Shown piece after piece: positions 1 through 64,000 of a stretch of 64,000 bases of DNA (position 1 is the first letter of the stretch; each line of letters starts with the position of its first letter). The stretch spans positions 186,001 through 250,000 of the forward strand of contig SCUO01000093.1 of NCBI GenBank assembly GCA_004297395.1. Direction: 5' to 3'. Source of the stretch: Chloroflexota bacterium (GTDB lineage: Bacteria; Chloroflexota; Limnocylindria; Limnocylindrales; CSP1-4). The translations under genes and the position numbers were made by a program. The notes beneath the pieces were generated by a model that searched no databases, was not told the DNA's origin, and was given only the letters and a program-made list of their open reading frames with translations.

Positions 1-656
1 ACGTGGCCCTCGCCCAGGTTGCGGTCGGCCACGATCCGCGCCAGCGCCCCGAGCCGGTCCAGCCCGTCGCCCGACCACGCCGACCCGTCCACCACCAGGC
101 GATCCGACATCTCGAGGAGCTCCAGCGCCGCCGGGGCGGCCAGGGGCGGGTCGCCTGGCCACCACAGCGTCACCGGCAGGTCGTGGATGAGGAGCGGCGC
201 GACGATCGCCGAGAGGTGTCGTCCGCACTCACCGCCGGCCGACAGGGCGATGAGCTCGGCGCAGGTCTCGGCCGCGTCGGCCCGGGGCAGGACGCAATGG
301 GCCTGGATCCGGGCATCCACCCACGACGGGCCGTCGGGATCGACGCTCGAGACGATCAGGGTCCGCGACGGGTGCCGCCCGGCGAGCATCTGGATCACGG
401 CCGCGGCGTGCTCGCCGATCTCGGGCCGCCGGGCGATGACCACCAGGTTCATCACGCTCGTCCGGGCGGCGACGTGGCGCTCCGGCTCGCCGTGCTCGCC
501 CTCGGTCGTGAGGGGCGCCTGGGCCCAGATCCTGGCCAGCTCGGCCTCGATCCCGTCGATCGTGCTGGTCCGCGACGACCAGCGCAGGATCGGCTGGCCC
601 ACCATCGGCGTGGTGGCGAGCGCGCCATTCGAAGCCGTCGGGGCCGGGCCGGTCAT
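1..656 (-). CDS. opcA: Glucose-6-phosphate dehydrogenase assembly protein OpcA (partial, runs off left edge)
   Basis: Manual translation of the minus strand from ATG at 654-656 gives MTGPAPTASNGALATTPMVGQPILRWSSRTSTIDGIEAELARIWAQ...MNLVVIARRPEIGEHAAAVIQMLAGRHPSRTLIV..., OpcA-like, directly downstream of zwf. Not in the supplied ORF track because it leaves the window. Confidence 0.85.
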   Translation of the reverse strand, partial: MTGPAPTASNGALATTPMVGQPILRWSSRTSTIDGIEAELARIWAQAPLTTEGEHGEPERHVAARTSVMNLVVIARRPEIGEHAAAVIQMLAGRHPSRTLIVSSVDPDGPSWVDARIQAHCVLPRADAAETCAELIALSAGGECGRHLSAIVAPLLIHDLPVTLWWPGDPPLAAPAALELLEMSDRLVVDGSAWSGDGLDRLGALARIVADRNLGEGH

Positions 657-658
657 CG

Positions 659-2278
659 TCAGATCCGTCGCCAGCGACGCCCGTCGCGCTCGATGAGCGC
701 CTCGGCAGCGTCCGGCCCCCACGTCCCGGCGGCGTAGTTCGGGAACTCCGGGGCCGGCGCGTCGAGCCACGACTCGACGATCGGGGTCGCTATGGACCAG
801 GCGGCCTCGACCTCGTCTGCCCGGGTGAAGAGCGAGGCGTCGCCGAGCATGACGTCGAGGATCAGGGTCTCGTAGGCATCGGGCGAATCGACGCTGAAGG
901 CCGAGCCGTAGGTGAAGTCCATCGTCACCGTCCGGATGTCGAGGCCCAGGCCCGGGACCTTCGAGCCGAAGCGCAGCAGGATCCCCTCGTCGGGCTGGAC
1001 CCGGATCGCGAGGAGGTTCGGCTCCGGATCCACGGCGGCGTCCCGGAACAGCCGATGCGGGACCTCCCGGAACTGGATCGCGATCTCGGTGGCTCGCTTC
1101 GGCAGGCGCTTGCCGGCCCGGAGGTAGAAGGGCACGCCGGACCAGCGCCAGTCGTCGATCTGGAAGCGGGCGGCCAGGAACGTCTCGGTCTCCGACAGCG
1201 GATCGACCTCGTGCTCCTCCCGGTAGCCCGCGACCGGCTGGGCCGAGACCCAGCCTGGCCCGTACTGGCCGCGGGCCACGTTGTGGGCGGCATCGGCCCG
1301 GGTCGGGACGGGGATGGCCCGCAGGACCTTGACCTTCTCGTCCCGCAGCGCGTCGGCCTCGAACGTCGCTGGCGGCTCCATGGCGACGAGCGTGAGGAGC
1401 TGGAGGAGGTGGTTCTGGACGACGTCGCGGGTCGCGCCGGTCTCCTCGTAGAACGAGCCCCGCTCCTCGACCCCGATCGATTCGGCCATCGTGATCTGCA
1501 CGTGGTCGACATAGCGGCGGTTCCAGAGCGGCTCGAAGATCCCGTTGCCGAACCGGAAGACCATCAGGTTGCGGACCGTCTCCTTGCCCAGGTAATGGTC
1601 GATTCGGTAGACCTGCGATTCGCGGAAGACCTTGCCGACCTCGCGATTGAGCCGCCGGGCCGAGTCGTAGTCGCGGCCGAACGGCTTCTCGATGACGATC
1701 CGGCGCCAGCCGCCGCCATGGACCTCGTGGTCCAGGCCGCAGCGGCCCAGCTGGCCCACGATGAGCGGGAAGGCGGACGGCTGGGTGGCGAGGTAGAAGA
1801 GCCGGTTGCCATGCGTCCCGTGCTCGCGGTCCATCTCGTCGAGTCGGGCCGTCAGGCGGTCGAAGGCCGCGTCGTCGGTGAAGTCGCCCTGGTGGTAGGC
1901 GATCCGGGCCAGGAACTGGCGGGCCTCCTCGGTCTCCAGCTTGACCCGACACCATTGCTCCAGCGACGCTCCGATCTCGGCCCGGAACGTCTCGTCGTCG
2001 TACGGCCGGCGACCGACCGCGACGAGCATCCAGTCCTGGGGCAGCAGGTTCGTCCGCCACAGCTGGGCCAGGGCCGGGAAGACCTTCCGGTGCGACAGGT
2101 CGCCGGTCGCCCCGAACAAAACCATGACATGGGGATCCGGGACGCGCTCCAGGCGGAGGCCCTCGCGGAGCGGATTGCCCTCCACGCGGGGGGCGTGGCG
2201 GCGCTTGCCGCTTCGCTCCAGGCGGAGCTCGCGAATCGTGCGGGGCGGGGTCCCGGGCGGGGCCGCGGTCCGGGTCAT
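659..2278 (-). CDS. zwf: Glucose-6-phosphate 1-dehydrogenase
   Basis: 539 aa; VLFGATGDLSHRKVFPAL, RIDHYLGKETVRNLMVFRFGN active-site region, full-length G6PD. Confidence 0.97.
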   Translation of the reverse strand: MTRTAAPPGTPPRTIRELRLERSGKRRHAPRVEGNPLREGLRLERVPDPHVMVLFGATGDLSHRKVFPALAQLWRTNLLPQDWMLVAVGRRPYDDETFRAEIGASLEQWCRVKLETEEARQFLARIAYHQGDFTDDAAFDRLTARLDEMDREHGTHGNRLFYLATQPSAFPLIVGQLGRCGLDHEVHGGGWRRIVIEKPFGRDYDSARRLNREVGKVFRESQVYRIDHYLGKETVRNLMVFRFGNGIFEPLWNRRYVDHVQITMAESIGVEERGSFYEETGATRDVVQNHLLQLLTLVAMEPPATFEADALRDEKVKVLRAIPVPTRADAAHNVARGQYGPGWVSAQPVAGYREEHEVDPLSETETFLAARFQIDDWRWSGVPFYLRAGKRLPKRATEIAIQFREVPHRLFRDAAVDPEPNLLAIRVQPDEGILLRFGSKVPGLGLDIRTVTMDFTYGSAFSVDSPDAYETLILDVMLGDASLFTRADEVEAAWSIATPIVESWLDAPAPEFPNYAAGTWGPDAAEALIERDGRRWRRI

Positions 2279-2295
2279 GGGGCTGCGCGCCCGGC

Positions 2296-3195
2296 CTAGC
2301 TCGACTTCACCGCGTGGCCGCCGAACTCGTTCCGGAGCGCCGCGAGGACTTTCGCGCCGTACGAATCCTCCTGGCGGGATCGGAAGCGGGTCTGCAGCGC
2401 GATCGTGATGACCGGCGCCGGGACGTCGCGATCGATGGCCTCCTGGACGGTCCAGCGGCCCTCGCCCGAATCGGCGACCCAGCCCTTGAGGTGCTCGAGG
2501 TCCTGGCCCTGGCCGGCATACGCCCGGCCGAGCAGCTCGAGCAGCCAGGACCGGACGACCGAGCCGTGCATCCAGTTGTCGGCGATCGCGGCGAGATCGA
2601 GGTCGTAGTCCGAGGCATGGAGGATCTCGAAGCCCTCGGCGTAGGCCTGCATCATCCCGTACTCGATCCCGTTGTGGATCATCTTCACGTAGTGGCCGCC
2701 ACCGGGTCCGCCGGCGTGGATGTAGCCGCCCTCAGGGGCGAGGCTGTCGAAGACAGGCTGCAGCGGCCTGACGGCCTCGGGCTCGCCCCCGACCATCAGG
2801 CAGAAGCCGTTGGCCAGGCCCCAGATCCCGCCGGAGACGCCGGCATCGACGTACCGGACGCCCTTCGCCGCCAGCTCGCCGTGGCGACGGACGTCGTCGT
2901 GGAAATTGGAATTGCCGCCATCGACGATCGTGTCGCCGGGCTCCAGGTGCTCCATGAGCTCGCGGATCTGCGCCTCGGTCGCGTCACCGGCCGGGACCAT
3001 GATCCAGGCGACCCGCGGCTTCTCGAGCTTGGCGACGAGCTCCTCGATGGAGAAGGCCGGCTCGGCGCCCTCGGTCGCGATCTCGCGGGTCTTCTCGGGG
3101 CTCCGGTTGTAGGCCACGACCTGGTGGCCATCACGGAGCAGCCGGCGGACCATGTTGCCGCCCATCCGGCCGAGGCCGATGAACCCGATGCGCAT
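2296..3195 (-). CDS. gnd: 6-phosphogluconate dehydrogenase (decarboxylating, short GndA-like form)
   Basis: 299 aa; MRIGFIGLGRMGGNMVRRL Rossmann start, VDGGNSNFHDD, GGGHYVKMIHNGIEYGMMQAYAEGF. Confidence 0.95.
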   Translation of the reverse strand: MRIGFIGLGRMGGNMVRRLLRDGHQVVAYNRSPEKTREIATEGAEPAFSIEELVAKLEKPRVAWIMVPAGDATEAQIRELMEHLEPGDTIVDGGNSNFHDDVRRHGELAAKGVRYVDAGVSGGIWGLANGFCLMVGGEPEAVRPLQPVFDSLAPEGGYIHAGGPGGGHYVKMIHNGIEYGMMQAYAEGFEILHASDYDLDLAAIADNWMHGSVVRSWLLELLGRAYAGQGQDLEHLKGWVADSGEGRWTVQEAIDRDVPAPVITIALQTRFRSRQEDSYGAKVLAALRNEFGGHAVKSS

Positions 3196-3365
3196 GTCGT
3201 GGGCCTCCGGTGGAGCTGGGTCTGGCCGCGGGTCGGGCCGAGGTTCCGCCCGCCCAGTCTACCGGGCGAGGTGGAGGCACCGGCGATGCGCATGGCGCGG
3301 GTCGGGCACTGCTACGCTGCCCGCGACGGCGTCCCGGGGAGGTGGTGGTGGCTCGCGATCCGCTC

Positions 3366-4673
3366 ATGGAGCTGGCCGACCGGCACCTGATCCGCTACGT
3401 GCCGGGATTTGCCCCGTTCCTCGTGGAGCGAGCCCGGGGGAGCTGGGTCTGGGACCGGGACGGCAACCGCGTGCTCGACTTCACGAGCGGCCAGATCTGC
3501 AGCACGATCGGCCATAACCACCCGCGGATCGTCGAGGCGATCCGGAGCGCCTGCGACCGGGTCCTGCACCTGAACAGCTGGATGCTCTCCGAGGAGGTCG
3601 TCCGGCTGGCGGCGCGACTCGCCGAGCTGCTGCCCGCGCCGCTCTCGAAGGCGATCATCCTGAACACGGGCTCCGAGGCGAACGAGATCGCGATGCGCAT
3701 CGCGAAGCTCGCCACCGGCCGGTTCCGGGTTGCCGGGCTGGACCAGAGCTTCCACGGGCTCACGGCCGGCGCCGCGTCGGTGACCTGGTCGGTGGGCCGG
3801 TCCGGCTACGGCCCACAGCTGCCGGGGACCGTCATGATCCCGGCGCCGTACGCCTACCGCTGCCCGGTCAAGCAGCTGGACGGCGGCGTTCCGGGTTGCG
3901 ACCCGTGTGACAGGTCGTGCCTGGAGCGGGGGTTCGAAGCGCTCTTGGCGGATGGCGACGCCCCGCTGGCGGCCACGATCGCCGAGCCGGTCCTCTCCGC
4001 CGGCGGGGTGATCGACCCGCCGCCCGGCTACCTCGCGAGGCTCGCGGAGCTCACCCGGGCCAGCGGCGGCCTGCTCATCGTCGATGAGGCACAGACCGGC
4101 TTCGGGCGGCTCGGGACGATGTTCGGGTTCGAGCAGGACGGGATCGTGCCGGACATCGTCACCGTTTCCAAGACGCTCGGCGGCGGCCTGCCGATCGCGG
4201 CGACGATCATCAGCCCCGAGCTCGAGGAGGCGATCGTCGCCAGGGGCTTCGTCCACGTGACGAGCCATGTCAGCGATCCGCTCCCGGCAGCAGTCGGGCT
4301 GGCCGTCATCGACGTCGTGGTCGGCGAGCGGTTGCCCGAGCGCGCCGCGGCGATGGGAGCCCGGCTGCGGGCCGGGCTCGACGAGCTCGCGACGCGCCAT
4401 CCGCTGATCGGCGACGTGCGCGGCCGCGGGCTGCTGGTCGGGGTCGAGCTGGTCACGGACGGCGTCACCCGCGAGCCGGCCGACGACCTCGGCGCGCTCG
4501 CGACCGATGCGTGCCTCTCCCGCGGGCTGTCGATGAACATCGTCCGTCACGTGGGGGCGAACAGCGTCTGGCGGATCGCGCCGCCGCTCACCGTTTCGGA
4601 GGACGAGATCGACCTCGCCCTGTCGATCATGGACGACAGCCTCAGCGCAGTGGTCGCCTCGGCGGCGGTCTAG
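3366..4673 (+). CDS. Class III PLP aminotransferase, 2,2-dialkylglycine decarboxylase-like
   Basis: FLVERARGSWVWDRDGNRVLDFTSGQICSTIGHNHPRIVEAI, LLIVDEAQTGFGRLGTMFGFEQDGIVPDIVTVSKTLGGGLPIAA; closely resembles DgdA-type enzymes. The supplied ORF starts at 3210, but alignment logic favours a start near 3342 (GTG) or 3366 (ATG). Confidence 0.8.
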   Translation: MELADRHLIRYVPGFAPFLVERARGSWVWDRDGNRVLDFTSGQICSTIGHNHPRIVEAIRSACDRVLHLNSWMLSEEVVRLAARLAELLPAPLSKAIILNTGSEANEIAMRIAKLATGRFRVAGLDQSFHGLTAGAASVTWSVGRSGYGPQLPGTVMIPAPYAYRCPVKQLDGGVPGCDPCDRSCLERGFEALLADGDAPLAATIAEPVLSAGGVIDPPPGYLARLAELTRASGGLLIVDEAQTGFGRLGTMFGFEQDGIVPDIVTVSKTLGGGLPIAATIISPELEEAIVARGFVHVTSHVSDPLPAAVGLAVIDVVVGERLPERAAAMGARLRAGLDELATRHPLIGDVRGRGLLVGVELVTDGVTREPADDLGALATDACLSRGLSMNIVRHVGANSVWRIAPPLTVSEDEIDLALSIMDDSLSAVVASAAV

Positions 4674-4718
4674 GCCCGACGCGGCAGTTCCTTGCAGCCG
4701 GGCCCCAGCTGCCCGTCG

Positions 4719-6446
4719 TCAGCCGCCGAGCGCTCTCGCGAAGGCGCGCTCGAGGGTGGCCAGGTCGGCCGCCGCGTCACGACCGAGCCGGAGCCTGAGC
4801 ACCGGCAGGCCGGCCGCGTGGAGCGCCTCGGCGTCGCCCTGGGCCTGGGCATCGATGAGCCGGCCGAAGGTGTAGGGCCAGCCGGTGATCTGGAGATCCT
4901 GGGTGTGCTCGGCGGTCAGCTGGAGGAACCAGCCGATCGGGGCGCCGCCCTTGTGCAGCTGGCCGGTGGAATGCAGGAAGCGGGGCCCGTAGCCAACGGT
5001 CGTCGCCCAGCCGGTCCGGTCCCGGACGAGCGCCCGCAGGCGCCGGAATGCCGCGTCCCGCTCCGTCGTCGGCGCGATGAACGCCTGGATCGCCACGTAC
5101 CGGCCGGGCTTCGCCCCCCGGATGCTCGCCCGAATGGCGTCGACCAGGGCGTCCTCGCCGAGCTCCTCGATCCAGATGACCTCAGGCCCCGCCTCCTCGG
5201 CGGCCCGCGCCGCGACGTCGGTGCCCTCGACGACGCCCACCGCCTCGGCCGCGAGGACGTTGCGGGTCCGGGCCTTGGCATCCTCGACGTTGGGCTGGTC
5301 GAAGGGGTCGATGCCCAGGACCGCCCCGGCGATCGCGGTCGCGACCTCCCAGCGCACGAACTCGGCGCCGATGTCCATCGGGTCGTCCAGGATGATCCTG
5401 ATGACCGGATGGCCGGCCGTCCCCAGGGCATCCATCCGCCCGCGGGAGGGATCCGGCTGGCCCGCCAGGCCGATCCCGACGAAGACACGATCGGTCCCGT
5501 AGGCCCCCGGATCGCCGAGTGGCTCGCCATCGACGGGCACGATCCCGACGCCGTGCTTGCCGGTCGACTCGGCGACCAGCTGCTCGGCCCAGGCCCCGAA
5601 GCCGGCGAGCGTCGGGTCGGCGATGAACGTCAGCTTGTCGCGCCCGGCCCGGGCGAGCTCGCCCAGGGCCAGGCCCAGGCGGAGCCCGGGGTTCTGGTCC
5701 GGGTTCGGCTCGCGGCAGGCGGCGAGCATCGTCGACGCCGAGGTCAGCAGGGCGTCGAGATCGAGGCCGATGAGCGAGGCCGGGACCAGCCCGACGTACG
5801 ACAGCGCCGAGTAGCGCCCGCCGATGTCGGGCGGGTTGAGGAACACCTCCCGGAGCTGATCGTGATGGGGGATGGCGGCGACGCTCCGCCCCGGATCCGT
5901 GATCGCGACGACGAACTCGCCCGGCTGCTGGTCAGACATCGCGGCCTCGAGGGCGGCATCGATCCGGGCCCAGGCGTCGGCCAGGAAGGCCAGCGGCTCG
6001 GTCGTCGTCCCGGACTTGGAGGCCACGATCCAGAGGGTCGACAGCGGGTCGAGGTCGTCGAGGAGCGCGTCGACGGCCTCGGGGTCCGTGGAATCGAGGA
6101 CCCGCAGGTCGAGGTAGCCCTCGGCTGTGCCGAAAGTCCGGTGGAGGACCTCCGGGGCCAGGCTGGAGCCGCCCATGCCCATGACGACCGCGGTCCTGAA
6201 CCCGGCCACCCGGATGCCGTCGCCGAAGCCCTCGAGGGCCGCGATCTGGTCGGTGAAGTGGGCTGGAGCGTCGAGCCAGCCGAGGCGGTCGGCGATCGCT
6301 GCCTGGACGATCGGGTCGTCGGTCCAGAGGCTCGGGTCGCGATCCATGAGCCGGCGCGCCCAGTCGTCGCGCCGGGCGTGCTCGATGACCGCGGCGAGGC
6401 GGGCCTCGTCGGCCGGGGCCAGGCGCAGCTCGAACGACGCGCTCAT
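4719..6446 (-). CDS. pgi: Glucose-6-phosphate isomerase
   Basis: VVMGMGGSSLAPEVLHRTFG, WIVASKSGTTTEPLAFLADAW, GRYSALSYVGLVPASLIGLD. Likely start ATG 6444-6446 (MSASFELRLAPADEARL) rather than the longer ORF to 6848. Confidence 0.92.
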   Translation of the reverse strand: MSASFELRLAPADEARLAAVIEHARRDDWARRLMDRDPSLWTDDPIVQAAIADRLGWLDAPAHFTDQIAALEGFGDGIRVAGFRTAVVMGMGGSSLAPEVLHRTFGTAEGYLDLRVLDSTDPEAVDALLDDLDPLSTLWIVASKSGTTTEPLAFLADAWARIDAALEAAMSDQQPGEFVVAITDPGRSVAAIPHHDQLREVFLNPPDIGGRYSALSYVGLVPASLIGLDLDALLTSASTMLAACREPNPDQNPGLRLGLALGELARAGRDKLTFIADPTLAGFGAWAEQLVAESTGKHGVGIVPVDGEPLGDPGAYGTDRVFVGIGLAGQPDPSRGRMDALGTAGHPVIRIILDDPMDIGAEFVRWEVATAIAGAVLGIDPFDQPNVEDAKARTRNVLAAEAVGVVEGTDVAARAAEEAGPEVIWIEELGEDALVDAIRASIRGAKPGRYVAIQAFIAPTTERDAAFRRLRALVRDRTGWATTVGYGPRFLHSTGQLHKGGAPIGWFLQLTAEHTQDLQITGWPYTFGRLIDAQAQGDAEALHAAGLPVLRLRLGRDAAADLATLERAFARALGG

Positions 6447-6627
6447 CCGCGGAGCCCCGGAGCGGCGGCCAGCGAGCCAGCTCGATCCATCGCCGTCCAG
6501 TCTACGCGGGCTTGGCTGACGGGCCAGCCGGTCGGCCCGGACCGACGGTCCGATCGGCAGGCGAGGTTCGCGTCGCCGCTGGCTAGGCTGATCTCCAGCG
6601 CGTCCGAGCGAGGGAGGCAACCCGACG

Positions 6628-7266
6628 ATGACGATGCAGATGCCGCCGCCACCAGGCGAACGCCGGTCCGGGTATCCGGTCCGGGTGACGTTCGATCGAA
6701 ACCAGGAGATCAACCGACTGTGGGGCATTCCGTTCTTCGGACTGGCCCTGCGCTGGCTGCTCCTCATCCCGCACTTCCTGGTCCTGATGGTCCTCGGGAT
6801 CGTGAGCGGCCTCTCCATCCTCGTGACCTGGATTCCGGTCCTGTTCACCGGCCGGTTTCCCGAGTGGGCGCTCGACCTGTACGAGCTGACTTATCGCTGG
6901 TTCGTCCGGGTCTCGGCCTACTTCCTCCTCATGACCGACGTCTATCCGCCGTTCTCGGGCGATGCGCCGTACCCGGTCGACGTGACCATCGACGCTCCGC
7001 GCGAGATCAACCAGCTGTGGGGCATTCCATTCCTGGGGCTGTGGGTCCGGGGCCTGCTCACCATCCCGCAGGCCATCGTGCTCTTCTTCCTCGGCGTCGC
7101 CATCGGCTTCGCGATGCTCGTCACCTGGCTGCCGGTGCTCGTCAACGGCCGCTTCCCGCAGCTCGGCTACGACCTGTTCGGTGGCTACCTGCGGCTCTCG
7201 ACCCAGGTCTCGATCTGGACGCTCCTCGTGCCGGTGCCGTACCCGCCGTTCGTCCCGACCGAATAG
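6628..7266 (+). CDS. DUF4389-type membrane protein with two tandem copies of the domain
   Basis: INRLWGIPFFGLALRWLLLIPHFLVL...VYPPFSGDAPYPVDVTIDAPREINQLWGIPFLGLWVRGLLTIPQAIVLFFL; repeated INxLWGIPFxGLxxR motif and TM segments. Confidence 0.8.
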   Translation: MTMQMPPPPGERRSGYPVRVTFDRNQEINRLWGIPFFGLALRWLLLIPHFLVLMVLGIVSGLSILVTWIPVLFTGRFPEWALDLYELTYRWFVRVSAYFLLMTDVYPPFSGDAPYPVDVTIDAPREINQLWGIPFLGLWVRGLLTIPQAIVLFFLGVAIGFAMLVTWLPVLVNGRFPQLGYDLFGGYLRLSTQVSIWTLLVPVPYPPFVPTE

Positions 7267-7311
7267 CCCGGACGCCTGCATCCGGCCGGCGCTCGGTCGC
7301 AGCCGGCCCGC

Positions 7312-7782
7312 CTACCCGGCGTCCTTGCCCTCGGACTCCATCGCCAGGACCTTGTCGAGACGGCGCCGATGGCGCGGCTCGCCTGAGAACGTCGCGGCCA
7401 GGAAGACCACGGCGCACTCGAAGGCCGGCTCGGGGCCGATGACCCGGGCGCCCAGGGTCAGGACGTTCATGTCGTCGTGCTCGACGCCCTGGTGGGCCGA
7501 GTAGGTGTCGTGGCAGACGGCGGCCCGGACGCCCCGGATCTTGTTGGCCGCCACGGACGCGCCGACGCCCGAGCCGCAGATGAGGATGCCGCGGTCGGCC
7601 GCGCCGTCGCGGATGGCGTGGCCAAGGCGGCGGGCGAAGTCCGGGTAGTCGTCGTTGGGGTCAGAGCCGTCGCCGCCGAGGTCGATGAGCTCGTGGCCCA
7701 ACGCGGCCGCGCCGCCGAGCCGGCGGAGGAGCTCCGCCTTCAGGCCCGCGCCGGCATGGTCGGCCGAAAACGCGACCCGCAT
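7312..7782 (-). CDS. rpiB: Ribose-5-phosphate isomerase B
   Basis: [19 protein letters not shown]...[13 protein letters not shown]...[51 protein letters not shown]. Start ATG at 7780-7782, embedded in the longer ORF 7312..8628. Confidence 0.95.
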
Positions 7783-7798
7783 CGTCCGGACCCTCCGC

Positions 7799-9985
7799 TC
7801 AGCTGTGGCCGGGATCGCTGCCCGGCGTCCGGTCGACGCCGGCGCTGCCCGCCGGGATGGAGGGATGGCCGCCGCCGTCACCGGCGTGCGCCGCGGCCCG
7901 ATGGTGGTCGCCGGTCGGGGCGGGCAGATGGCCCGGCTCGAGGGTCGGCTGGGGGCCGTGGATCGAGCCGTCCAGGACGCCTCGCGCCACCGCCACGACG
8001 CGGTCCACGGTGAACCCGAATCGCTCGAAGATCGTGCCGGCCGGGGCGCTCGCCCCGAAGTGGTCGAGACCGACGATCGCGCCGCGATCGCCGACCCAGC
8101 GCTCCCAGCCGAGGGACACGCCGGCCTCCACGGCGACGCGCGCGGTGACGTCTCGCGGCAGCACCACCTCGCGGTAGGAGGCGTCCTGGGCCTCGAAGCG
8201 CTCCCAGCAGGGGAGGGACACGACCCGCGCGGCCACGCCGCTTGCCTCGAGCACCTCGCCCGCCTTGAACGCGAGCTGGAGCTCCGAGCCCGTCCCGATG
8301 AGGATGATCTCGGGCCGGCCACCCGACGCCTCGCGGAGGACATAGCCGCCGCGGCGGAGGCCCTCGCGGGCCAGCTCGGCCGTGCCCGCGAGCGTCGGCA
8401 GCTTCTGGCGCGTGAGCGCCAGCGCGACCGGGCCGGACGGGTCGTCGGGATGCCGCTCCGCGGCCAGGGCCCACGCCGCCGCGGCCTCGTTGGCGTCGCC
8501 GGGACGGACGAACCACAGGTTCGGGATCGCCCGCAGCGCGGCGTAGTGCTCGACCGGCTGGTGGGTCGGACCGTCCTCGCCCAGGCCCACCGAGTCGTGG
8601 GTCCAGACGTAGACGACATGGAGCCCACTCAGGGCCGCCAGCCGGACCGAGCCCCGCATGTAGTCGCTGAAAGTGAGGAACGTCCCGGCGAAGGGCAGGA
8701 ATCCGCCGTGGTAGGCGATCCCGTTGGCGACGCCGCCCATGGCGTGCTCTCGGACGCCGAAGCGGAGGTTCCGGCCGGCCTCGCCGGCCTGGAAGTCGCC
8801 GCCGCCCTTGACGTCGGTGAGGTTCGATTCGGACAGGTCGGCCGCGCCACCGAGGAGCTCGGGCAGGGTCGCCCCGAGGGCCTGGATCGCGTCCTGGCCG
8901 GCGTTGCGGGTCGCGACCTCGTCGCCGGCTGTGTACGTCTTCAGGGTCGCGTCCCAGGCATCGGGGAGCGCCCGCCGCAGGACCCGCCGCTTGAACTCGG
9001 CGGCGAGCTCGGGCTGCTCGGCCTTGTAGCGATCCCACGTCCCGTGCCAGGCCTCGTGAAGGGCCTCGCCGGCCGGGATCGCGGCTCGGAACAGGGCCAG
9101 GGCCTCGGGCGGCTCGGCGAACGTCTGGTCCGGATCCCAGCCGTAGGCTTCCTTCGCGAGCCGGACCTCGTCCGGGCCGAGCGGCGAGCCGTGGGCCTTC
9201 TGGGTGTCCTGCTTGTTGGGGCTGCCGAAGCCGATGTGGGTCCGAACGGCGACGATCGACGGCCGGTCGTCGGCCCGGGCGGCCTCGATGGCCCGGCTGA
9301 TCGCCTCGACGTCGTTGCCGTCCTCGACTCGCTGAACCTGCCAGCCGTAGGCCTCGAACCGGGCCAGGACGTCCTCCGACCAGGCCATGTCGGTCGGGCC
9401 GTCGAGCTGGATGTGGTTGTCGTCGTAGAGCACGACGAGCTTGCCGAGCCGGAGGTGGCCGGCGAGGCTCGCCGCCTCGGACGCGATGCCCTCCTGGAGG
9501 TCACCGTCGCTGGCGATCACGTACGTCCAGTGGTCGACGAGCTCGAGGCCTGGCCGGTTGAACTCGGCCGCCAGGCGGCGCTCGGCGATCGCCATCCCGA
9601 CGGCGTTCGTGAAGCCCTGGCCGAGCGGCCCGGTGGTCGCCTCGACGCCCGGGGTCAGTCCGTACTCCGGGTGGCCCGGCGTCTTCGAGCCCCACTGCCG
9701 GAACTGCTTCAGGTCGTCGAGCGAGACGTCGTAGCCGGTGAGGTGGAGGAGCGAGTAGAGGAGCATCGAGGCGTGCCCCGCCGACAGCACGAAGCGGTCG
9801 CGGTCTGGCCAGTGAGCGTGCGTGGGGGCATGGCGCAGGAAGCGCGTCCAGAGCGCGTAGGCCATCGGCGCCGCGCCCATCGGCGCACCCGGGTGGCCCG
9901 AGTTCGCCTTCTGGACGCCGTCGATCGAGAGCGTCCGGATCGTGTTGATCGCGAGAAGCTCGAGTTCCACGGAGGGAGGGTTCAT
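7799..9985 (-). CDS. tkt: Transketolase
   Basis: [33 protein letters not shown]...[65 protein letters not shown]. Start ATG 9983-9985. Confidence 0.97.
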
Positions 9986-10049
9986 CGCGAGGATCGTACC
10001 GGTCGCGGCGTCCGGCCGCGCAGCCGGCGCGACCCGATACCATCGCAGC

Positions 10050-10988
10050 GTGGCACCGTCGACCTCGAAGCCTCGCGTCCTCGTCCTCGGGGACCTCGTC
10101 CTCGACGTCGTCCTCTCGCCCGAGCGACCGATCGAGAGCGGAACCGACGTTCCCGGCACGGTCGGCATTCGCCAGGGTGGATCGGCCGCGAACACCGCTC
10201 GCTGGCTGGCCCGGCTCGGCATCGATACCCAGCTCGTCTGCGCCGTCGGGCGCGATGGCGCCGGGCGATCGCTCGTGGTCCAGGCCGGCAACGACGGGGT
10301 CCGCGTCCGGGCAGCCCGCGTCGCCGGCCAGCGGACGGGCCGGATCGGGGTCATCGTCGCGCCCGGTGGGGAGCGCTCGTTCGTGGCCGACCGTCGGGCG
10401 GCCCTGGCCCTGGCTCCGGACCACCTCCGGCCCGAGTGGTTCGCGCACCTGGACCTCATCCACGTCCCGGGCTACTCGCTCATGGGCGAGCCGATCGCGA
10501 CCACCGCCCGGACGGCGGTTCGGATGGCCCGATCCGGTGGGGCCCAGGTCTCCTGCGATCTCTCCTCGATCGGGCCGCTCCTGGCGCAGGGGCGGCGGGC
10601 GGCCCGCGAGCTCATCGCCTCGGTCGAGCCGGACATCCTGTTCGCCACCGAGACCGAGGCCCAGGCGTTCCTGGGCCGCCATGCCGCGGACGACCTGCTC
10701 GAGCACGCCGCGATCGTCGTCATCAAGCGTGGCGCCCGCGGAGCGCGGGTGCTGGCCCGAGAACCCGATGGCAGCGCCCTCCGCTTCGATGTCGCCACGG
10801 CCCACGTCAGCACCGTCGACACGACCGGCGCCGGGGATGCGTTCAGCGCCGGGTTCCTGGCCGGCTGGCTGACGTCCCGGGCGGCCGGCCGTACCATCCC
10901 CGATGCGCTCCATCGGGCCACCGTCGCAGGACATCGCGCCGCCGCCCGCCAGCTGGTCGTCACCAAGCAGGAGCTCCCACCCGGATGA
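10050..10988 (+). CDS. PfkB-family carbohydrate/nucleoside kinase; candidate pseudouridine kinase from linkage to psuG
   Basis: [17 protein letters not shown]...[15 protein letters not shown]...[25 protein letters not shown] start at 10050; ATGA overlap with psuG. Confidence 0.85.
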
Positions 10989-11938
10989 TCGGATCCCTCG
11001 CCGACCGCCTGTCGATCAAGCCCGAGGTCGCCGCCGCGCTCAGGGCCGGCGGGCCGGTCGTGGCCCTCGAATCCACGCTCATCAGCCACGGCCTGCCCTA
11101 CCCGGCCAACGTCGAGGTCGCCCGCGCGTCCGAGGCGGCCGTCCGCGAAGCCGGGGCCGTCCCCGCCACGATCGCGATCCACGACGGGCGGCTCCTCGTC
11201 GGCCTGGACGACGCGGAGCTCGAGGCCCTGGCGACGGCGCCCGCCGACAGCGTTCTCAAGGCCTCCCGACCCAGCCTCTCGGCGGCGCTCACCAGGGACG
11301 GCTGGTCCGCCACCACGGTCTCGGCCACGATGATCGCCGCGCACGCCGCGGGGATCACCGTCTTCGCGACCGGCGGCATCGGCGGCGTCCACATGGGCGC
11401 CCTCGGTGGCCCCGGAGCGCTTGAGCCGCCGACGTTCGACATCTCGTCCGACCTCGAGGAGCTGGCCCGGACGCCGATGGTGGTGGTGTGCGCCGGCCCC
11501 AAGGCCATCCTCGACGTGCCCGCGACCCTCGAGGTCCTCGAGACCAGGGGTGTCCCGCTGGTGGCGGTTGGCCAGGCGGACCTGCCCGGCTTCACCGCCC
11601 GGTCGTCCGGCGTCCCGGCACCCTGGAGCGTCCCCGACGTCGCGGCCGCCGCGGGGCTGGCCGTCGCCCACCTGGCCCTCGGGCTCGGCGGCGCGATCGT
11701 GATCTGCGTCCCCGTCCCGGCGGACGTCGCGCTGCCCGACGAAATCGCCCGTCGCGTCGCGGAGCAGGCAGCCCGCGAGGCCGATGCCGCCGGGATCCAT
11801 GGGCCGGCGCTCACGCCCTGGCTGCTTGCCCGGATCGCCGCCATCACTGACGGCGCCTCCGTCCGGGCCAACACCGCCCTCATCGTCAACGACGCCCTGG
11901 TCGCGGGGCAGATCGCGGTCCGTCTGGCACGGGGCTGA
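10985..11938 (+). CDS. psuG: Pseudouridine-5'-phosphate glycosidase
   Basis: VVALESTLISHGLPYPANVEVA...EAGAVPATIAIHDGRLLVGL...TVFATGGIGGVHMGA...GALGLGGAIVICVPVP-like; start ATG 10985 overlaps the upstream TGA. It is only the C-terminal part of the supplied 1427-aa ORF. Confidence 0.95.
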   Translation: MIGSLADRLSIKPEVAAALRAGGPVVALESTLISHGLPYPANVEVARASEAAVREAGAVPATIAIHDGRLLVGLDDAELEALATAPADSVLKASRPSLSAALTRDGWSATTVSATMIAAHAAGITVFATGGIGGVHMGALGGPGALEPPTFDISSDLEELARTPMVVVCAGPKAILDVPATLEVLETRGVPLVAVGQADLPGFTARSSGVPAPWSVPDVAAAAGLAVAHLALGLGGAIVICVPVPADVALPDEIARRVAEQAAREADAAGIHGPALTPWLLARIAAITDGASVRANTALIVNDALVAGQIAVRLARG

Positions 11939-11950
11939 TTCGCCGGGCGA

Positions 11951-11981
11951 AACCCCCGCGGCGGGATGGTCGGCGGGGGTT
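11951..11981 (+). terminator. Hairpin, candidate terminator after psuG
   Basis: AACCCCCGC (11951-11959) ... GCGGGGGTT (11973-11981), perfect 9-bp stem, 9 nt after start of the intergenic region; no long T tract. Confidence 0.6.
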
Positions 11982-12064
11982 GGCCCGTGCCTTGCTGGCC
12001 ACGGGGGCGATGGCTACACTCGGGCCGCCGGTCCACGTCCGGCGCAGGCGTCCAGGGAGAGCCG

Positions 12065-12595
12065 ATGCGGATCTACGACGGCAGCCCCCGCCAGGACTTC
12101 GAGGAGGTCCTCCGGTCCATCGGGGCATACCTGGACCAGCGGGGCATGAAGGACGTGCTGGTCATGGAGGCGCCGGACGGCTTCATCGTCCAGGCCCTCG
12201 CCCACACCGGCGCGACGACGAGCGCGTGGTCGGAATCGATGGGCCAGGTCGAGAAGGAGACGATGACCTTCGCCGACGAGGACATCGCCCGATTCATGGA
12301 TGAGGCGATCGCCCATCGGGGCCAGGGTGGGCACGATCCGCTGCCCGGCGCCGGCGACTACGAGCACGCCTTCCGGGTGATCGGCCGCTACATCGACGAG
12401 CAGCACCCCAAGGACGTCTTCTTCTTCGAGCAGGACGGCGCGTTCGTGCTGCGGCTCCATCACGTGACGCAATCCGGCTCACGGCATATGCTCGCCGAGT
12501 TCACCCGCGACGACATCGCGTCGCTCGTGTCGAAGGGACCAACGTTGCGCACCCCCGCCAAGGACGCCGGACCGCAGGGCGCGGCCCAGGCCTGA
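12065..12595 (+). CDS. Conserved hypothetical with internal two-fold repeat
   Basis: 176 aa from ATG 12065; DFEEVLRSIGAYLDQRGMKDVLVMEAPDGFIVQAL and DYEHAFRVIGRYIDEQHPKDVFFFEQDGAFVLRL repeat units. Confidence 0.75.
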   Translation: MRIYDGSPRQDFEEVLRSIGAYLDQRGMKDVLVMEAPDGFIVQALAHTGATTSAWSESMGQVEKETMTFADEDIARFMDEAIAHRGQGGHDPLPGAGDYEHAFRVIGRYIDEQHPKDVFFFEQDGAFVLRLHHVTQSGSRHMLAEFTRDDIASLVSKGPTLRTPAKDAGPQGAAQA

Positions 12596-12620
12596 CCCAC
12601 CGCCAAGAGGAGGCGCCCCG

Positions 12621-12776
12621 ATGCGTGCACTCAAGACCGTCGCCGTTGCGCTGGGGATCACCCTCGGCGCCCTCATCGTCATCCCGCTCATCGTCCTGGC
12701 CGGGCTGTTCGTCTGGCTGAAGCTGACCGAGGAAGCGGACGAGGAGTCGCTCGAGCTCGACCGGGAAGACGCCTGA
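12621..12776 (+). CDS. Small single-pass membrane protein (51 aa)
   Basis: MRALKTVAVALGITLGALIVIPLIVLAGLFVWLKLTEEADEESLELDREDA; preceded by AAGAGGAGG ribosome-binding-like sequence. Confidence 0.65.
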   Translation: MRALKTVAVALGITLGALIVIPLIVLAGLFVWLKLTEEADEESLELDREDA

Positions 12777-12807
12777 TCGACCCCGACCGCTCTCCCATCG
12801 CGGCCGA

Positions 12808-12835
12808 GACGCCCGCCGGACATCCGGCGGGCGTC
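12808..12835 (+). terminator. Strong hairpin between small membrane ORF and EamA gene
   Basis: GACGCCCGCCGGA CA TCCGGCGGGCGTC, perfect 13-bp inverted repeat immediately 5' of the GTG at 12839. Confidence 0.65.
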
Positions 12836-12838
12836 GGA

Positions 12839-13792
12839 GTGTCCGCCGCAGGCCGCGGCGGGGGCGCCGGCTGGCGATCGAGCCACCGGGTCGCAGAGGG
12901 CGCGGTGCTGCTCGTGGTCGTTTCCTGGGCGGCCAACTTCATTGTCGTCAAGGCGGCCAACCAGGAGATCCCGCCGATCGCCTTCGCGTTCATCCGCGTT
13001 GCCTCAGGCGCGGCGCTCCTCCTCGTCCTGCTCCGCTGGCGCGAGGGATCGGTATGGATGCACCGCCACGATGTCGTCCCCATCCTCGTCCTCGGGGCGG
13101 TCGGGTTCGGCGGCTACCAGATCCTGTGGGCGACGGCCCTCCAGTCCATCCCGGCCGGCGACTCGGCCTTCCTGATCGCTGCCACGCCGGTCATGACCGC
13201 GCTCCTCGCGGGCTGGGCCGGCTCGGACACGCTGACCGCCCGGAGGCTCGTGGGCGCGCTCATCTCGTTCGTCGGGGTCGGGATCGTCGTCGCGGGTGGC
13301 CCGGGGCTGGGGCTCGCGGCGTCGCTCGTCGGCGACGCCCTGACCCTCGTCGCGGCCGCCTGCTGGGCGGTCTACACGTCGTTCGGCGCGCCGATCCTCG
13401 CCTCGCACTCGCCGCTCCGGACGACGGCCTGGGCGATGGTCGGCGGGTCGATCGTCCTCGCCCCGCTCGGGCTGGTCCAGGCCGCCGGAGCGGACTGGGG
13501 CGCGGTCAGCGCCGGCGCGTGGGGAGGGCTCGTCTACTCGGCGATCATCCCGGCCGGCCTCGCCAACGTCGCCGTGTTCCACGCCATCAGGCTCCTCGGC
13601 CCGACCCGGATCACGGCCCTCCAGTTCCTGGTTCCGTTCATCGCCGTGCTCCTGGGCGCTGCCTTCCTCCATGAGGCGATCCAGCCGGCCCAGCTTGCCG
13701 GCGGCGCGGTGATCATCCTCGGCGTTGCGATCACCCGGGCGTTCACGGTCGGCGGGCTGACCGCACGGATCCGGGGCTGGTGGCTGGCATGA
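12839..13792 (+). CDS. EamA/DMT-family transporter
   Basis: Ten hydrophobic segments; VVSWAANFIVVKAANQEIPPIAFAFIRVASGAALLL...PTRITALQFLVPFIAVLLGAAFLHEAI. Confidence 0.88.
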   Translation: MSAAGRGGGAGWRSSHRVAEGAVLLVVVSWAANFIVVKAANQEIPPIAFAFIRVASGAALLLVLLRWREGSVWMHRHDVVPILVLGAVGFGGYQILWATALQSIPAGDSAFLIAATPVMTALLAGWAGSDTLTARRLVGALISFVGVGIVVAGGPGLGLAASLVGDALTLVAAACWAVYTSFGAPILASHSPLRTTAWAMVGGSIVLAPLGLVQAAGADWGAVSAGAWGGLVYSAIIPAGLANVAVFHAIRLLGPTRITALQFLVPFIAVLLGAAFLHEAIQPAQLAGGAVIILGVAITRAFTVGGLTARIRGWWLA

Positions 13793-14616
13793 GCGACGCC
13801 TCAACCACGTCCGGACCCGGTCCCGCCGCCCCGCCGCCGCCGGCTCTCCTGCCCGGCTCGCCGCCCATCGCGATCCTCGCCGACTACGACGGGACGATCG
13901 CCCTGACCGACGTCTCGGATGCCCTCATGGCCGAGTTCGTGACCGAGGAGTGGGAAGCCAAGGCCGCCGAATACGACGCCGGCCTGGCCGGCTCGCGTCG
14001 GATCATGGAGTGGGAGGTCGGGCTCATCACGACGCCGCCCGAGGCGCTGCATTCGCTCGCCGCCGCCCAGCCCCACGACCCCGGGTTCGCGCCGTTCGTG
14101 CGGCGGGCCCGGGCGGCCGGCATCCCGGTCGAGGTCGTGAGCGACGGCTTCGGCTTCTTCATCCCGGCGGCCCTGGCCTCGCTCGGGGTGGGCGACGTGC
14201 CCGTGGTCACGGCCACGACCTCGTTCCCGCCGGAGGCGCGGCCGCGGATCGACTTCCCGAACGGCCATCCTCGCTGCTTCGTGTGCGGCACCTGCAAGCG
14301 GGCGCGGGTGCTGGCCCACCAGGCCGCCGGGCGGGCGGTGGTGTTCATCGGCGACGGGTACTCCGACAGGTACGCGGCCGGCCACGCCGACCTCGTCTTC
14401 GCGAAGCACGCCCTCCTCCGGCTGTGCGCCGAGAACGGCTGGCCCTTCCGGCGCTGGACCGAGTTCCTCGAGATCGATGCCTGGCTGGCCCTGGTCATCG
14501 ATGCCTGGCGGGCGGACGCGGATTCGCCGCTCGTGCCGCGTCCTGCCTCAAAGGCGCTCTACTGCGGCCCCGAGGTCTGGGGCGAGGGCCGCTGGGATCC
14601 GTTGGGTTCCCGCTGA
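13789..14616 (+). CDS. HAD-IB family phosphatase, MtnX-like
   Basis: ILADYDGTIALTDVSDALMAEF, PVEVVSDGFGFFI, VVFIGDGYSDRYAAGHADLVFAK; ATGA overlap with EamA gene. Confidence 0.82.
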   Translation: MSDASTTSGPGPAAPPPPALLPGSPPIAILADYDGTIALTDVSDALMAEFVTEEWEAKAAEYDAGLAGSRRIMEWEVGLITTPPEALHSLAAAQPHDPGFAPFVRRARAAGIPVEVVSDGFGFFIPAALASLGVGDVPVVTATTSFPPEARPRIDFPNGHPRCFVCGTCKRARVLAHQAAGRAVVFIGDGYSDRYAAGHADLVFAKHALLRLCAENGWPFRRWTEFLEIDAWLALVIDAWRADADSPLVPRPASKALYCGPEVWGEGRWDPLGSR

Positions 14617-14617
14617 C

Positions 14618-14635
14618 GCCGGAGTTCGCTCCGGC
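14618..14635. terminator. UUCG-tetraloop hairpin between convergent genes
   Basis: GCCGGAG TTCG CTCCGGC between the + gene ending 14616 and the - gene ending 14646. Confidence 0.6.
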
Positions 14636-14645
14636 CTGACCGCCC

Positions 14646-15236
14646 TCACCAGCGCTCCCAGCGCGCGAAGTCCTCGAACGGCAGCCAGCCGCGCTTGAGC
14701 GAGGGCGATCGGACGTCCGGCAGCGGCCGCCCCACCGGGATCACCCCGATCGGATGGAACTCGTCGGGCAGGCCGAGCAGCGCCTTGAGGGCCGGTACGT
14801 CCTGGGGTCCGGCGAAACCCGCGGCCAGCCCGGCATCGTGGGCGGCGAGCATGACGACCATCGAGGTCTTGCCGATGTCGACCCACCAGTAGGGCGTGGG
14901 CCAGTCGATCTCCTCGCCCCGTTCGTCGAGCTTGTCCGGCTCCCGGTAGCGACGGTGATAGATCTCCTCGCTGACGCACGGGATGAACTGGGCAGCGCAC
15001 TCGCTGATCCAGCTGCCCATGCCCAGGTCGGCGTAGAACGGCTCACCGCAGGTCTCGGCGACACGCCGGCGCTGGTCCGGGTCGGTCACGATGACGAGCC
15101 GCTGACCCTGCGAGAACCCGGCCGACGGCACGTGCTGGGCCAGCCTCGCGATCTTCTCGAGGACCTCGCGCTCGACCGGGGTGTCCTCGAACCGGCGCAC
15201 CGTCCGGCGCTTCATGACGAGCTCGGCGAAGTCCAT
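14646..15236 (-). CDS. Nitroreductase family protein
   Basis: MDFAELVMKRRTVRRFEDTPVEREVLEKIARLAQHVPSAGFSQGQRLVIV...WWVDIGKTSMVVMLAAHDAGLAAGFAGPQD. Start ATG 15234-15236. Confidence 0.88.
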   Translation of the reverse strand: MDFAELVMKRRTVRRFEDTPVEREVLEKIARLAQHVPSAGFSQGQRLVIVTDPDQRRRVAETCGEPFYADLGMGSWISECAAQFIPCVSEEIYHRRYREPDKLDERGEEIDWPTPYWWVDIGKTSMVVMLAAHDAGLAAGFAGPQDVPALKALLGLPDEFHPIGVIPVGRPLPDVRSPSLKRGWLPFEDFARWERW

Positions 15237-15357
15237 GGTCCCTCCTTGTGGGCCGATCCTGACATGAACCGCGGACCCAGAATGAAAGACAACGCCCCGC
15301 TGGTCCACAGATAGGTGGGAGCCCCGCAGGGGCCGGCACGGGAGCTGATCGGCGGCG

Positions 15358-15909
15358 ATGAACGCGGCACTGGTGGAGCGGGCGCAAGGAGGCGACCGGG
15401 ATGCGTACGAGCTGCTGGCTCGTGGCGCCGCCCGCCGCCTTTTCCTCGTCGCCAGCCGCATCCTCCGGGACAGCGACGCGGCCGAGGATGCTGTCCAGCA
15501 GACGCTCGTGGCCATCTGGCAGGACCTCCCGAGCCTTCGCGATCCAGAGCGCTTCGATGCCTGGAGCTACCGGATGGTCGTCCGCCACTGCCGCTCAGAG
15601 GGTCGCCGGCACAGACGCCTCGGCGTCCGCGTCATCGACCTCAGCGACGACATGGCCACCGCCCGCGACGAGATCGGCGAGATCGCCACGCGCGACCAGC
15701 TCGGCCGTGCCTTCGATGCCCTGAGCCTCGAGCACCGGACGGTCGTGGTCCTCCACCACCTCGCCGGCCTGGCCCTCGGCGAGATCGCCGAGATCCTCGA
15801 CCTTCCCTACGGAACCGTGGGCTCGCGTCTTCACCACGCGATGCGCGCCATGCGCGCCTCCCTCGAGGCATCCGAGCGGGTCGTGGCCCGCGGGAGGCAG
15901 CCGGCATGA
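15358..15909 (+). CDS. ECF-type RNA polymerase sigma factor (module 1)
   Basis: AARRLFLVASRILRDSDAAEDAVQQTLVAIWQDLPSLRDPERFDAWSYRMVVRHC...LSLEHRTVVVLHHLAGLALGEIAEILDLPYGTVGSRLHHAMRAM. Confidence 0.92.
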   Translation: MNAALVERAQGGDRDAYELLARGAARRLFLVASRILRDSDAAEDAVQQTLVAIWQDLPSLRDPERFDAWSYRMVVRHCRSEGRRHRRLGVRVIDLSDDMATARDEIGEIATRDQLGRAFDALSLEHRTVVVLHHLAGLALGEIAEILDLPYGTVGSRLHHAMRAMRASLEASERVVARGRQPA

Positions 15910-17279
15910 CCCACTCGACCGATTTCGACCGATCCCTCGTCTCCTGGCTGGAGACCGGCGGCCCCGCTGCGCCCGACCCCGAGATCATCGACGCCGCCCT
16001 CGAGGCAGCCCGCAAACACTCCCAGCGGCGGGGACTGCGGGCGTGGCTCGTAGGCCCGGCGGCGTGGCCTGCCCTGGGCCCGCGGCGGAGCTTCACCCAC
16101 CTGGCACCGGCGGTTCGGGTCGCCCTGATCGGGCTGCTCCTGCTCGCGGGCCTCGCCTCCGTCGTGGTCGGCGGCGGATCGTTCCTCGATCGCCTTTTCG
16201 CGGCGCCGCTCGTGCCCACGCCGGTCCCGACAGCGCATCCCTTCGTGCTCGAGCTGCCTCCGGCGACCACGGCCCAGATCAGCTCCAGCAGTGCCATCCG
16301 CCTGGCCGACGGTCGGGTCCTCGTTGTCGGCGGGGCGGATACGACCGTCGGCCAGGCGACGATCGCCCGGGCGTGGCTCTTCGACCCGGCCACCAACGAA
16401 TTCGTCGAGACGGGGCCGATGAGCGCGCCGCGATCCGAGCCGCTCCTCGCGCTCCTCGCCGACGGCCGCGTGCTGGTCGTCGGAGGCATGAATGTCGACG
16501 GCAGCTCCGAGGGTGTCGATGGCGCCGAGCTGTACGACCCCGCCAGCGGAACCTTCCGACGGACGGCCGGCGACCCGATCGCGCGGATGAACACGCCCCA
16601 GGGCGCCATGGATCATGCCTGGGCCTCGCCCCAGATCACGCGGCTCGGGGACGGCCGGGTCCTTGTCAGCGGCGGCGTGGGGCGCAATGGGGCCACCGCA
16701 GTTGGCTTGCGGGCGGACCTCTACGATCCAGGCACCGAGACATTCGAGGAGCTGCAGATCGGCTGCAACGCCCTGCGCGGCACGCAGGTCCTCCTGGCCG
16801 ACGGTCGGGTCCTCGTGACATGCCTTCCCGACCGGACCTCGGACCAGCTCGCGGCTGCCGTCTTCGACCCAGCGAGCGGCACCTTCGCGCCGACCGGAGC
16901 GCCTTCGACGCGGGCCAACGACATCGGCAATCTTCTGCCCGATGGCCGAGTCCTGTTCACCGGGAGCACCATCGATCCGGGCGCCGACCTGTACGACCCC
17001 ACGACCGGCACCTTCTCGACGCTCGAGGTCCGCGGTCGCCCCGATGGCAACATGGCAGGCCTCGACATCGGCCGTGGTCGCCTGCTCTTCCTCGGCTTCG
17101 CCGACCCCGAAACGCCGCTGCCCACCCTGGTCTTCGACACCGCGAGGCTCGAGTTTCGCGAGATCGAGCTGCCGTCGCTCCAGCTCGGCGAGCCCACGGT
17201 CGTCCTCGCGGACGGGCGCATCCTCCAGGTCCACTACCAGCTCGCCGCGACCCTCCTCGACGCTTCGCAGCTGCCATGA
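15906..17279 (+). CDS. Membrane-anchored kelch-repeat protein, putative anti-sigma/sensor (module 1)
   Basis: N-terminal DFDRSLVSWLETGG cytoplasmic segment, single TM VALIGLLLLAGLASVVVGGG, then kelch repeats (LADGRVLVVGG...YDPASGTF...). ATG 15906 overlaps sigma TGA. Confidence 0.8.
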   Translation: MTHSTDFDRSLVSWLETGGPAAPDPEIIDAALEAARKHSQRRGLRAWLVGPAAWPALGPRRSFTHLAPAVRVALIGLLLLAGLASVVVGGGSFLDRLFAAPLVPTPVPTAHPFVLELPPATTAQISSSSAIRLADGRVLVVGGADTTVGQATIARAWLFDPATNEFVETGPMSAPRSEPLLALLADGRVLVVGGMNVDGSSEGVDGAELYDPASGTFRRTAGDPIARMNTPQGAMDHAWASPQITRLGDGRVLVSGGVGRNGATAVGLRADLYDPGTETFEELQIGCNALRGTQVLLADGRVLVTCLPDRTSDQLAAAVFDPASGTFAPTGAPSTRANDIGNLLPDGRVLFTGSTIDPGADLYDPTTGTFSTLEVRGRPDGNMAGLDIGRGRLLFLGFADPETPLPTLVFDTARLEFREIELPSLQLGEPTVVLADGRILQVHYQLAATLLDASQLP

Positions 17280-18364
17280 GAAGCCACCCCGGAAGCCGGA
17301 CCCGGTCGCTCCTCGGCGGTCTCCTCGCCACGGCCCTCGCCGCCTGCGGGCCGGGCGGCGCCGCCTCGCCCACCGCGACCGCCACACCCGAGCCGGCCTC
17401 GACGCCCGCGATGACGACGCTGGCCACGCCAGTGCCGTCGCGCGGCGCTCTGCCGTCGTTCACGGCCGACGAGCCCCTCGTCCTGTACGCCCTCCGCACC
17501 GATCTCGGGGGCGGCATCTTCGTCACGAAGCCCGACGGCACGGCTCGCCGCCAGCTCGCGACGGACGTCCTGCCGGGCATCCACAAGGCGCCCGATTGGT
17601 CGCCCGATGGACAGGCCGTCGTATTCGTCGACGAAGTCATTCAGCAGCTCTGGATCGCCCACCTCGACGGCTCGCCCACGGAGCTCGTCCCGGGCTGCGC
17701 GGACGCCATCTGCGACAACCCCGCCTGGTCGCCGGACGGCACCCGCATCGCCTTCGGCCGCATCGAGGACACCGGCTTGCTGGAAGGGCCCGAGGCCATC
17801 GCCATCGAGGTCGTCGACCTCGCGACCGGGACCGTCCAGACCGTCGTCCGCCTCGAGCGCCCGCTCCTTGCCGATGTCCCGCGCTGGTCGCCCGACGGCA
17901 GCCGGCTCGTCGTCCAGGTCGACCAGATGGACGAGGCCGCGATCGAGACGGGCGCGACGATCGCGATCGTGCCCGCTGCCGGAGGCGAGCCCCGCTACCT
18001 GACCTCGTTCGACGTGTTCGCCTCGTCGCCTGACTGGGGGTGGGTCACCGACGAGATCATCTACTCGGTCGAGCTCCTTGGCCTGAGAGCGTCCGCGGAC
18101 CCAGGCAACGAGACCTGGGACCTCTTTGGCATCCAGCCCGACGGTTCGGGCCAGCGCCGGATCACGAATCTCCCCGACGGTGAGCATCTCCTGGCTCCAC
18201 GCTGGACCCCCGACGGCTCCGGTCTCGTGGCCAAGCAGCTCCAGCTGGAGACGATGACCGGCGGCGGCAGGCGAATCGATCCGACGACCGGCCACGTCGA
18301 GCCCTTCCTCACCGGCCTGGAGGAGACCCGGCCCCTGCCGCGCCCGACAGCGGACGCTTCGTGA
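17276..18364 (+). CDS. Secreted lipoprotein with TolB/WD40-like PD40 repeats (module 1)
   Basis: LLATALAACG lipobox; APDWSPDGQAVVFVDE, NPAWSPDGTRIAFGRI, VPRWSPDGSRLVVQVD, APRWTPDGSGLVAKQL repeats; ATGA overlap. Confidence 0.85.
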   Translation: MRSHPGSRTRSLLGGLLATALAACGPGGAASPTATATPEPASTPAMTTLATPVPSRGALPSFTADEPLVLYALRTDLGGGIFVTKPDGTARRQLATDVLPGIHKAPDWSPDGQAVVFVDEVIQQLWIAHLDGSPTELVPGCADAICDNPAWSPDGTRIAFGRIEDTGLLEGPEAIAIEVVDLATGTVQTVVRLERPLLADVPRWSPDGSRLVVQVDQMDEAAIETGATIAIVPAAGGEPRYLTSFDVFASSPDWGWVTDEIIYSVELLGLRASADPGNETWDLFGIQPDGSGQRRITNLPDGEHLLAPRWTPDGSGLVAKQLQLETMTGGGRRIDPTTGHVEPFLTGLEETRPLPRPTADAS

Positions 18365-18516
18365 CGGGCTGAACCTCTGCCGCGATCGGAGGTCAATCTC
18401 CCTGTCCGCCGCCCTGCATCCGAGGTGGGAGGCAACCCTCACACGCGTTGGCACGGCGCTCCGTAGCGCTACACCGAATCGCGAGACACTTCGGCTCCCC
18501 GCTGCATCTGTGGAGC

Positions 18517-19059
18517 ATGGTGGGAGAAGCCCAGGCTCTCGAGACGGCTCACGACGCGACCGTTGCCGACGCGGTTGCCGGCGATGCGATGGCGTTCGCC
18601 CGGATCGTGCGCGCCCACCACGACGACATGGCCCGGGTCTGCCAGGTCATCTGTGGTGACCCCGATCTGGCCCAGGACGCGGCCCAGGCCGCCTGGCCCA
18701 TCGCCTGGCGCAAGCTCGGCACCCTCCGAGATCCGGCCAAGCTGCGGCCCTGGCTGATCAGCGTCGCGGCCAACGAGGCCCGCCAGCTCGTCCGACGCCG
18801 GCGGCTCGACCGCGTCATCGCGATCGATGTCGCCGACCTCGAATCGAGCGATCACGATCCGGCCAGCCGCGCGACCGACGCTGACCTGCTGCAGGCCGTC
18901 CGCCGACTACCGGCGGCGGATCGAGAGCTCCTGGCCCTCCGGTACGTCGCCGGCTTCGATGCCACCGAGATCGCGGCGGCGGTCGGAATCTCGGCATCGG
19001 GCGTCCGGACCCGCCTCTCGCGCCTCCTGGCGCGCCTGCGCACGGAGATCGAACGATGA
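18517..19059 (+). CDS. ECF-type RNA polymerase sigma factor (module 2)
   Basis: MAFARIVRAHHDDMARVCQVICGDPDLAQDAAQAAWPIAWRKLGTLRDPAKLRPWLISVAANEARQLVRRRR...DATEIAAAVGISASGVRTRLSRLLARLR. Confidence 0.9.
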   Translation: MVGEAQALETAHDATVADAVAGDAMAFARIVRAHHDDMARVCQVICGDPDLAQDAAQAAWPIAWRKLGTLRDPAKLRPWLISVAANEARQLVRRRRLDRVIAIDVADLESSDHDPASRATDADLLQAVRRLPAADRELLALRYVAGFDATEIAAAVGISASGVRTRLSRLLARLRTEIER

Positions 19060-20303
19060 CGAACGACACCTTCGAGGCCCGGCTGGCCGCTGCGCTCCGA
19101 TCCGACGCCGATCGGGCCGTCAGCCCGGTTGATGCCGCCGCGATCGCGGTCCGGGCGATTCGCCAGCCGGCGCGCCACGGGCGGCTGCCGCGGCTGTCGC
19201 CGGCCGTCGCCGCGATCCTCGTCGGGGCCGGGCTGGTTGCCGGATCGGTGCTCGTTGCCGGCACCCCCCGGGACCAGGCGCCCGCTCCGGCGCCATCGGA
19301 GCCCGTGGCGTCGGCCACTGCGTCGGCCCCCGCGGCGGCCACGGCCGCACCCGGCGGGTCCCCGGTCATCGATGCGGACGGGCGGCTGCTCGGGGCCACG
19401 ACCTGGGCGGCGGATGTCGGACCGATCCCGGGCCTCGGCTTCAACGGAGGGCGGCTGCATCTCGTCAGCGGCTACGGCGGGGCGACCACCTCGATCCGGG
19501 ACGAAAGTGGTGCGGTCAAGCTGGCGAGCGACGTCGTGAGCGTGAGCCCGGGCGGCGACCTGAGACTCGACTTGGCGACGGATGGCTGGGGCTGTCGAGC
19601 CGGGGATCCGGCGTTGTACCACGCGACCGCGGCCGAGGGCGGCCTCCACGTGACGCTTGCGGTCGTCTATGACGGCTGCCCCACGCGCGCGACGGCGCTC
19701 GCCCGAACGTGGGTCCGGACGCTCATGCTCAGGAGCGACGGCGGCACCGGCGTCGTCGACGCGTTCGCGCCCGACCTCCTCGTGACCGTGCCTCGCGGAC
19801 CCCTGTCGACCCTCCAGACGGTCGACGAGGCCCAGCTTGGTGGCAATGCCGAGAGCCTCGTCAGGTACCACGTCGCCATCTATCGGAACCCCCACGGAGT
19901 GGCGTCGCCGTGCCTCCCGCGGGGCGGTGCGCCCGTGCCGCTCGACCCGGGCGGAGCGGCGTTCGAGGCCTACCTGGATGGCCTTCCGGGGATCACCGTG
20001 GCCCGCTCAACGTCGCTGGCAGTCGATGGCTGGCCGGCGCGGCACGTCGAGTTGGCATCCGCCGGTCCCGGCGGCTGCGATCCGGACGGCGACACGTTCC
20101 TGTGGCGAGTCGGGACCGAGCCGACCGACCACGTCATCCCCGCCGCCAGGGACGGCCACAACTCCATCGTCCTCGTCGACCTGCCCGACGCGACGTTGCT
20201 GATCGTGGTCACGCCCGGCGAAGGCCCGGGGCAGGACGAAGGCGCGCTGCTCGCCGGAATCCGCGTCCTCGACGCCCTGCCGCCGCCCGGCGTCGTGCCG
20301 TGA
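19056..20303 (+). CDS. Single-TM putative anti-sigma/sensor with unknown ectodomain (module 2)
   Basis: Cytoplasmic ~50 aa, TM LSPAVAAILVGAGLVAGSVLVAG, ectodomain homologous to that of 22336..23583; ATGA overlap with sigma. Confidence 0.75.
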   Translation: MTNDTFEARLAAALRSDADRAVSPVDAAAIAVRAIRQPARHGRLPRLSPAVAAILVGAGLVAGSVLVAGTPRDQAPAPAPSEPVASATASAPAAATAAPGGSPVIDADGRLLGATTWAADVGPIPGLGFNGGRLHLVSGYGGATTSIRDESGAVKLASDVVSVSPGGDLRLDLATDGWGCRAGDPALYHATAAEGGLHVTLAVVYDGCPTRATALARTWVRTLMLRSDGGTGVVDAFAPDLLVTVPRGPLSTLQTVDEAQLGGNAESLVRYHVAIYRNPHGVASPCLPRGGAPVPLDPGGAAFEAYLDGLPGITVARSTSLAVDGWPARHVELASAGPGGCDPDGDTFLWRVGTEPTDHVIPAARDGHNSIVLVDLPDATLLIVVTPGEGPGQDEGALLAGIRVLDALPPPGVVP

Positions 20304-20397
20304 CTGGCTGCTCGCGAGGCGTCGAGACGACGCCATCTGGGCGCCATCTGGGCGCCGGCGCGGTGCCAAGCAGTGCCGGAGGCGAACCTGCACATGT

Positions 20398-20403
20398 TAT
20401 AGT
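20398..20403 (+). promoter_or_regulatory. -10 element (TATAGT) of the VapBC-like operon
   Basis: TATAGT with the ATG of the antitoxin ORF starting 7 nt after its last base. Confidence 0.5.
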
Positions 20404-20409
20404 CTGTGT

Positions 20410-20673
20410 ATGCACTCCGAGCGCACACAAGTCCTCTTGACGCCCGCCCAACGGGAGCGTCTCCAGCGGATCGCCAGTCGGGAAGGCCGATCCCTCGGGG
20501 CGGTGATCAGGGACGCGGTCGATGCGTACACGCTGCCGCGCGCCCGCCCCCGAGGTGAGGCGCTCCAGTCATTGTTTGCCCAGAACGCGCCCGTCGACGA
20601 CTGGACGGTGATGAAGGCCGAGATCGAGCGCGGAGCCCTGGGACGAGCGGGCCCGGACGATCCCGTGCGGTGA
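20410..20673 (+). CDS. Ribbon-helix-helix (CopG/VapB-like) antitoxin
   Basis: TQVLLTPAQRERLQRIASREGRSLGAVIRDAVDAYTLPRA; overlaps PIN gene by GTGA. Confidence 0.8.
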   Translation: MHSERTQVLLTPAQRERLQRIASREGRSLGAVIRDAVDAYTLPRARPRGEALQSLFAQNAPVDDWTVMKAEIERGALGRAGPDDPVR

Positions 20674-21167
20674 CCGTCTTCATCGACACGGCCGTCGTCA
20701 TGTACGCAGGCGGCGCCGAGCATCCGATGCGAGACCCATGCCAGCGGATCCTTGCCCGGGTCGCCGATGGTGAGCTCGAGGCTGTCACCTCGGTCGAGGT
20801 CATCCAGGAGATCCTCCATCGTTTCTCTGCCATCAGGCGCCCCGACATCGGCGTCTCGATGGCGCGCGATACGCTCGACCTGTTCGCGCCGGTGCTGCCG
20901 GTGACGCACGCGGTGATGCGGCGGATGCCCGAGCTGATCGAGGCGCACCCGGCGCTCTCGGCCCGTGATCTCGTCCACGTCGCCACCTGCCTCCAGGAGG
21001 GCATCCACGACATCGTCAGCCCCGATCGCGGCTTCGACGGCGTGCCCGGGATTCGCCGAATCGACCCGGCGGCCTCCGCCCGGAGTCTCGGCGTCGCCGC
21101 CTCGGGGGTGTCAGAGACGGCCCGACGCAGCGGCGACAAGCGACCCGAACCACGATCACATCGCTGA
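20670..21167 (+). CDS. PIN-domain (VapC-like) toxin
   Basis: MTVFIDTAVVMYAGGAEHPMRDPCQRIL...TSVEVIQEILHRF...LSARDLVHVATCLQEGIHDIVSPDRGFDGVPGIRRIDP; GTG start at 20670. Confidence 0.85.
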   Translation: MTVFIDTAVVMYAGGAEHPMRDPCQRILARVADGELEAVTSVEVIQEILHRFSAIRRPDIGVSMARDTLDLFAPVLPVTHAVMRRMPELIEAHPALSARDLVHVATCLQEGIHDIVSPDRGFDGVPGIRRIDPAASARSLGVAASGVSETARRSGDKRPEPRSHR

Positions 21168-21214
21168 TCCTCGACGCGAGTCGCGACATACCTCGACCTG
21201 GGCGGAGAAGTCGA

Positions 21215-21688
21215 TCAGCGCGTTACGCGCTTGAGCATCACGACGTTGGTCTCGATGTAGCCCGCTTCGAGGTACAGCCGGCGGGCCCCGGCGTTGTCGC
21301 CGAAGACGTGGAGTGAGACACCGACGAGGCCCTGCTCGCGGGCGAACGCCTCGATCTCGGCGAGCGCCTGGCGGGCGTAGCCCTTCCGCCGGTGCGGCGG
21401 GTCGACGGCGATGTCGTAGATGAAGGCAACCCGGCCGATCGGCCGGTCCTCCGGCACGAACCAGGCGTAGCCGACGCGCTCGCCGTCCTCGTTGATCATC
21501 GACCGAAGCTCGTGGCCGGCCGTCCTGCGGCCATCCGGGAGGAGCGCCGCGAACTCCGCCTCCGAGCGCGCCATGGCACCTTCGGCCGGCCAGTTCCCTG
21601 CTTCCACCTTCTCCCGGGCGTAGTCGGCAACGGTGAACTCGCGCCAGGCGACGTAGGTCGCCTCATCCATCGGTTCCAGGCGGATCAT
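21215..21688 (-). CDS. GNAT-family N-acetyltransferase
   Basis: IGRVAFIYDIAVDPPHRRKGYARQALAEIEAFAREQGLVGVSLHVFGDNAGARRLYLEAGYIETNVVM; start ATG 21686-21688. Confidence 0.9.
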   Translation of the reverse strand: MIRLEPMDEATYVAWREFTVADYAREKVEAGNWPAEGAMARSEAEFAALLPDGRRTAGHELRSMINEDGERVGYAWFVPEDRPIGRVAFIYDIAVDPPHRRKGYARQALAEIEAFAREQGLVGVSLHVFGDNAGARRLYLEAGYIETNVVMLKRVTR

Positions 21689-21757
21689 GGCTGCATCATC
21701 GTTCCTCCGGCGTTGAACGTTTGGTGCATCGTCCCGACTCATTGAGGGCAACCCGCC

Positions 21758-22339
21758 GTGCGATGCGGGTCGAGGGAGGAACGAAGCCAGGTGCGGGACA
21801 TCGTCGAACGGGCGATGCGCGGGGATCGCGAGGCGTTCGGCTCGCTGGTCGTCCAGACCAGCGACCGACTCTACGCGATCGCGGCGCGGATCCTGCGCGA
21901 CAGCCATCTCGCCGAGGACGCCCTGCAGGGCGCCCTCATCGCCGCCTGGCGCCAGCTCCCGGCGCTCCGTGACCCGGACCGCTTCGAAGCCTGGGTCCGG
22001 AAGCTCCTCGTCCATGCCTGCTACGCCGAGGCCAGGCGTCGCAGGTCGTGGGCGATCAACGTCCGGATCCTGCCGGCCGACGGGCCGGCGGGGCCTGACG
22101 AGCTCGTGTCCGTGGCCGACCGCGACGCTCTCGATCGGGCGTTCCGACGCCTGACCCTCGAGCAGCGCGCGGTCTTCGTCCTGCATCACCACGTGGGCCT
22201 GCCCCTGGTCGAGATCGCCGAGACCCTCGGCGTGCCGCCGGGAACGGCCCGTTCGCGACTGCATTACGCGACCCGGGCGCTGCGCGCGGCCATCGAGGCC
22301 GACGCGGCGCCCGTCGCATCCCAAGGACGGCTGGCATGA
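21758..22339 (+). CDS. ECF-type RNA polymerase sigma factor (module 3)
   Basis: DREAFGSLVVQTSDRLYAIAARILRDSHLAEDALQGALIAAWRQLPALRDPDRFEAWVRKLLVHACY...LTLEQRAVFVLHHHVGLPLVEIAETLGVPPGTARSRLHYA. Confidence 0.92.
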   Translation: MRCGSREERSQVRDIVERAMRGDREAFGSLVVQTSDRLYAIAARILRDSHLAEDALQGALIAAWRQLPALRDPDRFEAWVRKLLVHACYAEARRRRSWAINVRILPADGPAGPDELVSVADRDALDRAFRRLTLEQRAVFVLHHHVGLPLVEIAETLGVPPGTARSRLHYATRALRAAIEADAAPVASQGRLA

Positions 22340-23583
22340 CGACGACGAACCGCGACTTCGACCGCATCGCCCGAGCCTGGCTCGACCTGATGCCCGACGA
22401 GGCCCCGGACCGGGTCATCGACGCCGTCCTCCAGGCCACCGAGGTGACGCCGCAGTTGCGGTCGCCCCTCGCCCGGGCCCCCTGGAGGTTCTCGATGAAT
22501 CGCCTGCTCCTCGCCGGCACGGCCGCGACCGCGGTCGTCATCGCCGGCCTCGTGTTGCTCAATGTCCGACCGACGCCGAGCATTGGATCGACGCCCACTC
22601 CGATGGTGACGCCAAGCCCAACCGCGACCCCGCTGGTGTCCGGTTGGGGACCCGGAATCGGCTACGCCACGCCGGCCCCGGATTTCCTTCGGTCCGCGAC
22701 GTGGTTGGCCGACGTCCCACCGATCGAGGCCCTCGGGCAGACCGCCCCGCGGGCCCGACTGAGCTCGAACTCGGGGGGAAATCGCATCAACGTCTTCGTG
22801 AATGACAATGACCAGACGGCCATGCTCGGCAGCCAGCCCGTCACCGGGATGCAGGAAGAGCTGTGGCTCGTCGCCACGAACGCCAGGGGCTGCGATCCAG
22901 GCGACCTTGGCAGGTATCAGCTGGCGATCTCCGGTGGCGGCCTCTCGATGACGTTGACACCGGTCTCGGAGGACTGTTCCGCCAGGGCGACGATGCTCGG
23001 ACGCACCTGGACCAGGGCCATCGATGCCGCGAGCCAGGGTGGCCGCGGCGTCGTGGCGCCGTTCGATCCCCTGTTCGTCATCACCCTGCCCGAGGACACG
23101 TACACGTCGAACACCCGCAACTTCTCGACGGCCGTGGAGTCAAGCGACCACGCCCTGATGGCCGCCAAGAACCCGACCGGCTGGACCACGCCATGCTCTG
23201 AGACCGGCGGGACGAAGAAGCAAGTCGGCACGACGGCCGATGCCTTTGCCGCCTACCTCGCCACGCTGCCCGGGTTCACGGTCGAGAGCGAGGAGCTGCA
23301 GATCGATGGCCACCGGGCGCTGCACCTCACGATCCCGACCGTCCCCACGGCCGACTGCCAGCGGGGCGGGCCGAACGACCGTCGCGTCATCGAGTGGGGG
23401 ACGAGCGTCCTCGAGGACACCGGCTTCTGGTTCATTCGCCAGGGCGACCCGGATACGATCTACCTGGTAGAGGTCGACAGCGACCTCTACCTCCTGCAAT
23501 GGCTTGGCACGGGCGTGACGCCCGCCGAGGAGCTCGAGGTCCTCTCGACCGTCCAGTTCCTCGACGCGCTGCCGGCCCCGTAG
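22336..23583 (+). CDS. Single-TM putative anti-sigma/sensor with unknown ectodomain (module 3)
   Basis: DFDRIARAWLDLMPDEAPDRVID N-terminus, TM LLLAGTAATAVVIAGLVLL, ectodomain homologous to 19056..20303; ATGA overlap with sigma. Confidence 0.75.
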   Translation: MTTTNRDFDRIARAWLDLMPDEAPDRVIDAVLQATEVTPQLRSPLARAPWRFSMNRLLLAGTAATAVVIAGLVLLNVRPTPSIGSTPTPMVTPSPTATPLVSGWGPGIGYATPAPDFLRSATWLADVPPIEALGQTAPRARLSSNSGGNRINVFVNDNDQTAMLGSQPVTGMQEELWLVATNARGCDPGDLGRYQLAISGGGLSMTLTPVSEDCSARATMLGRTWTRAIDAASQGGRGVVAPFDPLFVITLPEDTYTSNTRNFSTAVESSDHALMAAKNPTGWTTPCSETGGTKKQVGTTADAFAAYLATLPGFTVESEELQIDGHRALHLTIPTVPTADCQRGGPNDRRVIEWGTSVLEDTGFWFIRQGDPDTIYLVEVDSDLYLLQWLGTGVTPAEELEVLSTVQFLDALPAP

Positions 23584-23599
23584 GGCTCGCGGAAGGCCG

Positions 23600-23636
23600 C
23601 GAATCGGCCGCCGGACGTCCTCCGGCGGCCGATTCG
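23600..23636 (+). terminator. Strong hairpin terminator candidate between module 3 and pyrG
   Basis: CGAATCGGCCGCCGGA CGTCC TCCGGCGGCCGATTCG: perfect 16-bp stem, 5-nt loop, 16 bp after the stop codon. Confidence 0.75.
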
Positions 23637-23691
23637 ATTCGACGCCGGAGGCCGTTTCCGATAGCATCAGAAAAACCCCCGGAGGACCTGA

Positions 23692-25392
<1,701 letters not shown>

Positions 25393-25699
25393 GGCCCGCG
25401 TCGACGAGCCACGGGCGGCCACCAGGCCCGACGCTCAGCTGATCGAAATTCCGGTCGTCCGTCGGCCGGGCCGGCGACGGCCGGCCGCTCGGGCGCCGTT
25501 TGACGGGAATCTCGGTTGATCGATGTCGGACGAGATCCCGTGGAGCCGATTTCTCGCGCCGCTTCGTCGGATGGCCGAGATTTCCGTCAAGCAGGGTGGT
25601 GACGACAGCTGATCTACGGACGGGGGATCAGGCCGGCGCGCGTAGAATCCGGGTTCTTCCCTGACCAACCCTGCGCGCCCAGCGCCCGGAGGCCTAACC

Positions 25700-26401
25700 A
25701 TGAAGCTCTTCCTCGACACCGCCGACATCAATGAGATCCGGACCGTCGCCCGCTGGGGCGTCCTCGACGGCGTCACCACGAACCCGACGCTCTTCGCCCG
25801 GACCAGCGGGATGACCTACGACGAGGTTCTCGCCGAGATCTGCACGATCACGAGCGGGCCGGTCTCGGCCGAGGTCATCGCCGAGGACGTCGACGGGATG
25901 CTCAAGGAAGGCCGTCACTTCGCCAGGATCGCCGACAACATCGTGGTCAAGGTGCCGATGTCGGAGACGGGCCTCGAGGCGATCAGCCGCTTCGCCGCCG
26001 ATGGCATCCGGACCAACTGCACCCTGATCTTCAGCGCCAACCAGGGCCTCCTCGCGGCCAAGGCCGGGGCCTCGCTGCTGTCGCCGTTCGTCGGCCGCCT
26101 CGACGACATCAACGAGGACGGGATGATCGTCATCCGCGAGCTGGCCGACATCATCCGCTTCCACGAGTACGACTCGGAGGTCCTCGCGGCCTCGGTCCGC
26201 CATCCGCGGCACGTGACGGACGCGGCGCTCGCCGGCGCGCACGTGGCCACGCTGCCGTACAAGGTCTTCCAGCAGATGGTCCACCACCCGCTGACCGACA
26301 AGGGCATCGCCCAGTTCCGGAAGGACTGGGAGGCTGCCCGCGAGGCCCTCGCGGCGAAGCGGCCCTCGGGCTCGGCCAAGAAGGGCCGCGCCAAGAGCTG
26401 A
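25700..26401 (+). CDS. tal: Transaldolase (fructose-6-phosphate aldolase-like, short)
   Basis: MKLFLDTADINEIRTVARWGVLDGVTTNPTLFART...HFARIADNIVVKVPMSETGLEAI...GIRTNCTLIFSANQGLLAAKAGASLLSPFVGRLDDI. Confidence 0.93.
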   Translation: MKLFLDTADINEIRTVARWGVLDGVTTNPTLFARTSGMTYDEVLAEICTITSGPVSAEVIAEDVDGMLKEGRHFARIADNIVVKVPMSETGLEAISRFAADGIRTNCTLIFSANQGLLAAKAGASLLSPFVGRLDDINEDGMIVIRELADIIRFHEYDSEVLAASVRHPRHVTDAALAGAHVATLPYKVFQQMVHHPLTDKGIAQFRKDWEAAREALAAKRPSGSAKKGRAKS

Positions 26402-26749
26402 ACTGCGGGCGCCGCGGCCGTCGCGGGCACCGACGGCGATGGCGACGTGCGCCGTCAGCCAGTCACCCCGGGACTGCAATCGACTGTCCTGGCGCGGGAC
26501 GCTGTCAGCCAGTCATGGGGTGACGGGTAGCCGGGCCGATCCCCCGGAAGCGTCGTTTCGGGGGTTCGCCGCAGCCGTCCTCCGGAGCCGTCGGGAACGT
26601 AGGCTCACGTCGGGCCGGTGAGCCGGCAGCGGTGGGGAGTGACGGAGCCCGATCTGCCAGTCACCGAGAGACTGGATGACCGCGGCAGGTCGGGCCCGGC
26701 GGTGGGGAGTGACGGAGCCCGCAGGTCAGCGCTCATTGGTGGGGCGTCG

Positions 26750-27598
26750 TCAGCGCGGTGGGGTGCTCCCTACGTGGAGCGTGACCATGCCGAGGGTCAT
26801 CGGGCGCCAGCGAACGTCGACCAGCCCGGCCGCGGCCATGATCGCGGCGATTTCGGCCGGCGGCGGGTAGGCGCGCACGCTCGAGACGAGGTAGCGGTAC
26901 GCCTCGGCCTGCCGCACCGCCCGGCCGATGAGCGGCACGGCCCGCTCGAACCAAAGTCGTCCGACTCGCCCCGCGAGCGTCCGCGGCCGGGCGATCTCCA
27001 GGCAGACGACACGCCCGCCCGGCCGCACGACCCGCGCCATCTCCGAGAACCCCCGCCGGTAATCGGGCAGGTTCCGCATCCCGAAGGCGATCGTGGCGGC
27101 ATCGAACGCGCCGTCGTCTGCCGGCAGGGCGAGCGCGTCGCCGACGACGAACTCCAGCCACGGGGCGTCAGAGCCCGCGTCCCGGGCCCGCTCCAGCATC
27201 CCGGGCGAGACATCCACTCCCAGGACCCGCCCGAACGGTCCGACCCGGTCGGCAAGCGACCCGGCCAGCTTGCCGGTCCCGGTCGCGACATCGATCGCCG
27301 CCATGCCCGAGCGCAGGCCGGTGGCCGCAACCGCGCGCCGCCGCCAGCGCGGCTCCTGGAAGCCCGAGATGACCGCGTTCATGCCGTCGTAGACCGGCGC
27401 GATCCGGTCGAACATCGCGCCGACCTCGGGCGCGCCAAGAGCGTTGCCGCGGTCGGCCGGGGCGCCCGGCGAGGCGCCCGGCGAGGCGCCCGGCGACGGG
27501 CCCACCGACGGGGCAACCGACGGGCCAGCCGACAGGCCATCCGGCTGGGGAACCGGCGGCCCGGGGACGGGCTCGGGATCGTGGTCGGGTCGGCTCAT
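26750..27598 (-). CDS. UbiE/MenG-type demethylmenaquinone/ubiquinone methyltransferase
   Basis: VGAMFDRIAPVYDGMNAVISGFQEPRWRRRAV...AAIDVATGTGKLAGSLADRVGPFGRVLGVDVSPGMLERAR...ATIAFGMRNLPDYRRGFSEMARVVRPGGRVVCLEIARP. Confidence 0.9.
   Translation of the reverse strand: MSRPDHDPEPVPGPPVPQPDGLSAGPSVAPSVGPSPGASPGASPGAPADRGNALGAPEVGAMFDRIAPVYDGMNAVISGFQEPRWRRRAVAATGLRSGMAAIDVATGTGKLAGSLADRVGPFGRVLGVDVSPGMLERARDAGSDAPWLEFVVGDALALPADDGAFDAATIAFGMRNLPDYRRGFSEMARVVRPGGRVVCLEIARPRTLAGRVGRLWFERAVPLIGRAVRQAEAYRYLVSSVRAYPPPAEIAAIMAAAGLVDVRWRPMTLGMVTLHVGSTPPR
27461..27544 (-). repeat. 12-bp in-frame minisatellite in ubiE/menG N-terminus
   Basis: GGCGCCCGGCGA x3 perfect (27461-27496) followed by four degenerate 12-mers (CGGGCCCACCGA, CGGGGCAACCGA, CGGGCCAGCCGA, CAGGCCATCCGG). 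Confidence 0.85.
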
Positions 27599-27622
27599 CT
27601 GGGCTTCCCGATCGTACCCGGA

Positions 27623-27651
27623 TTGACGGCCCGCCGAACGCGGTCCATACT
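27623..27651 (+). promoter_or_regulatory. Sigma70-type promoter for rho
   Basis: TTGACG - 17 bp - CATACT, about 85 bp upstream of the rho start. Confidence 0.6.
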
Positions 27652-27736
27652 CCCGACATCCCCACCCGTCCGCGCCGCGGACCCTTACCCGCGCGGTCGG
27701 AATCCCTCCTTGCACGTGCAGGTGGTTCCCATTTCA

Positions 27737-29113
27737 ATGTCCGGTCCCGACCAGCGATCCCGCAACCGACGCCCCCGACGTCGCAATCCCGTCGGCCGCG
27801 CGCCGGTCAGCGAATTCGAGGAGATGGCCGAGCTCGAGGCCGCCCGCGAACGGAACGACCTCGACGTCTCCGACCTCCGCGAGATGAGCGTGGCCGAGCT
27901 GCGTCAGGTCGGGCGCGATCTCGAGATGGACACCCGGACGGACGACCGCAAGGACGACCTCGTCGACCGGATCCTCCAGGCCCAGACCGAGCGGGCCGGG
28001 CACGCCTACGCGACCGGCATCCTCGATGTCGTCGACGAGGGCTACGGCTTCATGCGCCGCCACGGCCTCCTGCCGAGCCCGGACGACGTGTATGTCTCCT
28101 CGAGCCAGGTCCGGCGCTTCGCCCTTCGGATCGGCGACCGCGTCTCGGGCGCCGTCCGCGCGCCGCGCGAGCAGGAGAAGTACTGGGGCCTCCTGCGGGT
28201 CGATTCGGTCAACGGCGTCGACATCGAGACCGCCCGCCGCCGGCCGGTCTTCGGCGACCTGACCCCCGTCCATCCGGACGAGCTCATCAACCTCGAGAGC
28301 GACCCCAAGAACCTCAGCCAGCGCCTGGTCAACCTCGTGAACCCGATCGGCAAGGGCCAGCGCGCCCTCATCGTCAGCCCGCCCAAGGCCGGCAAGACGA
28401 TGCTCCTCAAGAACATCGCCAACGGCATCACCGCCAACTACCCGGACATCCTCCTCATGGTCGCCCTCATCGGCGAGCGGCCCGAGGAGGTCACGGACAT
28501 GCGGCGGAGCGTCAAGGGCGAGGTCATCTCCTCCACCTTCGATGAGCCCACCGAGAATCACACCCACGTCGCCGAGATGGCCCTCGAGATCGCCAAGCGC
28601 CAGGTCGAGACCGGCCGCGACGTCGTGATCCTGCTCGACTCGATCACCCGCCTCGCCCGCGCCTACAACCTGGCCCTCCCGCCGTCGGGCCGGACGCTGT
28701 CGGGCGGCATCGATCCCATCGCCCTCTACCCGCCCAAGCGGTTCTTCGGCGCCGCCCGGAAGATCGAGGAGGGCGGCAGCCTCACGATCATCGGGACCTG
28801 CCTCATCGACACCGGCTCCCGGATGGACGACGTCATCTACGAGGAGTTCAAGGGCACCGGCAACTCAGAGCTCATCCTGGACCGGAAGCTCGGCGAGAAG
28901 CGGATCTTCCCGGCCATCGATGTCATGCGCTCCGGCACCCGCCGCGAGGAGCTGCTCCTCGAGGAAGGCACCCTCCGGATGGTCTGGACGATGCGCCGGA
29001 TGCTCTCCGCGGTCGGCACGAACGAGGGCATCGAACTGCTCCTCAACCGGCTCGCCAAGACCGACACGAACACCCAGTTCCTGGCCGGGCTGACGAAGAG
29101 CCTCGACTCGTAG
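27737..29113 (+). CDS. rho: Transcription termination factor Rho
   Basis: [17 protein letters not shown]...[17 protein letters not shown]...[30 protein letters not shown]...[29 protein letters not shown]; start ATG 27737 inside the longer ORF. Confidence 0.96.
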
Positions 29114-29194
29114 GCTGAAAGGTCCCGGTAATGGGGGGCCATCTGGCCGTTTGCGCGCCCTGAAGGGGCTGTGCTAAGGTCCGCCCGTCGTCGG

Positions 29195-29229
29195 AGCCTG
29201 CGGAGGAGCAGGCTTCGCCCCCGCGAAGC
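29195..29229 (+). promoter_or_regulatory. Structured 5' leader element upstream of LysM-M23 gene (two overlapping hairpins)
   Basis: AGCCTGC(29195-29201)/GCAGGCT(29208-29214) and GCTTCGC(29212-29218)/GCGAAGC(29223-29229) share GCT, so they cannot both form completely. Confidence 0.4.
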
Positions 29230-29327
29230 AAGAGACCCCAGCTCAAGAGTCGCGAATCCCCGGACGGTCCATCCCCCGCTTCACGCGTCCCATCTGGCGC
29301 GCCGGACCGTCGCCGCAGGAGACCATA

Positions 29328-30632
29328 TTGCTGAACGCCCCTGCCGGCGCGTTGCGCGCGATTGCGCGCCTCCGCCCGGGCACGAGCGAGCGATCCCAGC
29401 GAGCCACGCGCTTCCACCGTCGATCGGTCGGCGTCGCGCGAGGACTCGGCGCACGCCTGTCCACCCTTGCCCACGTCGCCCACCTGGCCCCCCGGCCCAG
29501 CAATCGCCCGCTGCCGGTCGCGCTTCGGCGCAGCCTGATGGTCCGGCTCGCGTCCGAGCGGATGCTGCCCGTCGTGGCCGCGCTCGTCGTCCTCGGCGCC
29601 TCGATCGTCAGCCTCCAGCCCGCGGCCGCCCAGCCGACCGGTGACACCAGTGCCGCCGGCTCCGATGTCCGGCTCCAGGTCGGCGGCGAGATCGTGGATC
29701 CGGAGCGGTTCACAGGGGCGGACCTGGACGGCGCCGTCAGCGGACCCGCCTCCGAGGTCCTCTCGGACGACTCGTCCGCCGCGCCCGCGGAGAGCTACGC
29801 CGACGACGGCACGATCTACAAACCGGTCGCCGTCAACACCGTGGTCCAGGATGGCAAGGGCCTCCTCCAGACGTACACGGTGCGGGCCGGTGACACCCTG
29901 ACGGGCATCGCCAGCCACTACGGGGTCACGATGATGACCGTCTGGTGGGCCAACAAGCTGAGCTCGAAGGACGACCTCCACGTCGGCCAGCAGCTCATCA
30001 TCCCGCCGGTCAACGGGCTCGTGGTGACCGTCAAGGACGGCGACACCCTCGATTCGCTGGCCACCGGCTACAAGGTCGAAGCGGCCGACATCGTCGCCGT
30101 GAACGAGCTCGACGACCCGACCCTCATCATCGGCCAGACGCTGATCGTGCCGGGCGCCGTCGGCGCTCCCATCCCGACCCCCAAGCCCAAGCCGCGCGTC
30201 ACCGGCACCAGCGGCGGGAGCTGCAACTGCTCCGGCCCGGCCACCTACGGCGGCGGCACCTTCACCTGGCCGGTCAGCGGCGGCGGCAACTACATCAGCC
30301 AGTACTTCCACTACGGCCACTACGGGCTCGACATTGCGGCCGACTACGGCTCGACCGTCCGCGCCGCGGCTTCGGGCCGGGTGATCTTCGCCGGCTGGAA
30401 GAGCAACGGCGGCGGCTACCAGGTCTGGATCTCCCACGGCTCGGGCCTGTACACCACGTACAACCACATGTCGTCCGTCGCGGTCTCGAGTGGCGCGAAC
30501 GTGTCCGCGGGCACGCGAGTCGGACGGATCGGGCAGTCCGGCTGGGCGACCGGCCCGCACCTCCACTTCGAGGTCTGGGTGGGCGCCGTCTGGAACGGCG
30601 GCTACCGGGTCAACCCGCTCAAGTACCTCTGA
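29328..30632 (+). CDS. Secreted LysM x2 + M23 family peptidase
   Basis: YTVRAGDTLTGIASHYGVTMMTVWWANKL, VTVKDGDTLDSLATGYKVEAADIVAVNEL; M23 GHYGLDIAADYGSTVRAAASGRVIFAG...TGPHLHFEVWVG. Confidence 0.93.
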   Translation: MLNAPAGALRAIARLRPGTSERSQRATRFHRRSVGVARGLGARLSTLAHVAHLAPRPSNRPLPVALRRSLMVRLASERMLPVVAALVVLGASIVSLQPAAAQPTGDTSAAGSDVRLQVGGEIVDPERFTGADLDGAVSGPASEVLSDDSSAAPAESYADDGTIYKPVAVNTVVQDGKGLLQTYTVRAGDTLTGIASHYGVTMMTVWWANKLSSKDDLHVGQQLIIPPVNGLVVTVKDGDTLDSLATGYKVEAADIVAVNELDDPTLIIGQTLIVPGAVGAPIPTPKPKPRVTGTSGGSCNCSGPATYGGGTFTWPVSGGGNYISQYFHYGHYGLDIAADYGSTVRAAASGRVIFAGWKSNGGGYQVWISHGSGLYTTYNHMSSVAVSSGANVSAGTRVGRIGQSGWATGPHLHFEVWVGAVWNGGYRVNPLKYL

Positions 30633-30755
30633 GCGGCGGCGGAACCGACCGAGTTCCGGCCGCGATCGGCCGGCTGACCGGGCGCTCGTACTGGCGACAC
30701 CCCGCTCGGGTCGCGCGTCCGACCGCTGGCTTGGCCGCGGGCCTGACCGTGGGAA

Positions 30756-30761
30756 GATAGT
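30756..30761 (+). promoter_or_regulatory. -10 element (GATAGT) immediately upstream of obg
   Basis: GATAGT then 5 nt then ATG at 30767; implies a leaderless or nearly leaderless transcript. Confidence 0.4.
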
Positions 30762-30766
30762 CCCAG

Positions 30767-32065
30767 ATGTTCCTCGATCGGGTGAAGATCCTGGTGCGCG
30801 CCGGCGCGGGTGGCGATGGCGCGGCCACGTTCCGGCGGGAGGCCCACGTCCCGCGCGGCGGTCCCGATGGCGGCGACGGCGGCCGCGGCGGCTCCATCCA
30901 CCTGCGGGTCGACCCGGGCCAGACGACGCTCCGTGACTTCCGTTTCCGGCACCACTTCCGGGCGACGCCCGGGGGCCGTGGCGAGGGATCCCGGCGGCAC
31001 GGTGCGGCCGGCGAGGACCTGGTCCTGGAGGTCCCGCCGGGCACGGCGATCTACGACGACGCAACCGGGGCGCTGCTGGCCGATCTCGTGGCCAGCGGCC
31101 AGGCAGCGATGGTCGCCCGCGGCGGGCGCGGCGGTCTCGGCAACAAGCACTTTGCGACCTCGACCCACCAGGCCCCGCGGCACGCCCAGAAGGGCGAGCC
31201 AGGCGAGGAGCGCTGGCTCCGCCTGGAGCTCCGGCTCATCGCCGACATCGGCCTCGTGGGCCTGCCCAACGCCGGCAAGTCGACGCTCCTCGCGGCGCTC
31301 ACGGCGGCGACCCCGAAGATCGCCGACTACCCGTTCACGACGCTGGAGCCGAATCTCGGGGTCATGGACCTTGGCGACGACGACCCGCGCCTGCCGACGA
31401 TCGCCGATGTCCCCGGCCTGATCGAGGGCGCCAGCGAGGGTGCCGGCTTGGGCCACGCCTTCCTCCGCCACATCGAACGGACGCGGGTTCTCGTCCACAT
31501 CGTCGACGGCGCCGGGCGCGACCCGGAGTGGGACCACGAGGTCATCCGGACCGAGCTCGCCGCGCACGACCCGGCGCTCCTCAAGAAGCCGCTCCTCGTC
31601 GTCTTCAACAAGCTCGACCTGCCGGCGGCCGCCGAGGCCTGGCCGGCCTTTCGCGCCGCGCGCCAGCGGGACGGCCTGCCCGTGATTGCCATCGCCGCGG
31701 CCGAGGGTCGCGGGATCGCCGAGCTCCGGGCCGCCCTCGCCAAGCTCCTGCCGAGCGCCGAGGCGATGGCCGAGCCGCCCGAGCCGGCCGGTGTCGTCGT
31801 CCATCGCATGGCGGAGCTCGGCGACGGCTTCTCGGTCGACCGGGACAGCGACGGCGTCCTGCGCGTCCGGGGCCGTCGTATCGAGCGGATCGCGGCCCAG
31901 ACGAACTTCGAGATCGAGGAATCGGCCGAGCGCTTCCAGCGCGACCTCACCCGCATGGGCATCGACGCCGAGCTGCGGCGAGCCGGCGTCGCCAGCGGCG
32001 ACGTTGTCCGCTTCGGCGAGATCGAGCTCGAGTGGGAGGCCGAGCCCTGGGCCGTCGAGCGGTGA
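30767..32065 (+). CDS. obg: GTPase Obg/CgtA with C-terminal OCT domain
   Basis: MFLDRVKILVRAGAGGDGAATFRREAHVPRGGPDGGDGGRGGSI...LVGLPNAGKSTLLAALTAATPKIADYPFTTLEPNLGVM; OCT segment at C-terminus. Confidence 0.97.
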   Translation: MFLDRVKILVRAGAGGDGAATFRREAHVPRGGPDGGDGGRGGSIHLRVDPGQTTLRDFRFRHHFRATPGGRGEGSRRHGAAGEDLVLEVPPGTAIYDDATGALLADLVASGQAAMVARGGRGGLGNKHFATSTHQAPRHAQKGEPGEERWLRLELRLIADIGLVGLPNAGKSTLLAALTAATPKIADYPFTTLEPNLGVMDLGDDDPRLPTIADVPGLIEGASEGAGLGHAFLRHIERTRVLVHIVDGAGRDPEWDHEVIRTELAAHDPALLKKPLLVVFNKLDLPAAAEAWPAFRAARQRDGLPVIAIAAAEGRGIAELRAALAKLLPSAEAMAEPPEPAGVVVHRMAELGDGFSVDRDSDGVLRVRGRRIERIAAQTNFEIEESAERFQRDLTRMGIDAELRRAGVASGDVVRFGEIELEWEAEPWAVER

Positions 32066-32084
32066 GGGCCGCGATGGCGCGATC

Positions 32085-33197
32085 GTGACGGGCGAGGCCG
32101 GCGAGGCGCGCGCCATCGCCCGGATCGGGATCCTGGGCGGCACGTTCGATCCGGTCCACCTCGGTCATCTCGCGATCGCCGAGGCGGCCCGGACAACACT
32201 CGATCTGGAACGAGTCCTGTTCCTGCCGGCCGGGACGCCGCCCCACAAGCGGGGCGAGGTCGACGCGCCGGCGGCGGACCGGGTGGCGATGGTCGAGCTC
32301 GCCATCTCCGGCCAGCCGGCGTTCGAGCTCAGTCGCGTCGACGTCGATCGTCCGGGGCCGTCCTACACGGCCGATTCGGTCGAGCGCATCGCGGCCGCCG
32401 AGCGGGCGGCCGGGCGCGAGCCTGACCTGTTCCTCATCGTGTCGGCCGAGACCCTGGCCGAGCTGCCCGAGTGGCACGAGCCGGCCCGCCTGCTCGCCAC
32501 CAGCCGGATCGCCGTCGTCCCCCGGCCCGGCCATGCCCGTCCCGACCCCGGCTGGATCGAGGCCAGCTTTCCCGGCCAGGCCGACCGGATCGTGGCCATC
32601 GACGGGCCGCGCCTGGCGATCTCCTCGACCGACATCCGGGAGCGGATCGCCGCCGGCCGGACGGTCCGGCGGCTGCTGCCGGCGGCGGTCGCGCGCTACA
32701 TCGTCGATCATGGCCTCTACCAGCCCCAGCGCCAGTCCCCACCCGAGGAGCCCCAGCCAGTGACCGACCCAGCTCTCGCCCCGCGTCCCGACGGGCTGCC
32801 CCGGCGCGAGACGCCGCCGCCCGTCCCGGCTCGCGCCGCCGCCGTCGACGAGCGCTCGTCGCTCGATCTTGCCCGGCGCGTCGTCGAGCTGGCCGAGGAC
32901 AAGAAGGCGGCCGATATCGTGCTCCTCGACCTGTCCGGCCTGACGACCATGGCCGACTACTTCGTGATCTGCTCCGGCGGGTCGGAGCGGCAGATCGCCG
33001 CGATCGCGGACGGCATCGTGGGGGGCCTCCGGGACGAGAAGATCCGGCCGATCGGGCGCGAGGGTCTCGCCGCGTCGCACTGGGTCCTGGTCGACTTCGG
33101 CTCGGTCATCGTCCACGTCTTCACGCCGCCTGAGCGCGACTTCTACCAGCTCGAGAAGCACTGGGCCGAGGCGAAGACGATCCTCCGCGTCCAGTAG
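32085..33197 (+). CDS. nadD-rsfS: Fused nicotinate-nucleotide adenylyltransferase (NadD) - ribosome silencing factor (RsfS)
   Basis: One open frame: RIGILGGTFDPVHLGHLAIAEAA...RLAISSTDIRERIAAG...ARYIVDHGLYQP then linker then DLARRVVELAEDKKAADIVLLDLSGLTTMADYFVICSGGSERQIAAIADGI...HWVLVDFGSVIVHVFTPPERDFYQLEKHWAEA. In-frame GTG at 32760 preceded by GAGGAG. Confidence 0.9.
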   Translation: MTGEAGEARAIARIGILGGTFDPVHLGHLAIAEAARTTLDLERVLFLPAGTPPHKRGEVDAPAADRVAMVELAISGQPAFELSRVDVDRPGPSYTADSVERIAAAERAAGREPDLFLIVSAETLAELPEWHEPARLLATSRIAVVPRPGHARPDPGWIEASFPGQADRIVAIDGPRLAISSTDIRERIAAGRTVRRLLPAAVARYIVDHGLYQPQRQSPPEEPQPVTDPALAPRPDGLPRRETPPPVPARAAAVDERSSLDLARRVVELAEDKKAADIVLLDLSGLTTMADYFVICSGGSERQIAAIADGIVGGLRDEKIRPIGREGLAASHWVLVDFGSVIVHVFTPPERDFYQLEKHWAEAKTILRVQ

Positions 33198-33289
33198 CCG
33201 CCGGGCCGAATGGCCCAGCGCCCGCACGCAGGCGTACCGGGGGGACCCGTACCGTCGGGTCATGTCGGCCGGGGACGGCCCCTCCAAGA

Positions 33290-33547
33290 ATGCGGTGCAT
33301 GACGTCCAGTCGCGAGCGCTGCCCCGCCTGCACCCGTCGCCTGATCACGACCCGGTTCGACACCACGTTCCGGATGCCGGATCAGACCGAGCGGCTGTGT
33401 TTCGGCATCCCCGGCGGCCTGTGCGAGGACTGCCACCAGCTGTACATCGATCCAGACCTGATCGAGCTCCTCGATCTCGGCTCCGGCCACTGTACGTTCG
33501 CGATCGAGAGCGATCTCGTGATCCAGGAGCAGGCCTGGTCGGCATGA
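33290..33547 (+). CDS. Small zinc-ribbon (YgiT-like) protein
   Basis: ERCPACTRRLITTRFDTTF...PGGLCEDCHQLYIDPDLIELLDLG: two CxxC pairs. Confidence 0.65.
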   Translation: MRCMTSSRERCPACTRRLITTRFDTTFRMPDQTERLCFGIPGGLCEDCHQLYIDPDLIELLDLGSGHCTFAIESDLVIQEQAWSA

Positions 33548-33643
33548 GCACCGTCCGGATCCCCGCCCGGCGGACGCGACCGCCGCAGCGCACCCTCCCG
33601 GTCCTGCTCCCGGCCTGGCTTCGCCACCAGGTGCCCGAGCGGG

Positions 33644-34792
33644 TCAGCCGGCCGGCGCCACCCGATCAGCCACCCACAGGTCAAACGCCAGCCTGACGGC
33701 CGCGTCGCCGGCCACGCTGCCGCCGACTCCCTTGACGAGCGAATCCAGCTCCAGCAGGCCCTCGAGGGCCGCGCCGAGCTCGTCGACTGTCCACGCCCTG
33801 GCCTGGCGGGCGAGGGTCTCGGCCCGGAACGGCTGGAGACGCATCGAGCGGACGAGCGATCCCGGCGTCTCACCGCCTGTCAGGCGGTCCGCCACCTCGA
33901 GGAGCTCCCGCATCCGGCGGTGCAGGACCGCCAGGAGGACCGGCTCCGGCGTGGCCTCCAGGAGGCGCTCGAGGAGCTCGAGGGCGCGGGCCCGTTGGCG
34001 CATTCCCACGGCGTCCACGAATGCCCAGATCGAGCCCGGCACGACCTCGGCGACGAGGTCGCGGACGTCGTCGACGGTCACGGCCGGGCCGGAGCCCGCC
34101 GGGCCGGAGCCCGCCGGGCCGGAGCCCGCCGGATCGAGCGTGGCGTGGCGGAGGGCGAGCTTCTCGAGCTCGGTCACCGCCAGGCGGCCCTGCTGGCGCC
34201 GGTCGACGTCGCCCTCGCGGACGAAGCCACCGACCCTGGTCGCGAGCTCCCGCGCGGCGCCGGGGGCCAGGGCGATGCCGCGCTCCCGGGCGCGCGCCTC
34301 GATCCAGGCGGCCAGGCCGCCTTCGCGCGGGGCCTCGAAGCGACGGACCTCCCCGCCGGCCGAGCGAACGGCGTCGGCGAGTGCCTTCGAGGGCGGATCC
34401 TTCTTGCCGCTGTCGGTCTCCTCGGCGACCACAAGCCCGTTGCCATCGGCCAGGGTCGCCACCGCCGCGACGAGCGCGTCCCGGTCCTCGCCGCGCCGGA
34501 CGAGGGGGCCCGCGTTCGTGAGGATGGCCAGGGTCCCCGACCCGAACAGGGTCCCCGTCGAGAGGCGTGCCCGGATCTCGCCAATCGTCCGGGCCGCCTC
34601 GCCGACCTCGCCCCGCACGCGCCAGCGCTCGGGTGGGCCGCCCGGGAATCGGATCGGGTCGAGTCGGACCGCCTCGGCGGCGGCTTCCAGGCCGTAGGCG
34701 TCGTCGCCCCAGAAGTAGGCGACCGGGGTCGCGCTCGAGCCGGGCAGTCGGGAGGCCGCGGAACCAGGACGTGGGGATGTCACCGCCGGCAT
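33644..34792 (-). CDS. holA: DNA polymerase III delta subunit
   Basis: VAYFWGDDAYGLEAAAEAVRL...VVAEETDSGKKDPPSKALADAV...VDAVGMRQRARALELLERLLEATPEPVLLAVLHRRMRELLEV; downstream of comEA-comEC. Confidence 0.85.
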   Translation of the reverse strand: MPAVTSPRPGSAASRLPGSSATPVAYFWGDDAYGLEAAAEAVRLDPIRFPGGPPERWRVRGEVGEAARTIGEIRARLSTGTLFGSGTLAILTNAGPLVRRGEDRDALVAAVATLADGNGLVVAEETDSGKKDPPSKALADAVRSAGGEVRRFEAPREGGLAAWIEARARERGIALAPGAARELATRVGGFVREGDVDRRQQGRLAVTELEKLALRHATLDPAGSGPAGSGPAGSGPAVTVDDVRDLVAEVVPGSIWAFVDAVGMRQRARALELLERLLEATPEPVLLAVLHRRMRELLEVADRLTGGETPGSLVRSMRLQPFRAETLARQARAWTVDELGAALEGLLELDSLVKGVGGSVAGDAAVRLAFDLWVADRVAPAG

Positions 34793-37439
34793 GGTAGCCG
34801 AGGGTCTCGCCCCGGATCGCGGCGGGCGGCCACCGGCCCGCCGGCGGCGAGGCCGGGAGCTGGATCGTCGACGGCCTGGCCGTCGTCTCGACCTCGTTGT
34901 CCGGGGACGCCACCACGAGGTCGACGGAGCTCGGCTGCTGGACGGGCACGGCGCACAGGAACGCCGGGACCACCGAGCCCGCGATCGCTGTGGAGGTCAC
35001 CGGTGCGTCGACCGTCACGGCGACGTTGCTCGCCGGAAAAGAGCCAGCGTCCGCGGTTGCGTGGACCTGGATCGGGCCGGGCCCCAGCTCCAGCTCCACC
35101 GTCCCGTTCGTGTCCGTTCGGAGGACCCGGGTCCCGCCGACCTCGATCCTCGCCACCGTCGCCGGCGCGGGGTGGCCGTACGGGTTGCCGCGGCCCGACG
35201 AGATGATCGCGACACGGGGCCGGGTCGCGGCCAGGAACGGCTCGGTCGATGCCGTGCGCGATCCGTGGTGGGCGACCTTGAGGATCTCGACCGCGGGCAG
35301 GGAGCGGGCGAGGAGCGTCGGGTCGATCTCCTCCTCGATGTCGCCGGTCAGGAGAAATCGGTGGCCCGCGGCCTCGCCGAGGAGGACGATCGAAACATTG
35401 TTGATGCCCGTCCCGCCGTCCGGCGGCGTCTCGGGCACGCTGCCGATGTCCGGCCACAGGACCCGGAGGTCGACGTCGTCGATCGCGAGGCGATCACCGG
35501 TCGCGAGGATGCCACGCTCGACCCCGCCGGCGGCGAGGGCGGCGTTCAGGGCCACGTAGCCGGGGCCGGGGCCGATCATTCCCGGTTCGAGGACGCGCTG
35601 CACCGCGTACCGGCCGAGGAGGCTCGCCAGCCCGGCGGCGTGATCCTCGTGGGGGTGGCTGAGGACGATGACATCGATGCGCCGATCCCACGGCGGGAGC
35701 TGCTCGTCGAGGGCGACGAGGAGTCTCCCGGGATCGGGGCCGCCGTCCACGAGGAGGCGGGTGCCTCGCTGACCCTCGAGGAGGATCGCGTCGCCCTGGC
35801 CCACGTCCAGGACGGTCAGCCGGGCGACGCCGTCGGGACGATGGACGACCGCGATCGCGAGGGCCACGACCGCCGCCGCCAGGCCCCCGGCGATCGCCCG
35901 CTCGAGGCGGGTCCTCGGCCCTCGCGGCAGGGCCGTGCCATGTGGCGGCGGTGCGACTGCGCCCGCCGGTTGGCGCTTCGACTCGGTCCGGGCCCGCGCC
36001 CGGAGAGCGCGATCGGCGAGGAGGATGAGCGCGCCCGCCGACGCGGCGACGCCGGCGTCCCAGGGCGCCGCGAGCTCGAGGCTCGCGAACGGGATCGAAG
36101 CCCCGGCCCTGACGAGCCCGACGATCGTGGCAAGGAGGGTCCAGGCGGGCAGGCCCCCGACGGTGGCCACCAGTCCCGGCGCGCCGGCTGTGGCCAGCCC
36201 GCCCGCGACGAGGGCGATCGCCCCGGCGGCCATGGCCGGGGCCACGAGCGGGACGACACCGAGGTTCACGATCGGCGAGACGATCGACAGCCGCCCGAAC
36301 TCCAGCGCAACGATCGGGAGCGTCGCCAGCTGGGCGGCGAGCGAGACCCCCAGCGCTTCAGCGAGCCAGGCCCGGAGGCGCCCGGGCGAGGGTCCGGCGA
36401 GGCGCGCGGAGAGCGGCGTGCCCCACGCGATCAGGCCGGCGGTCGCCAGCGCGGACAGCTGGAAGCCGACGTCCTCGATGAGGCCGGGATCGACGAGCAG
36501 GAGCACGGTCACGGCCCAGCCGATCGCCGCCGCGGCCCGGCTCGGCCGGCCGAGCTCGCGTGCCAGCAGCACGACGCCGGCCATCGCCGCGGCCCGGACA
36601 ACTGACGGCGACGCGCCGACGAAGATCACGTAGGCGACGATCGCGATCGCCGTCAGGGCGGCGCGGCGACGCCGGGCGAACCGTCCGGCCAGGGCGCCGA
36701 GCGTGGCCGCGACGATGGCGATGTTCCAGCCCGAGATCGCCACCACGTGGCTGGCCCCGACGGTCGTGAAGGCAGCCGCGAGGTCGCGGTCGACGCGGTC
36801 GCGGAGGCCGATCAGGATCCCCGACGCGAGACCCGCCTCGGGCTCCGGGATCGCGAGTCGGAGGGCCTCGTCGGCGGCTCGGCGGAGGCCCTCGAGGGTC
36901 CGCGCGGCGTCGTCGGACACGCCGAGGACCTCGACCGACCGGGCGCGGAGGACGCCGGCGGCACCGATTCTCGCGAGGTACTCGCCGTACTCGCCGTCGG
37001 GCCGAGGTTCGGGCACGCCGTCGACGCCGACCCGGTCGCCGGGCACGACCACCGGCCAGGCGGGCAGGGTCGCAGCGAGGCGAAGGCCCGGCGGCGAGGC
37101 GAGGTCGAGCACAGCCGGGCGATGGCCCTCGCGGAGCGGCCCGACGCTCACGACAACCGCCGTCCACGGACCCTCGCCATCGGGCAGGGCGACGATCGCC
37201 GGCGGCGGGGCGGGCGGGGCAGCGAGGAGACGGATGGCGAGGGCGCCGGCACCCATCGCGGCCGCCACGAGGGCCAGCCCGAAGCGCCGCCGGCTCCGGA
37301 GCACCGCGACGACGCGGCCCGCCAGGGCGAGCCCGCCGGCACCGAGGAGGACGGCAACGGCGAGTGGCGGCCCGGCCGCCTCGCCCGAGGCGAGGATGAG
37401 CGCGGCGGCGATCGCGCCCGTCGCCAGCCAGGAGCTCAC
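33870..37439 (-). CDS. comEC: ComEC/Rec2 DNA uptake channel; open frame continues about 920 bp into holA
   Basis: ComEC competence domain (VVAISGWNIAIVAATLGALAG...VGASPSVVRAAAMAG) and MBL domain (LDVGQGDAILLEGQRGTRLLVDGGPDPG...VLSHPHEDHAAGL...VAHHGSRTAS). The recognisable protein ends around 34800. Confidence 0.9.
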   Translation of the reverse strand: MSSWLATGAIAAALILASGEAAGPPLAVAVLLGAGGLALAGRVVAVLRSRRRFGLALVAAAMGAGALAIRLLAAPPAPPPAIVALPDGEGPWTAVVVSVGPLREGHRPAVLDLASPPGLRLAATLPAWPVVVPGDRVGVDGVPEPRPDGEYGEYLARIGAAGVLRARSVEVLGVSDDAARTLEGLRRAADEALRLAIPEPEAGLASGILIGLRDRVDRDLAAAFTTVGASHVVAISGWNIAIVAATLGALAGRFARRRRAALTAIAIVAYVIFVGASPSVVRAAAMAGVVLLARELGRPSRAAAAIGWAVTVLLLVDPGLIEDVGFQLSALATAGLIAWGTPLSARLAGPSPGRLRAWLAEALGVSLAAQLATLPIVALEFGRLSIVSPIVNLGVVPLVAPAMAAGAIALVAGGLATAGAPGLVATVGGLPAWTLLATIVGLVRAGASIPFASLELAAPWDAGVAASAGALILLADRALRARARTESKRQPAGAVAPPPHGTALPRGPRTRLERAIAGGLAAAVVALAIAVVHRPDGVARLTVLDVGQGDAILLEGQRGTRLLVDGGPDPGRLLVALDEQLPPWDRRIDVIVLSHPHEDHAAGLASLLGRYAVQRVLEPGMIGPGPGYVALNAALAAGGVERGILATGDRLAIDDVDLRVLWPDIGSVPETPPDGGTGINNVSIVLLGEAAGHRFLLTGDIEEEIDPTLLARSLPAVEILKVAHHGSRTASTEPFLAATRPRVAIISSGRGNPYGHPAPATVARIEVGGTRVLRTDTNGTVELELGPGPIQVHATADAGSFPASNVAVTVDAPVTSTAIAGSVVPAFLCAVPVQQPSSVDLVVASPDNEVETTARPSTIQLPASPPAGRWPPAAIRGETLGYHAGGDIPTSWFRGLPTARLERDPGRLLLGRRRLRPGSRRRGGPTRPDPIPGRPTRALARAGRGRRGGPDDWRDPGTPLDGDPVRVGDPGHPHERGPPRPARRGPGRARRGGGDPGRWQRACGRRGDRQRQEGSALEGTRRRRSLGRRGGPSLRGPARRRPGRLDRGARPGARHRPGPRRRAGARDQGRWLRPRGRRRPAPAGPPGGDRAREARPPPRHARSGGLRPGGLRPGGLRPGRDRRRRPRPRRRGRAGLDLGIRGRRGNAPTGPRPRAPRAPPGGHAGAGPPGGPAPPDAGAPRGGGPPDRR
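34086..34130 (-). repeat. 15-bp x3 perfect in-frame tandem repeat in holA
   Basis: GGGCCGGAGCCCGCC at 34086-34100, 34101-34115, 34116-34130, encoding (GSGPA)n on the minus strand. Confidence 0.95.
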
Positions 37440-37445
37440 CGACCG

Positions 37446-38144
37446 TCAGCGAACCGTGACGAGGTCGCGGAGGGACGCGAACGTCTTCGCCCCGACCAGC
37501 TTCCTCGTCCGGAGGTCATCCACGCTGCCGAACGGCTCGTCGGCCCGCGAATCGATGATCTTGGTCGCGGTCACCGGGCCGATGCCGGGTAGTGCCTCGA
37601 GCTCGGCCTGGGTGGCCGTGTTGAGGTCGACGAGCCCGCCGGCCGACCCGCCACCCGACCCGCCACCTGAACCTCCGTCGCCGTCGGTGGGGGCCGGATC
37701 GTCGCGGGACGGCACGATAACTCGGGCGCCGTCCTCGAGCACGGCCGCCAGATTCAGCTCCGCCGCCGCCCGGGCCGCGTCCACCCGCGGCCCGAAGCCG
37801 CCGGCCGCCGACAGGGCATCGCCGACGCGCGACCCCGGGGCCAGGCGGTACACGCCCGGCGTCATGACCGCGCCGGCGACGTCGACGACGATCTCGGGCG
37901 CGCCGCCGCCGGACCCGCCGGGTCCCCCAGATGCGGCAACGATCACCGAGCCGCCATCGATCCCGGACCCGGGCAGGCCGCCCGTGGCGACGACGATCGC
38001 CGCGCCGAGGAGGAGGGCGATGCCGCCGGCCGCGAGGGCGACCATCGATCGGGACGGCGTGGCCGCCGCCGCGCCCGCCGGCCCGGCGCTCGACGGGGCG
38101 GCGGGGGCGTCAACGACGCGCCAGGGTGCGCTGGATGGGTCCAC
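37446..38144 (-). CDS. comEA: ComEA-like helix-hairpin-helix protein with SLBB domain
   Basis: [37 protein letters not shown] (SLBB) and [40 protein letters not shown] (HhH). Start could be GTG 38144 or the ORF start at 38204. Confidence 0.9.
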
Positions 38145-38183
38145 GAGACCTCGTCCGGCGGGTCTTCCAGGCGGGAATGGCAG

Positions 38184-38221
38184 ACGTCCCGTCCGCCGGG
38201 GCACTTCGTCGGACGGGACGT
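38184..38221 (-). promoter_or_regulatory. 12-bp perfect hairpin at the 5' end of comEA
   Basis: ACGTCCCGTCCG (38184-38195) / CGGACGGGACGT (38210-38221), 14-nt loop. Confidence 0.5.
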
Positions 38222-38322
38222 GGCGGAGAGGCTACGCGGTCCCGCTTAGCTGCGACTTACCCGCGGTGCGCAAACGCACCGGAATCGGTACGGCCCGCGA
38301 GGACAGCAACGCATGCCCGTGC

Positions 38323-38745
38323 TCAGCGGGCGAGCTGCTCCCAGGGGACCCAGTGGGTGCCGTCCCACCAGCGGTGCCAGGTGCGGCCGTCGCGGCCGAG
38401 GGCGAAGACGTCGAGGCGATCGGCGCCCCACGATGATGCGGCCGGGGTCTCCGATGGGTCGAGCTCGCCACCGAGGGTCTCCCAGCCATGCCAGGCGAGA
38501 CCGTCCCAGTAGCGATTCCAGAGCTGGCCGTCGGGCATGACGGCGAAGACCTCGAGCTGGCCGACCGCCCAGGCCGTGACAGCCGGAGCCGAAGCGAGCG
38601 TCCCGCCGAGCGATTCGGGCTCGGCCCAGGCGCCGTCCTCGAAGACGCGGTGGATGAGCGCGCCGTCGAAATCGACCCAGAAGGAATCGATCCGTCCCTC
38701 ACCCCAGGACACCGCGGTCATCCCGCGGCCGTGCGTGCTCGTCAT
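38323..38745 (-). CDS. Small three-repeat beta-propeller/PLL-like lectin-fold protein
   Basis: Repeats SWGEGRIDSFWVDFDGALIHRVFEDGAWAEPESLGG / AWAVGQLEVFAVMPDGQLWNRYWDGLAWHGWETLGG / SWGADRLDVFALGRDGRTWHRWWDGTHWVPWEQL. Confidence 0.65.
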   Translation of the reverse strand: MTSTHGRGMTAVSWGEGRIDSFWVDFDGALIHRVFEDGAWAEPESLGGTLASAPAVTAWAVGQLEVFAVMPDGQLWNRYWDGLAWHGWETLGGELDPSETPAASSWGADRLDVFALGRDGRTWHRWWDGTHWVPWEQLAR

Positions 38746-38794
38746 TGGGAGAACGGTAGTGGGAAGCGCGAAGCCGCGCAGGGCTCGAGGAGCC

Positions 38795-39013
38795 CTACGC
38801 GGTCGCGGGGCGCTGGCCGGACGGCCGAGCGGCTGTCGAGCCGCGCCGGCCGATCCGGGGGAGCCGGTGGAGGAGACCGGCGAGGCGCCCGGTGATGGTG
38901 ACTGCATGCGAGCGGGTAGCGCCGCGGATGATTGCCCGGCGGCGATCCTCCTCGGCCTCCCGGAGGAGGTCCTGGAGGTGCAGGGTGGCGATGTAGGCGG
39001 CAACGGGATGCAC
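38795..39013 (-). CDS. Small hypothetical protein (about 72 aa)
   Basis: VHPVAAYIATLHLQDLLREAEEDRRRAIIRGATRSHAVTITGRLAGLLHRLPRIGRRG from GTG 39011-39013; type of sequence I associate with actinobacterial-like small proteins (recollection only). Confidence 0.5.
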   Translation of the reverse strand: MHPVAAYIATLHLQDLLREAEEDRRRAIIRGATRSHAVTITGRLAGLLHRLPRIGRRGSTAARPSGQRPATA

Positions 39014-39080
39014 GCGATGGGTCCCTTTCGAGGTCAAGGTGGGGGTCTTGGAGATCGAGCTCGGCGATCCGCTGCTGCGG

Positions 39081-39206
39081 TCAGCGAGCGTGCGAGTCAC
39101 CGATCGTCGGTCGCGAATCGACGCCCCAGCGGTTCGCGGCGTAGCCGAGGAAGCCGAGGGTAGCGATGATCGAGACGAGGGCAACGATGCCGGTGATGAT
39201 GTCCAT
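39081..39206 (-). CDS. Small single-pass membrane protein (41 aa)
   Basis: Manual translation: MDIITGIVALVSIIATLGFLGYAANRWGVDSRPTIGDSHAR; ATG 39204-39206, preceded by AAAGGGGTCC; not in the ORF track (too short). Confidence 0.55.
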   Translation of the reverse strand: MDIITGIVALVSIIATLGFLGYAANRWGVDSRPTIGDSHAR

Positions 39207-39226
39207 CGAGGACCCCTTTCCGTGGG

Positions 39227-39300
39227 ACGCGTAACCTGTTGAGCAGGTCCAATCGGTTATGGGTGAACCTTACCCGCTTGCGCGTAACCTGTCAAGCGGT
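39227..39300. promoter_or_regulatory. Repeated operator-like sites in divergent promoter of the CGNR regulator
   Basis: CGCGTAACCTGT at 39228-39239 and 39281-39292; ACCTG-TTGAG-CAGGT palindrome; CCGCTTG(39274-39280)/CAAGCGG(39293-39299) inverted repeat. Confidence 0.5.
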
Positions 39301-39317
39301 ATAGAGTGGTTATCGAC

Positions 39318-39917
39318 ATGTTGATCCAGCACCCGCATGACCACGAGCACGACCTCGATCTCGAGGCCGCCCTCGACTTCCTGAACACGCGCGAGCTCGA
39401 ACACGGCCAGGTCGTCGACCGCCTCGAGCGTCCTGCCCAGCCCCGTGACTGGTTCGTCGGCCAGGGCGTCCTCCACGAGGAGGCAGCCGGGACGTGGACC
39501 GATCCCGATCTCGTGCGGATTCGCGCCGTCCGAGACGCCCTCCACGAAGTCGTCGACGCCGTCGTCCAGGAGCGCCGGCCCGACCCCGAGGCGGTCGAGG
39601 TCGTCAACGACGTCCTCGCCCAGGGCGTCGTGCCGCACCTCGACTGCGACGGGACGACCGTCCGGATCGGCCATCGCCACGGTGCGTCGCCGGTCGACGA
39701 CGCCGTCGCCTCACTGGCCGCGCCGATCGTCCACGAGCTCGCCTCCGGGCGACCGGACCGGTTCCGAATCTGTGCCAACGACACCTGCCGCTGGACGTTC
39801 TTCGATGCCTCGCCCACGGCGCGGCGGCGCTGGTGCGACATGAAGACCTGCGGCAACCGGGCCAAGGCCGCCCGCCACCGTCAGCGGGCGAAGCAGGGGC
39901 CCGCGACGGCGTCCTGA
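39318..39917 (+). CDS. CGNR zinc-finger regulator (ABATE-type N-terminal domain)
   Basis: ALDFLNTRELEHG...RFRICANDTCRWTFFDASPTARRRWCDMKTCGNRAKAARHRQR. Confidence 0.87.
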   Translation: MLIQHPHDHEHDLDLEAALDFLNTRELEHGQVVDRLERPAQPRDWFVGQGVLHEEAAGTWTDPDLVRIRAVRDALHEVVDAVVQERRPDPEAVEVVNDVLAQGVVPHLDCDGTTVRIGHRHGASPVDDAVASLAAPIVHELASGRPDRFRICANDTCRWTFFDASPTARRRWCDMKTCGNRAKAARHRQRAKQGPATAS

Positions 39918-39967
39918 GCCGACCCGATCGACCGGCCGGCGTCCGGCCGGGTTACGCCCCGGCCTGC

Positions 39968-40906
39968 TCAGTCGAGCTCGAGGGCCGGGCGGACCTCCGT
40001 CGCCAGGCGGGTCATCGATTCCTCGTCGTGGGGCGACGGGAAGCCGGCGACCAGGTGGCGATAGCCGATCGACGGGTATGGCGCAAGTCGCTCGATGACG
40101 TCCTCGGGCGTCCCGACCGGCTGGTCCTCCCAGAGGCGGGCGTTCCCGTTCCGGGCGAACATCGCCTCGAAGACGCGCCGCGCTTCGTCCCGCGAGTCGC
40201 GGATGATGACCGTCCCGATCCCGGTCGTCCGCTCGATCTCGGCCGGGTCGCGGCCCTCGCGCTCGCAATGCTCGAGGAGGATCGCCTCCTTGCGCCGGAC
40301 GGCCTCGAAGCCGCCGCCGACGTTGTTGGCGTCGGCGTAGCGGGCCACGAGCCGCAGCGTGACCTTCTCGCCGCCGCCACCGATGAGCAGCGGCAGCCGC
40401 GCCTGGAGCGGCGGCGGATCGTTGCGTACCTCGCGCGCGCTGTAGCGCGGCCCGGCTGCCGACGGCGTCGCACCGTGGAGCATCCCGCGGATGACCGGCA
40501 GCGCCTCGGCCAGCCAGCGGAGGCGTTCCGGCGGTCCCTCGCCGAACTGGAGGCCGTAGGCGATGTGTTCGCGATCGAACCAGGCCGCGCCGATCCCCAG
40601 GATCGCCCGGCCGTTGCTCACGTGGTCGAGGGTCGTCGCGATCTTGGCGGTCAGCGTCGGCTCCCGGAACGTGTTGGCGCCGACCATGAGCCCGATCCGG
40701 ATCTTCTCGGTCGCCATGGCCCAGCCGGTCAGGACCGTCCAGCCCTCGAGGATCGGGCCCTGCCACGACCCGACGATCGGGTAGAGGTGGTCCCACGTCC
40801 AGAGCGTGTCGAAGCCCAGCCGATCAGCGCGCCGGCCGGCCTCGAGCAGCGACGGCCAGTCGGTGTACTGGTTCCAGCACAGGGCGCCGAGGCGAATCGG
40901 TGGCAT
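39968..40906 (-). CDS. LLM-class (luciferase-like, probably F420-dependent) oxidoreductase
   Basis: IRLGALCWNQYTDWPSLLEAGRRADRLGFDTLWTWDHLYPIVG...RIGLMVGANTFREPTLTAKIATTLDHVSNGRAILGIGAAWF. Confidence 0.88.
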   Translation of the reverse strand: MPPIRLGALCWNQYTDWPSLLEAGRRADRLGFDTLWTWDHLYPIVGSWQGPILEGWTVLTGWAMATEKIRIGLMVGANTFREPTLTAKIATTLDHVSNGRAILGIGAAWFDREHIAYGLQFGEGPPERLRWLAEALPVIRGMLHGATPSAAGPRYSAREVRNDPPPLQARLPLLIGGGGEKVTLRLVARYADANNVGGGFEAVRRKEAILLEHCEREGRDPAEIERTTGIGTVIIRDSRDEARRVFEAMFARNGNARLWEDQPVGTPEDVIERLAPYPSIGYRHLVAGFPSPHDEESMTRLATEVRPALELD

Positions 40907-41035
40907 GCGGGTGCTCCGGTCCGATGCAACGAGGAGGGAGCGAGCCCGAAGGGCGGTTCCTCGTCCTTCGGGCTCTTCCCGGGCCGTCCGGCTAGAGACG
41001 ATCCGGGCAGGACCAACGGTAGCAGGACGGCTGGC

Positions 41036-41416
41036 TCAGGCCTCGCGGGGCCGGACCTCGAGCTGCGCTCGGACGAGGTCGCGCACGGCCGGTGCCGCGG
41101 CCGCCTCCGCCGAGCGGACCTTGACGTGCCGGATCCGCTTGCCGGTCCCCTCGACCAACCCACCAGAGTCGGGCAGGATCGCGCCGTCGGCGAGCTGGAG
41201 GTTGACCCAGCCGGCATGCGGGATCAGGGCGAACACGAGATCGCGCATCCGCATCGACCAGCCGAAGGCCAGGAGGCCGGTACCGGGGTCGAAGCGAACC
41301 TCGAGCCCGGGCGCTTCCGCCCGGATCAGCGCCTCCAGCGCCCGGGCCGCCGAGACCACCGTCCCGGCGTGGGTCGAGAGGACGGCGTCCCAGCTGTCGG
41401 GTTTCTCGGGCCTCAT
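41036..41416 (-). CDS. DUF1801-like protein
   Basis: LRAEAPGLEVRFDPGTGLLAFGWSMRMRDLVFALIPHAGWVNLQLADGAILPDSGGLVEGTGKRIRHVKVRS; overlaps leuS stop (ATGA). Confidence 0.65.
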   Translation of the reverse strand: MRPEKPDSWDAVLSTHAGTVVSAARALEALIRAEAPGLEVRFDPGTGLLAFGWSMRMRDLVFALIPHAGWVNLQLADGAILPDSGGLVEGTGKRIRHVKVRSAEAAAAPAVRDLVRAQLEVRPREA

Positions 41417-43983
41417 CCCTGGACGACGAGGTTGACGAGGCGCCCGCCGCCGGCGATCACCACCCGAGCCGGGGTCCGCCCGGCGAGGGCGGCCACGACC
41501 TTGGGCGCGGCCAGGACCAGCCGCTCGAGGGCGGCATCATCGATGCCGGCGGGGACGGTCACCCGGTCGCGGAGCTTGCCATTGACCTGGACCGGCACCT
41601 CGCGGGACGCCTCCACGACGGCCGCGGCATCGACCGCCGGCCAGCGTTCTCGGTGGATCGACGACCACTCGACCCCGGCGGCAGCCAGGCGGCGCGACCA
41701 GAGCTCCTCGGTGACGTGGGGTGCCGCCGGGGCGAGCATGAGGAGCAGCAGCCGGACGGCCTCGTCCCAGGCCGGCGTGGTTGCGACCGGCGTGCCGCGG
41801 TAGCGGAACAACAGGTTCGAGAGCTCCATGAGCTTGGCGACCATGGTGTTGAAGCGGAAGCCCTCGTAGTCCTCGGTGACGTCCCGAAGCGTCCGGTGGG
41901 CGGCGGCGCGGATGGCCTTCTCGGCCGCCGGGACATCCTCGCCGGCCGGCAGGCGCCCGGCCTCGGGATCGCCCGGCTCCGTCCCCTGGCCGTCGAGGAC
42001 GATCGTCCAGGCCCGGTTCAGGAACCGATGGACCCCGCCCATCCCGCTCGGGCTCCAGGGGCCGCCCTGGTCCCACGGGCCCATGAACATCAGGAAGAGG
42101 CGAACCGTGTCGGCGCCGTAGCGTCTTACCAGCTCGTCGGGGTCCTGGACGTTGCCCCGCGACTTCGACATCCGCTCGCCGTCGGCGCCCAGGATCTGGC
42201 CCTGGTTGAAGACCCGCCGCCACGGCTCGTTCTGCTGGACGAGGCCAATGTCGCGCATCATCTTGGTGAACTCGCGGGCGTACAGCAGGTGCATGACCGC
42301 GTGCTCGGCTCCGCCGGTGTACTGCTGGACCGGCGTCCACGTCTCGACCATGTCGGGATCGATCGGGCCATCCTCCCGGTGCGGGGAGAGGTACCGATAC
42401 CAGTACCAGGACGAGTCGATGAAGGTGTCCATCGTGTCGGTCTCGCGGCGGGCCGGGTGGTCGCCGAGCGGGCAGGTCACGTTCAGGAAGGCATCGTCGC
42501 GCGTCAGCGGGTTCACGCCCGAGCCGGCGTAATCGACCGTCTCCGGTAGCAGGACCGGCAGGTCCTCTTCGGGAACCGGCACGATCCCGTGGATGTCGCA
42601 GTGGATGACCGGGATCGGGGTGCCCCAGTAGCGCTGGCGGCTGATCAACCAGTCGCGTAACCGGTAGGTGACCGCGGTCCGACCCTTGCCCTCGCGCGCC
42701 AGCCACTCGACGATCCGGCGACCGCCCTCGTCGGCGGGCAGGCCGCTGAACTCGCCGCTGTTGACGAGGATCTCGTCGTCGGCGTGGGCGATGTAGGCCG
42801 ATTCGAGGGGCGCGTCCTCGGTTCCGGGCGCGGCCACGACCCGGCGGATCGGCAGGCCGAACTTCACCGCGAACTCGAAGTCGCGCTCGTCGTGGGCCGG
42901 GACGGCCATGATCGCGCCGGTCCCGTAGCCGCCGAGGACGTAGTCGGCGACGAAGATCGGGATCCGCTCGCCGTTGACCGGGTTGACGGCATCCGAGCCC
43001 AGGGCGACGCCGGTCTTCTCGCGATCGGTCGAGAGGCGGTCGATCTCGGTCTTCGCTTCTGCCGCGGCGATGTAGGCCTCCACCTCGGCCCGGCGGTCGG
43101 GCGCCGTCAGCGTCGCCACGAGTGGATGCTCCGGGGCCAGGACCATGAACGTCGCCCCGAACAGCGTGTCCGGCCGGGTCGTGAAGACCCGCAGCTCCTC
43201 GCCGCCCGCGTGATGGGCCGAGGGGGCCGTGGCGAAGACGATCTCGCCGCCCTCGGAGCGTCCGATCCAGTTCGTCTGCATGACCCGGACCGGCTCGGGG
43301 AACTCGATCTCGCCGAAGTCGAGGAGCTCGTCGGCGTACTTCGTGACCCGCAGGTACCACTGGTCGAGGTCGCGCTTCTCGACCTTTGCGCCGCAGCGCC
43401 AACAGCGCCGGTCGGTGCCCTCGACCTGCTCCCGGGCGAGGGTCCCGTCGTTGGGGCACCAGTCGACCGGCGACTTGGCCCGATAGGCCAGGCCAGCCTT
43501 GAGGAACTGGAGGAAGAACCACTGGTTCCAGCGGTAGTAGTCCGGGTCGCAGGTCACGACCTCGGCGTCCCAGTCGAACGTCGCGCCCATCTGGCGGAGC
43601 TGGCGGCGCATGTTGGCGATGTTCGACATCGTCCAGTCGCGCGGGTTGATGTTGTTCTTGATCGCAGCGTTCTCGGCCGGCAGGCCGAAGGCGTCGAAGC
43701 CGATCGGCAGGAAGACGTTCTTGCCGTGCATCCGCTGGTAGCGGGCGAGCGCGTCCGTCGGGGTCTTGATGTACCAGTGGCCGATGTGGATGTCGCCCGA
43801 CGGGTACGGGTACATCGTCAGGAGGTAGTAGCGGTTCTTCGGGTCGGCCAGGTTCGTCCGGTACAGGCCCAGCTCGTCCCAGCGCGCCTGCCAGCGCGGC
43901 TCGATCGAGGCGGGGTCGTACCGCTCGATCCGCGTGCGCTCCGGTATCCGCATGCGCTCGGCTCGGTCGCTGGTCTGGGTCAT
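41413..43983 (-). CDS. leuS: Leucyl-tRNA synthetase
   Basis: YYLLTMYPYPSGDIHIGHWYIKTPTDALARYQRMHGKNVFLPIGFDAFGLPAENAAI; GERMSKSRGNVQDPDELVRRYGADTVRLFLMF. Start ATG 43981-43983. Confidence 0.97.
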   Translation of the reverse strand: MTQTSDRAERMRIPERTRIERYDPASIEPRWQARWDELGLYRTNLADPKNRYYLLTMYPYPSGDIHIGHWYIKTPTDALARYQRMHGKNVFLPIGFDAFGLPAENAAIKNNINPRDWTMSNIANMRRQLRQMGATFDWDAEVVTCDPDYYRWNQWFFLQFLKAGLAYRAKSPVDWCPNDGTLAREQVEGTDRRCWRCGAKVEKRDLDQWYLRVTKYADELLDFGEIEFPEPVRVMQTNWIGRSEGGEIVFATAPSAHHAGGEELRVFTTRPDTLFGATFMVLAPEHPLVATLTAPDRRAEVEAYIAAAEAKTEIDRLSTDREKTGVALGSDAVNPVNGERIPIFVADYVLGGYGTGAIMAVPAHDERDFEFAVKFGLPIRRVVAAPGTEDAPLESAYIAHADDEILVNSGEFSGLPADEGGRRIVEWLAREGKGRTAVTYRLRDWLISRQRYWGTPIPVIHCDIHGIVPVPEEDLPVLLPETVDYAGSGVNPLTRDDAFLNVTCPLGDHPARRETDTMDTFIDSSWYWYRYLSPHREDGPIDPDMVETWTPVQQYTGGAEHAVMHLLYAREFTKMMRDIGLVQQNEPWRRVFNQGQILGADGERMSKSRGNVQDPDELVRRYGADTVRLFLMFMGPWDQGGPWSPSGMGGVHRFLNRAWTIVLDGQGTEPGDPEAGRLPAGEDVPAAEKAIRAAAHRTLRDVTEDYEGFRFNTMVAKLMELSNLLFRYRGTPVATTPAWDEAVRLLLLMLAPAAPHVTEELWSRRLAAAGVEWSSIHRERWPAVDAAAVVEASREVPVQVNGKLRDRVTVPAGIDDAALERLVLAAPKVVAALAGRTPARVVIAGGGRLVNLVVQG

Positions 43984-44026
43984 CTGGCGAGGCTCCTGCC
44001 GGTCGGTGCGTCGGCCGGGTACGAAA

Positions 44027-44052
44027 GACCCCTCGCCGCCTGGCAAGGGGTC
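44027..44052 (-). terminator. Hairpin between tRNA-Ala and leuS
   Basis: Minus strand GACCCCTTGCC AGGC GGCGAGGGGTC TTTCG (11-bp stem with one G-U). Confidence 0.6.
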
Positions 44053-44136
44053 ACAGGATAGCCGCCCACCCGGGGTGGGTCGGCTACCGAAGGGCGAGGG
44101 AGAGAGAGAAACTGCCGGTCATGGTTCCCTGGGATG

Positions 44137-44212
<76 letters not shown>

Positions 44213-44279
44213 ATGCCGGAGCGCGGAGTATAGCAGGGGCCGAGGTCGGCTCCGTTCGAGGTGGGGCCCTTCGCCGGGC

Positions 44280-45866
44280 TCATTCGGCGTCGATGCGGAC
44301 GTAGTAGTTGCCGTAGGCCGTGATCCCGTCCCGCTCGGCGGTGATCCCGACCAGGACGAGTCGGTCACCCGGCCAGGGCACGAAGGCGATGGCGTCGGGC
44401 TCCTGCCGCTCGCCGAGATCGCAGCCGTCGAGGGTGACGAACTCGGCCCGGATGTCGCCGCTCTCGGGGACCTCGCCGCAGCGGGCGAACCACGACACCA
44501 CCGACCACCCGACAAGCTCGACTCGGACGACCCCTCCGGCTTCCATGCGGAGGGGCTGCAAGCCATCCGGTACCGACTGGACGAAGCACGGCTCGAACGC
44601 ATCCGAGCCCGGCTGTGCCCAGTACTGGCCGCAGCCGGGCAGGATCGGCACGACGGTCCCATCCGGACCACTGGCGAATCCGGTGGGCAGGCCGGGCGTC
44701 GTCAGGTGCAGGCTCCAGACGCCCCCGCCCGAGCGCTGGCGACCAAACTCGATCGAGGCGACGAGGGCGGAATCACCGATGAGGAGCTGGCTGAGCGTCC
44801 AGCGGTTCTGGGCGGCCAGGAACGGGTTGTCGACGGGGTTCGGGTAGGACTCCTGGAGGAAGGCGTTGCCGAGGCCGTCGGAGACCTCGATCGACCAGCC
44901 CCGGGCGCAGACGTTCCCGATCGCCCGAACCTCGATCACCTGGCCGAACGCGACCTCGACCGGAATCGGGTCGTCCGGCCCCGCCTGGGCGGCGACCGGG
45001 GCCCCGTCGTCGACGACGAGGACGAGCTCTGGCGACCCGCTCCCGAGCGGATCCGGACCGCAGGCCACGGCCGGCGTCACCTGGGGCGACGGGGCCAGGA
45101 CCGGTGCGTCGCTCGCGACGACCCGGAAGTAGGCCGTCCGCGCCACGGACAGCAGCCACGTGTCCGGGACCGCGAACTCGATGTCGAGCCGGACGACCCA
45201 ATCGCCGGCCGGCAGTCCGCCGAGCCGCACCTCGTCCGTCGGTCGTCGCGGCTGCACCACCCAGGGCTCGCGGGCATTCGAGCCGGGCGTTCCGGCGTCC
45301 GCGTCGTCGTACGTGACCGTGACCGCAGCGATGCACGCCGACTGGGCCGCCCCCAGGATGAGCGACGCCCCGGATGGCAGGAGGAGGCCACGCTCGAGCC
45401 CGGGGACGGTCCAGTCGGCCTCGGCCGGGGACCCAGGGGTCGGGGCGACAGGAGCCGAAGGGTCGGGGTCCGATGGATCCGGACCCGGCCCCGTCGATGG
45501 CGTTGGACCATTGGTACCGAGCACCGGGCTTTGGTCGCCCGAGGTCGATCGGAGGCGCACCGTGGGCGCGGCCTCGCTGGTCAGCGGGTCGCAGTCTCCG
45601 GCCGCCGACGTCGCCTGCGGATCGCCGCTCGGGAGGGCGGCAACCCCGGTCCCGGACGGCGCCGCGGTTCGGGCCGGCCCGGAGGGGCTCGGGCCGTCGG
45701 CGTCGTCGGACGGTCCGCCGAGCCCGAGGCCGGCGAGGACCACCAGGAGCGCCAGCGCGCCGATCGCCGCGATCTGGGGCCGGAGCCGCCGATCGCGGCC
45801 GAGGGCTACGACCCCGACGCTGGCGCCCGGATCACGTGTGTCGCGCCGGTCCCGCTGGACCGTCAT
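44280..45866 (-). CDS. Membrane-anchored protein with unknown ectodomain, paralog of upstream gene
   Basis: TM LRPQIAAIGALALLVVLAGLGLG; C-terminal PGCGQYW...GWSVVSWFARCGEVPESG...FVPWPGDRLVLVGITAERDGITAYGNYYVRIDAE; ATGA overlap with 45863..47416. Confidence 0.7.
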   Translation of the reverse strand: MTVQRDRRDTRDPGASVGVVALGRDRRLRPQIAAIGALALLVVLAGLGLGGPSDDADGPSPSGPARTAAPSGTGVAALPSGDPQATSAAGDCDPLTSEAAPTVRLRSTSGDQSPVLGTNGPTPSTGPGPDPSDPDPSAPVAPTPGSPAEADWTVPGLERGLLLPSGASLILGAAQSACIAAVTVTYDDADAGTPGSNAREPWVVQPRRPTDEVRLGGLPAGDWVVRLDIEFAVPDTWLLSVARTAYFRVVASDAPVLAPSPQVTPAVACGPDPLGSGSPELVLVVDDGAPVAAQAGPDDPIPVEVAFGQVIEVRAIGNVCARGWSIEVSDGLGNAFLQESYPNPVDNPFLAAQNRWTLSQLLIGDSALVASIEFGRQRSGGGVWSLHLTTPGLPTGFASGPDGTVVPILPGCGQYWAQPGSDAFEPCFVQSVPDGLQPLRMEAGGVVRVELVGWSVVSWFARCGEVPESGDIRAEFVTLDGCDLGERQEPDAIAFVPWPGDRLVLVGITAERDGITAYGNYYVRIDAE

Positions 45867-47416
45867 CGGGCGTTTACCCGGAGGAAGTACGGGACGCTGA
45901 ATCGATCGCCGTTCCGGGTCGCGCTGAGCCACAGCTGGATGACCTGGTCGCCCGGGGGCACGACGAACAGGATCGGCGGTGGGCTCGCGTTGCGCTCCGG
46001 CAGGAAGCTGCCCAACCCGCAGGTGGCGGATTCGAACGCCTCGCCCTCCTCGCTGATCCGGAAGCCGCAGTTGCCTGACCAGGCGACGATCGTCCAGCCC
46101 GGGATCTCGACGCCGAGCGGCTCGTAGGCATCGATTTCGAAACGCTCACCGGGCACGTAGCCGAGCAAAGCGCACTCCTCAGATCTGGTGAAGCCGGTCG
46201 CCAGCTCGACGGTCAGGCCGCAGCCGGGGTTCGCCGCCATCAGGCGTCCATCGGTGGTGACGACGAACGCCGCCGGGATCTCGAACGCCGCGCTGCGCAC
46301 GTGCCACAGCCGCTCCGCGACGCCCGCAGTCCCGAATCGCAGGATGACCACGAGGTCCGCTTCGTCAACCGTGCCGGGGAGCCCGAACTGCCACACGTTC
46401 TGGGCCGCGATCGCCGGGTCGTTCTCGGGGTTGGGGACACGCTCGATGGCGACGAGCGCCTCGCCGACCCGGGCATCGATCGTCCAGCTCGTGGCGCAGT
46501 GGGCCTCTTCGACGGCGATCTCGATCGGGTCGCCAAGGCCAACGGTCACGTCCGGGAGCTCCGCATCCGGCCCGACGCCGGGGATGGGAGCCGTGCCCCC
46601 GGTGGTCAACGTCACGACGACGTCGGCCGCCACGGGTGGTGTGGGGCCACAGGGCATGGCGGGCGTTGCGACTGGTGCGGGACTCGGGCGGGGTGTCGCG
46701 AACGGTGCGTCTCCGACGCGGACCCGGAAGAACGCCTCGACGAGGCGCGGCTCCTCGCCCGCCGCGACGAGGTATCGAACCACGATCCGGAGCGCCCAGT
46801 CCCCCTCGTCCGGCGACGAAAAGGCGAAATCGTGGCCGGCGGGGTCCAGCATCGCTCGGAGGAGCATCTCGCGATCGCCGGGACGGGGCTCCTCGCCGGC
46901 GGCGGCGGGGGCGGCCTCGACTTCGACCTCGGCGAGGCAGATGTCGGTCGCCGGGATCAGCCGCAGGTCCCTCGGTGTCGCGACCGTCAGCGATTGCTGG
47001 GTGGTGGGAAGGTGCCAGCCCGGTTCCGTATCGCCCATCCGGGGGCTCGGATCACCCGGCACGCCCCGAACCCCGACGTCATCGCCCGGAGCCCCGGCCA
47101 CCCGAAAGACCGGGCTCGGCGAGCCTTGCCCGATCACCCGGCAGGCCGAGTCGCTCGCAGCCGATGCCTCCGGCCCGCTGGTCGGCGTCGATTCGCCGAG
47201 GAGCCCACCCGCCGCGAACGTCCCGAACGCGATGACCGCGGCGGCCGCCGCCAGGCTCGCCCGCCGGAGCCGCCTTGGCGCTCGGCGGCCGCCCGGCGGG
47301 CGGCCGCTGACCTTCGTGGCGACCGCGAACGACTCGACATCGATGACGTCGAACCCGTCGCCGTCGTCCCTCGGCCTCACCACCACCTCCGCGAGCCGCG
47401 CCCGGACCCCGGGCAC
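45863..47416 (-). CDS. Membrane-anchored protein with unknown ectodomain, paralog of downstream gene
   Basis: TM LRRASLAAAAAVIAFGTFAAGG; C-terminal PGCGLTVE...GWTIVAWSGNCGFRISEEG...FVVPPGDQVIQLWLSATRNGDRFSVPYFLRVNAR. N-terminal start uncertain. Confidence 0.7.
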   Translation of the reverse strand: MPGVRARLAEVVVRPRDDGDGFDVIDVESFAVATKVSGRPPGGRRAPRRLRRASLAAAAAVIAFGTFAAGGLLGESTPTSGPEASAASDSACRVIGQGSPSPVFRVAGAPGDDVGVRGVPGDPSPRMGDTEPGWHLPTTQQSLTVATPRDLRLIPATDICLAEVEVEAAPAAAGEEPRPGDREMLLRAMLDPAGHDFAFSSPDEGDWALRIVVRYLVAAGEEPRLVEAFFRVRVGDAPFATPRPSPAPVATPAMPCGPTPPVAADVVVTLTTGGTAPIPGVGPDAELPDVTVGLGDPIEIAVEEAHCATSWTIDARVGEALVAIERVPNPENDPAIAAQNVWQFGLPGTVDEADLVVILRFGTAGVAERLWHVRSAAFEIPAAFVVTTDGRLMAANPGCGLTVELATGFTRSEECALLGYVPGERFEIDAYEPLGVEIPGWTIVAWSGNCGFRISEEGEAFESATCGLGSFLPERNASPPPILFVVPPGDQVIQLWLSATRNGDRFSVPYFLRVNAR

Positions 47417-47571
47417 CGACCATCCTGACGCATCGTCGCGAGCCTCGGACGGACCGCCATTGGGCGTTGCTCCGCGACTGTGCCTCCAGGCTGCCTACGG
47501 GCAGGAGCCGTCGTCGGTTCCCGCGGCCGTGCGGCCGTACCCGCGAGCCGCGCGGCTGGCACCATGCGGCC

Positions 47572-48402
47572 ATGCGTGACGGCCTCGCCGAGGAGATGCG
47601 CACGGCGCTGCTGCCCATGGGCCGGCTGGAGTATGTCCTGCGCCGCTCCGCCCGCTCCAGGGGGCTCCGGGTGACGATCGATCCGGCCCGCGGGGTTGTC
47701 GTCTCGGTACCCCTCGCGGCGCGGCGCGGCTGGGCCCGGCCGGAGGCCGTGGTCGAGCGGTTCCTCGGCGAGCGCGAGCCCTGGGTCCGGCGTCACCTGG
47801 CCCGCCATGCCCGCCAGCGCGAGGCCGTGGCCGCCCGCGGCGGCATCCGCGACGGCGCGACGTTCCGCTATCTCGGCGAGCTCCATCGGCTGCGGGTGAT
47901 GGCCGCCGGCCCGTCGTCCCGTCGCTCGACCGTCGAGCGGAGCGGCTCAGACGACATCGATGAGCTCGTCATCCGGATCGCCCCCCGGGATCGACACGCG
48001 CCGGCGGTCGTCCTTGAAGCCTGGCTCCGTGACCGCGCGTTGGAGGCCCTGGAGCGGGCCGTCGCGCTGCACGCCCCGGCGCTCCGGGTGCACCCCGAGC
48101 GGATCACCCTTCGCGATCCACGGACCCGCTGGGGCAGCGCGACCCGGAAGCGGACGCTGTCGTTCTCGTGGCGCCTGATCCTTGCCCCGCCCCTGGCCCT
48201 CGAGACCGTCGCCGTGCACGAGCTCGCCCACCTGCGGGTGTTCGGCCATGGGCCGGGCTTCTGGGCCCTCGTCGCCGCGCACCGCCCCGATCACGTCACC
48301 TGGCGGCGGTGGCTGCGGACGCATTCCCACGAGCTCCACGCGGCGCTCGGCACGCGGGCCGACCGTCCCGCCGCGGAGGGAGAGGTGGTCCCCGAGCGCT
48401 GA
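47572..48402 (+). CDS. M48/YgjP-like metal-dependent hydrolase (DUF45)
   Basis: VEYVLRRSARSRGLRVTIDPARGVVVSVP...RWGSATRKRTLSFSWRLILAPPLALETVAVHELAHLRVFGHGPGFWALV (HELAH...H). Confidence 0.88.
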   Translation: MRDGLAEEMRTALLPMGRLEYVLRRSARSRGLRVTIDPARGVVVSVPLAARRGWARPEAVVERFLGEREPWVRRHLARHARQREAVAARGGIRDGATFRYLGELHRLRVMAAGPSSRRSTVERSGSDDIDELVIRIAPRDRHAPAVVLEAWLRDRALEALERAVALHAPALRVHPERITLRDPRTRWGSATRKRTLSFSWRLILAPPLALETVAVHELAHLRVFGHGPGFWALVAAHRPDHVTWRRWLRTHSHELHAALGTRADRPAAEGEVVPER

Positions 48403-48427
48403 GGCGGGGGCACGAGTCACCGGATGC

Positions 48428-48512
48428 TGGTGGGCCGGGGCAGAATCGAACTGCCACAGCCGAAGGCGAGGGTTTTACAGACCCTTGGGCTCACCACCTG
48501 CCCAACCGACCC
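48428..48512 (-). tRNA. tRNA-Tyr (anticodon GTA)
   Basis: GGGTCGGTTGGGCAGGTGGTGAGCCCAAGGGTCTGTAAAACCCTCGCCTTCGGCTGTGGCAGTTCGATTCTGCCCCGGCCCACCA; long variable arm, CCA encoded. Confidence 0.93.
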
Positions 48513-48646
48513 ACGCCGGTGACGTGCGCCGCGGGCGAACCGGGGGACCGGTGCCACGGGCGGCTGCCTATGTTGCCAGACTCCCGCCCGTCGCGGGTGG
48601 GGCGCTGCCGGGCATCCGGCTATGCGCGGCAACTACGCTTCGCCGG

Positions 48647-49453
48647 ATGCCGATCCTCGCGCTCAAGCTCGTCCTCACGCCGATCCTCATCGGCGGCGCG
48701 AGCCTAGCCGCCCGGCGCTGGGGTCCGGCGGTTGCGGGCGCCCTGGTGGGCATGCCGCTCACGTCGGGCCCGGTTGCCTTCTTCGTCGCCGTCGAGCAGG
48801 GCATCCCCTTCGCGACCGAGGTCGGCCTGGCGGTCCTCGCGGGCGGTCTTGCCCTGTGCGCCTTCGCGATCGCCTACGCCCGCCTCGCCGCGGCGGCGCT
48901 GGGGCCGTTCGGCACGCTGGCCGCGGCAAGTGTGGCGTACGTGGCGGTGTCGGCGGCCCTGGGTACGGTCCAGCTGCCGCCGCTGCCGCTCCTCGTTCCC
49001 GTCGTCGCGATCGCCCTCGTCCTTACGCTGTGCCTCCTGCCGCCGACAACGGCCGTCCATCGACGCGTGACGCCGGCGCGCTGGGACCTGCCGGCTCGCA
49101 TCCTCGTGGGGACGTCGCTCATCGTGATCCTGACGACGGTCGCGCCGATCCTCGGCCCTCGCGCGAGCGGCCTCATCTCGACGTACCCGGTCTACCTCTC
49201 GACCCTGACGTTCTTTGCCCACCACCAGGGTGGTGGGGCATCGGTCGCGGCGATGCAGCGCGGCCTCGTCTTCGGGCTGTTCGGCTGGCTGGCCTTCTGG
49301 ACCGCCCTCCTGACGCTCCTGCCGGTCGCCGGCGTGGGCGCTGGGTTCGGTGGCGCGATCGTGGCCGCCTTCGTTATCCAGGGCCTGTCCCTCCGGGTCC
49401 TCGGCTCGACGAGCGAGGCCGTGATCCGGGACGCGGGCGAGGTGGTGCCGTAG
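48647..49453 (+). CDS. Polytopic membrane protein of unknown function
   Basis: MPILALKLVLTPILIGGASLAARRWGPAVAGALVGMPLTSGPVAFFVAVEQG...; about eight hydrophobic segments. Confidence 0.7.
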   Translation: MPILALKLVLTPILIGGASLAARRWGPAVAGALVGMPLTSGPVAFFVAVEQGIPFATEVGLAVLAGGLALCAFAIAYARLAAAALGPFGTLAAASVAYVAVSAALGTVQLPPLPLLVPVVAIALVLTLCLLPPTTAVHRRVTPARWDLPARILVGTSLIVILTTVAPILGPRASGLISTYPVYLSTLTFFAHHQGGGASVAAMQRGLVFGLFGWLAFWTALLTLLPVAGVGAGFGGAIVAAFVIQGLSLRVLGSTSEAVIRDAGEVVP

Positions 49454-49578
49454 CCCGGACCCTGCATCGTGGGCGCGCACCTGGCGTGGCCCGGTAGCCT
49501 GAGTTGGGGCATGCTGGCCGAAGACGCGAAGGCATCGGAGCGCCCACGAACGTGCCGGTGCCGGAGAGGAGGCGATCG

Positions 49579-50055
49579 ATGTCCTACACGGGTGAGGGCG
49601 GCGAGGTCAGCGCGCTGCACGTCGGGACGGATGCCTCGATGCGGGTCGTGATGCGCTCCGGGACCGTGGGCCGCTTCATCGCCCCCGGCTCGATGACGGA
49701 CGGCCGCTTCGGGCTGTTCCGCTGGGAGATGCCAGCCCGCTCGGGCGGGGCAGGGCCGCACTTCCATCGGACGTTCTCGGAGTCGTTCTACGTCCTCTCC
49801 GGATCCGTCGTCCTCTACGACGGACGCTCGTGGAGCGAGGGCCGGCCGGGCGACTTCCTGTACATCCCGAACGGCGGCATCCATGGCTTCCGGAACGAGT
49901 CCGACGAGGCGGCCGCGATGCTGATCCTGTTCGCGCCCGGCGCCCCGCGCGAGCGCTACTTCGAGGAGCTCGCCGAGATCGGCGCCTCCGGCCGCGAGCT
50001 CTCGCAGGAGGAGTGGGCGGAGGTCTACGCTCGGCACGACCAGACGATGGTCTGA
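49579..50055 (+). CDS. Cupin-domain protein
   Basis: GPHFHRTFSESFYVLSGSVVLYDGRSWSEGRPGDFLYIPNGGIHGFRNESDEAAAMLILFAPG. Confidence 0.85.
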   Translation: MSYTGEGGEVSALHVGTDASMRVVMRSGTVGRFIAPGSMTDGRFGLFRWEMPARSGGAGPHFHRTFSESFYVLSGSVVLYDGRSWSEGRPGDFLYIPNGGIHGFRNESDEAAAMLILFAPGAPRERYFEELAEIGASGRELSQEEWAEVYARHDQTMV

Positions 50056-50168
50056 CACCCAGTCGCATCGGGGCGCCTGGCGCCACGATGCCCGGCTGTT
50101 GCCCAACTGCAAGTTCGGCGGGCACGATCGTGGGCGCATCGGCGGCTCGAATGCCCGATCGTCAGGAC

Positions 50169-51359
50169 ATGGCGATCATCGGCCCCATCTTCGCCCTCGT
50201 CGGCCGCCTCGCCGGGCGACTCCTGAACAGCGCGCTCGGCTGGGCCACGATCCTGCTCTTCGGCAAGGTCCAGGGCCGGAAGCAGACGATCATGCTCCTG
50301 ATCGCGCTCGGCTCGCTCCTGTGGGTCGCCACGCTGGTGGGCGCGCTCGTTCCCGACGCCGGGACGTTCCTCCTGGCGTTGGTCCCGCGTCCGGACTTCA
50401 TTCCCGAATTCGCGGTTCGGCTGGCGATGCTGGCGCTGGCCGTCGTGATCCCGCTCCTCATCGGCATCGCCGCGGTCGTCGTGACGGAGCCGGCGTCGCG
50501 GCCACGGGGCGTCGGGCTGGTGGGGGCGGTCATCCGCGGCTACCCGTTCACGCTCGTGCTGGCGGTGACGATCGCCGTCTTGCTCCTCGTCTCGGTCCAA
50601 CGCTGGGTCCGGAGCCTCTGGAAGCGCTGGGACGTCGCCCACGTCCCGGTCATCGTGAAGCCGGGTGGCTACGATGCGGTGGTCCGGGACCTCGCGGACG
50701 TCCTCGCCGGCGCCGGCATCCCCGTCCGCTCGCGACCCGCCCCGGTGGTCCTGTCCGTGCCGCCCCGTCTCCTCGACGCGGTTGCCGGCAAGGCGCTTGG
50801 CGGGCTGGTGCCCGACCGCCTGCTGCGTCTCGTCGGCACCGACCTCGAGGTCCTCGTGTATCCATCGGACGTGGCGATCTCCGGGTCGAGGAGGGCGCTG
50901 GCGCGGAGCCGGGCGGCGATCGCGTCGAAGCTGACGGCGTCACCGGTCTACCTCACTACGAGCGCCGAGGCCCAGCGGGTCGAGGACGCGATTCGCCGGC
51001 TCGCGGATGACCCGAGCGCCGGCATCGGGCGGCTCCCCGACCTGGACGCCCGAATCGCCGCGCTCGAGGTCCCCTTCGACGAGTGGGAGACGGTCTATCG
51101 CGAGCGCCTCCGGTTGGAGAGCCAGCTCGCCCGCCGAGGCGGATCGGCATCGGGGGCGGGGCCGCCGGGGAGCGTGGCGAGACGATCGACGCGGTCCGAC
51201 GGGCGCCGGGACGCGCCCGTGCCGCTCGTCGCGGCCGGCTGGGTCGGCCTGGGCCTCATCGTCCTCGACCTGGCCTTCGTGCTCGCCGAGCGAGTCCTGC
51301 CTTCCGGGCGTGCCAGGACACGGGCTCGATCAGGACGGGGAGGGAGGTGGTGGAGATGA
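50169..51359 (+). CDS. Membrane protein of unknown function whose stop codon lies in a convergent tRNA gene
   Basis: MAIIGPIFALVGRLAGRLLNSALGWATILLFGKVQGRKQTIMLLIALGSLLW...; four N-terminal TM segments plus a long soluble region and a C-terminal TM; TGA 51357-51359. Confidence 0.65.
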   Translation: MAIIGPIFALVGRLAGRLLNSALGWATILLFGKVQGRKQTIMLLIALGSLLWVATLVGALVPDAGTFLLALVPRPDFIPEFAVRLAMLALAVVIPLLIGIAAVVVTEPASRPRGVGLVGAVIRGYPFTLVLAVTIAVLLLVSVQRWVRSLWKRWDVAHVPVIVKPGGYDAVVRDLADVLAGAGIPVRSRPAPVVLSVPPRLLDAVAGKALGGLVPDRLLRLVGTDLEVLVYPSDVAISGSRRALARSRAAIASKLTASPVYLTTSAEAQRVEDAIRRLADDPSAGIGRLPDLDARIAALEVPFDEWETVYRERLRLESQLARRGGSASGAGPPGSVARRSTRSDGRRDAPVPLVAAGWVGLGLIVLDLAFVLAERVLPSGRARTRARSGRGGRWWR

Positions 51360-51423
51360 GGGGACTCGAACCCCTGACCCCCGCGATGCGAACGCGGTGC
51401 TCTTCCAGCTGAGCTACATCCCC
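51351..51423 (-). tRNA. tRNA-Ala (anticodon CGC)
   Basis: GGGGATGTAGCTCAGCTGGAAGAGCACCGCGTTCGCATCGCGGGGGTCAGGGGTTCGAGTCCCCTCATCTCCA; loop TTCGCAT. Confidence 0.92.
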
Positions 51424-51546
51424 ACCGGGACGTCGCAGCACGCATGGTGGCTGGACGGGCCGAGAGTGTAGCACGGGGTCCTTCAGGCACCCGCCCCCGG
51501 AAGGCCTGGAATTGGCGCCTCACGCTGCGGCCCACAGCCTCGCCAA

Positions 51547-51680
51547 CCCCGCGCCCCACGCGCCCCACGCGCCCCGCGACCCGCGAGCCCCGCGAGCCGC
51601 GAGCCCCGCGAGCCGCGAGCCCCAGCCGAGCCCGCAGCCGAGCCCGCAGCCGAGCCCGCAGCCGAGCCCCGCAGCCCGCA
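51547..51680. repeat. C-rich tandem repeat block with a four-tract G-quadruplex motif on the minus strand
   Basis: CCCC-GCG-CCCC-ACGCG-CCCC-ACGCG-CCCC (51547-51575); GCGAGCCCCGCGAGCC x2.5 (51583-51623); AGCCGAGCCCGC x about 4 (51624-51672). Confidence 0.9.
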
Positions 51681-51995
51681 TTTCCGACAGTTTCCACCCG
51701 GGATAGCGTTCGTCGACGGGTGGTTGACGAGCGCCACGAGCGGACGCAGCTGTCAACGGCGAGGCGCAGCCGCACGCTCACCTTTCGCGGGCGGGTCAGC
51801 CACCCTGTGACGAGTGCCAGCGGGGATGGAATCTGACAGGAACATCAGTCCCGACATCGGGCTGCAGGTTACGGACCCGGGCCCGGCGCGCCAGACCGTG
51901 CGGTCGCCCCGGGCCTCGCCAAACTCCGCCAGCCCCGAGCCTCGCAGTCCCCAGCCTCAAGCCCCGCCAAACCCCGCAGTCCGATCGGATTCGGG

Positions 51996-52025
51996 GTTGA
52001 TTCATTCGAACAGATGTTCGATACT
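51996..52025 (+). promoter_or_regulatory. imuA promoter with LexA/DinR-type SOS box in the spacer
   Basis: TTGATT - 17 bp - GATACT; CGAACAGATGTTCG at 52007-52020 matches the Gram-positive-type CGAACNNNNGTTCG box. Confidence 0.8.
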
Positions 52026-52034
52026 GAGCACCTG

Positions 52035-53222
52035 ATGACGCTCTCCCCGGACGTGACGGCGGCCCTGGCGACCCTTCGATCGCGCTGGGGAGCGGCCGCG
52101 CCGCGCGTCGTCGGCGAGGTCGTGGGCGCCCTGGCGATGGTGCCGGCGGTCACGGAGCCGGAGCGCGAGCCGCAACTCCCCGGGGAGGCCGCCGCGGCCG
52201 CCGATCCGGCCCACATCTTCTCGACCGGCTTCCCGGAGCTCGACGCGATCCTCGGACCGGGCGGCCTGCCCCGCGGGATGGGCCTGTCGCTCCGGGGTGA
52301 CCTCTCGAGCGGCCGGACCACGCTGGCCCTGCGGCTCGCCGCGGAGGCCCAGGCGGGCGGTGCGATCGTCGCCTGGCTGGACCTCGCCGTCGCCTTCGAC
52401 CCGGTCGAGGCCGTGGCCCGTGGCATCCGCCCGGAATGGCTCGTCGTCCTGACCCCGGCCGGGGCCGACGAGGGCCTCGCGATGGCGGGCGCGCTCCTGT
52501 CCGGCCGGACGGTGGACCTCCTCGTGATCGACCTGCCGGCCCGGCCGGAGGGGGCGGCCCGGTTCGCCGATCGTCTCGGCCGCCTCGCCGCCCTCGCCCG
52601 GCGGGCCGGGATCAGCCTCCTCGTCCTCGAGCCACCCGGGCTCACGTCCTCGGTGGCCGCGGCGGTCGGGGAGGGGACGGGGATTCGCCTCGAGCTCGTT
52701 CGGCGGGCCTGGGTCCGCCTCGGCCGGGACGTCGTCGGCCAGTCGACCGAGGTCGTCGTCGCTCGCAGCCGGGCCGGCCCGCCGGGCCGGCGGGCGACCC
52801 TCCGGATCCTCTATGCCGACGGCGGCGAGCGCGATGCCTGCCTCCGCCGGGACGAGCTCCTCGACCTCGGCGAGCCCCGGTCCCTCGACGCCGTCGCTCG
52901 AACCACCCCCGTCGCCGCGCTCCACGCGATCGACGGCCGCCGCTCCGTCCATGCCCCCGTTCCAGTGCCCGGGACGTCACGCCATGCGACTCCTCCACCT
53001 CTACCGACCGCACCTCCTCCTCGACCTCGCCCGGCGGCGACGGCCCTCCGGCTCGTGGCCGGCGGGACCGGTCGTCCTGGGCGGCCAACCCTGGACCGCG
53101 GCGTCGGTCCTGGACGCGGATCCCGCGGCCCGGGCCCTCGGCGTCCGGCGCGGGATGCCGCTCGGGTCGGCCCACCGGCTGGCCCCGGAGGCGACGTTCC
53201 TCGATCCGGAACCGGAGGCTGA
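52035..53222 (+). CDS. imuA: ImuA-like RecA-fold SOS mutagenesis protein
   Basis: FSTGFPELDAILGPGGLPRGMGLSLRGDLSSGRTTLALRLAAEAQAGGAIVAWLDLAVAFDPVEAVARGI...; immediately upstream of imuB. Frame runs 239 bp into imuB. Confidence 0.8.
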   Translation: MTLSPDVTAALATLRSRWGAAAPRVVGEVVGALAMVPAVTEPEREPQLPGEAAAAADPAHIFSTGFPELDAILGPGGLPRGMGLSLRGDLSSGRTTLALRLAAEAQAGGAIVAWLDLAVAFDPVEAVARGIRPEWLVVLTPAGADEGLAMAGALLSGRTVDLLVIDLPARPEGAARFADRLGRLAALARRAGISLLVLEPPGLTSSVAAAVGEGTGIRLELVRRAWVRLGRDVVGQSTEVVVARSRAGPPGRRATLRILYADGGERDACLRRDELLDLGEPRSLDAVARTTPVAALHAIDGRRSVHAPVPVPGTSRHATPPPLPTAPPPRPRPAATALRLVAGGTGRPGRPTLDRGVGPGRGSRGPGPRRPARDAARVGPPAGPGGDVPRSGTGG

Positions 53223-54282
53223 CCGCCAGGCCCTCGAGGTGGCCTTCGAGCGGCTGGCCGCGTTCAGCCCGGCGATCGCCGGCTCGGCCGATCCGTCGGC
53301 CGTCGCGTTCGGCCTGCTCGAGGCCCAGGTCGACGGCCTCGAGGCCCTGTGGGGCTCCGAGCCGGTCCTCGTCGAGCGGATCTCAGCCGCCCTCGAGCCG
53401 CTCCTCGCGGGCACGCCCCGATCGGGGATCGCCGGGACGCGGTTCGCGGCCACGGTCGCGGCGGCAGCCGCGGCCCCCGGTCGGCTCGTGGCCGTGCCGC
53501 CGGGCGCGGAGGCGACGTTCCTGGCCCCGCTGCCGGCCTCGCTCCTGACCCCCGACGACGACGTCCGGGCCCGGCTGCGCCGGTTCGGGCTGCGCCGGAT
53601 CGGCCAGGTCGCTGACCTCGCCGCGTCCGCGCTCGTGGCCCGCTTCGGCGAGGAGGGCGCCCGGATCGGGGCCCGGGCCCGGGGCGAGGAGACGGAGCCG
53701 TTCCGACCGCGGCGGGCCCCCGAACGCCTCCGCCTGGGCCTGCCCATCGAGCCACCGGTCGGCGAGCTCGAGGCGATCCGGTTCGTTCTGCGGCGGCTGG
53801 CCACGGCGCTGGCGGCGAACCTCGCCGCCCGGGGCCTCGCCGCCGCGCGCGGCCGCCTGGCCCTGGAGCTGGACCTCGCGTTCGCGCGCGCGGGCACCCC
53901 CGGCGAGCTCGTCGTCGAGACCCGCTTTCCCGAGCCGACCGCCGACGCCGAGGCGATCGAGCGGCTGCTCCTCGCGAAGCTCGAGCGGACGCCGCCGCCG
54001 GCGCCGGTCGCGCGCCTGGAGCTCGAGCTCTCGGGTGCGGAGCCGGCGGCCGGTCAGCAGCTCCCGCTGTTCGTGCCCCAGGCTCTCCGCGACGCCCGCC
54101 TCGGCTGGCAGCTGGCCCGGCTCGCCGTCACCTTCGGGGAGGACCGGGTCCGCCGGATCGAGATCACGGACCCCGAGGCGCCGCTGGCCGAGCGGCGCTG
54201 GACCTGGCGACCGGTCGAGGGCATCGAGGTCTCGGGCCACGGCGGCGGGTCGGCGGCCGTCGGCGCGGGTGCCGGTCGATGA
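52984..54282 (+). CDS. imuB: ImuB-like, Y-family polymerase-related protein
   Basis: ALGVRRGMPLGSAHRLAPEATFLDPEPEADRQALEVAFERLAAFSPAI...RFGLRRIGQVADLAASALVARFGEEGARIGARARGEETEPFRPRRAPERLRLGLPIEPP; beta-clamp motif QLPLF at 54058-54072. Confidence 0.85.
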   Translation: MRLLHLYRPHLLLDLARRRRPSGSWPAGPVVLGGQPWTAASVLDADPAARALGVRRGMPLGSAHRLAPEATFLDPEPEADRQALEVAFERLAAFSPAIAGSADPSAVAFGLLEAQVDGLEALWGSEPVLVERISAALEPLLAGTPRSGIAGTRFAATVAAAAAAPGRLVAVPPGAEATFLAPLPASLLTPDDDVRARLRRFGLRRIGQVADLAASALVARFGEEGARIGARARGEETEPFRPRRAPERLRLGLPIEPPVGELEAIRFVLRRLATALAANLAARGLAAARGRLALELDLAFARAGTPGELVVETRFPEPTADAEAIERLLLAKLERTPPPAPVARLELELSGAEPAAGQQLPLFVPQALRDARLGWQLARLAVTFGEDRVRRIEITDPEAPLAERRWTWRPVEGIEVSGHGGGSAAVGAGAGR

Positions 54283-54527
54283 CCCGCCTCCTCCACGCCC
54301 ACCCGGCGATCGATGTCGAGCTCGATGCCTTCGACAGCCTCGTTGCCATCCACTGGGGTGGCCGCCGCGAGCCGGTCGAGGTCTGCAATCGCTGGCGGAT
54401 CGAGGAAGCCTGGTGGCGCGACCCGATCGCCCGCGACTACTTCAAGGTCGTCGGCCCACGCTGGCTCGCGCTGGTCTACTTCGACCGGGTCGCCGGCACC
54501 TGGCATTTGGAACGCCTGTACGACTGA
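54279..54527 (+). CDS. Small protein (DUF6504-like) coupled to imuB
   Basis: HPAIDVELDAFDSLVAIHWGGRREPVEVCNRWRIEEAWWRDPIARDYFKVVGPRWLALVYFDRVAGTWHLERLYD; ATGA overlap with imuB. Confidence 0.65.
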   Translation: MTRLLHAHPAIDVELDAFDSLVAIHWGGRREPVEVCNRWRIEEAWWRDPIARDYFKVVGPRWLALVYFDRVAGTWHLERLYD

Positions 54528-54951
54528 CCGGCCGTCCACGCCCACGCGGCACCACGCCGATCCGCTGCCGCTGCGGTCAGCGGATCGGGACGAGCAGCGT
54601 CACCAGGAACAACGACAGGAAGAGGCCGATGACGAAGATGAGCGCCCCGACATCGCGCGGTCGTGCCGTCTGCACCGCAATCCCCCACAGCCCTTGCCCC
54701 GAACCGGTCCCGGACGGTCCGCTCGGTGCAGTGTAGCTGCGACCCGGGCCCGATGGAAGTGCAAATCCTCGCCAAATCGTTGCAGTCGCCTGATGCGCCT
54801 GGCGCATGGCTCGGGACCCATCCACGCTCCGCCCACCCCTCCATTCGACGCGGATTGCGACGGGCCACGCTCGCCTGTCGCGATCCGATGCGCCCAACGC
54901 ATCAGGGTGGGGGCGCGGCAGCGCCGTGCGTCATGGACGCCGGGACCGAAC

Positions 54952-55056
54952 CTAGGCTGCGCCCTGCCAGGTGAGGAAGAAGATCAGCGCCACCATGCCG
55001 ACGAGGACGAGCGCCAGCAGGCTCGCCCCGATGAGGTCCCTGGGCCTGGGTTCCAT
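54952..55056 (-). CDS. Small membrane protein (34 aa)
   Basis: MEPRPRDLIGASLLALVLVGMVALIFFLTWQGAA. Confidence 0.4.
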   Translation of the reverse strand: MEPRPRDLIGASLLALVLVGMVALIFFLTWQGAA

Positions 55057-55091
55057 GCCGCCTCCGACCGATCTCCCGTCGAGCCGCGAGC

Positions 55092-55634
55092 TCATTCGAA
55101 CGGACAGTCCGCGCCGTACAGGATCTCGACCACGGTCGTCCCGCCGAGCGGCGTGACGGTCGTCCGGACGCGGCACGCGGACGGCCCCGTCGACTCGATC
55201 TCCCAGCTCCCGTCCTCGCGCGGACCGGAGTTCGTGAGGGTAGCGTACCCCGCCCGCTCGAGGGCCGATTCGTAGAACGCGGCGACCTCGGCAGGGTCGG
55301 CATCACCGACGTCCAGCGAGGCGCTGGTGGGGCCGTCGCCGATCTCCGTCGGGCCGGCGCCGGGGAATGCCGGGAACGTCTCGGGCAGGGCATCCCAGAT
55401 CCGGCCCCAGTCCGTGTCGGTCTGGCTCGGCGGCGAGGGGCGCACGGTCATGCCGGGATCGGTCGGGACGGCCGTTGGTGGGGTGCTCGAGTCGGGCGAC
55501 GGGGATGGGGTCGGCCCGCCGGACGTCGCCGACGGGGATGGCGACGTCACGTTCGAGCCGCAGGCGGCCGCCACCAGGAGCAGCGGCAGGACCGCGACGG
55601 CGAGGGCGCGGCCGGAGCTCCTGGCAGTGTGCAT
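55092..55634 (-). CDS. Secreted lipoprotein of unknown function
   Basis: ALAVAVLPLLLVAAACGSN lipobox, P/S/T-rich linker, then globular AWGRIWDALPETFPAFPGAGPTEIGDGPTSASLDVGDADPAEVAAFYESALERAGY-like. Confidence 0.7.
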   Translation of the reverse strand: MHTARSSGRALAVAVLPLLLVAAACGSNVTSPSPSATSGGPTPSPSPDSSTPPTAVPTDPGMTVRPSPPSQTDTDWGRIWDALPETFPAFPGAGPTEIGDGPTSASLDVGDADPAEVAAFYESALERAGYATLTNSGPREDGSWEIESTGPSACRVRTTVTPLGGTTVVEILYGADCPFE

Positions 55635-55997
55635 CGTCACCATCCTAGCCCCGGACGTGACAGGACCCCGTCGCCCCCAGAAGCGACAGGGTCCTGCGCT
55701 TCGGATTGCCGCCCGCTCACCGGGTGGCAGCCCCGGTCGACCTCCGGTATGCACCGGCGTCGCCATCCCCGTTCCCGGGCTGAGCCCGCGAACGTCAGAT
55801 TCGCGTGGGTCAGACGCCGCGCGCCGCCTGGACTGCCAGGGCCGCCGGGAGGAGGACGAGGATGAGGAGACCCGCGATGGCGACCATCGCGATCATCCTC
55901 GCCACGACGGCGGCAAGGCTGCGGACCTTCGTTCCCACGGCCCTAATGACGCCGAGACCGGCCAGGATGTTTCGTCTCCGGCGGCCGATCTCAACAT

Positions 55998-56016
55998 CGA
56001 ACAGATGTTCTATACT
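55998..56016 (+). promoter_or_regulatory. LexA/DinR-type SOS box overlapping -10 of dnaE2
   Basis: CGAACAGATGTTCT (55998-56011) followed by TATACT (56011-56016); same core as the imuA site. Confidence 0.78.
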
Positions 56017-56055
56017 CTGGCACCCCCACTCGCCCTCTCGAACGCCGGGTCCGCC

Positions 56056-59000
56056 GTGGTCCAGCCAGCCTTCGCCGAGCTCCATTGCCACTCCAACTTC
56101 TCGTTCCTGGACGGGGCCTCGCCGGTCGAGGATCTCGTCGAGCGGGCGGTCGAGCTCGGCCTGACCGGCCTGGCGATCACCGACCACCAGGGTCTCTACG
56201 GCGTCGTCCGGTTCGCGGCTGCTGCCCAGGAGACGGGCCTCCACCCGGTCATCGGGGTGGAGATCGAGCTGCTCGATGCCGCCGCCCCGGACCCGTTCCG
56301 GATCGTCGTGCCGGCCCGCCGTCCGCAGCGACGCGGCCGGGGGACGACGCCGGCGACCGCCGACCCGGGCCTTCCCGCCGCCGTCGGCGGCAGCCCGGCC
56401 CGGCCGCGACCGTCGCGAGCGCGCCTGCCCGGGCACCGGGCGATCGTCAAGGAGGACCTGCGCGGGATCGGGGAGCGGCAGCGTGGACCCCATCTCGTCC
56501 TGCTGGCCCGCGACGCGACCGGCTACCGAAGCCTCTGCCGGCTCGTCTCGCGGGCGAACCTCGCCGGGACCAAGCGCGTGCCGCGGTTCGACCAGGCGCT
56601 CCTCGAGGAGCACACGACTGGGCTCGTCGCCTTGTCGGGCTGCCGCGAGGGCGAGATCGCGCGGCGGCTCCGGGTGGGCGATCGCGAGGGTGCGGCCGAG
56701 GTCGCCCGACGCTATGCCGGGATCTTCGGCCGGGGCGACTCGCCGGCCTCGAGCGGCTTCTTCCTCGAGCTCTCGCACCACCTCCTGCCCGACGACGACT
56801 GGCTGGTGGCGGAGACGGCGGCGCTGGCCGCCGAGCTCGGCCTCCCGGTCGTGACGACGAACGACGTGCACCACGCCCGGCCGGAGGATCGCGAGCTCGG
56901 CGACGTCCTCGCCGCGATCTTCCACGGCCGGACCCTCGACACCCTCGGGGACCTCCGTCGCCGGGACGGGGAATCGCACCTGAAGTCGGGGGCTCAGCTG
57001 CTGGCGATGCCGCCGGGCGAGGCGGCGTTCGCGCGGGCGGACCCGGCCACGGGGCGGGCCTGGGCGGAGGGGATCGCCACGGCGGCCGAGGTCGCCGCCT
57101 CGTGCACCGTCGACCTCGGCTTCGAGCAGTACCGCTTCCCGGGCTTCCCGGTGCCGAAGGGCGAGACGGCCTTCTCGTACCTCTCGGAGCTGTGCTGGAC
57201 GGGCGCCCGCCGCCGCTATCACCCGCTCACCCCGGCCGTGGTCAACCGGCTGGCCCACGAGCTCGGGATCATCGAGCGGGCGGGGCTCGCCGAGTTCTTC
57301 CTCATCTGCTGGGACCTCATGCGCTTCGCGAAGGAGCAGGGCATCCCGGCCCAGGGACGGGGCAGCGCCACCAGCTCGATCGTGTCGTACACGCTCGGGA
57401 TCAGCCGGGTCGAGCCGATCCAGCACAACCTCCTGTTCGAGCGGTTCATCAACGAGGGCCGCACGACCTACCCGGACGTCGACATCGACTTCTCCTCGGA
57501 GCGTCGGGAGGAGGTCATCCAGTACGTCTACAACCGCTACGGGCCCGAGCACACCGGGATGGTCTGCAACCTCGTGACGTACCGGGCCCGCTCGGCGGTC
57601 CGGGAGGTCGGCTACGCGCTCGGCTTCCCGCGGCCGCTCGTCGACCGGGTGGCCAAGGCCCTCGAGACGTACGACAGCGTCATGGTCCGTCGCGACCTCG
57701 AGGCCGACGGTGGCTTCGCCGAGTTCTTTCGTCATCCGGGCGAGGGCGACGCCGCCGCCCGGGCGGGCGACGCGGTGCGGGAGGCCGCCGGCGAGGCCGA
57801 GGCCTATGGCCTCGTCGACGGGATGGGCCAGCTCAACAAGCGGGTGCCGCTCGTGGGCAAGGTGCCGCCCTGGCGCCAGCCGTCCAAGCCGGTGGACCCC
57901 GCTGCGCCTCCCGCGCCACGCCCGTTCGCGTGGCTCGACGACGAGCATGCGGGCACAGCCGAGGTCCGCACTGCCGCCTCGGCGCCGATCCCAGCCCAAT
58001 CTCGCCAGATACCAACCCCCGTGGTGGTAAGTGAGCCGGGGGAGACATTTGCCGCCTCGGCGGCCACCGACGGATCGCGGATCATGCCGGCACGAACGTG
58101 GGCCGGGATGAATCCGGCTGCGCTGGGCGTGTCGGAAACCGCCGCCGCCGTAGAAGCTGCGCCTACCGCCACTCCCAGTGGTATCTGGCAGGACCACCAG
58201 GCTCCCGGGCCGAGCGCCTCGGGGATGTGGGAAGGGGCGCCGGAATCTCCGCCGTCGATCCGGCCCGGCGGGCGCACGGACGACGAGGGCGGCCCGGGCG
58301 ACACGCCCGCCAGCGTCGCCTGGCTGCGGGCCGGGCGGGGGACGGGCTACGGCGCCGGGCCGAGGCTGCCGCGAGTCCTCGGCCAGGACGTGCAGGTTGC
58401 GCCCGGGACGGTCGACGGCAGGCCGATCGACCCGGAATCAGGCGCGGTGGCGCCACCCGCGAGGGCGGTCGATCGCCTGGGCCGGCCGAACCACTGGGAT
58501 CCGCCCGCGCCCCCCCACAGCGCTCTCGGCCGCGGCGGCGATCGCGGCGGTCACAGCTCCGTGGCCCGGATCGAGCCCGAGCCGGCGCCCCAGCCCCGCG
58601 GCGGCTCGACGGTCGGGATGAGCGACTGGGAGCGCTGGCTCGAGCTCTGCGCCCGCATCGACGGCTTCCCGCGCCACCTCAGCATCCACTCTGGCGGGAT
58701 GCTCGTGACCGCGGCCCCGCTCATCGACATCGCGCCGCTGGAGCGGGCCACGATGCAGGACCGCGTCGTCGTCCAGTTCGACAAGCGCGACGTCGAGGAG
58801 CTCAAGCTCATCAAGCTCGACCTGCTCGGCCTGGGGATGCTCGCCGCGATCGACGAGACCCTCCAGCTCATCGAGCACGACTGCGGCACCTGCGTGATCC
58901 TCGATGCCATCCCGGAGCAGGTCCCCGAGGTCTTCGCGATGCTCCAGGCGGCCGACACGGTTGGCGTCTTCCAGGTCGAGAGCCGGGCCCAGATGCAGAC

Positions 59001-60615
59001 GCTGCCGAAGTCGAGGCCGGGCTCGCTCGACGACCTCGTCGTGGAGGTCGCGATCATCCGGCCCGGCCCGATCCAGGGCAACGCCGTCCATCCGTACCTC
59101 CGGCGGCGGCAGGGCCTGGAGCCCGTGACCTACCTCCACCCGAGCCTGGAGCCGGTCCTCCGCGATTCGAAGGGCGTGATCCTGTACCAGGAGCAGGTCA
59201 TGCGGATCGCCATCGAGGTCGCGGGCTTCACGCCGGCAGAGAGCGACGGCTTCCGGCGGGCGATGGGCACATGGCGCTCGACCCGCGAGATGGAGAGGCT
59301 CCATCAGCGCTTCCACGACGGCTGCATGCGCCAGCCGGGCATGACCGAGGAGGTGGCCGAGGAGCTGTTCCGGCAGGTCGCGGCGTTCGCCAGCTTCGGG
59401 TTCGCCAAGAGCCACGCCGCCGCCTTCGCCCGGACGGCCTACGAGTCCTCCTTCCTCAAGCTCTTCTACCCGGCCCAGTTCCTCGTCGGGCTCATCAACG
59501 CCCAGCCGATGGGCTTCTACCCGGTCGAGGTCCTCGTCAACGACGCCAAGCGCCACGGGGTCGCGATCCTCCCGGTCGACATCAACGCCTCGTCCTACAA
59601 GACGACGACCGAGTGGGCCGGCCGGCCCGGCTGGGCTCTCGCCGGCCCGGCGGGTGACGACGGCTCGCACGACGCGGATCCTGGCGAGCCGATCCCCGCG
59701 GGCGCCGGGATCGAGGAGCGGCCGCGGCCGGTCCGGTCCTCGGCCTGCTTCAACCCGATGGCAGCGGCCCGGGATCGATGGGCTGCCGCGGACGCCGTCG
59801 GCTGGGGCGTTCGCCTGGGGCTCCACCTCGTGAAGGGCATCGGCGAGCAGCACGAGGAGCTCCTCGATCGCGAGCTGGCCCGCGGGCCGTACGCCTCGCT
59901 GGCCGACGTCGTCGAGCGGACCGGGCTGCCCGAGGAGACGATTGAGCGGCTCATCCGGACCGGCGCGCTCGATTCCCTGGGCCGGCCACGGCGCGAGCTC
60001 CTGTGGCAGCTCCGCGAGGTCGCCGGGGCGTCACGGGGGCGCGTTGACGGGAAGTCAGTCCGGGCCGGGACGCGGGCGGCGGGGAAGCGCTCGGTTGCGG
60101 CCGGGAGGCCGATGGACCTGCGACTGCCGGCCACCGATGCCCCGGACCTGCCCGCGATCAGCGAGCCGGAGCGGATCGGGGATGCCTATGCGGTCGTCGG
60201 CCTCGATGCCCGCCGCCAGGTCGTCTCGCTGTTCCGGGGCGCCCTCGATCGGCTCGGGGCGGTGACGAACGCGTCGCTCGCGGATCGGCGGCCCGGACCC
60301 GTCCGGATCGGCGGGCTCGTCGTCACCCGCCAGCACCCGATGACCGCCAAGGGCACCGTCTTCCTGGCCCTCGAGGACGAGACCGGGATGGTCAACGTCA
60401 CCCTCTGGCCGTCGTCGTGGGAGCGCCTCCGCGGGGTGGTCCGCCGCCACGCCCTGCTGCTCGTCGACGGCGAGCTCCAGCGCGAATCGTCGGTCGTCAA
60501 CGTCGTGGCCAACGAGGTCCGGCCGCTCCCCGAGCTGGCGACGGCGGCCGGTGGTCCGGAGCGGCCGGACGGCGTCCGCCAGCTCGGCCACGCCGGGATG
60601 CGCCGGCTGGGCTGA
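56056..60615 (+). CDS. dnaE2: Error-prone DNA polymerase III alpha-like (DnaE2/ImuC) with a large insertion
   Basis: PHP [23 protein letters not shown]...[110 protein letters not shown]; OB domain [20 protein letters not shown]. Confidence 0.92.
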   Translation: [1519 protein letters not shown]

Positions 60616-60626
60616 CGGCCCTGCGA

Positions 60627-61292
60627 TCAGCCCCGGGCGGGGCGGCCGGAGCGCGGGTTCGTCTGGCGGCGCTGCTGGGCGCGCGTGTTCGAGAGGTTCA
60701 GGAACCGCCGGTACCAGGCAGCGGCCGCTGCGAAGAAGATGCCCGACACCGGGCCGATCGAGATGGCCGACAGGACGGCCTGTTCCTGGGCGCCGGGCTC
60801 GATCGGCGTTGCCGCAGCGGCCGGCACGACCAGGTAGACCACGGCGGTGAACGCCGCGACATCGATGAGCGACACGATGAGACCGAGCAGGTAGCTCGCC
60901 CGCTTGGCGAAGAACCCGACCAGGAAGATCGGGGCCATCGCCGGCGGATACAGGAGCGACTGGTAGAGGAACGCCGAGATCGTGCTCTGCTGGTCGACCG
61001 CGACGGCCACGGCCCCGACCCCGATGAGGCCGAGGGCGCCGAGGAACGACCGGGTCCGGAGCAGTCCGGGCAGTGCCGCGATGTCCTCGCGGATATTGGC
61101 CCGGCGGTAGGCGCCCCGGAACGCCCCGGTCAGGCTCGGTCGCGGAGGAACGGCCGCCGTTGCCGGGCGCTGGCCCCGAGTCTGGGCCGCAGGCGTCTCC
61201 TCCTCGGGATCCAGGCCCTCGATATCCCCGGAGATCGTCTGCCGGTAGCGGCGGCGCGCGTCGGCGCGGTCGGTGCGCTTGGCACGGGCCAC
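60627..61292 (-). CDS. Membrane protein of unknown function
   Basis: Charged N-terminus then GALGLIGVGAVAVAVDQQSTISAFLYQSLLYPPAMAPIFLVGFFAKRASYLLGLIVSLIDVAAFTAVVYLVVP. Confidence 0.6.
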   Translation of the reverse strand: MARAKRTDRADARRRYRQTISGDIEGLDPEEETPAAQTRGQRPATAAVPPRPSLTGAFRGAYRRANIREDIAALPGLLRTRSFLGALGLIGVGAVAVAVDQQSTISAFLYQSLLYPPAMAPIFLVGFFAKRASYLLGLIVSLIDVAAFTAVVYLVVPAAAATPIEPGAQEQAVLSAISIGPVSGIFFAAAAAWYRRFLNLSNTRAQQRRQTNPRSGRPARG

Positions 61293-61637
61293 GGGTTGCT
61301 CCTCGATAGCAGGTGGGGTTGGCGGTGCTCGCGCCACCCGGCGGGCACCTCGGGTGGTGTGATCGTACGGTGTGATCGTACGCGGTCGGCCCGGACGGCG
61401 CGGCTGGCGCGCTGCTCGGTGGGCGTGGCTGCCGCCCGCGGCGGATCAGAGGGTGACTGCGGGGTGACTGGCAGGTGAGCCGGGAGTGAGCGGCGGGTGA
61501 GTCGCTGACGAGCCGCCGATGAGTGGCGGACAACTCGCCGGTGAGGCCCGGGTTGCCGGTGGGTGAGGGCGGCCTGCTAGAACGTCGCCAGCCGTCCTGC
61601 CCGGCGCCACGAGCCTGCCCGCCCCGGAGGTCGTTCC

Positions 61638-64000
61638 GTGGAACGCGCTCGCGCTGCGGCGTCGGTCGCCATCCTCGCTCTCTTCGTCGCGGCGGCGACG
61701 GTCCTCGCGGTCGCGCCCCCGATCACCGCGCCAGCAGCGGTCGAGCCGGCCGCGGTCGTCGGCTGGCCCCCGGCGACGCTCGTCGTGACGGAGGTCCAGA
61801 CCGGCGGCGCGTCCGCCTCGGACGAGTTCGCGGAGATCGGCAACATGGGCTCGACGGCGGTCGACCTCGCCGGCCTCGAGATCGTCTACGTGACCTCGAC
61901 GGGCGGGACGGTGACCAGGAAGGTCACCTGGACCGCGACGACGCCGCTCGACCCCGGGCGCCACCTCGTCATCGCCAACGCGCTTGGTGCCTTCGCCTCC
62001 ATTGCCGACGCGACGTACAGCGGCGGCTTCGCGGCGACCGGGGGATCGATCGTCCTCCGGGCGGTGGACGGGGCGCCCATCGATGCCGTGGGCTGGGGCG
62101 ATGCCACGAACGCTTTCGTCGAAGGCACGCCGGCGGGCGCGCCACCGGCCGGATCGAGCCTCGAGCGACGACCCGGCGGGACGGCCGGCAACACGACCGA
62201 CACGAACGACAGCGTGGCCGACTTCTTCATCCAGGCGAGCCCGAACCCCCAGAACCTGGCGGCGCCGCCGATTCCCGTCCCCGGGTTCACGCCGAGCCCC
62301 TCGTCCGAGACGCCGGCACCGACGCCCACGCCACCTGCCGACCCTTCGGCCGAGCCCTCGGCGACGCCGACCTCGTCGCCCTCGTTCACGCCCGCACCCG
62401 ATCCGGGGTCGCCCGAACCCACGGCGACCATGTTGCCCAGCCCAGTTCCCACGCCGACGCCCGCTCCAACCGCCTCGCCGAGTCCGACGCCCGGTCCGAC
62501 CGCCGCTCCGACGACGGTGCCGACGCAGAGCCCCCCGCCCGCGCCGACAGCCACGGCGACCGTCGAGCCCAGCCCGTCGCCGGCGCCCCTGCCGATCCTC
62601 GAGGCCCGCGCCCTGGCTGACGGGTCCAGCGCCGTCGTGGTGGGCATCCTGACGACCGACCTCGGGGCCCTCGAGAGCGGTCGCTCCGGCTTTGTCCAGG
62701 ACGCGACGGCCGGGATCGCGGTCTACCTCGACGTGGCGCTCGTCGCGCCGCTCCCGGCCGGGACCACGGTCCGGCTCGAGGGCACGCTCGACGAGCGATA
62801 CGGGGCGCGAACGCTGCGCGTCGCGGTCGCCGACCTGACGGACCTGGGACCAGGTGTCATCCCTGATCCCGAGGACGTCGGCACGGGGATCGTCGCGGAA
62901 TCGCTCGAGGGAATCCGGGTCACGGTCTCGGGGCCGACCGTCGGCGCTCCGACCAGCTACGCGGACGGGCTCGGGATCCTCGTCGACGACGGCAGCGGCC
63001 CGGTCCGGGTCATCGTCGGGCCGGACGCACTTGCCGGCAACACGCTGCCGTCGGGCACCTTTATCCGGGCTGCCGGCCCGGTGGGGCAGCGCGACAGCAC
63101 CGGGACGGGCACATCCGGCTACCGGATCCACGCCACCGAGCCGGGCGAGCTGGAGCTCGTCGCCCCGCCACCCACCCCGACCCCGACGCCGACGCCGAGC
63201 GCGCCGCCGACGCCCGTCCCGAGCGCATCGGCGTCGACCTCGCCCCTTCCCACCGCGACGCCCACGCCCACGCCGTCCCCGACCGCCCCGCCGACGATCT
63301 CGGTCGCCGAGGCCCGGGGCCGCCCCGTCGGATCCGTCGTCACGGTGACGGGCGACGTCACGGCCGAGGCCGGCCGGCTCGGGACGCCGTCGATCCTGGC
63401 CATCGGCGACTCGACCGGGGGCATCCTCGTCCGCGTCCCGGACGGGATCCCGGCGCCGTCCCGCGGCACGCGCATCACGGTCACCGGCCAGCTCTCGGCA
63501 CCGTACGGCCAGCTCGAGCTCCGACCGGCCACGACCGGCGTCTGGGTCCTCGGTCCGGGGGCTGCACTGACCCCGCTCGCGATTGCGGCGGCCGAGCTCG
63601 GCGAGCCCACCGAAGGTCGCCTGGTGATCCTCGTCGGGACCGTCAGCGCGGCGCCCCGGAAGAGCACCAGCGGCGACCTCTCCATCGATCTAGTCGACGC
63701 GGCCGGGACACCGTTCCGGGTCATGACCGACGCGTCGAGCGGCATCGAGGCCGCCGACCTGGGCAGGGGCTCCACCGTCCGGCTCGTCGGGATCGTCGGT
63801 CAGCGGGCATCGAAGAAGGACGCCCTCGACGGCTACCGGGTCTGGATCCGCGATCGCGCCGACATCGAACCGACCGGGAGCGACGGTAGCGGCGGGTCGC
63901 AGGAGCCACCGACCGGCCCGGGCGCGACCGTGCTCACCATCGCCGCGACCCGACGCCTGCCCGACGATGCCCCGGCCGCTGTCGAGGGCGTGGTCACCGC
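61638..64000 (+). CDS. Secreted multidomain protein: lamin-tail-like domain, Pro/Thr-rich linkers, OB-fold-like repeats (partial, runs off right edge)
   Basis: Manual translation from GTG 61638: VERARAAASVAILALFVAAATVLAVAPPITAPA (signal), LVVTEVQTGGASASDEFAEIGNMGSTAVDLAGLEIVYVTSTGG (LTD-like), TPTPTPS linkers, then VVGILTTDLGALESGRSGFVQDATAGIAVYLDV... and SVVTVTGDVTAEAGRLGTPSILAIGDSTGGILVRVP... Confidence 0.8.
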   Translation, partial: MERARAAASVAILALFVAAATVLAVAPPITAPAAVEPAAVVGWPPATLVVTEVQTGGASASDEFAEIGNMGSTAVDLAGLEIVYVTSTGGTVTRKVTWTATTPLDPGRHLVIANALGAFASIADATYSGGFAATGGSIVLRAVDGAPIDAVGWGDATNAFVEGTPAGAPPAGSSLERRPGGTAGNTTDTNDSVADFFIQASPNPQNLAAPPIPVPGFTPSPSSETPAPTPTPPADPSAEPSATPTSSPSFTPAPDPGSPEPTATMLPSPVPTPTPAPTASPSPTPGPTAAPTTVPTQSPPPAPTATATVEPSPSPAPLPILEARALADGSSAVVVGILTTDLGALESGRSGFVQDATAGIAVYLDVALVAPLPAGTTVRLEGTLDERYGARTLRVAVADLTDLGPGVIPDPEDVGTGIVAESLEGIRVTVSGPTVGAPTSYADGLGILVDDGSGPVRVIVGPDALAGNTLPSGTFIRAAGPVGQRDSTGTGTSGYRIHATEPGELELVAPPPTPTPTPTPSAPPTPVPSASASTSPLPTATPTPTPSPTAPPTISVAEARGRPVGSVVTVTGDVTAEAGRLGTPSILAIGDSTGGILVRVPDGIPAPSRGTRITVTGQLSAPYGQLELRPATTGVWVLGPGAALTPLAIAAAELGEPTEGRLVILVGTVSAAPRKSTSGDLSIDLVDAAGTPFRVMTDASSGIEAADLGRGSTVRLVGIVGQRASKKDALDGYRVWIRDRADIEPTGSDGSGGSQEPPTGPGATVLTIAATRRLPDDAPAAVEGVVT

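Follow-up and report, generated by a model that had tools for sequence, protein, structure and literature searches.

Among the known arrangements close to the locus described here is a pair of separate, overlapping nadD and rsfS genes. Where a stop and a start codon overlap by 4 nt, translation of the two genes can be coupled by termination–reinitiation (PMC6728339). Pairs of this type resemble our locus in the genes themselves, their order, the Shine-Dalgarno sequence and the start codon, and they are likely the ancestral state. They differ in having a stop between the genes. The fused locus has no such stop, so coupling by termination–reinitiation is lost, and free RsfS could be obtained only by de novo internal initiation. 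An in-frame internal start is reported to give two proteins from one gene in archaeal Cas11b (PMC11899642) and in the two-polypeptide phage endolysins (PMC9430671). The likeness lies in a start within a longer frame, a common stop and a C-terminal part that also occurs alone (here a prediction). Unlike these systems, NadD-RsfS combines in its longer frame two housekeeping proteins that are unrelated, and its internal start predates the fusion. Frame transitions between adjacent genes (PMC3711429) were a further comparison case. The locus is a clear, recurrent case of a known event, in which overlapping neighbours are fused and the internal start is retained. No description of a NadD-RsfS fusion was found in the literature searched, where no paper contains both full protein names; of three that mention RsfS, NadD and fusion, the two listed deal with other matters, judging by title and abstract.

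The window is the whole 64,000-nt stretch of DNA that was analysed. Translation of the window shows a frame with no internal stop from nadD into rsfS, and neither a stop nor a frameshift is present in the linker between 32700 and 32760. The uninterrupted fusion proposed in the earlier note is thus borne out: the frame is open over its full length, and a domain search with the 370-aa product returned both Pfam domains, each half scoring above its profile cut-offs. CTP_transf_like matches residues 16–187 (8e-23), and RsfS (PF02410) matches residues 265–360 (1e-31; profile positions 2–98 of 98; 109.5 against a cut-off of 21.6). Among the curated NCBIfam models, the nicotinate-nucleotide adenylyltransferase equivalogs NF000840 (185.8 bits against 150) and TIGR00482 (158.8 against 112.45) recognize the NadD half, and TIGR00090 (rsfS) recognizes the other (111.5 bits against 56.9; profile positions 2–99 of 99). 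By sequence, each half separately matches solved structures, NadD ones and RsfS ones, respectively. Both domains are complete; the profiles put a full NadD at about residues 12–214 and a full RsfS at about residues 263–370. A NadD with a second domain is also represented by NF005519/PRK07152 (361 positions, longer than NadD alone), which we take to be a model of the NadD-HD/YqeK fusion. The partner is different there, and the window protein scores 96.5 bits against a cut-off of 315, far below it.

Features of the nadD-rsfS locus in the window (positions in the 64,000-nt stretch)
Feature	Position	Strand	Basis
Fused nadD-rsfS ORF	32085–33197	+	370 aa; GTG start at 32085, TAG stop at 33195–33197; homologous fused frames in relatives
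NadD domain, aa 12–214	32118–32726	+	Profile matches; GGTFDPxHxGH and SSTxIR motifs intact; AlphaFold pLDDT mostly >90
Junction, 13 codons; former nadD C-terminal tail, now in the rsfS frame	32721–32759	+	Length variation; pN/pS
GAGGAG, Shine-Dalgarno-like sequence of rsfS	32745–32750	+	GAGGA at equal distance in 6/6 fused genes
Internal GTG, ancestral rsfS start codon (GTGACCGAC, 'VTD')	32760–32762	+	Matching GTGACCGA start in split relatives
RsfS N-terminal tail, aa 226–257	32760–32855	+	Low-confidence/disordered; RPDGLPRR motif at 32784–32807
RsfS domain, about aa 258–370	32856–33194	+	Matches to Pfam, NCBIfam and solved structures; AlphaFold

Proteins of the NadD family make deamido-NAD, and those of the RsfS family bind uL14 on the 50S subunit and block joining of the 30S subunit. 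Purifying selection acts clearly on both the nadD and the rsfS domain (pN/pS 0.12–0.49). AlphaFold predicts both domains with confidence. The tether between them (residues about 214–258) has a pLDDT of about 50–65 and is predicted to be disordered; together with a pTM of 0.63, this model indicates no fixed contact between NadD and RsfS.

The "Pro-rich linker" of the earlier note stands in part: the true junction amounts to about 13 codons, and the remainder belongs to RsfS as its N-terminal tail. Junction length among the fused genes is 27, 30, 33 or 39 nt, varying in steps of three, and is longer in one genome (G010). The junction, with a pN/pS of 0.4–1.0, is much less constrained than the domains; the value is rough, as it comes from 11–13 codons. 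Within the RsfS tail, a motif G(L/M)PxR, usually RPDGLPRR, is conserved in 50 of 62 related loci while the surrounding sequence drifts. RsfS of the other families examined in the class lacks this motif, which perhaps marks a contact with the ribosome or a partner.

The in-frame GTG at 32760 with its upstream GAGGAG, pointed out in the earlier note, proved real: the spacing from the end of GAGGAG is exactly 9 nt, and the arrangement is conserved across the fused genes. The window holds 1624 GTG triplets on its two strands, and only 29 of them (<2%) have a GAGGA motif 7–18 nt upstream. This motif is present in 5/5 fused genes tested, in G010 by eye, and at most split rsfS starts. All counts of conservation come from related sequences. 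The six fused genes keep the pattern GAG GAN NNN NNN NNN GTG ACC. The codon after GAG varies among GAG, GAA, GAT and GAC, that is, between Glu and Asp, and GAGGA is unchanged, which argues that nucleotides rather than amino acids are being held. GTG and ACC likewise have a fixed third base in 6/6 genes, compared with 11 invariant columns among 48 comparable fourfold ones, and GTG is a minor valine codon in these genes (50 GTG vs 126 GTC). A conserved ribosome-binding site and start codon, as expected of a gene with two products, are therefore present inside the frame. Since GAGGA and GTGACC are common to the fused genes and their split relatives, the GTG at 32760 is the original rsfS start, older than the fusion and not a novelty of the linker.

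The split relatives suggest how the join arose. An exact 4-nt overlap of nadD and rsfS (GTGA or ATGA) is present in at least 21 of 53 split loci. The rsfS Shine-Dalgarno sequence in split relatives is mostly GGAGGA, and in loci of the overlap type it is typically followed 8–10 nt on by GTGACCGA, the GTG of which overlaps the TGA of nadD as GTGA. Counted in bases modulo 3, the distance from the end of NadD (..GLY) to this GTG is 2 in the overlap type and 0 in fused genes. Since most split loci likewise have an rsfS frame that stays open far upstream, a length change of one or two bases suffices for fusion. We propose descent from an ordinary nadD-rsfS pair through loss of the 4-nt GTGA overlap. 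In the dispensable tail of nadD, a slight change of length would have shifted nadD into the rsfS frame, and NadD would then have been read straight into RsfS, stops being scarce in the rsfS frame of this high-GC DNA. The ancestral ribosome-binding site and GTG start of rsfS would have been retained.

The comparison set comprised 107 genomes of the family, with the window genome, a Chloroflexota one, as G000. Uninterrupted fusions are present in G000, G005, G034 and G008, the last carrying two differing copies, each on its own contig. In G010 the fusion runs through the junction, and rsfS has a separate frameshift within it. In G080, from the genus of G034, the gene is fused up to the end of a contig, and the remainder opens a second contig, the two overlapping in frame by 14 nt. 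All remaining loci of the family in which the junction was read are split, apart from an artefact in G093 (L055). The survey of relatives thus gave a mixture of fused and split forms, not the uniformly split set that would have spoken against a fusion, and independent assemblies share the fused form. The two fused copies in G008 (L002 on contig C40 and L032 on contig C90) are 89% and 75% identical to the window; either two strains or species were binned together or this is a true duplication. No separate free rsfS, which would make the fused copy redundant, was found on searching the window's genome, which is about 85% complete, so that this is no proof of absence. Beyond the fused locus, the same genome holds a weak partial NadD-like match (38%, E 5e-4). 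A search of plasmids returned short matches only, two of them annotated rsfS.

In the tree, G000, G005, G010, G007 and both G008 copies form a clade with a support of 0.99. G007 lies inside this fused clade as sister to the second G008 copy (0.92). Its nadD, in the third frame, stops 32 nt after the shared GTG; GGAGGA and the start are kept, and RsfS of G007 must therefore start at or near this site. If the frame read from this one MAG is correct, G007 would have abandoned the fusion with its rsfS start unaltered. G034 belongs to another genus, where it groups with the split G028 (0.95), and this placement makes its fusion independent. The fused state is kept in 5/6 genes of the window clade and in both g21 genomes that yielded the locus, while the residues of the junction drift. 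Within the fused clade, junction length changes mostly in steps of three, G007 being the exception; by our count (about P = 0.05), this hints weakly that the fused frame may itself be maintained.

The fusion also occurs outside Chloroflexota. In the Arenicella clade (Gammaproteobacteria), a full fusion is present in an uncultured Arenicella MAG (L091, genome G131) and in 9 of its 20 relatives, at 57–67% identity (fused loci of the clade: L091, L143 and L145–L153). The order of domains and the kind of junction are as in the window; the split G363 shows an ATGA overlap. G363 and G368, both split, lie in or next to the fused clade. Unlike the window, these loci have a lower GC content, a linker that is very short in most cases, and an independent origin; the old rsfS ATG survives in all of them, without a Shine-Dalgarno sequence. 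Further away, the locus of G376 (L154) is fused with an intact RsfS domain and no ATG, GTG or TTG in its linker, and is apparently an obligate fusion. When 251 Chloroflexota and 151 Gammaproteobacteria genomes, sampled evenly, were searched, the fusion was found, among the matches listed, only in these groups, which points to its being rare in Chloroflexota. The distribution indicates at least three origins of the fusion: in the window clade, in G034/G080 and in the Arenicella clade.

The fusion and its recurrence are shown, as is the internal start's ancestral and conserved status. The best reading of the locus, to which we assign a probability of about 75%, combines the lost-overlap origin with two products, the NadD-RsfS fusion and free RsfS from the ancestral start. 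In the fusion product, a flexible tether would hold two domains that go on working as usual, and free RsfS would be initiated within the frame by its own Shine-Dalgarno sequence. We infer that both are made, and that free RsfS maintains selection on the internal start. The suggestion in the earlier note that the locus could yield both forms gains from a start that is ancestral and conserved. Internal starts can be inefficient in a heavily translated frame, and the GTG could instead be a relic, the whole supply of RsfS coming as the C-terminal half of the fusion. The Arenicella clade, with its unaided ATG, and G376 seem to be in such a state. For the window it is unlikely, given a Shine-Dalgarno sequence and GTG that are invariant in the clade while the surrounding junction drifts, and a G007 protein that needs a start at this site. 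An assembly or indel error joining two separate genes has a precedent in L055 (G093), where two N bases at the end of nadD create a false fusion. We rejected this explanation for the window, where its probability is close to negligible: the C-terminal end of its NadD, YIVDHGLY, is retained in frame ahead of the join, and the same fusion is seen in six more sequences, again with the NadD ends in frame.

It has also to be considered whether the tether itself is selected, so that NAD metabolism would control 50S silencing or NadD would be brought to the ribosome. The origin of the fusion on at least three occasions and its persistence across wide divergence in the Arenicella clade would fit such a coupling. 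We nevertheless regard it as quite improbable. Chance fusion is easy, nadD and rsfS being so often overlapping neighbours; the junction is not conserved; split genes lie in or beside the fused Arenicella clade; the fusion is rare in both samples of genomes, among the matches listed; and no fixed interface is predicted. A selected bifunctional protein, repeatedly evolved to link NAD supply to 50S silencing, with the ratio of fused to free protein set via the internal start, is very improbable. The physical coupling of NAD synthesis and ribosome hibernation raised in the earlier note is accordingly disfavoured, since the junction is poorly conserved, the tether is disordered in the model and loss of the GTGA overlap explains the fusion. 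The adjacency to obg that accompanied this proposal is correct, as obg ends at 32065, 19 nt upstream of the fused gene, but it has the look of a normal gene neighbourhood. After obg come nadD-rsfS, a small cysteine-rich ORF and then, on the opposite strand, genes resembling holA and comEC; all names but nadD and rsfS come from reading the translations only. The holA-like gene (minus strand) contains, at 34083–34132, 3.3 perfect repeats of a 15-bp unit, GCCGGGCCGGAGCCC, which encode an in-frame 5-aa repeat.

Split, long-overlap and fused states coexist in one genus, which amounts to a gene fusion caught in the act. The start signal of rsfS predates the fusion, yet is still kept. The locus is an annotation trap, in which one bifunctional protein would be called and the predicted free RsfS missed; conversely, assembly gaps can mimic fusions, as in L055. 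The repeated appearance of the fusion in unrelated lineages offers natural material for asking whether RsfS remains functional when its N-terminus carries an entire enzyme.
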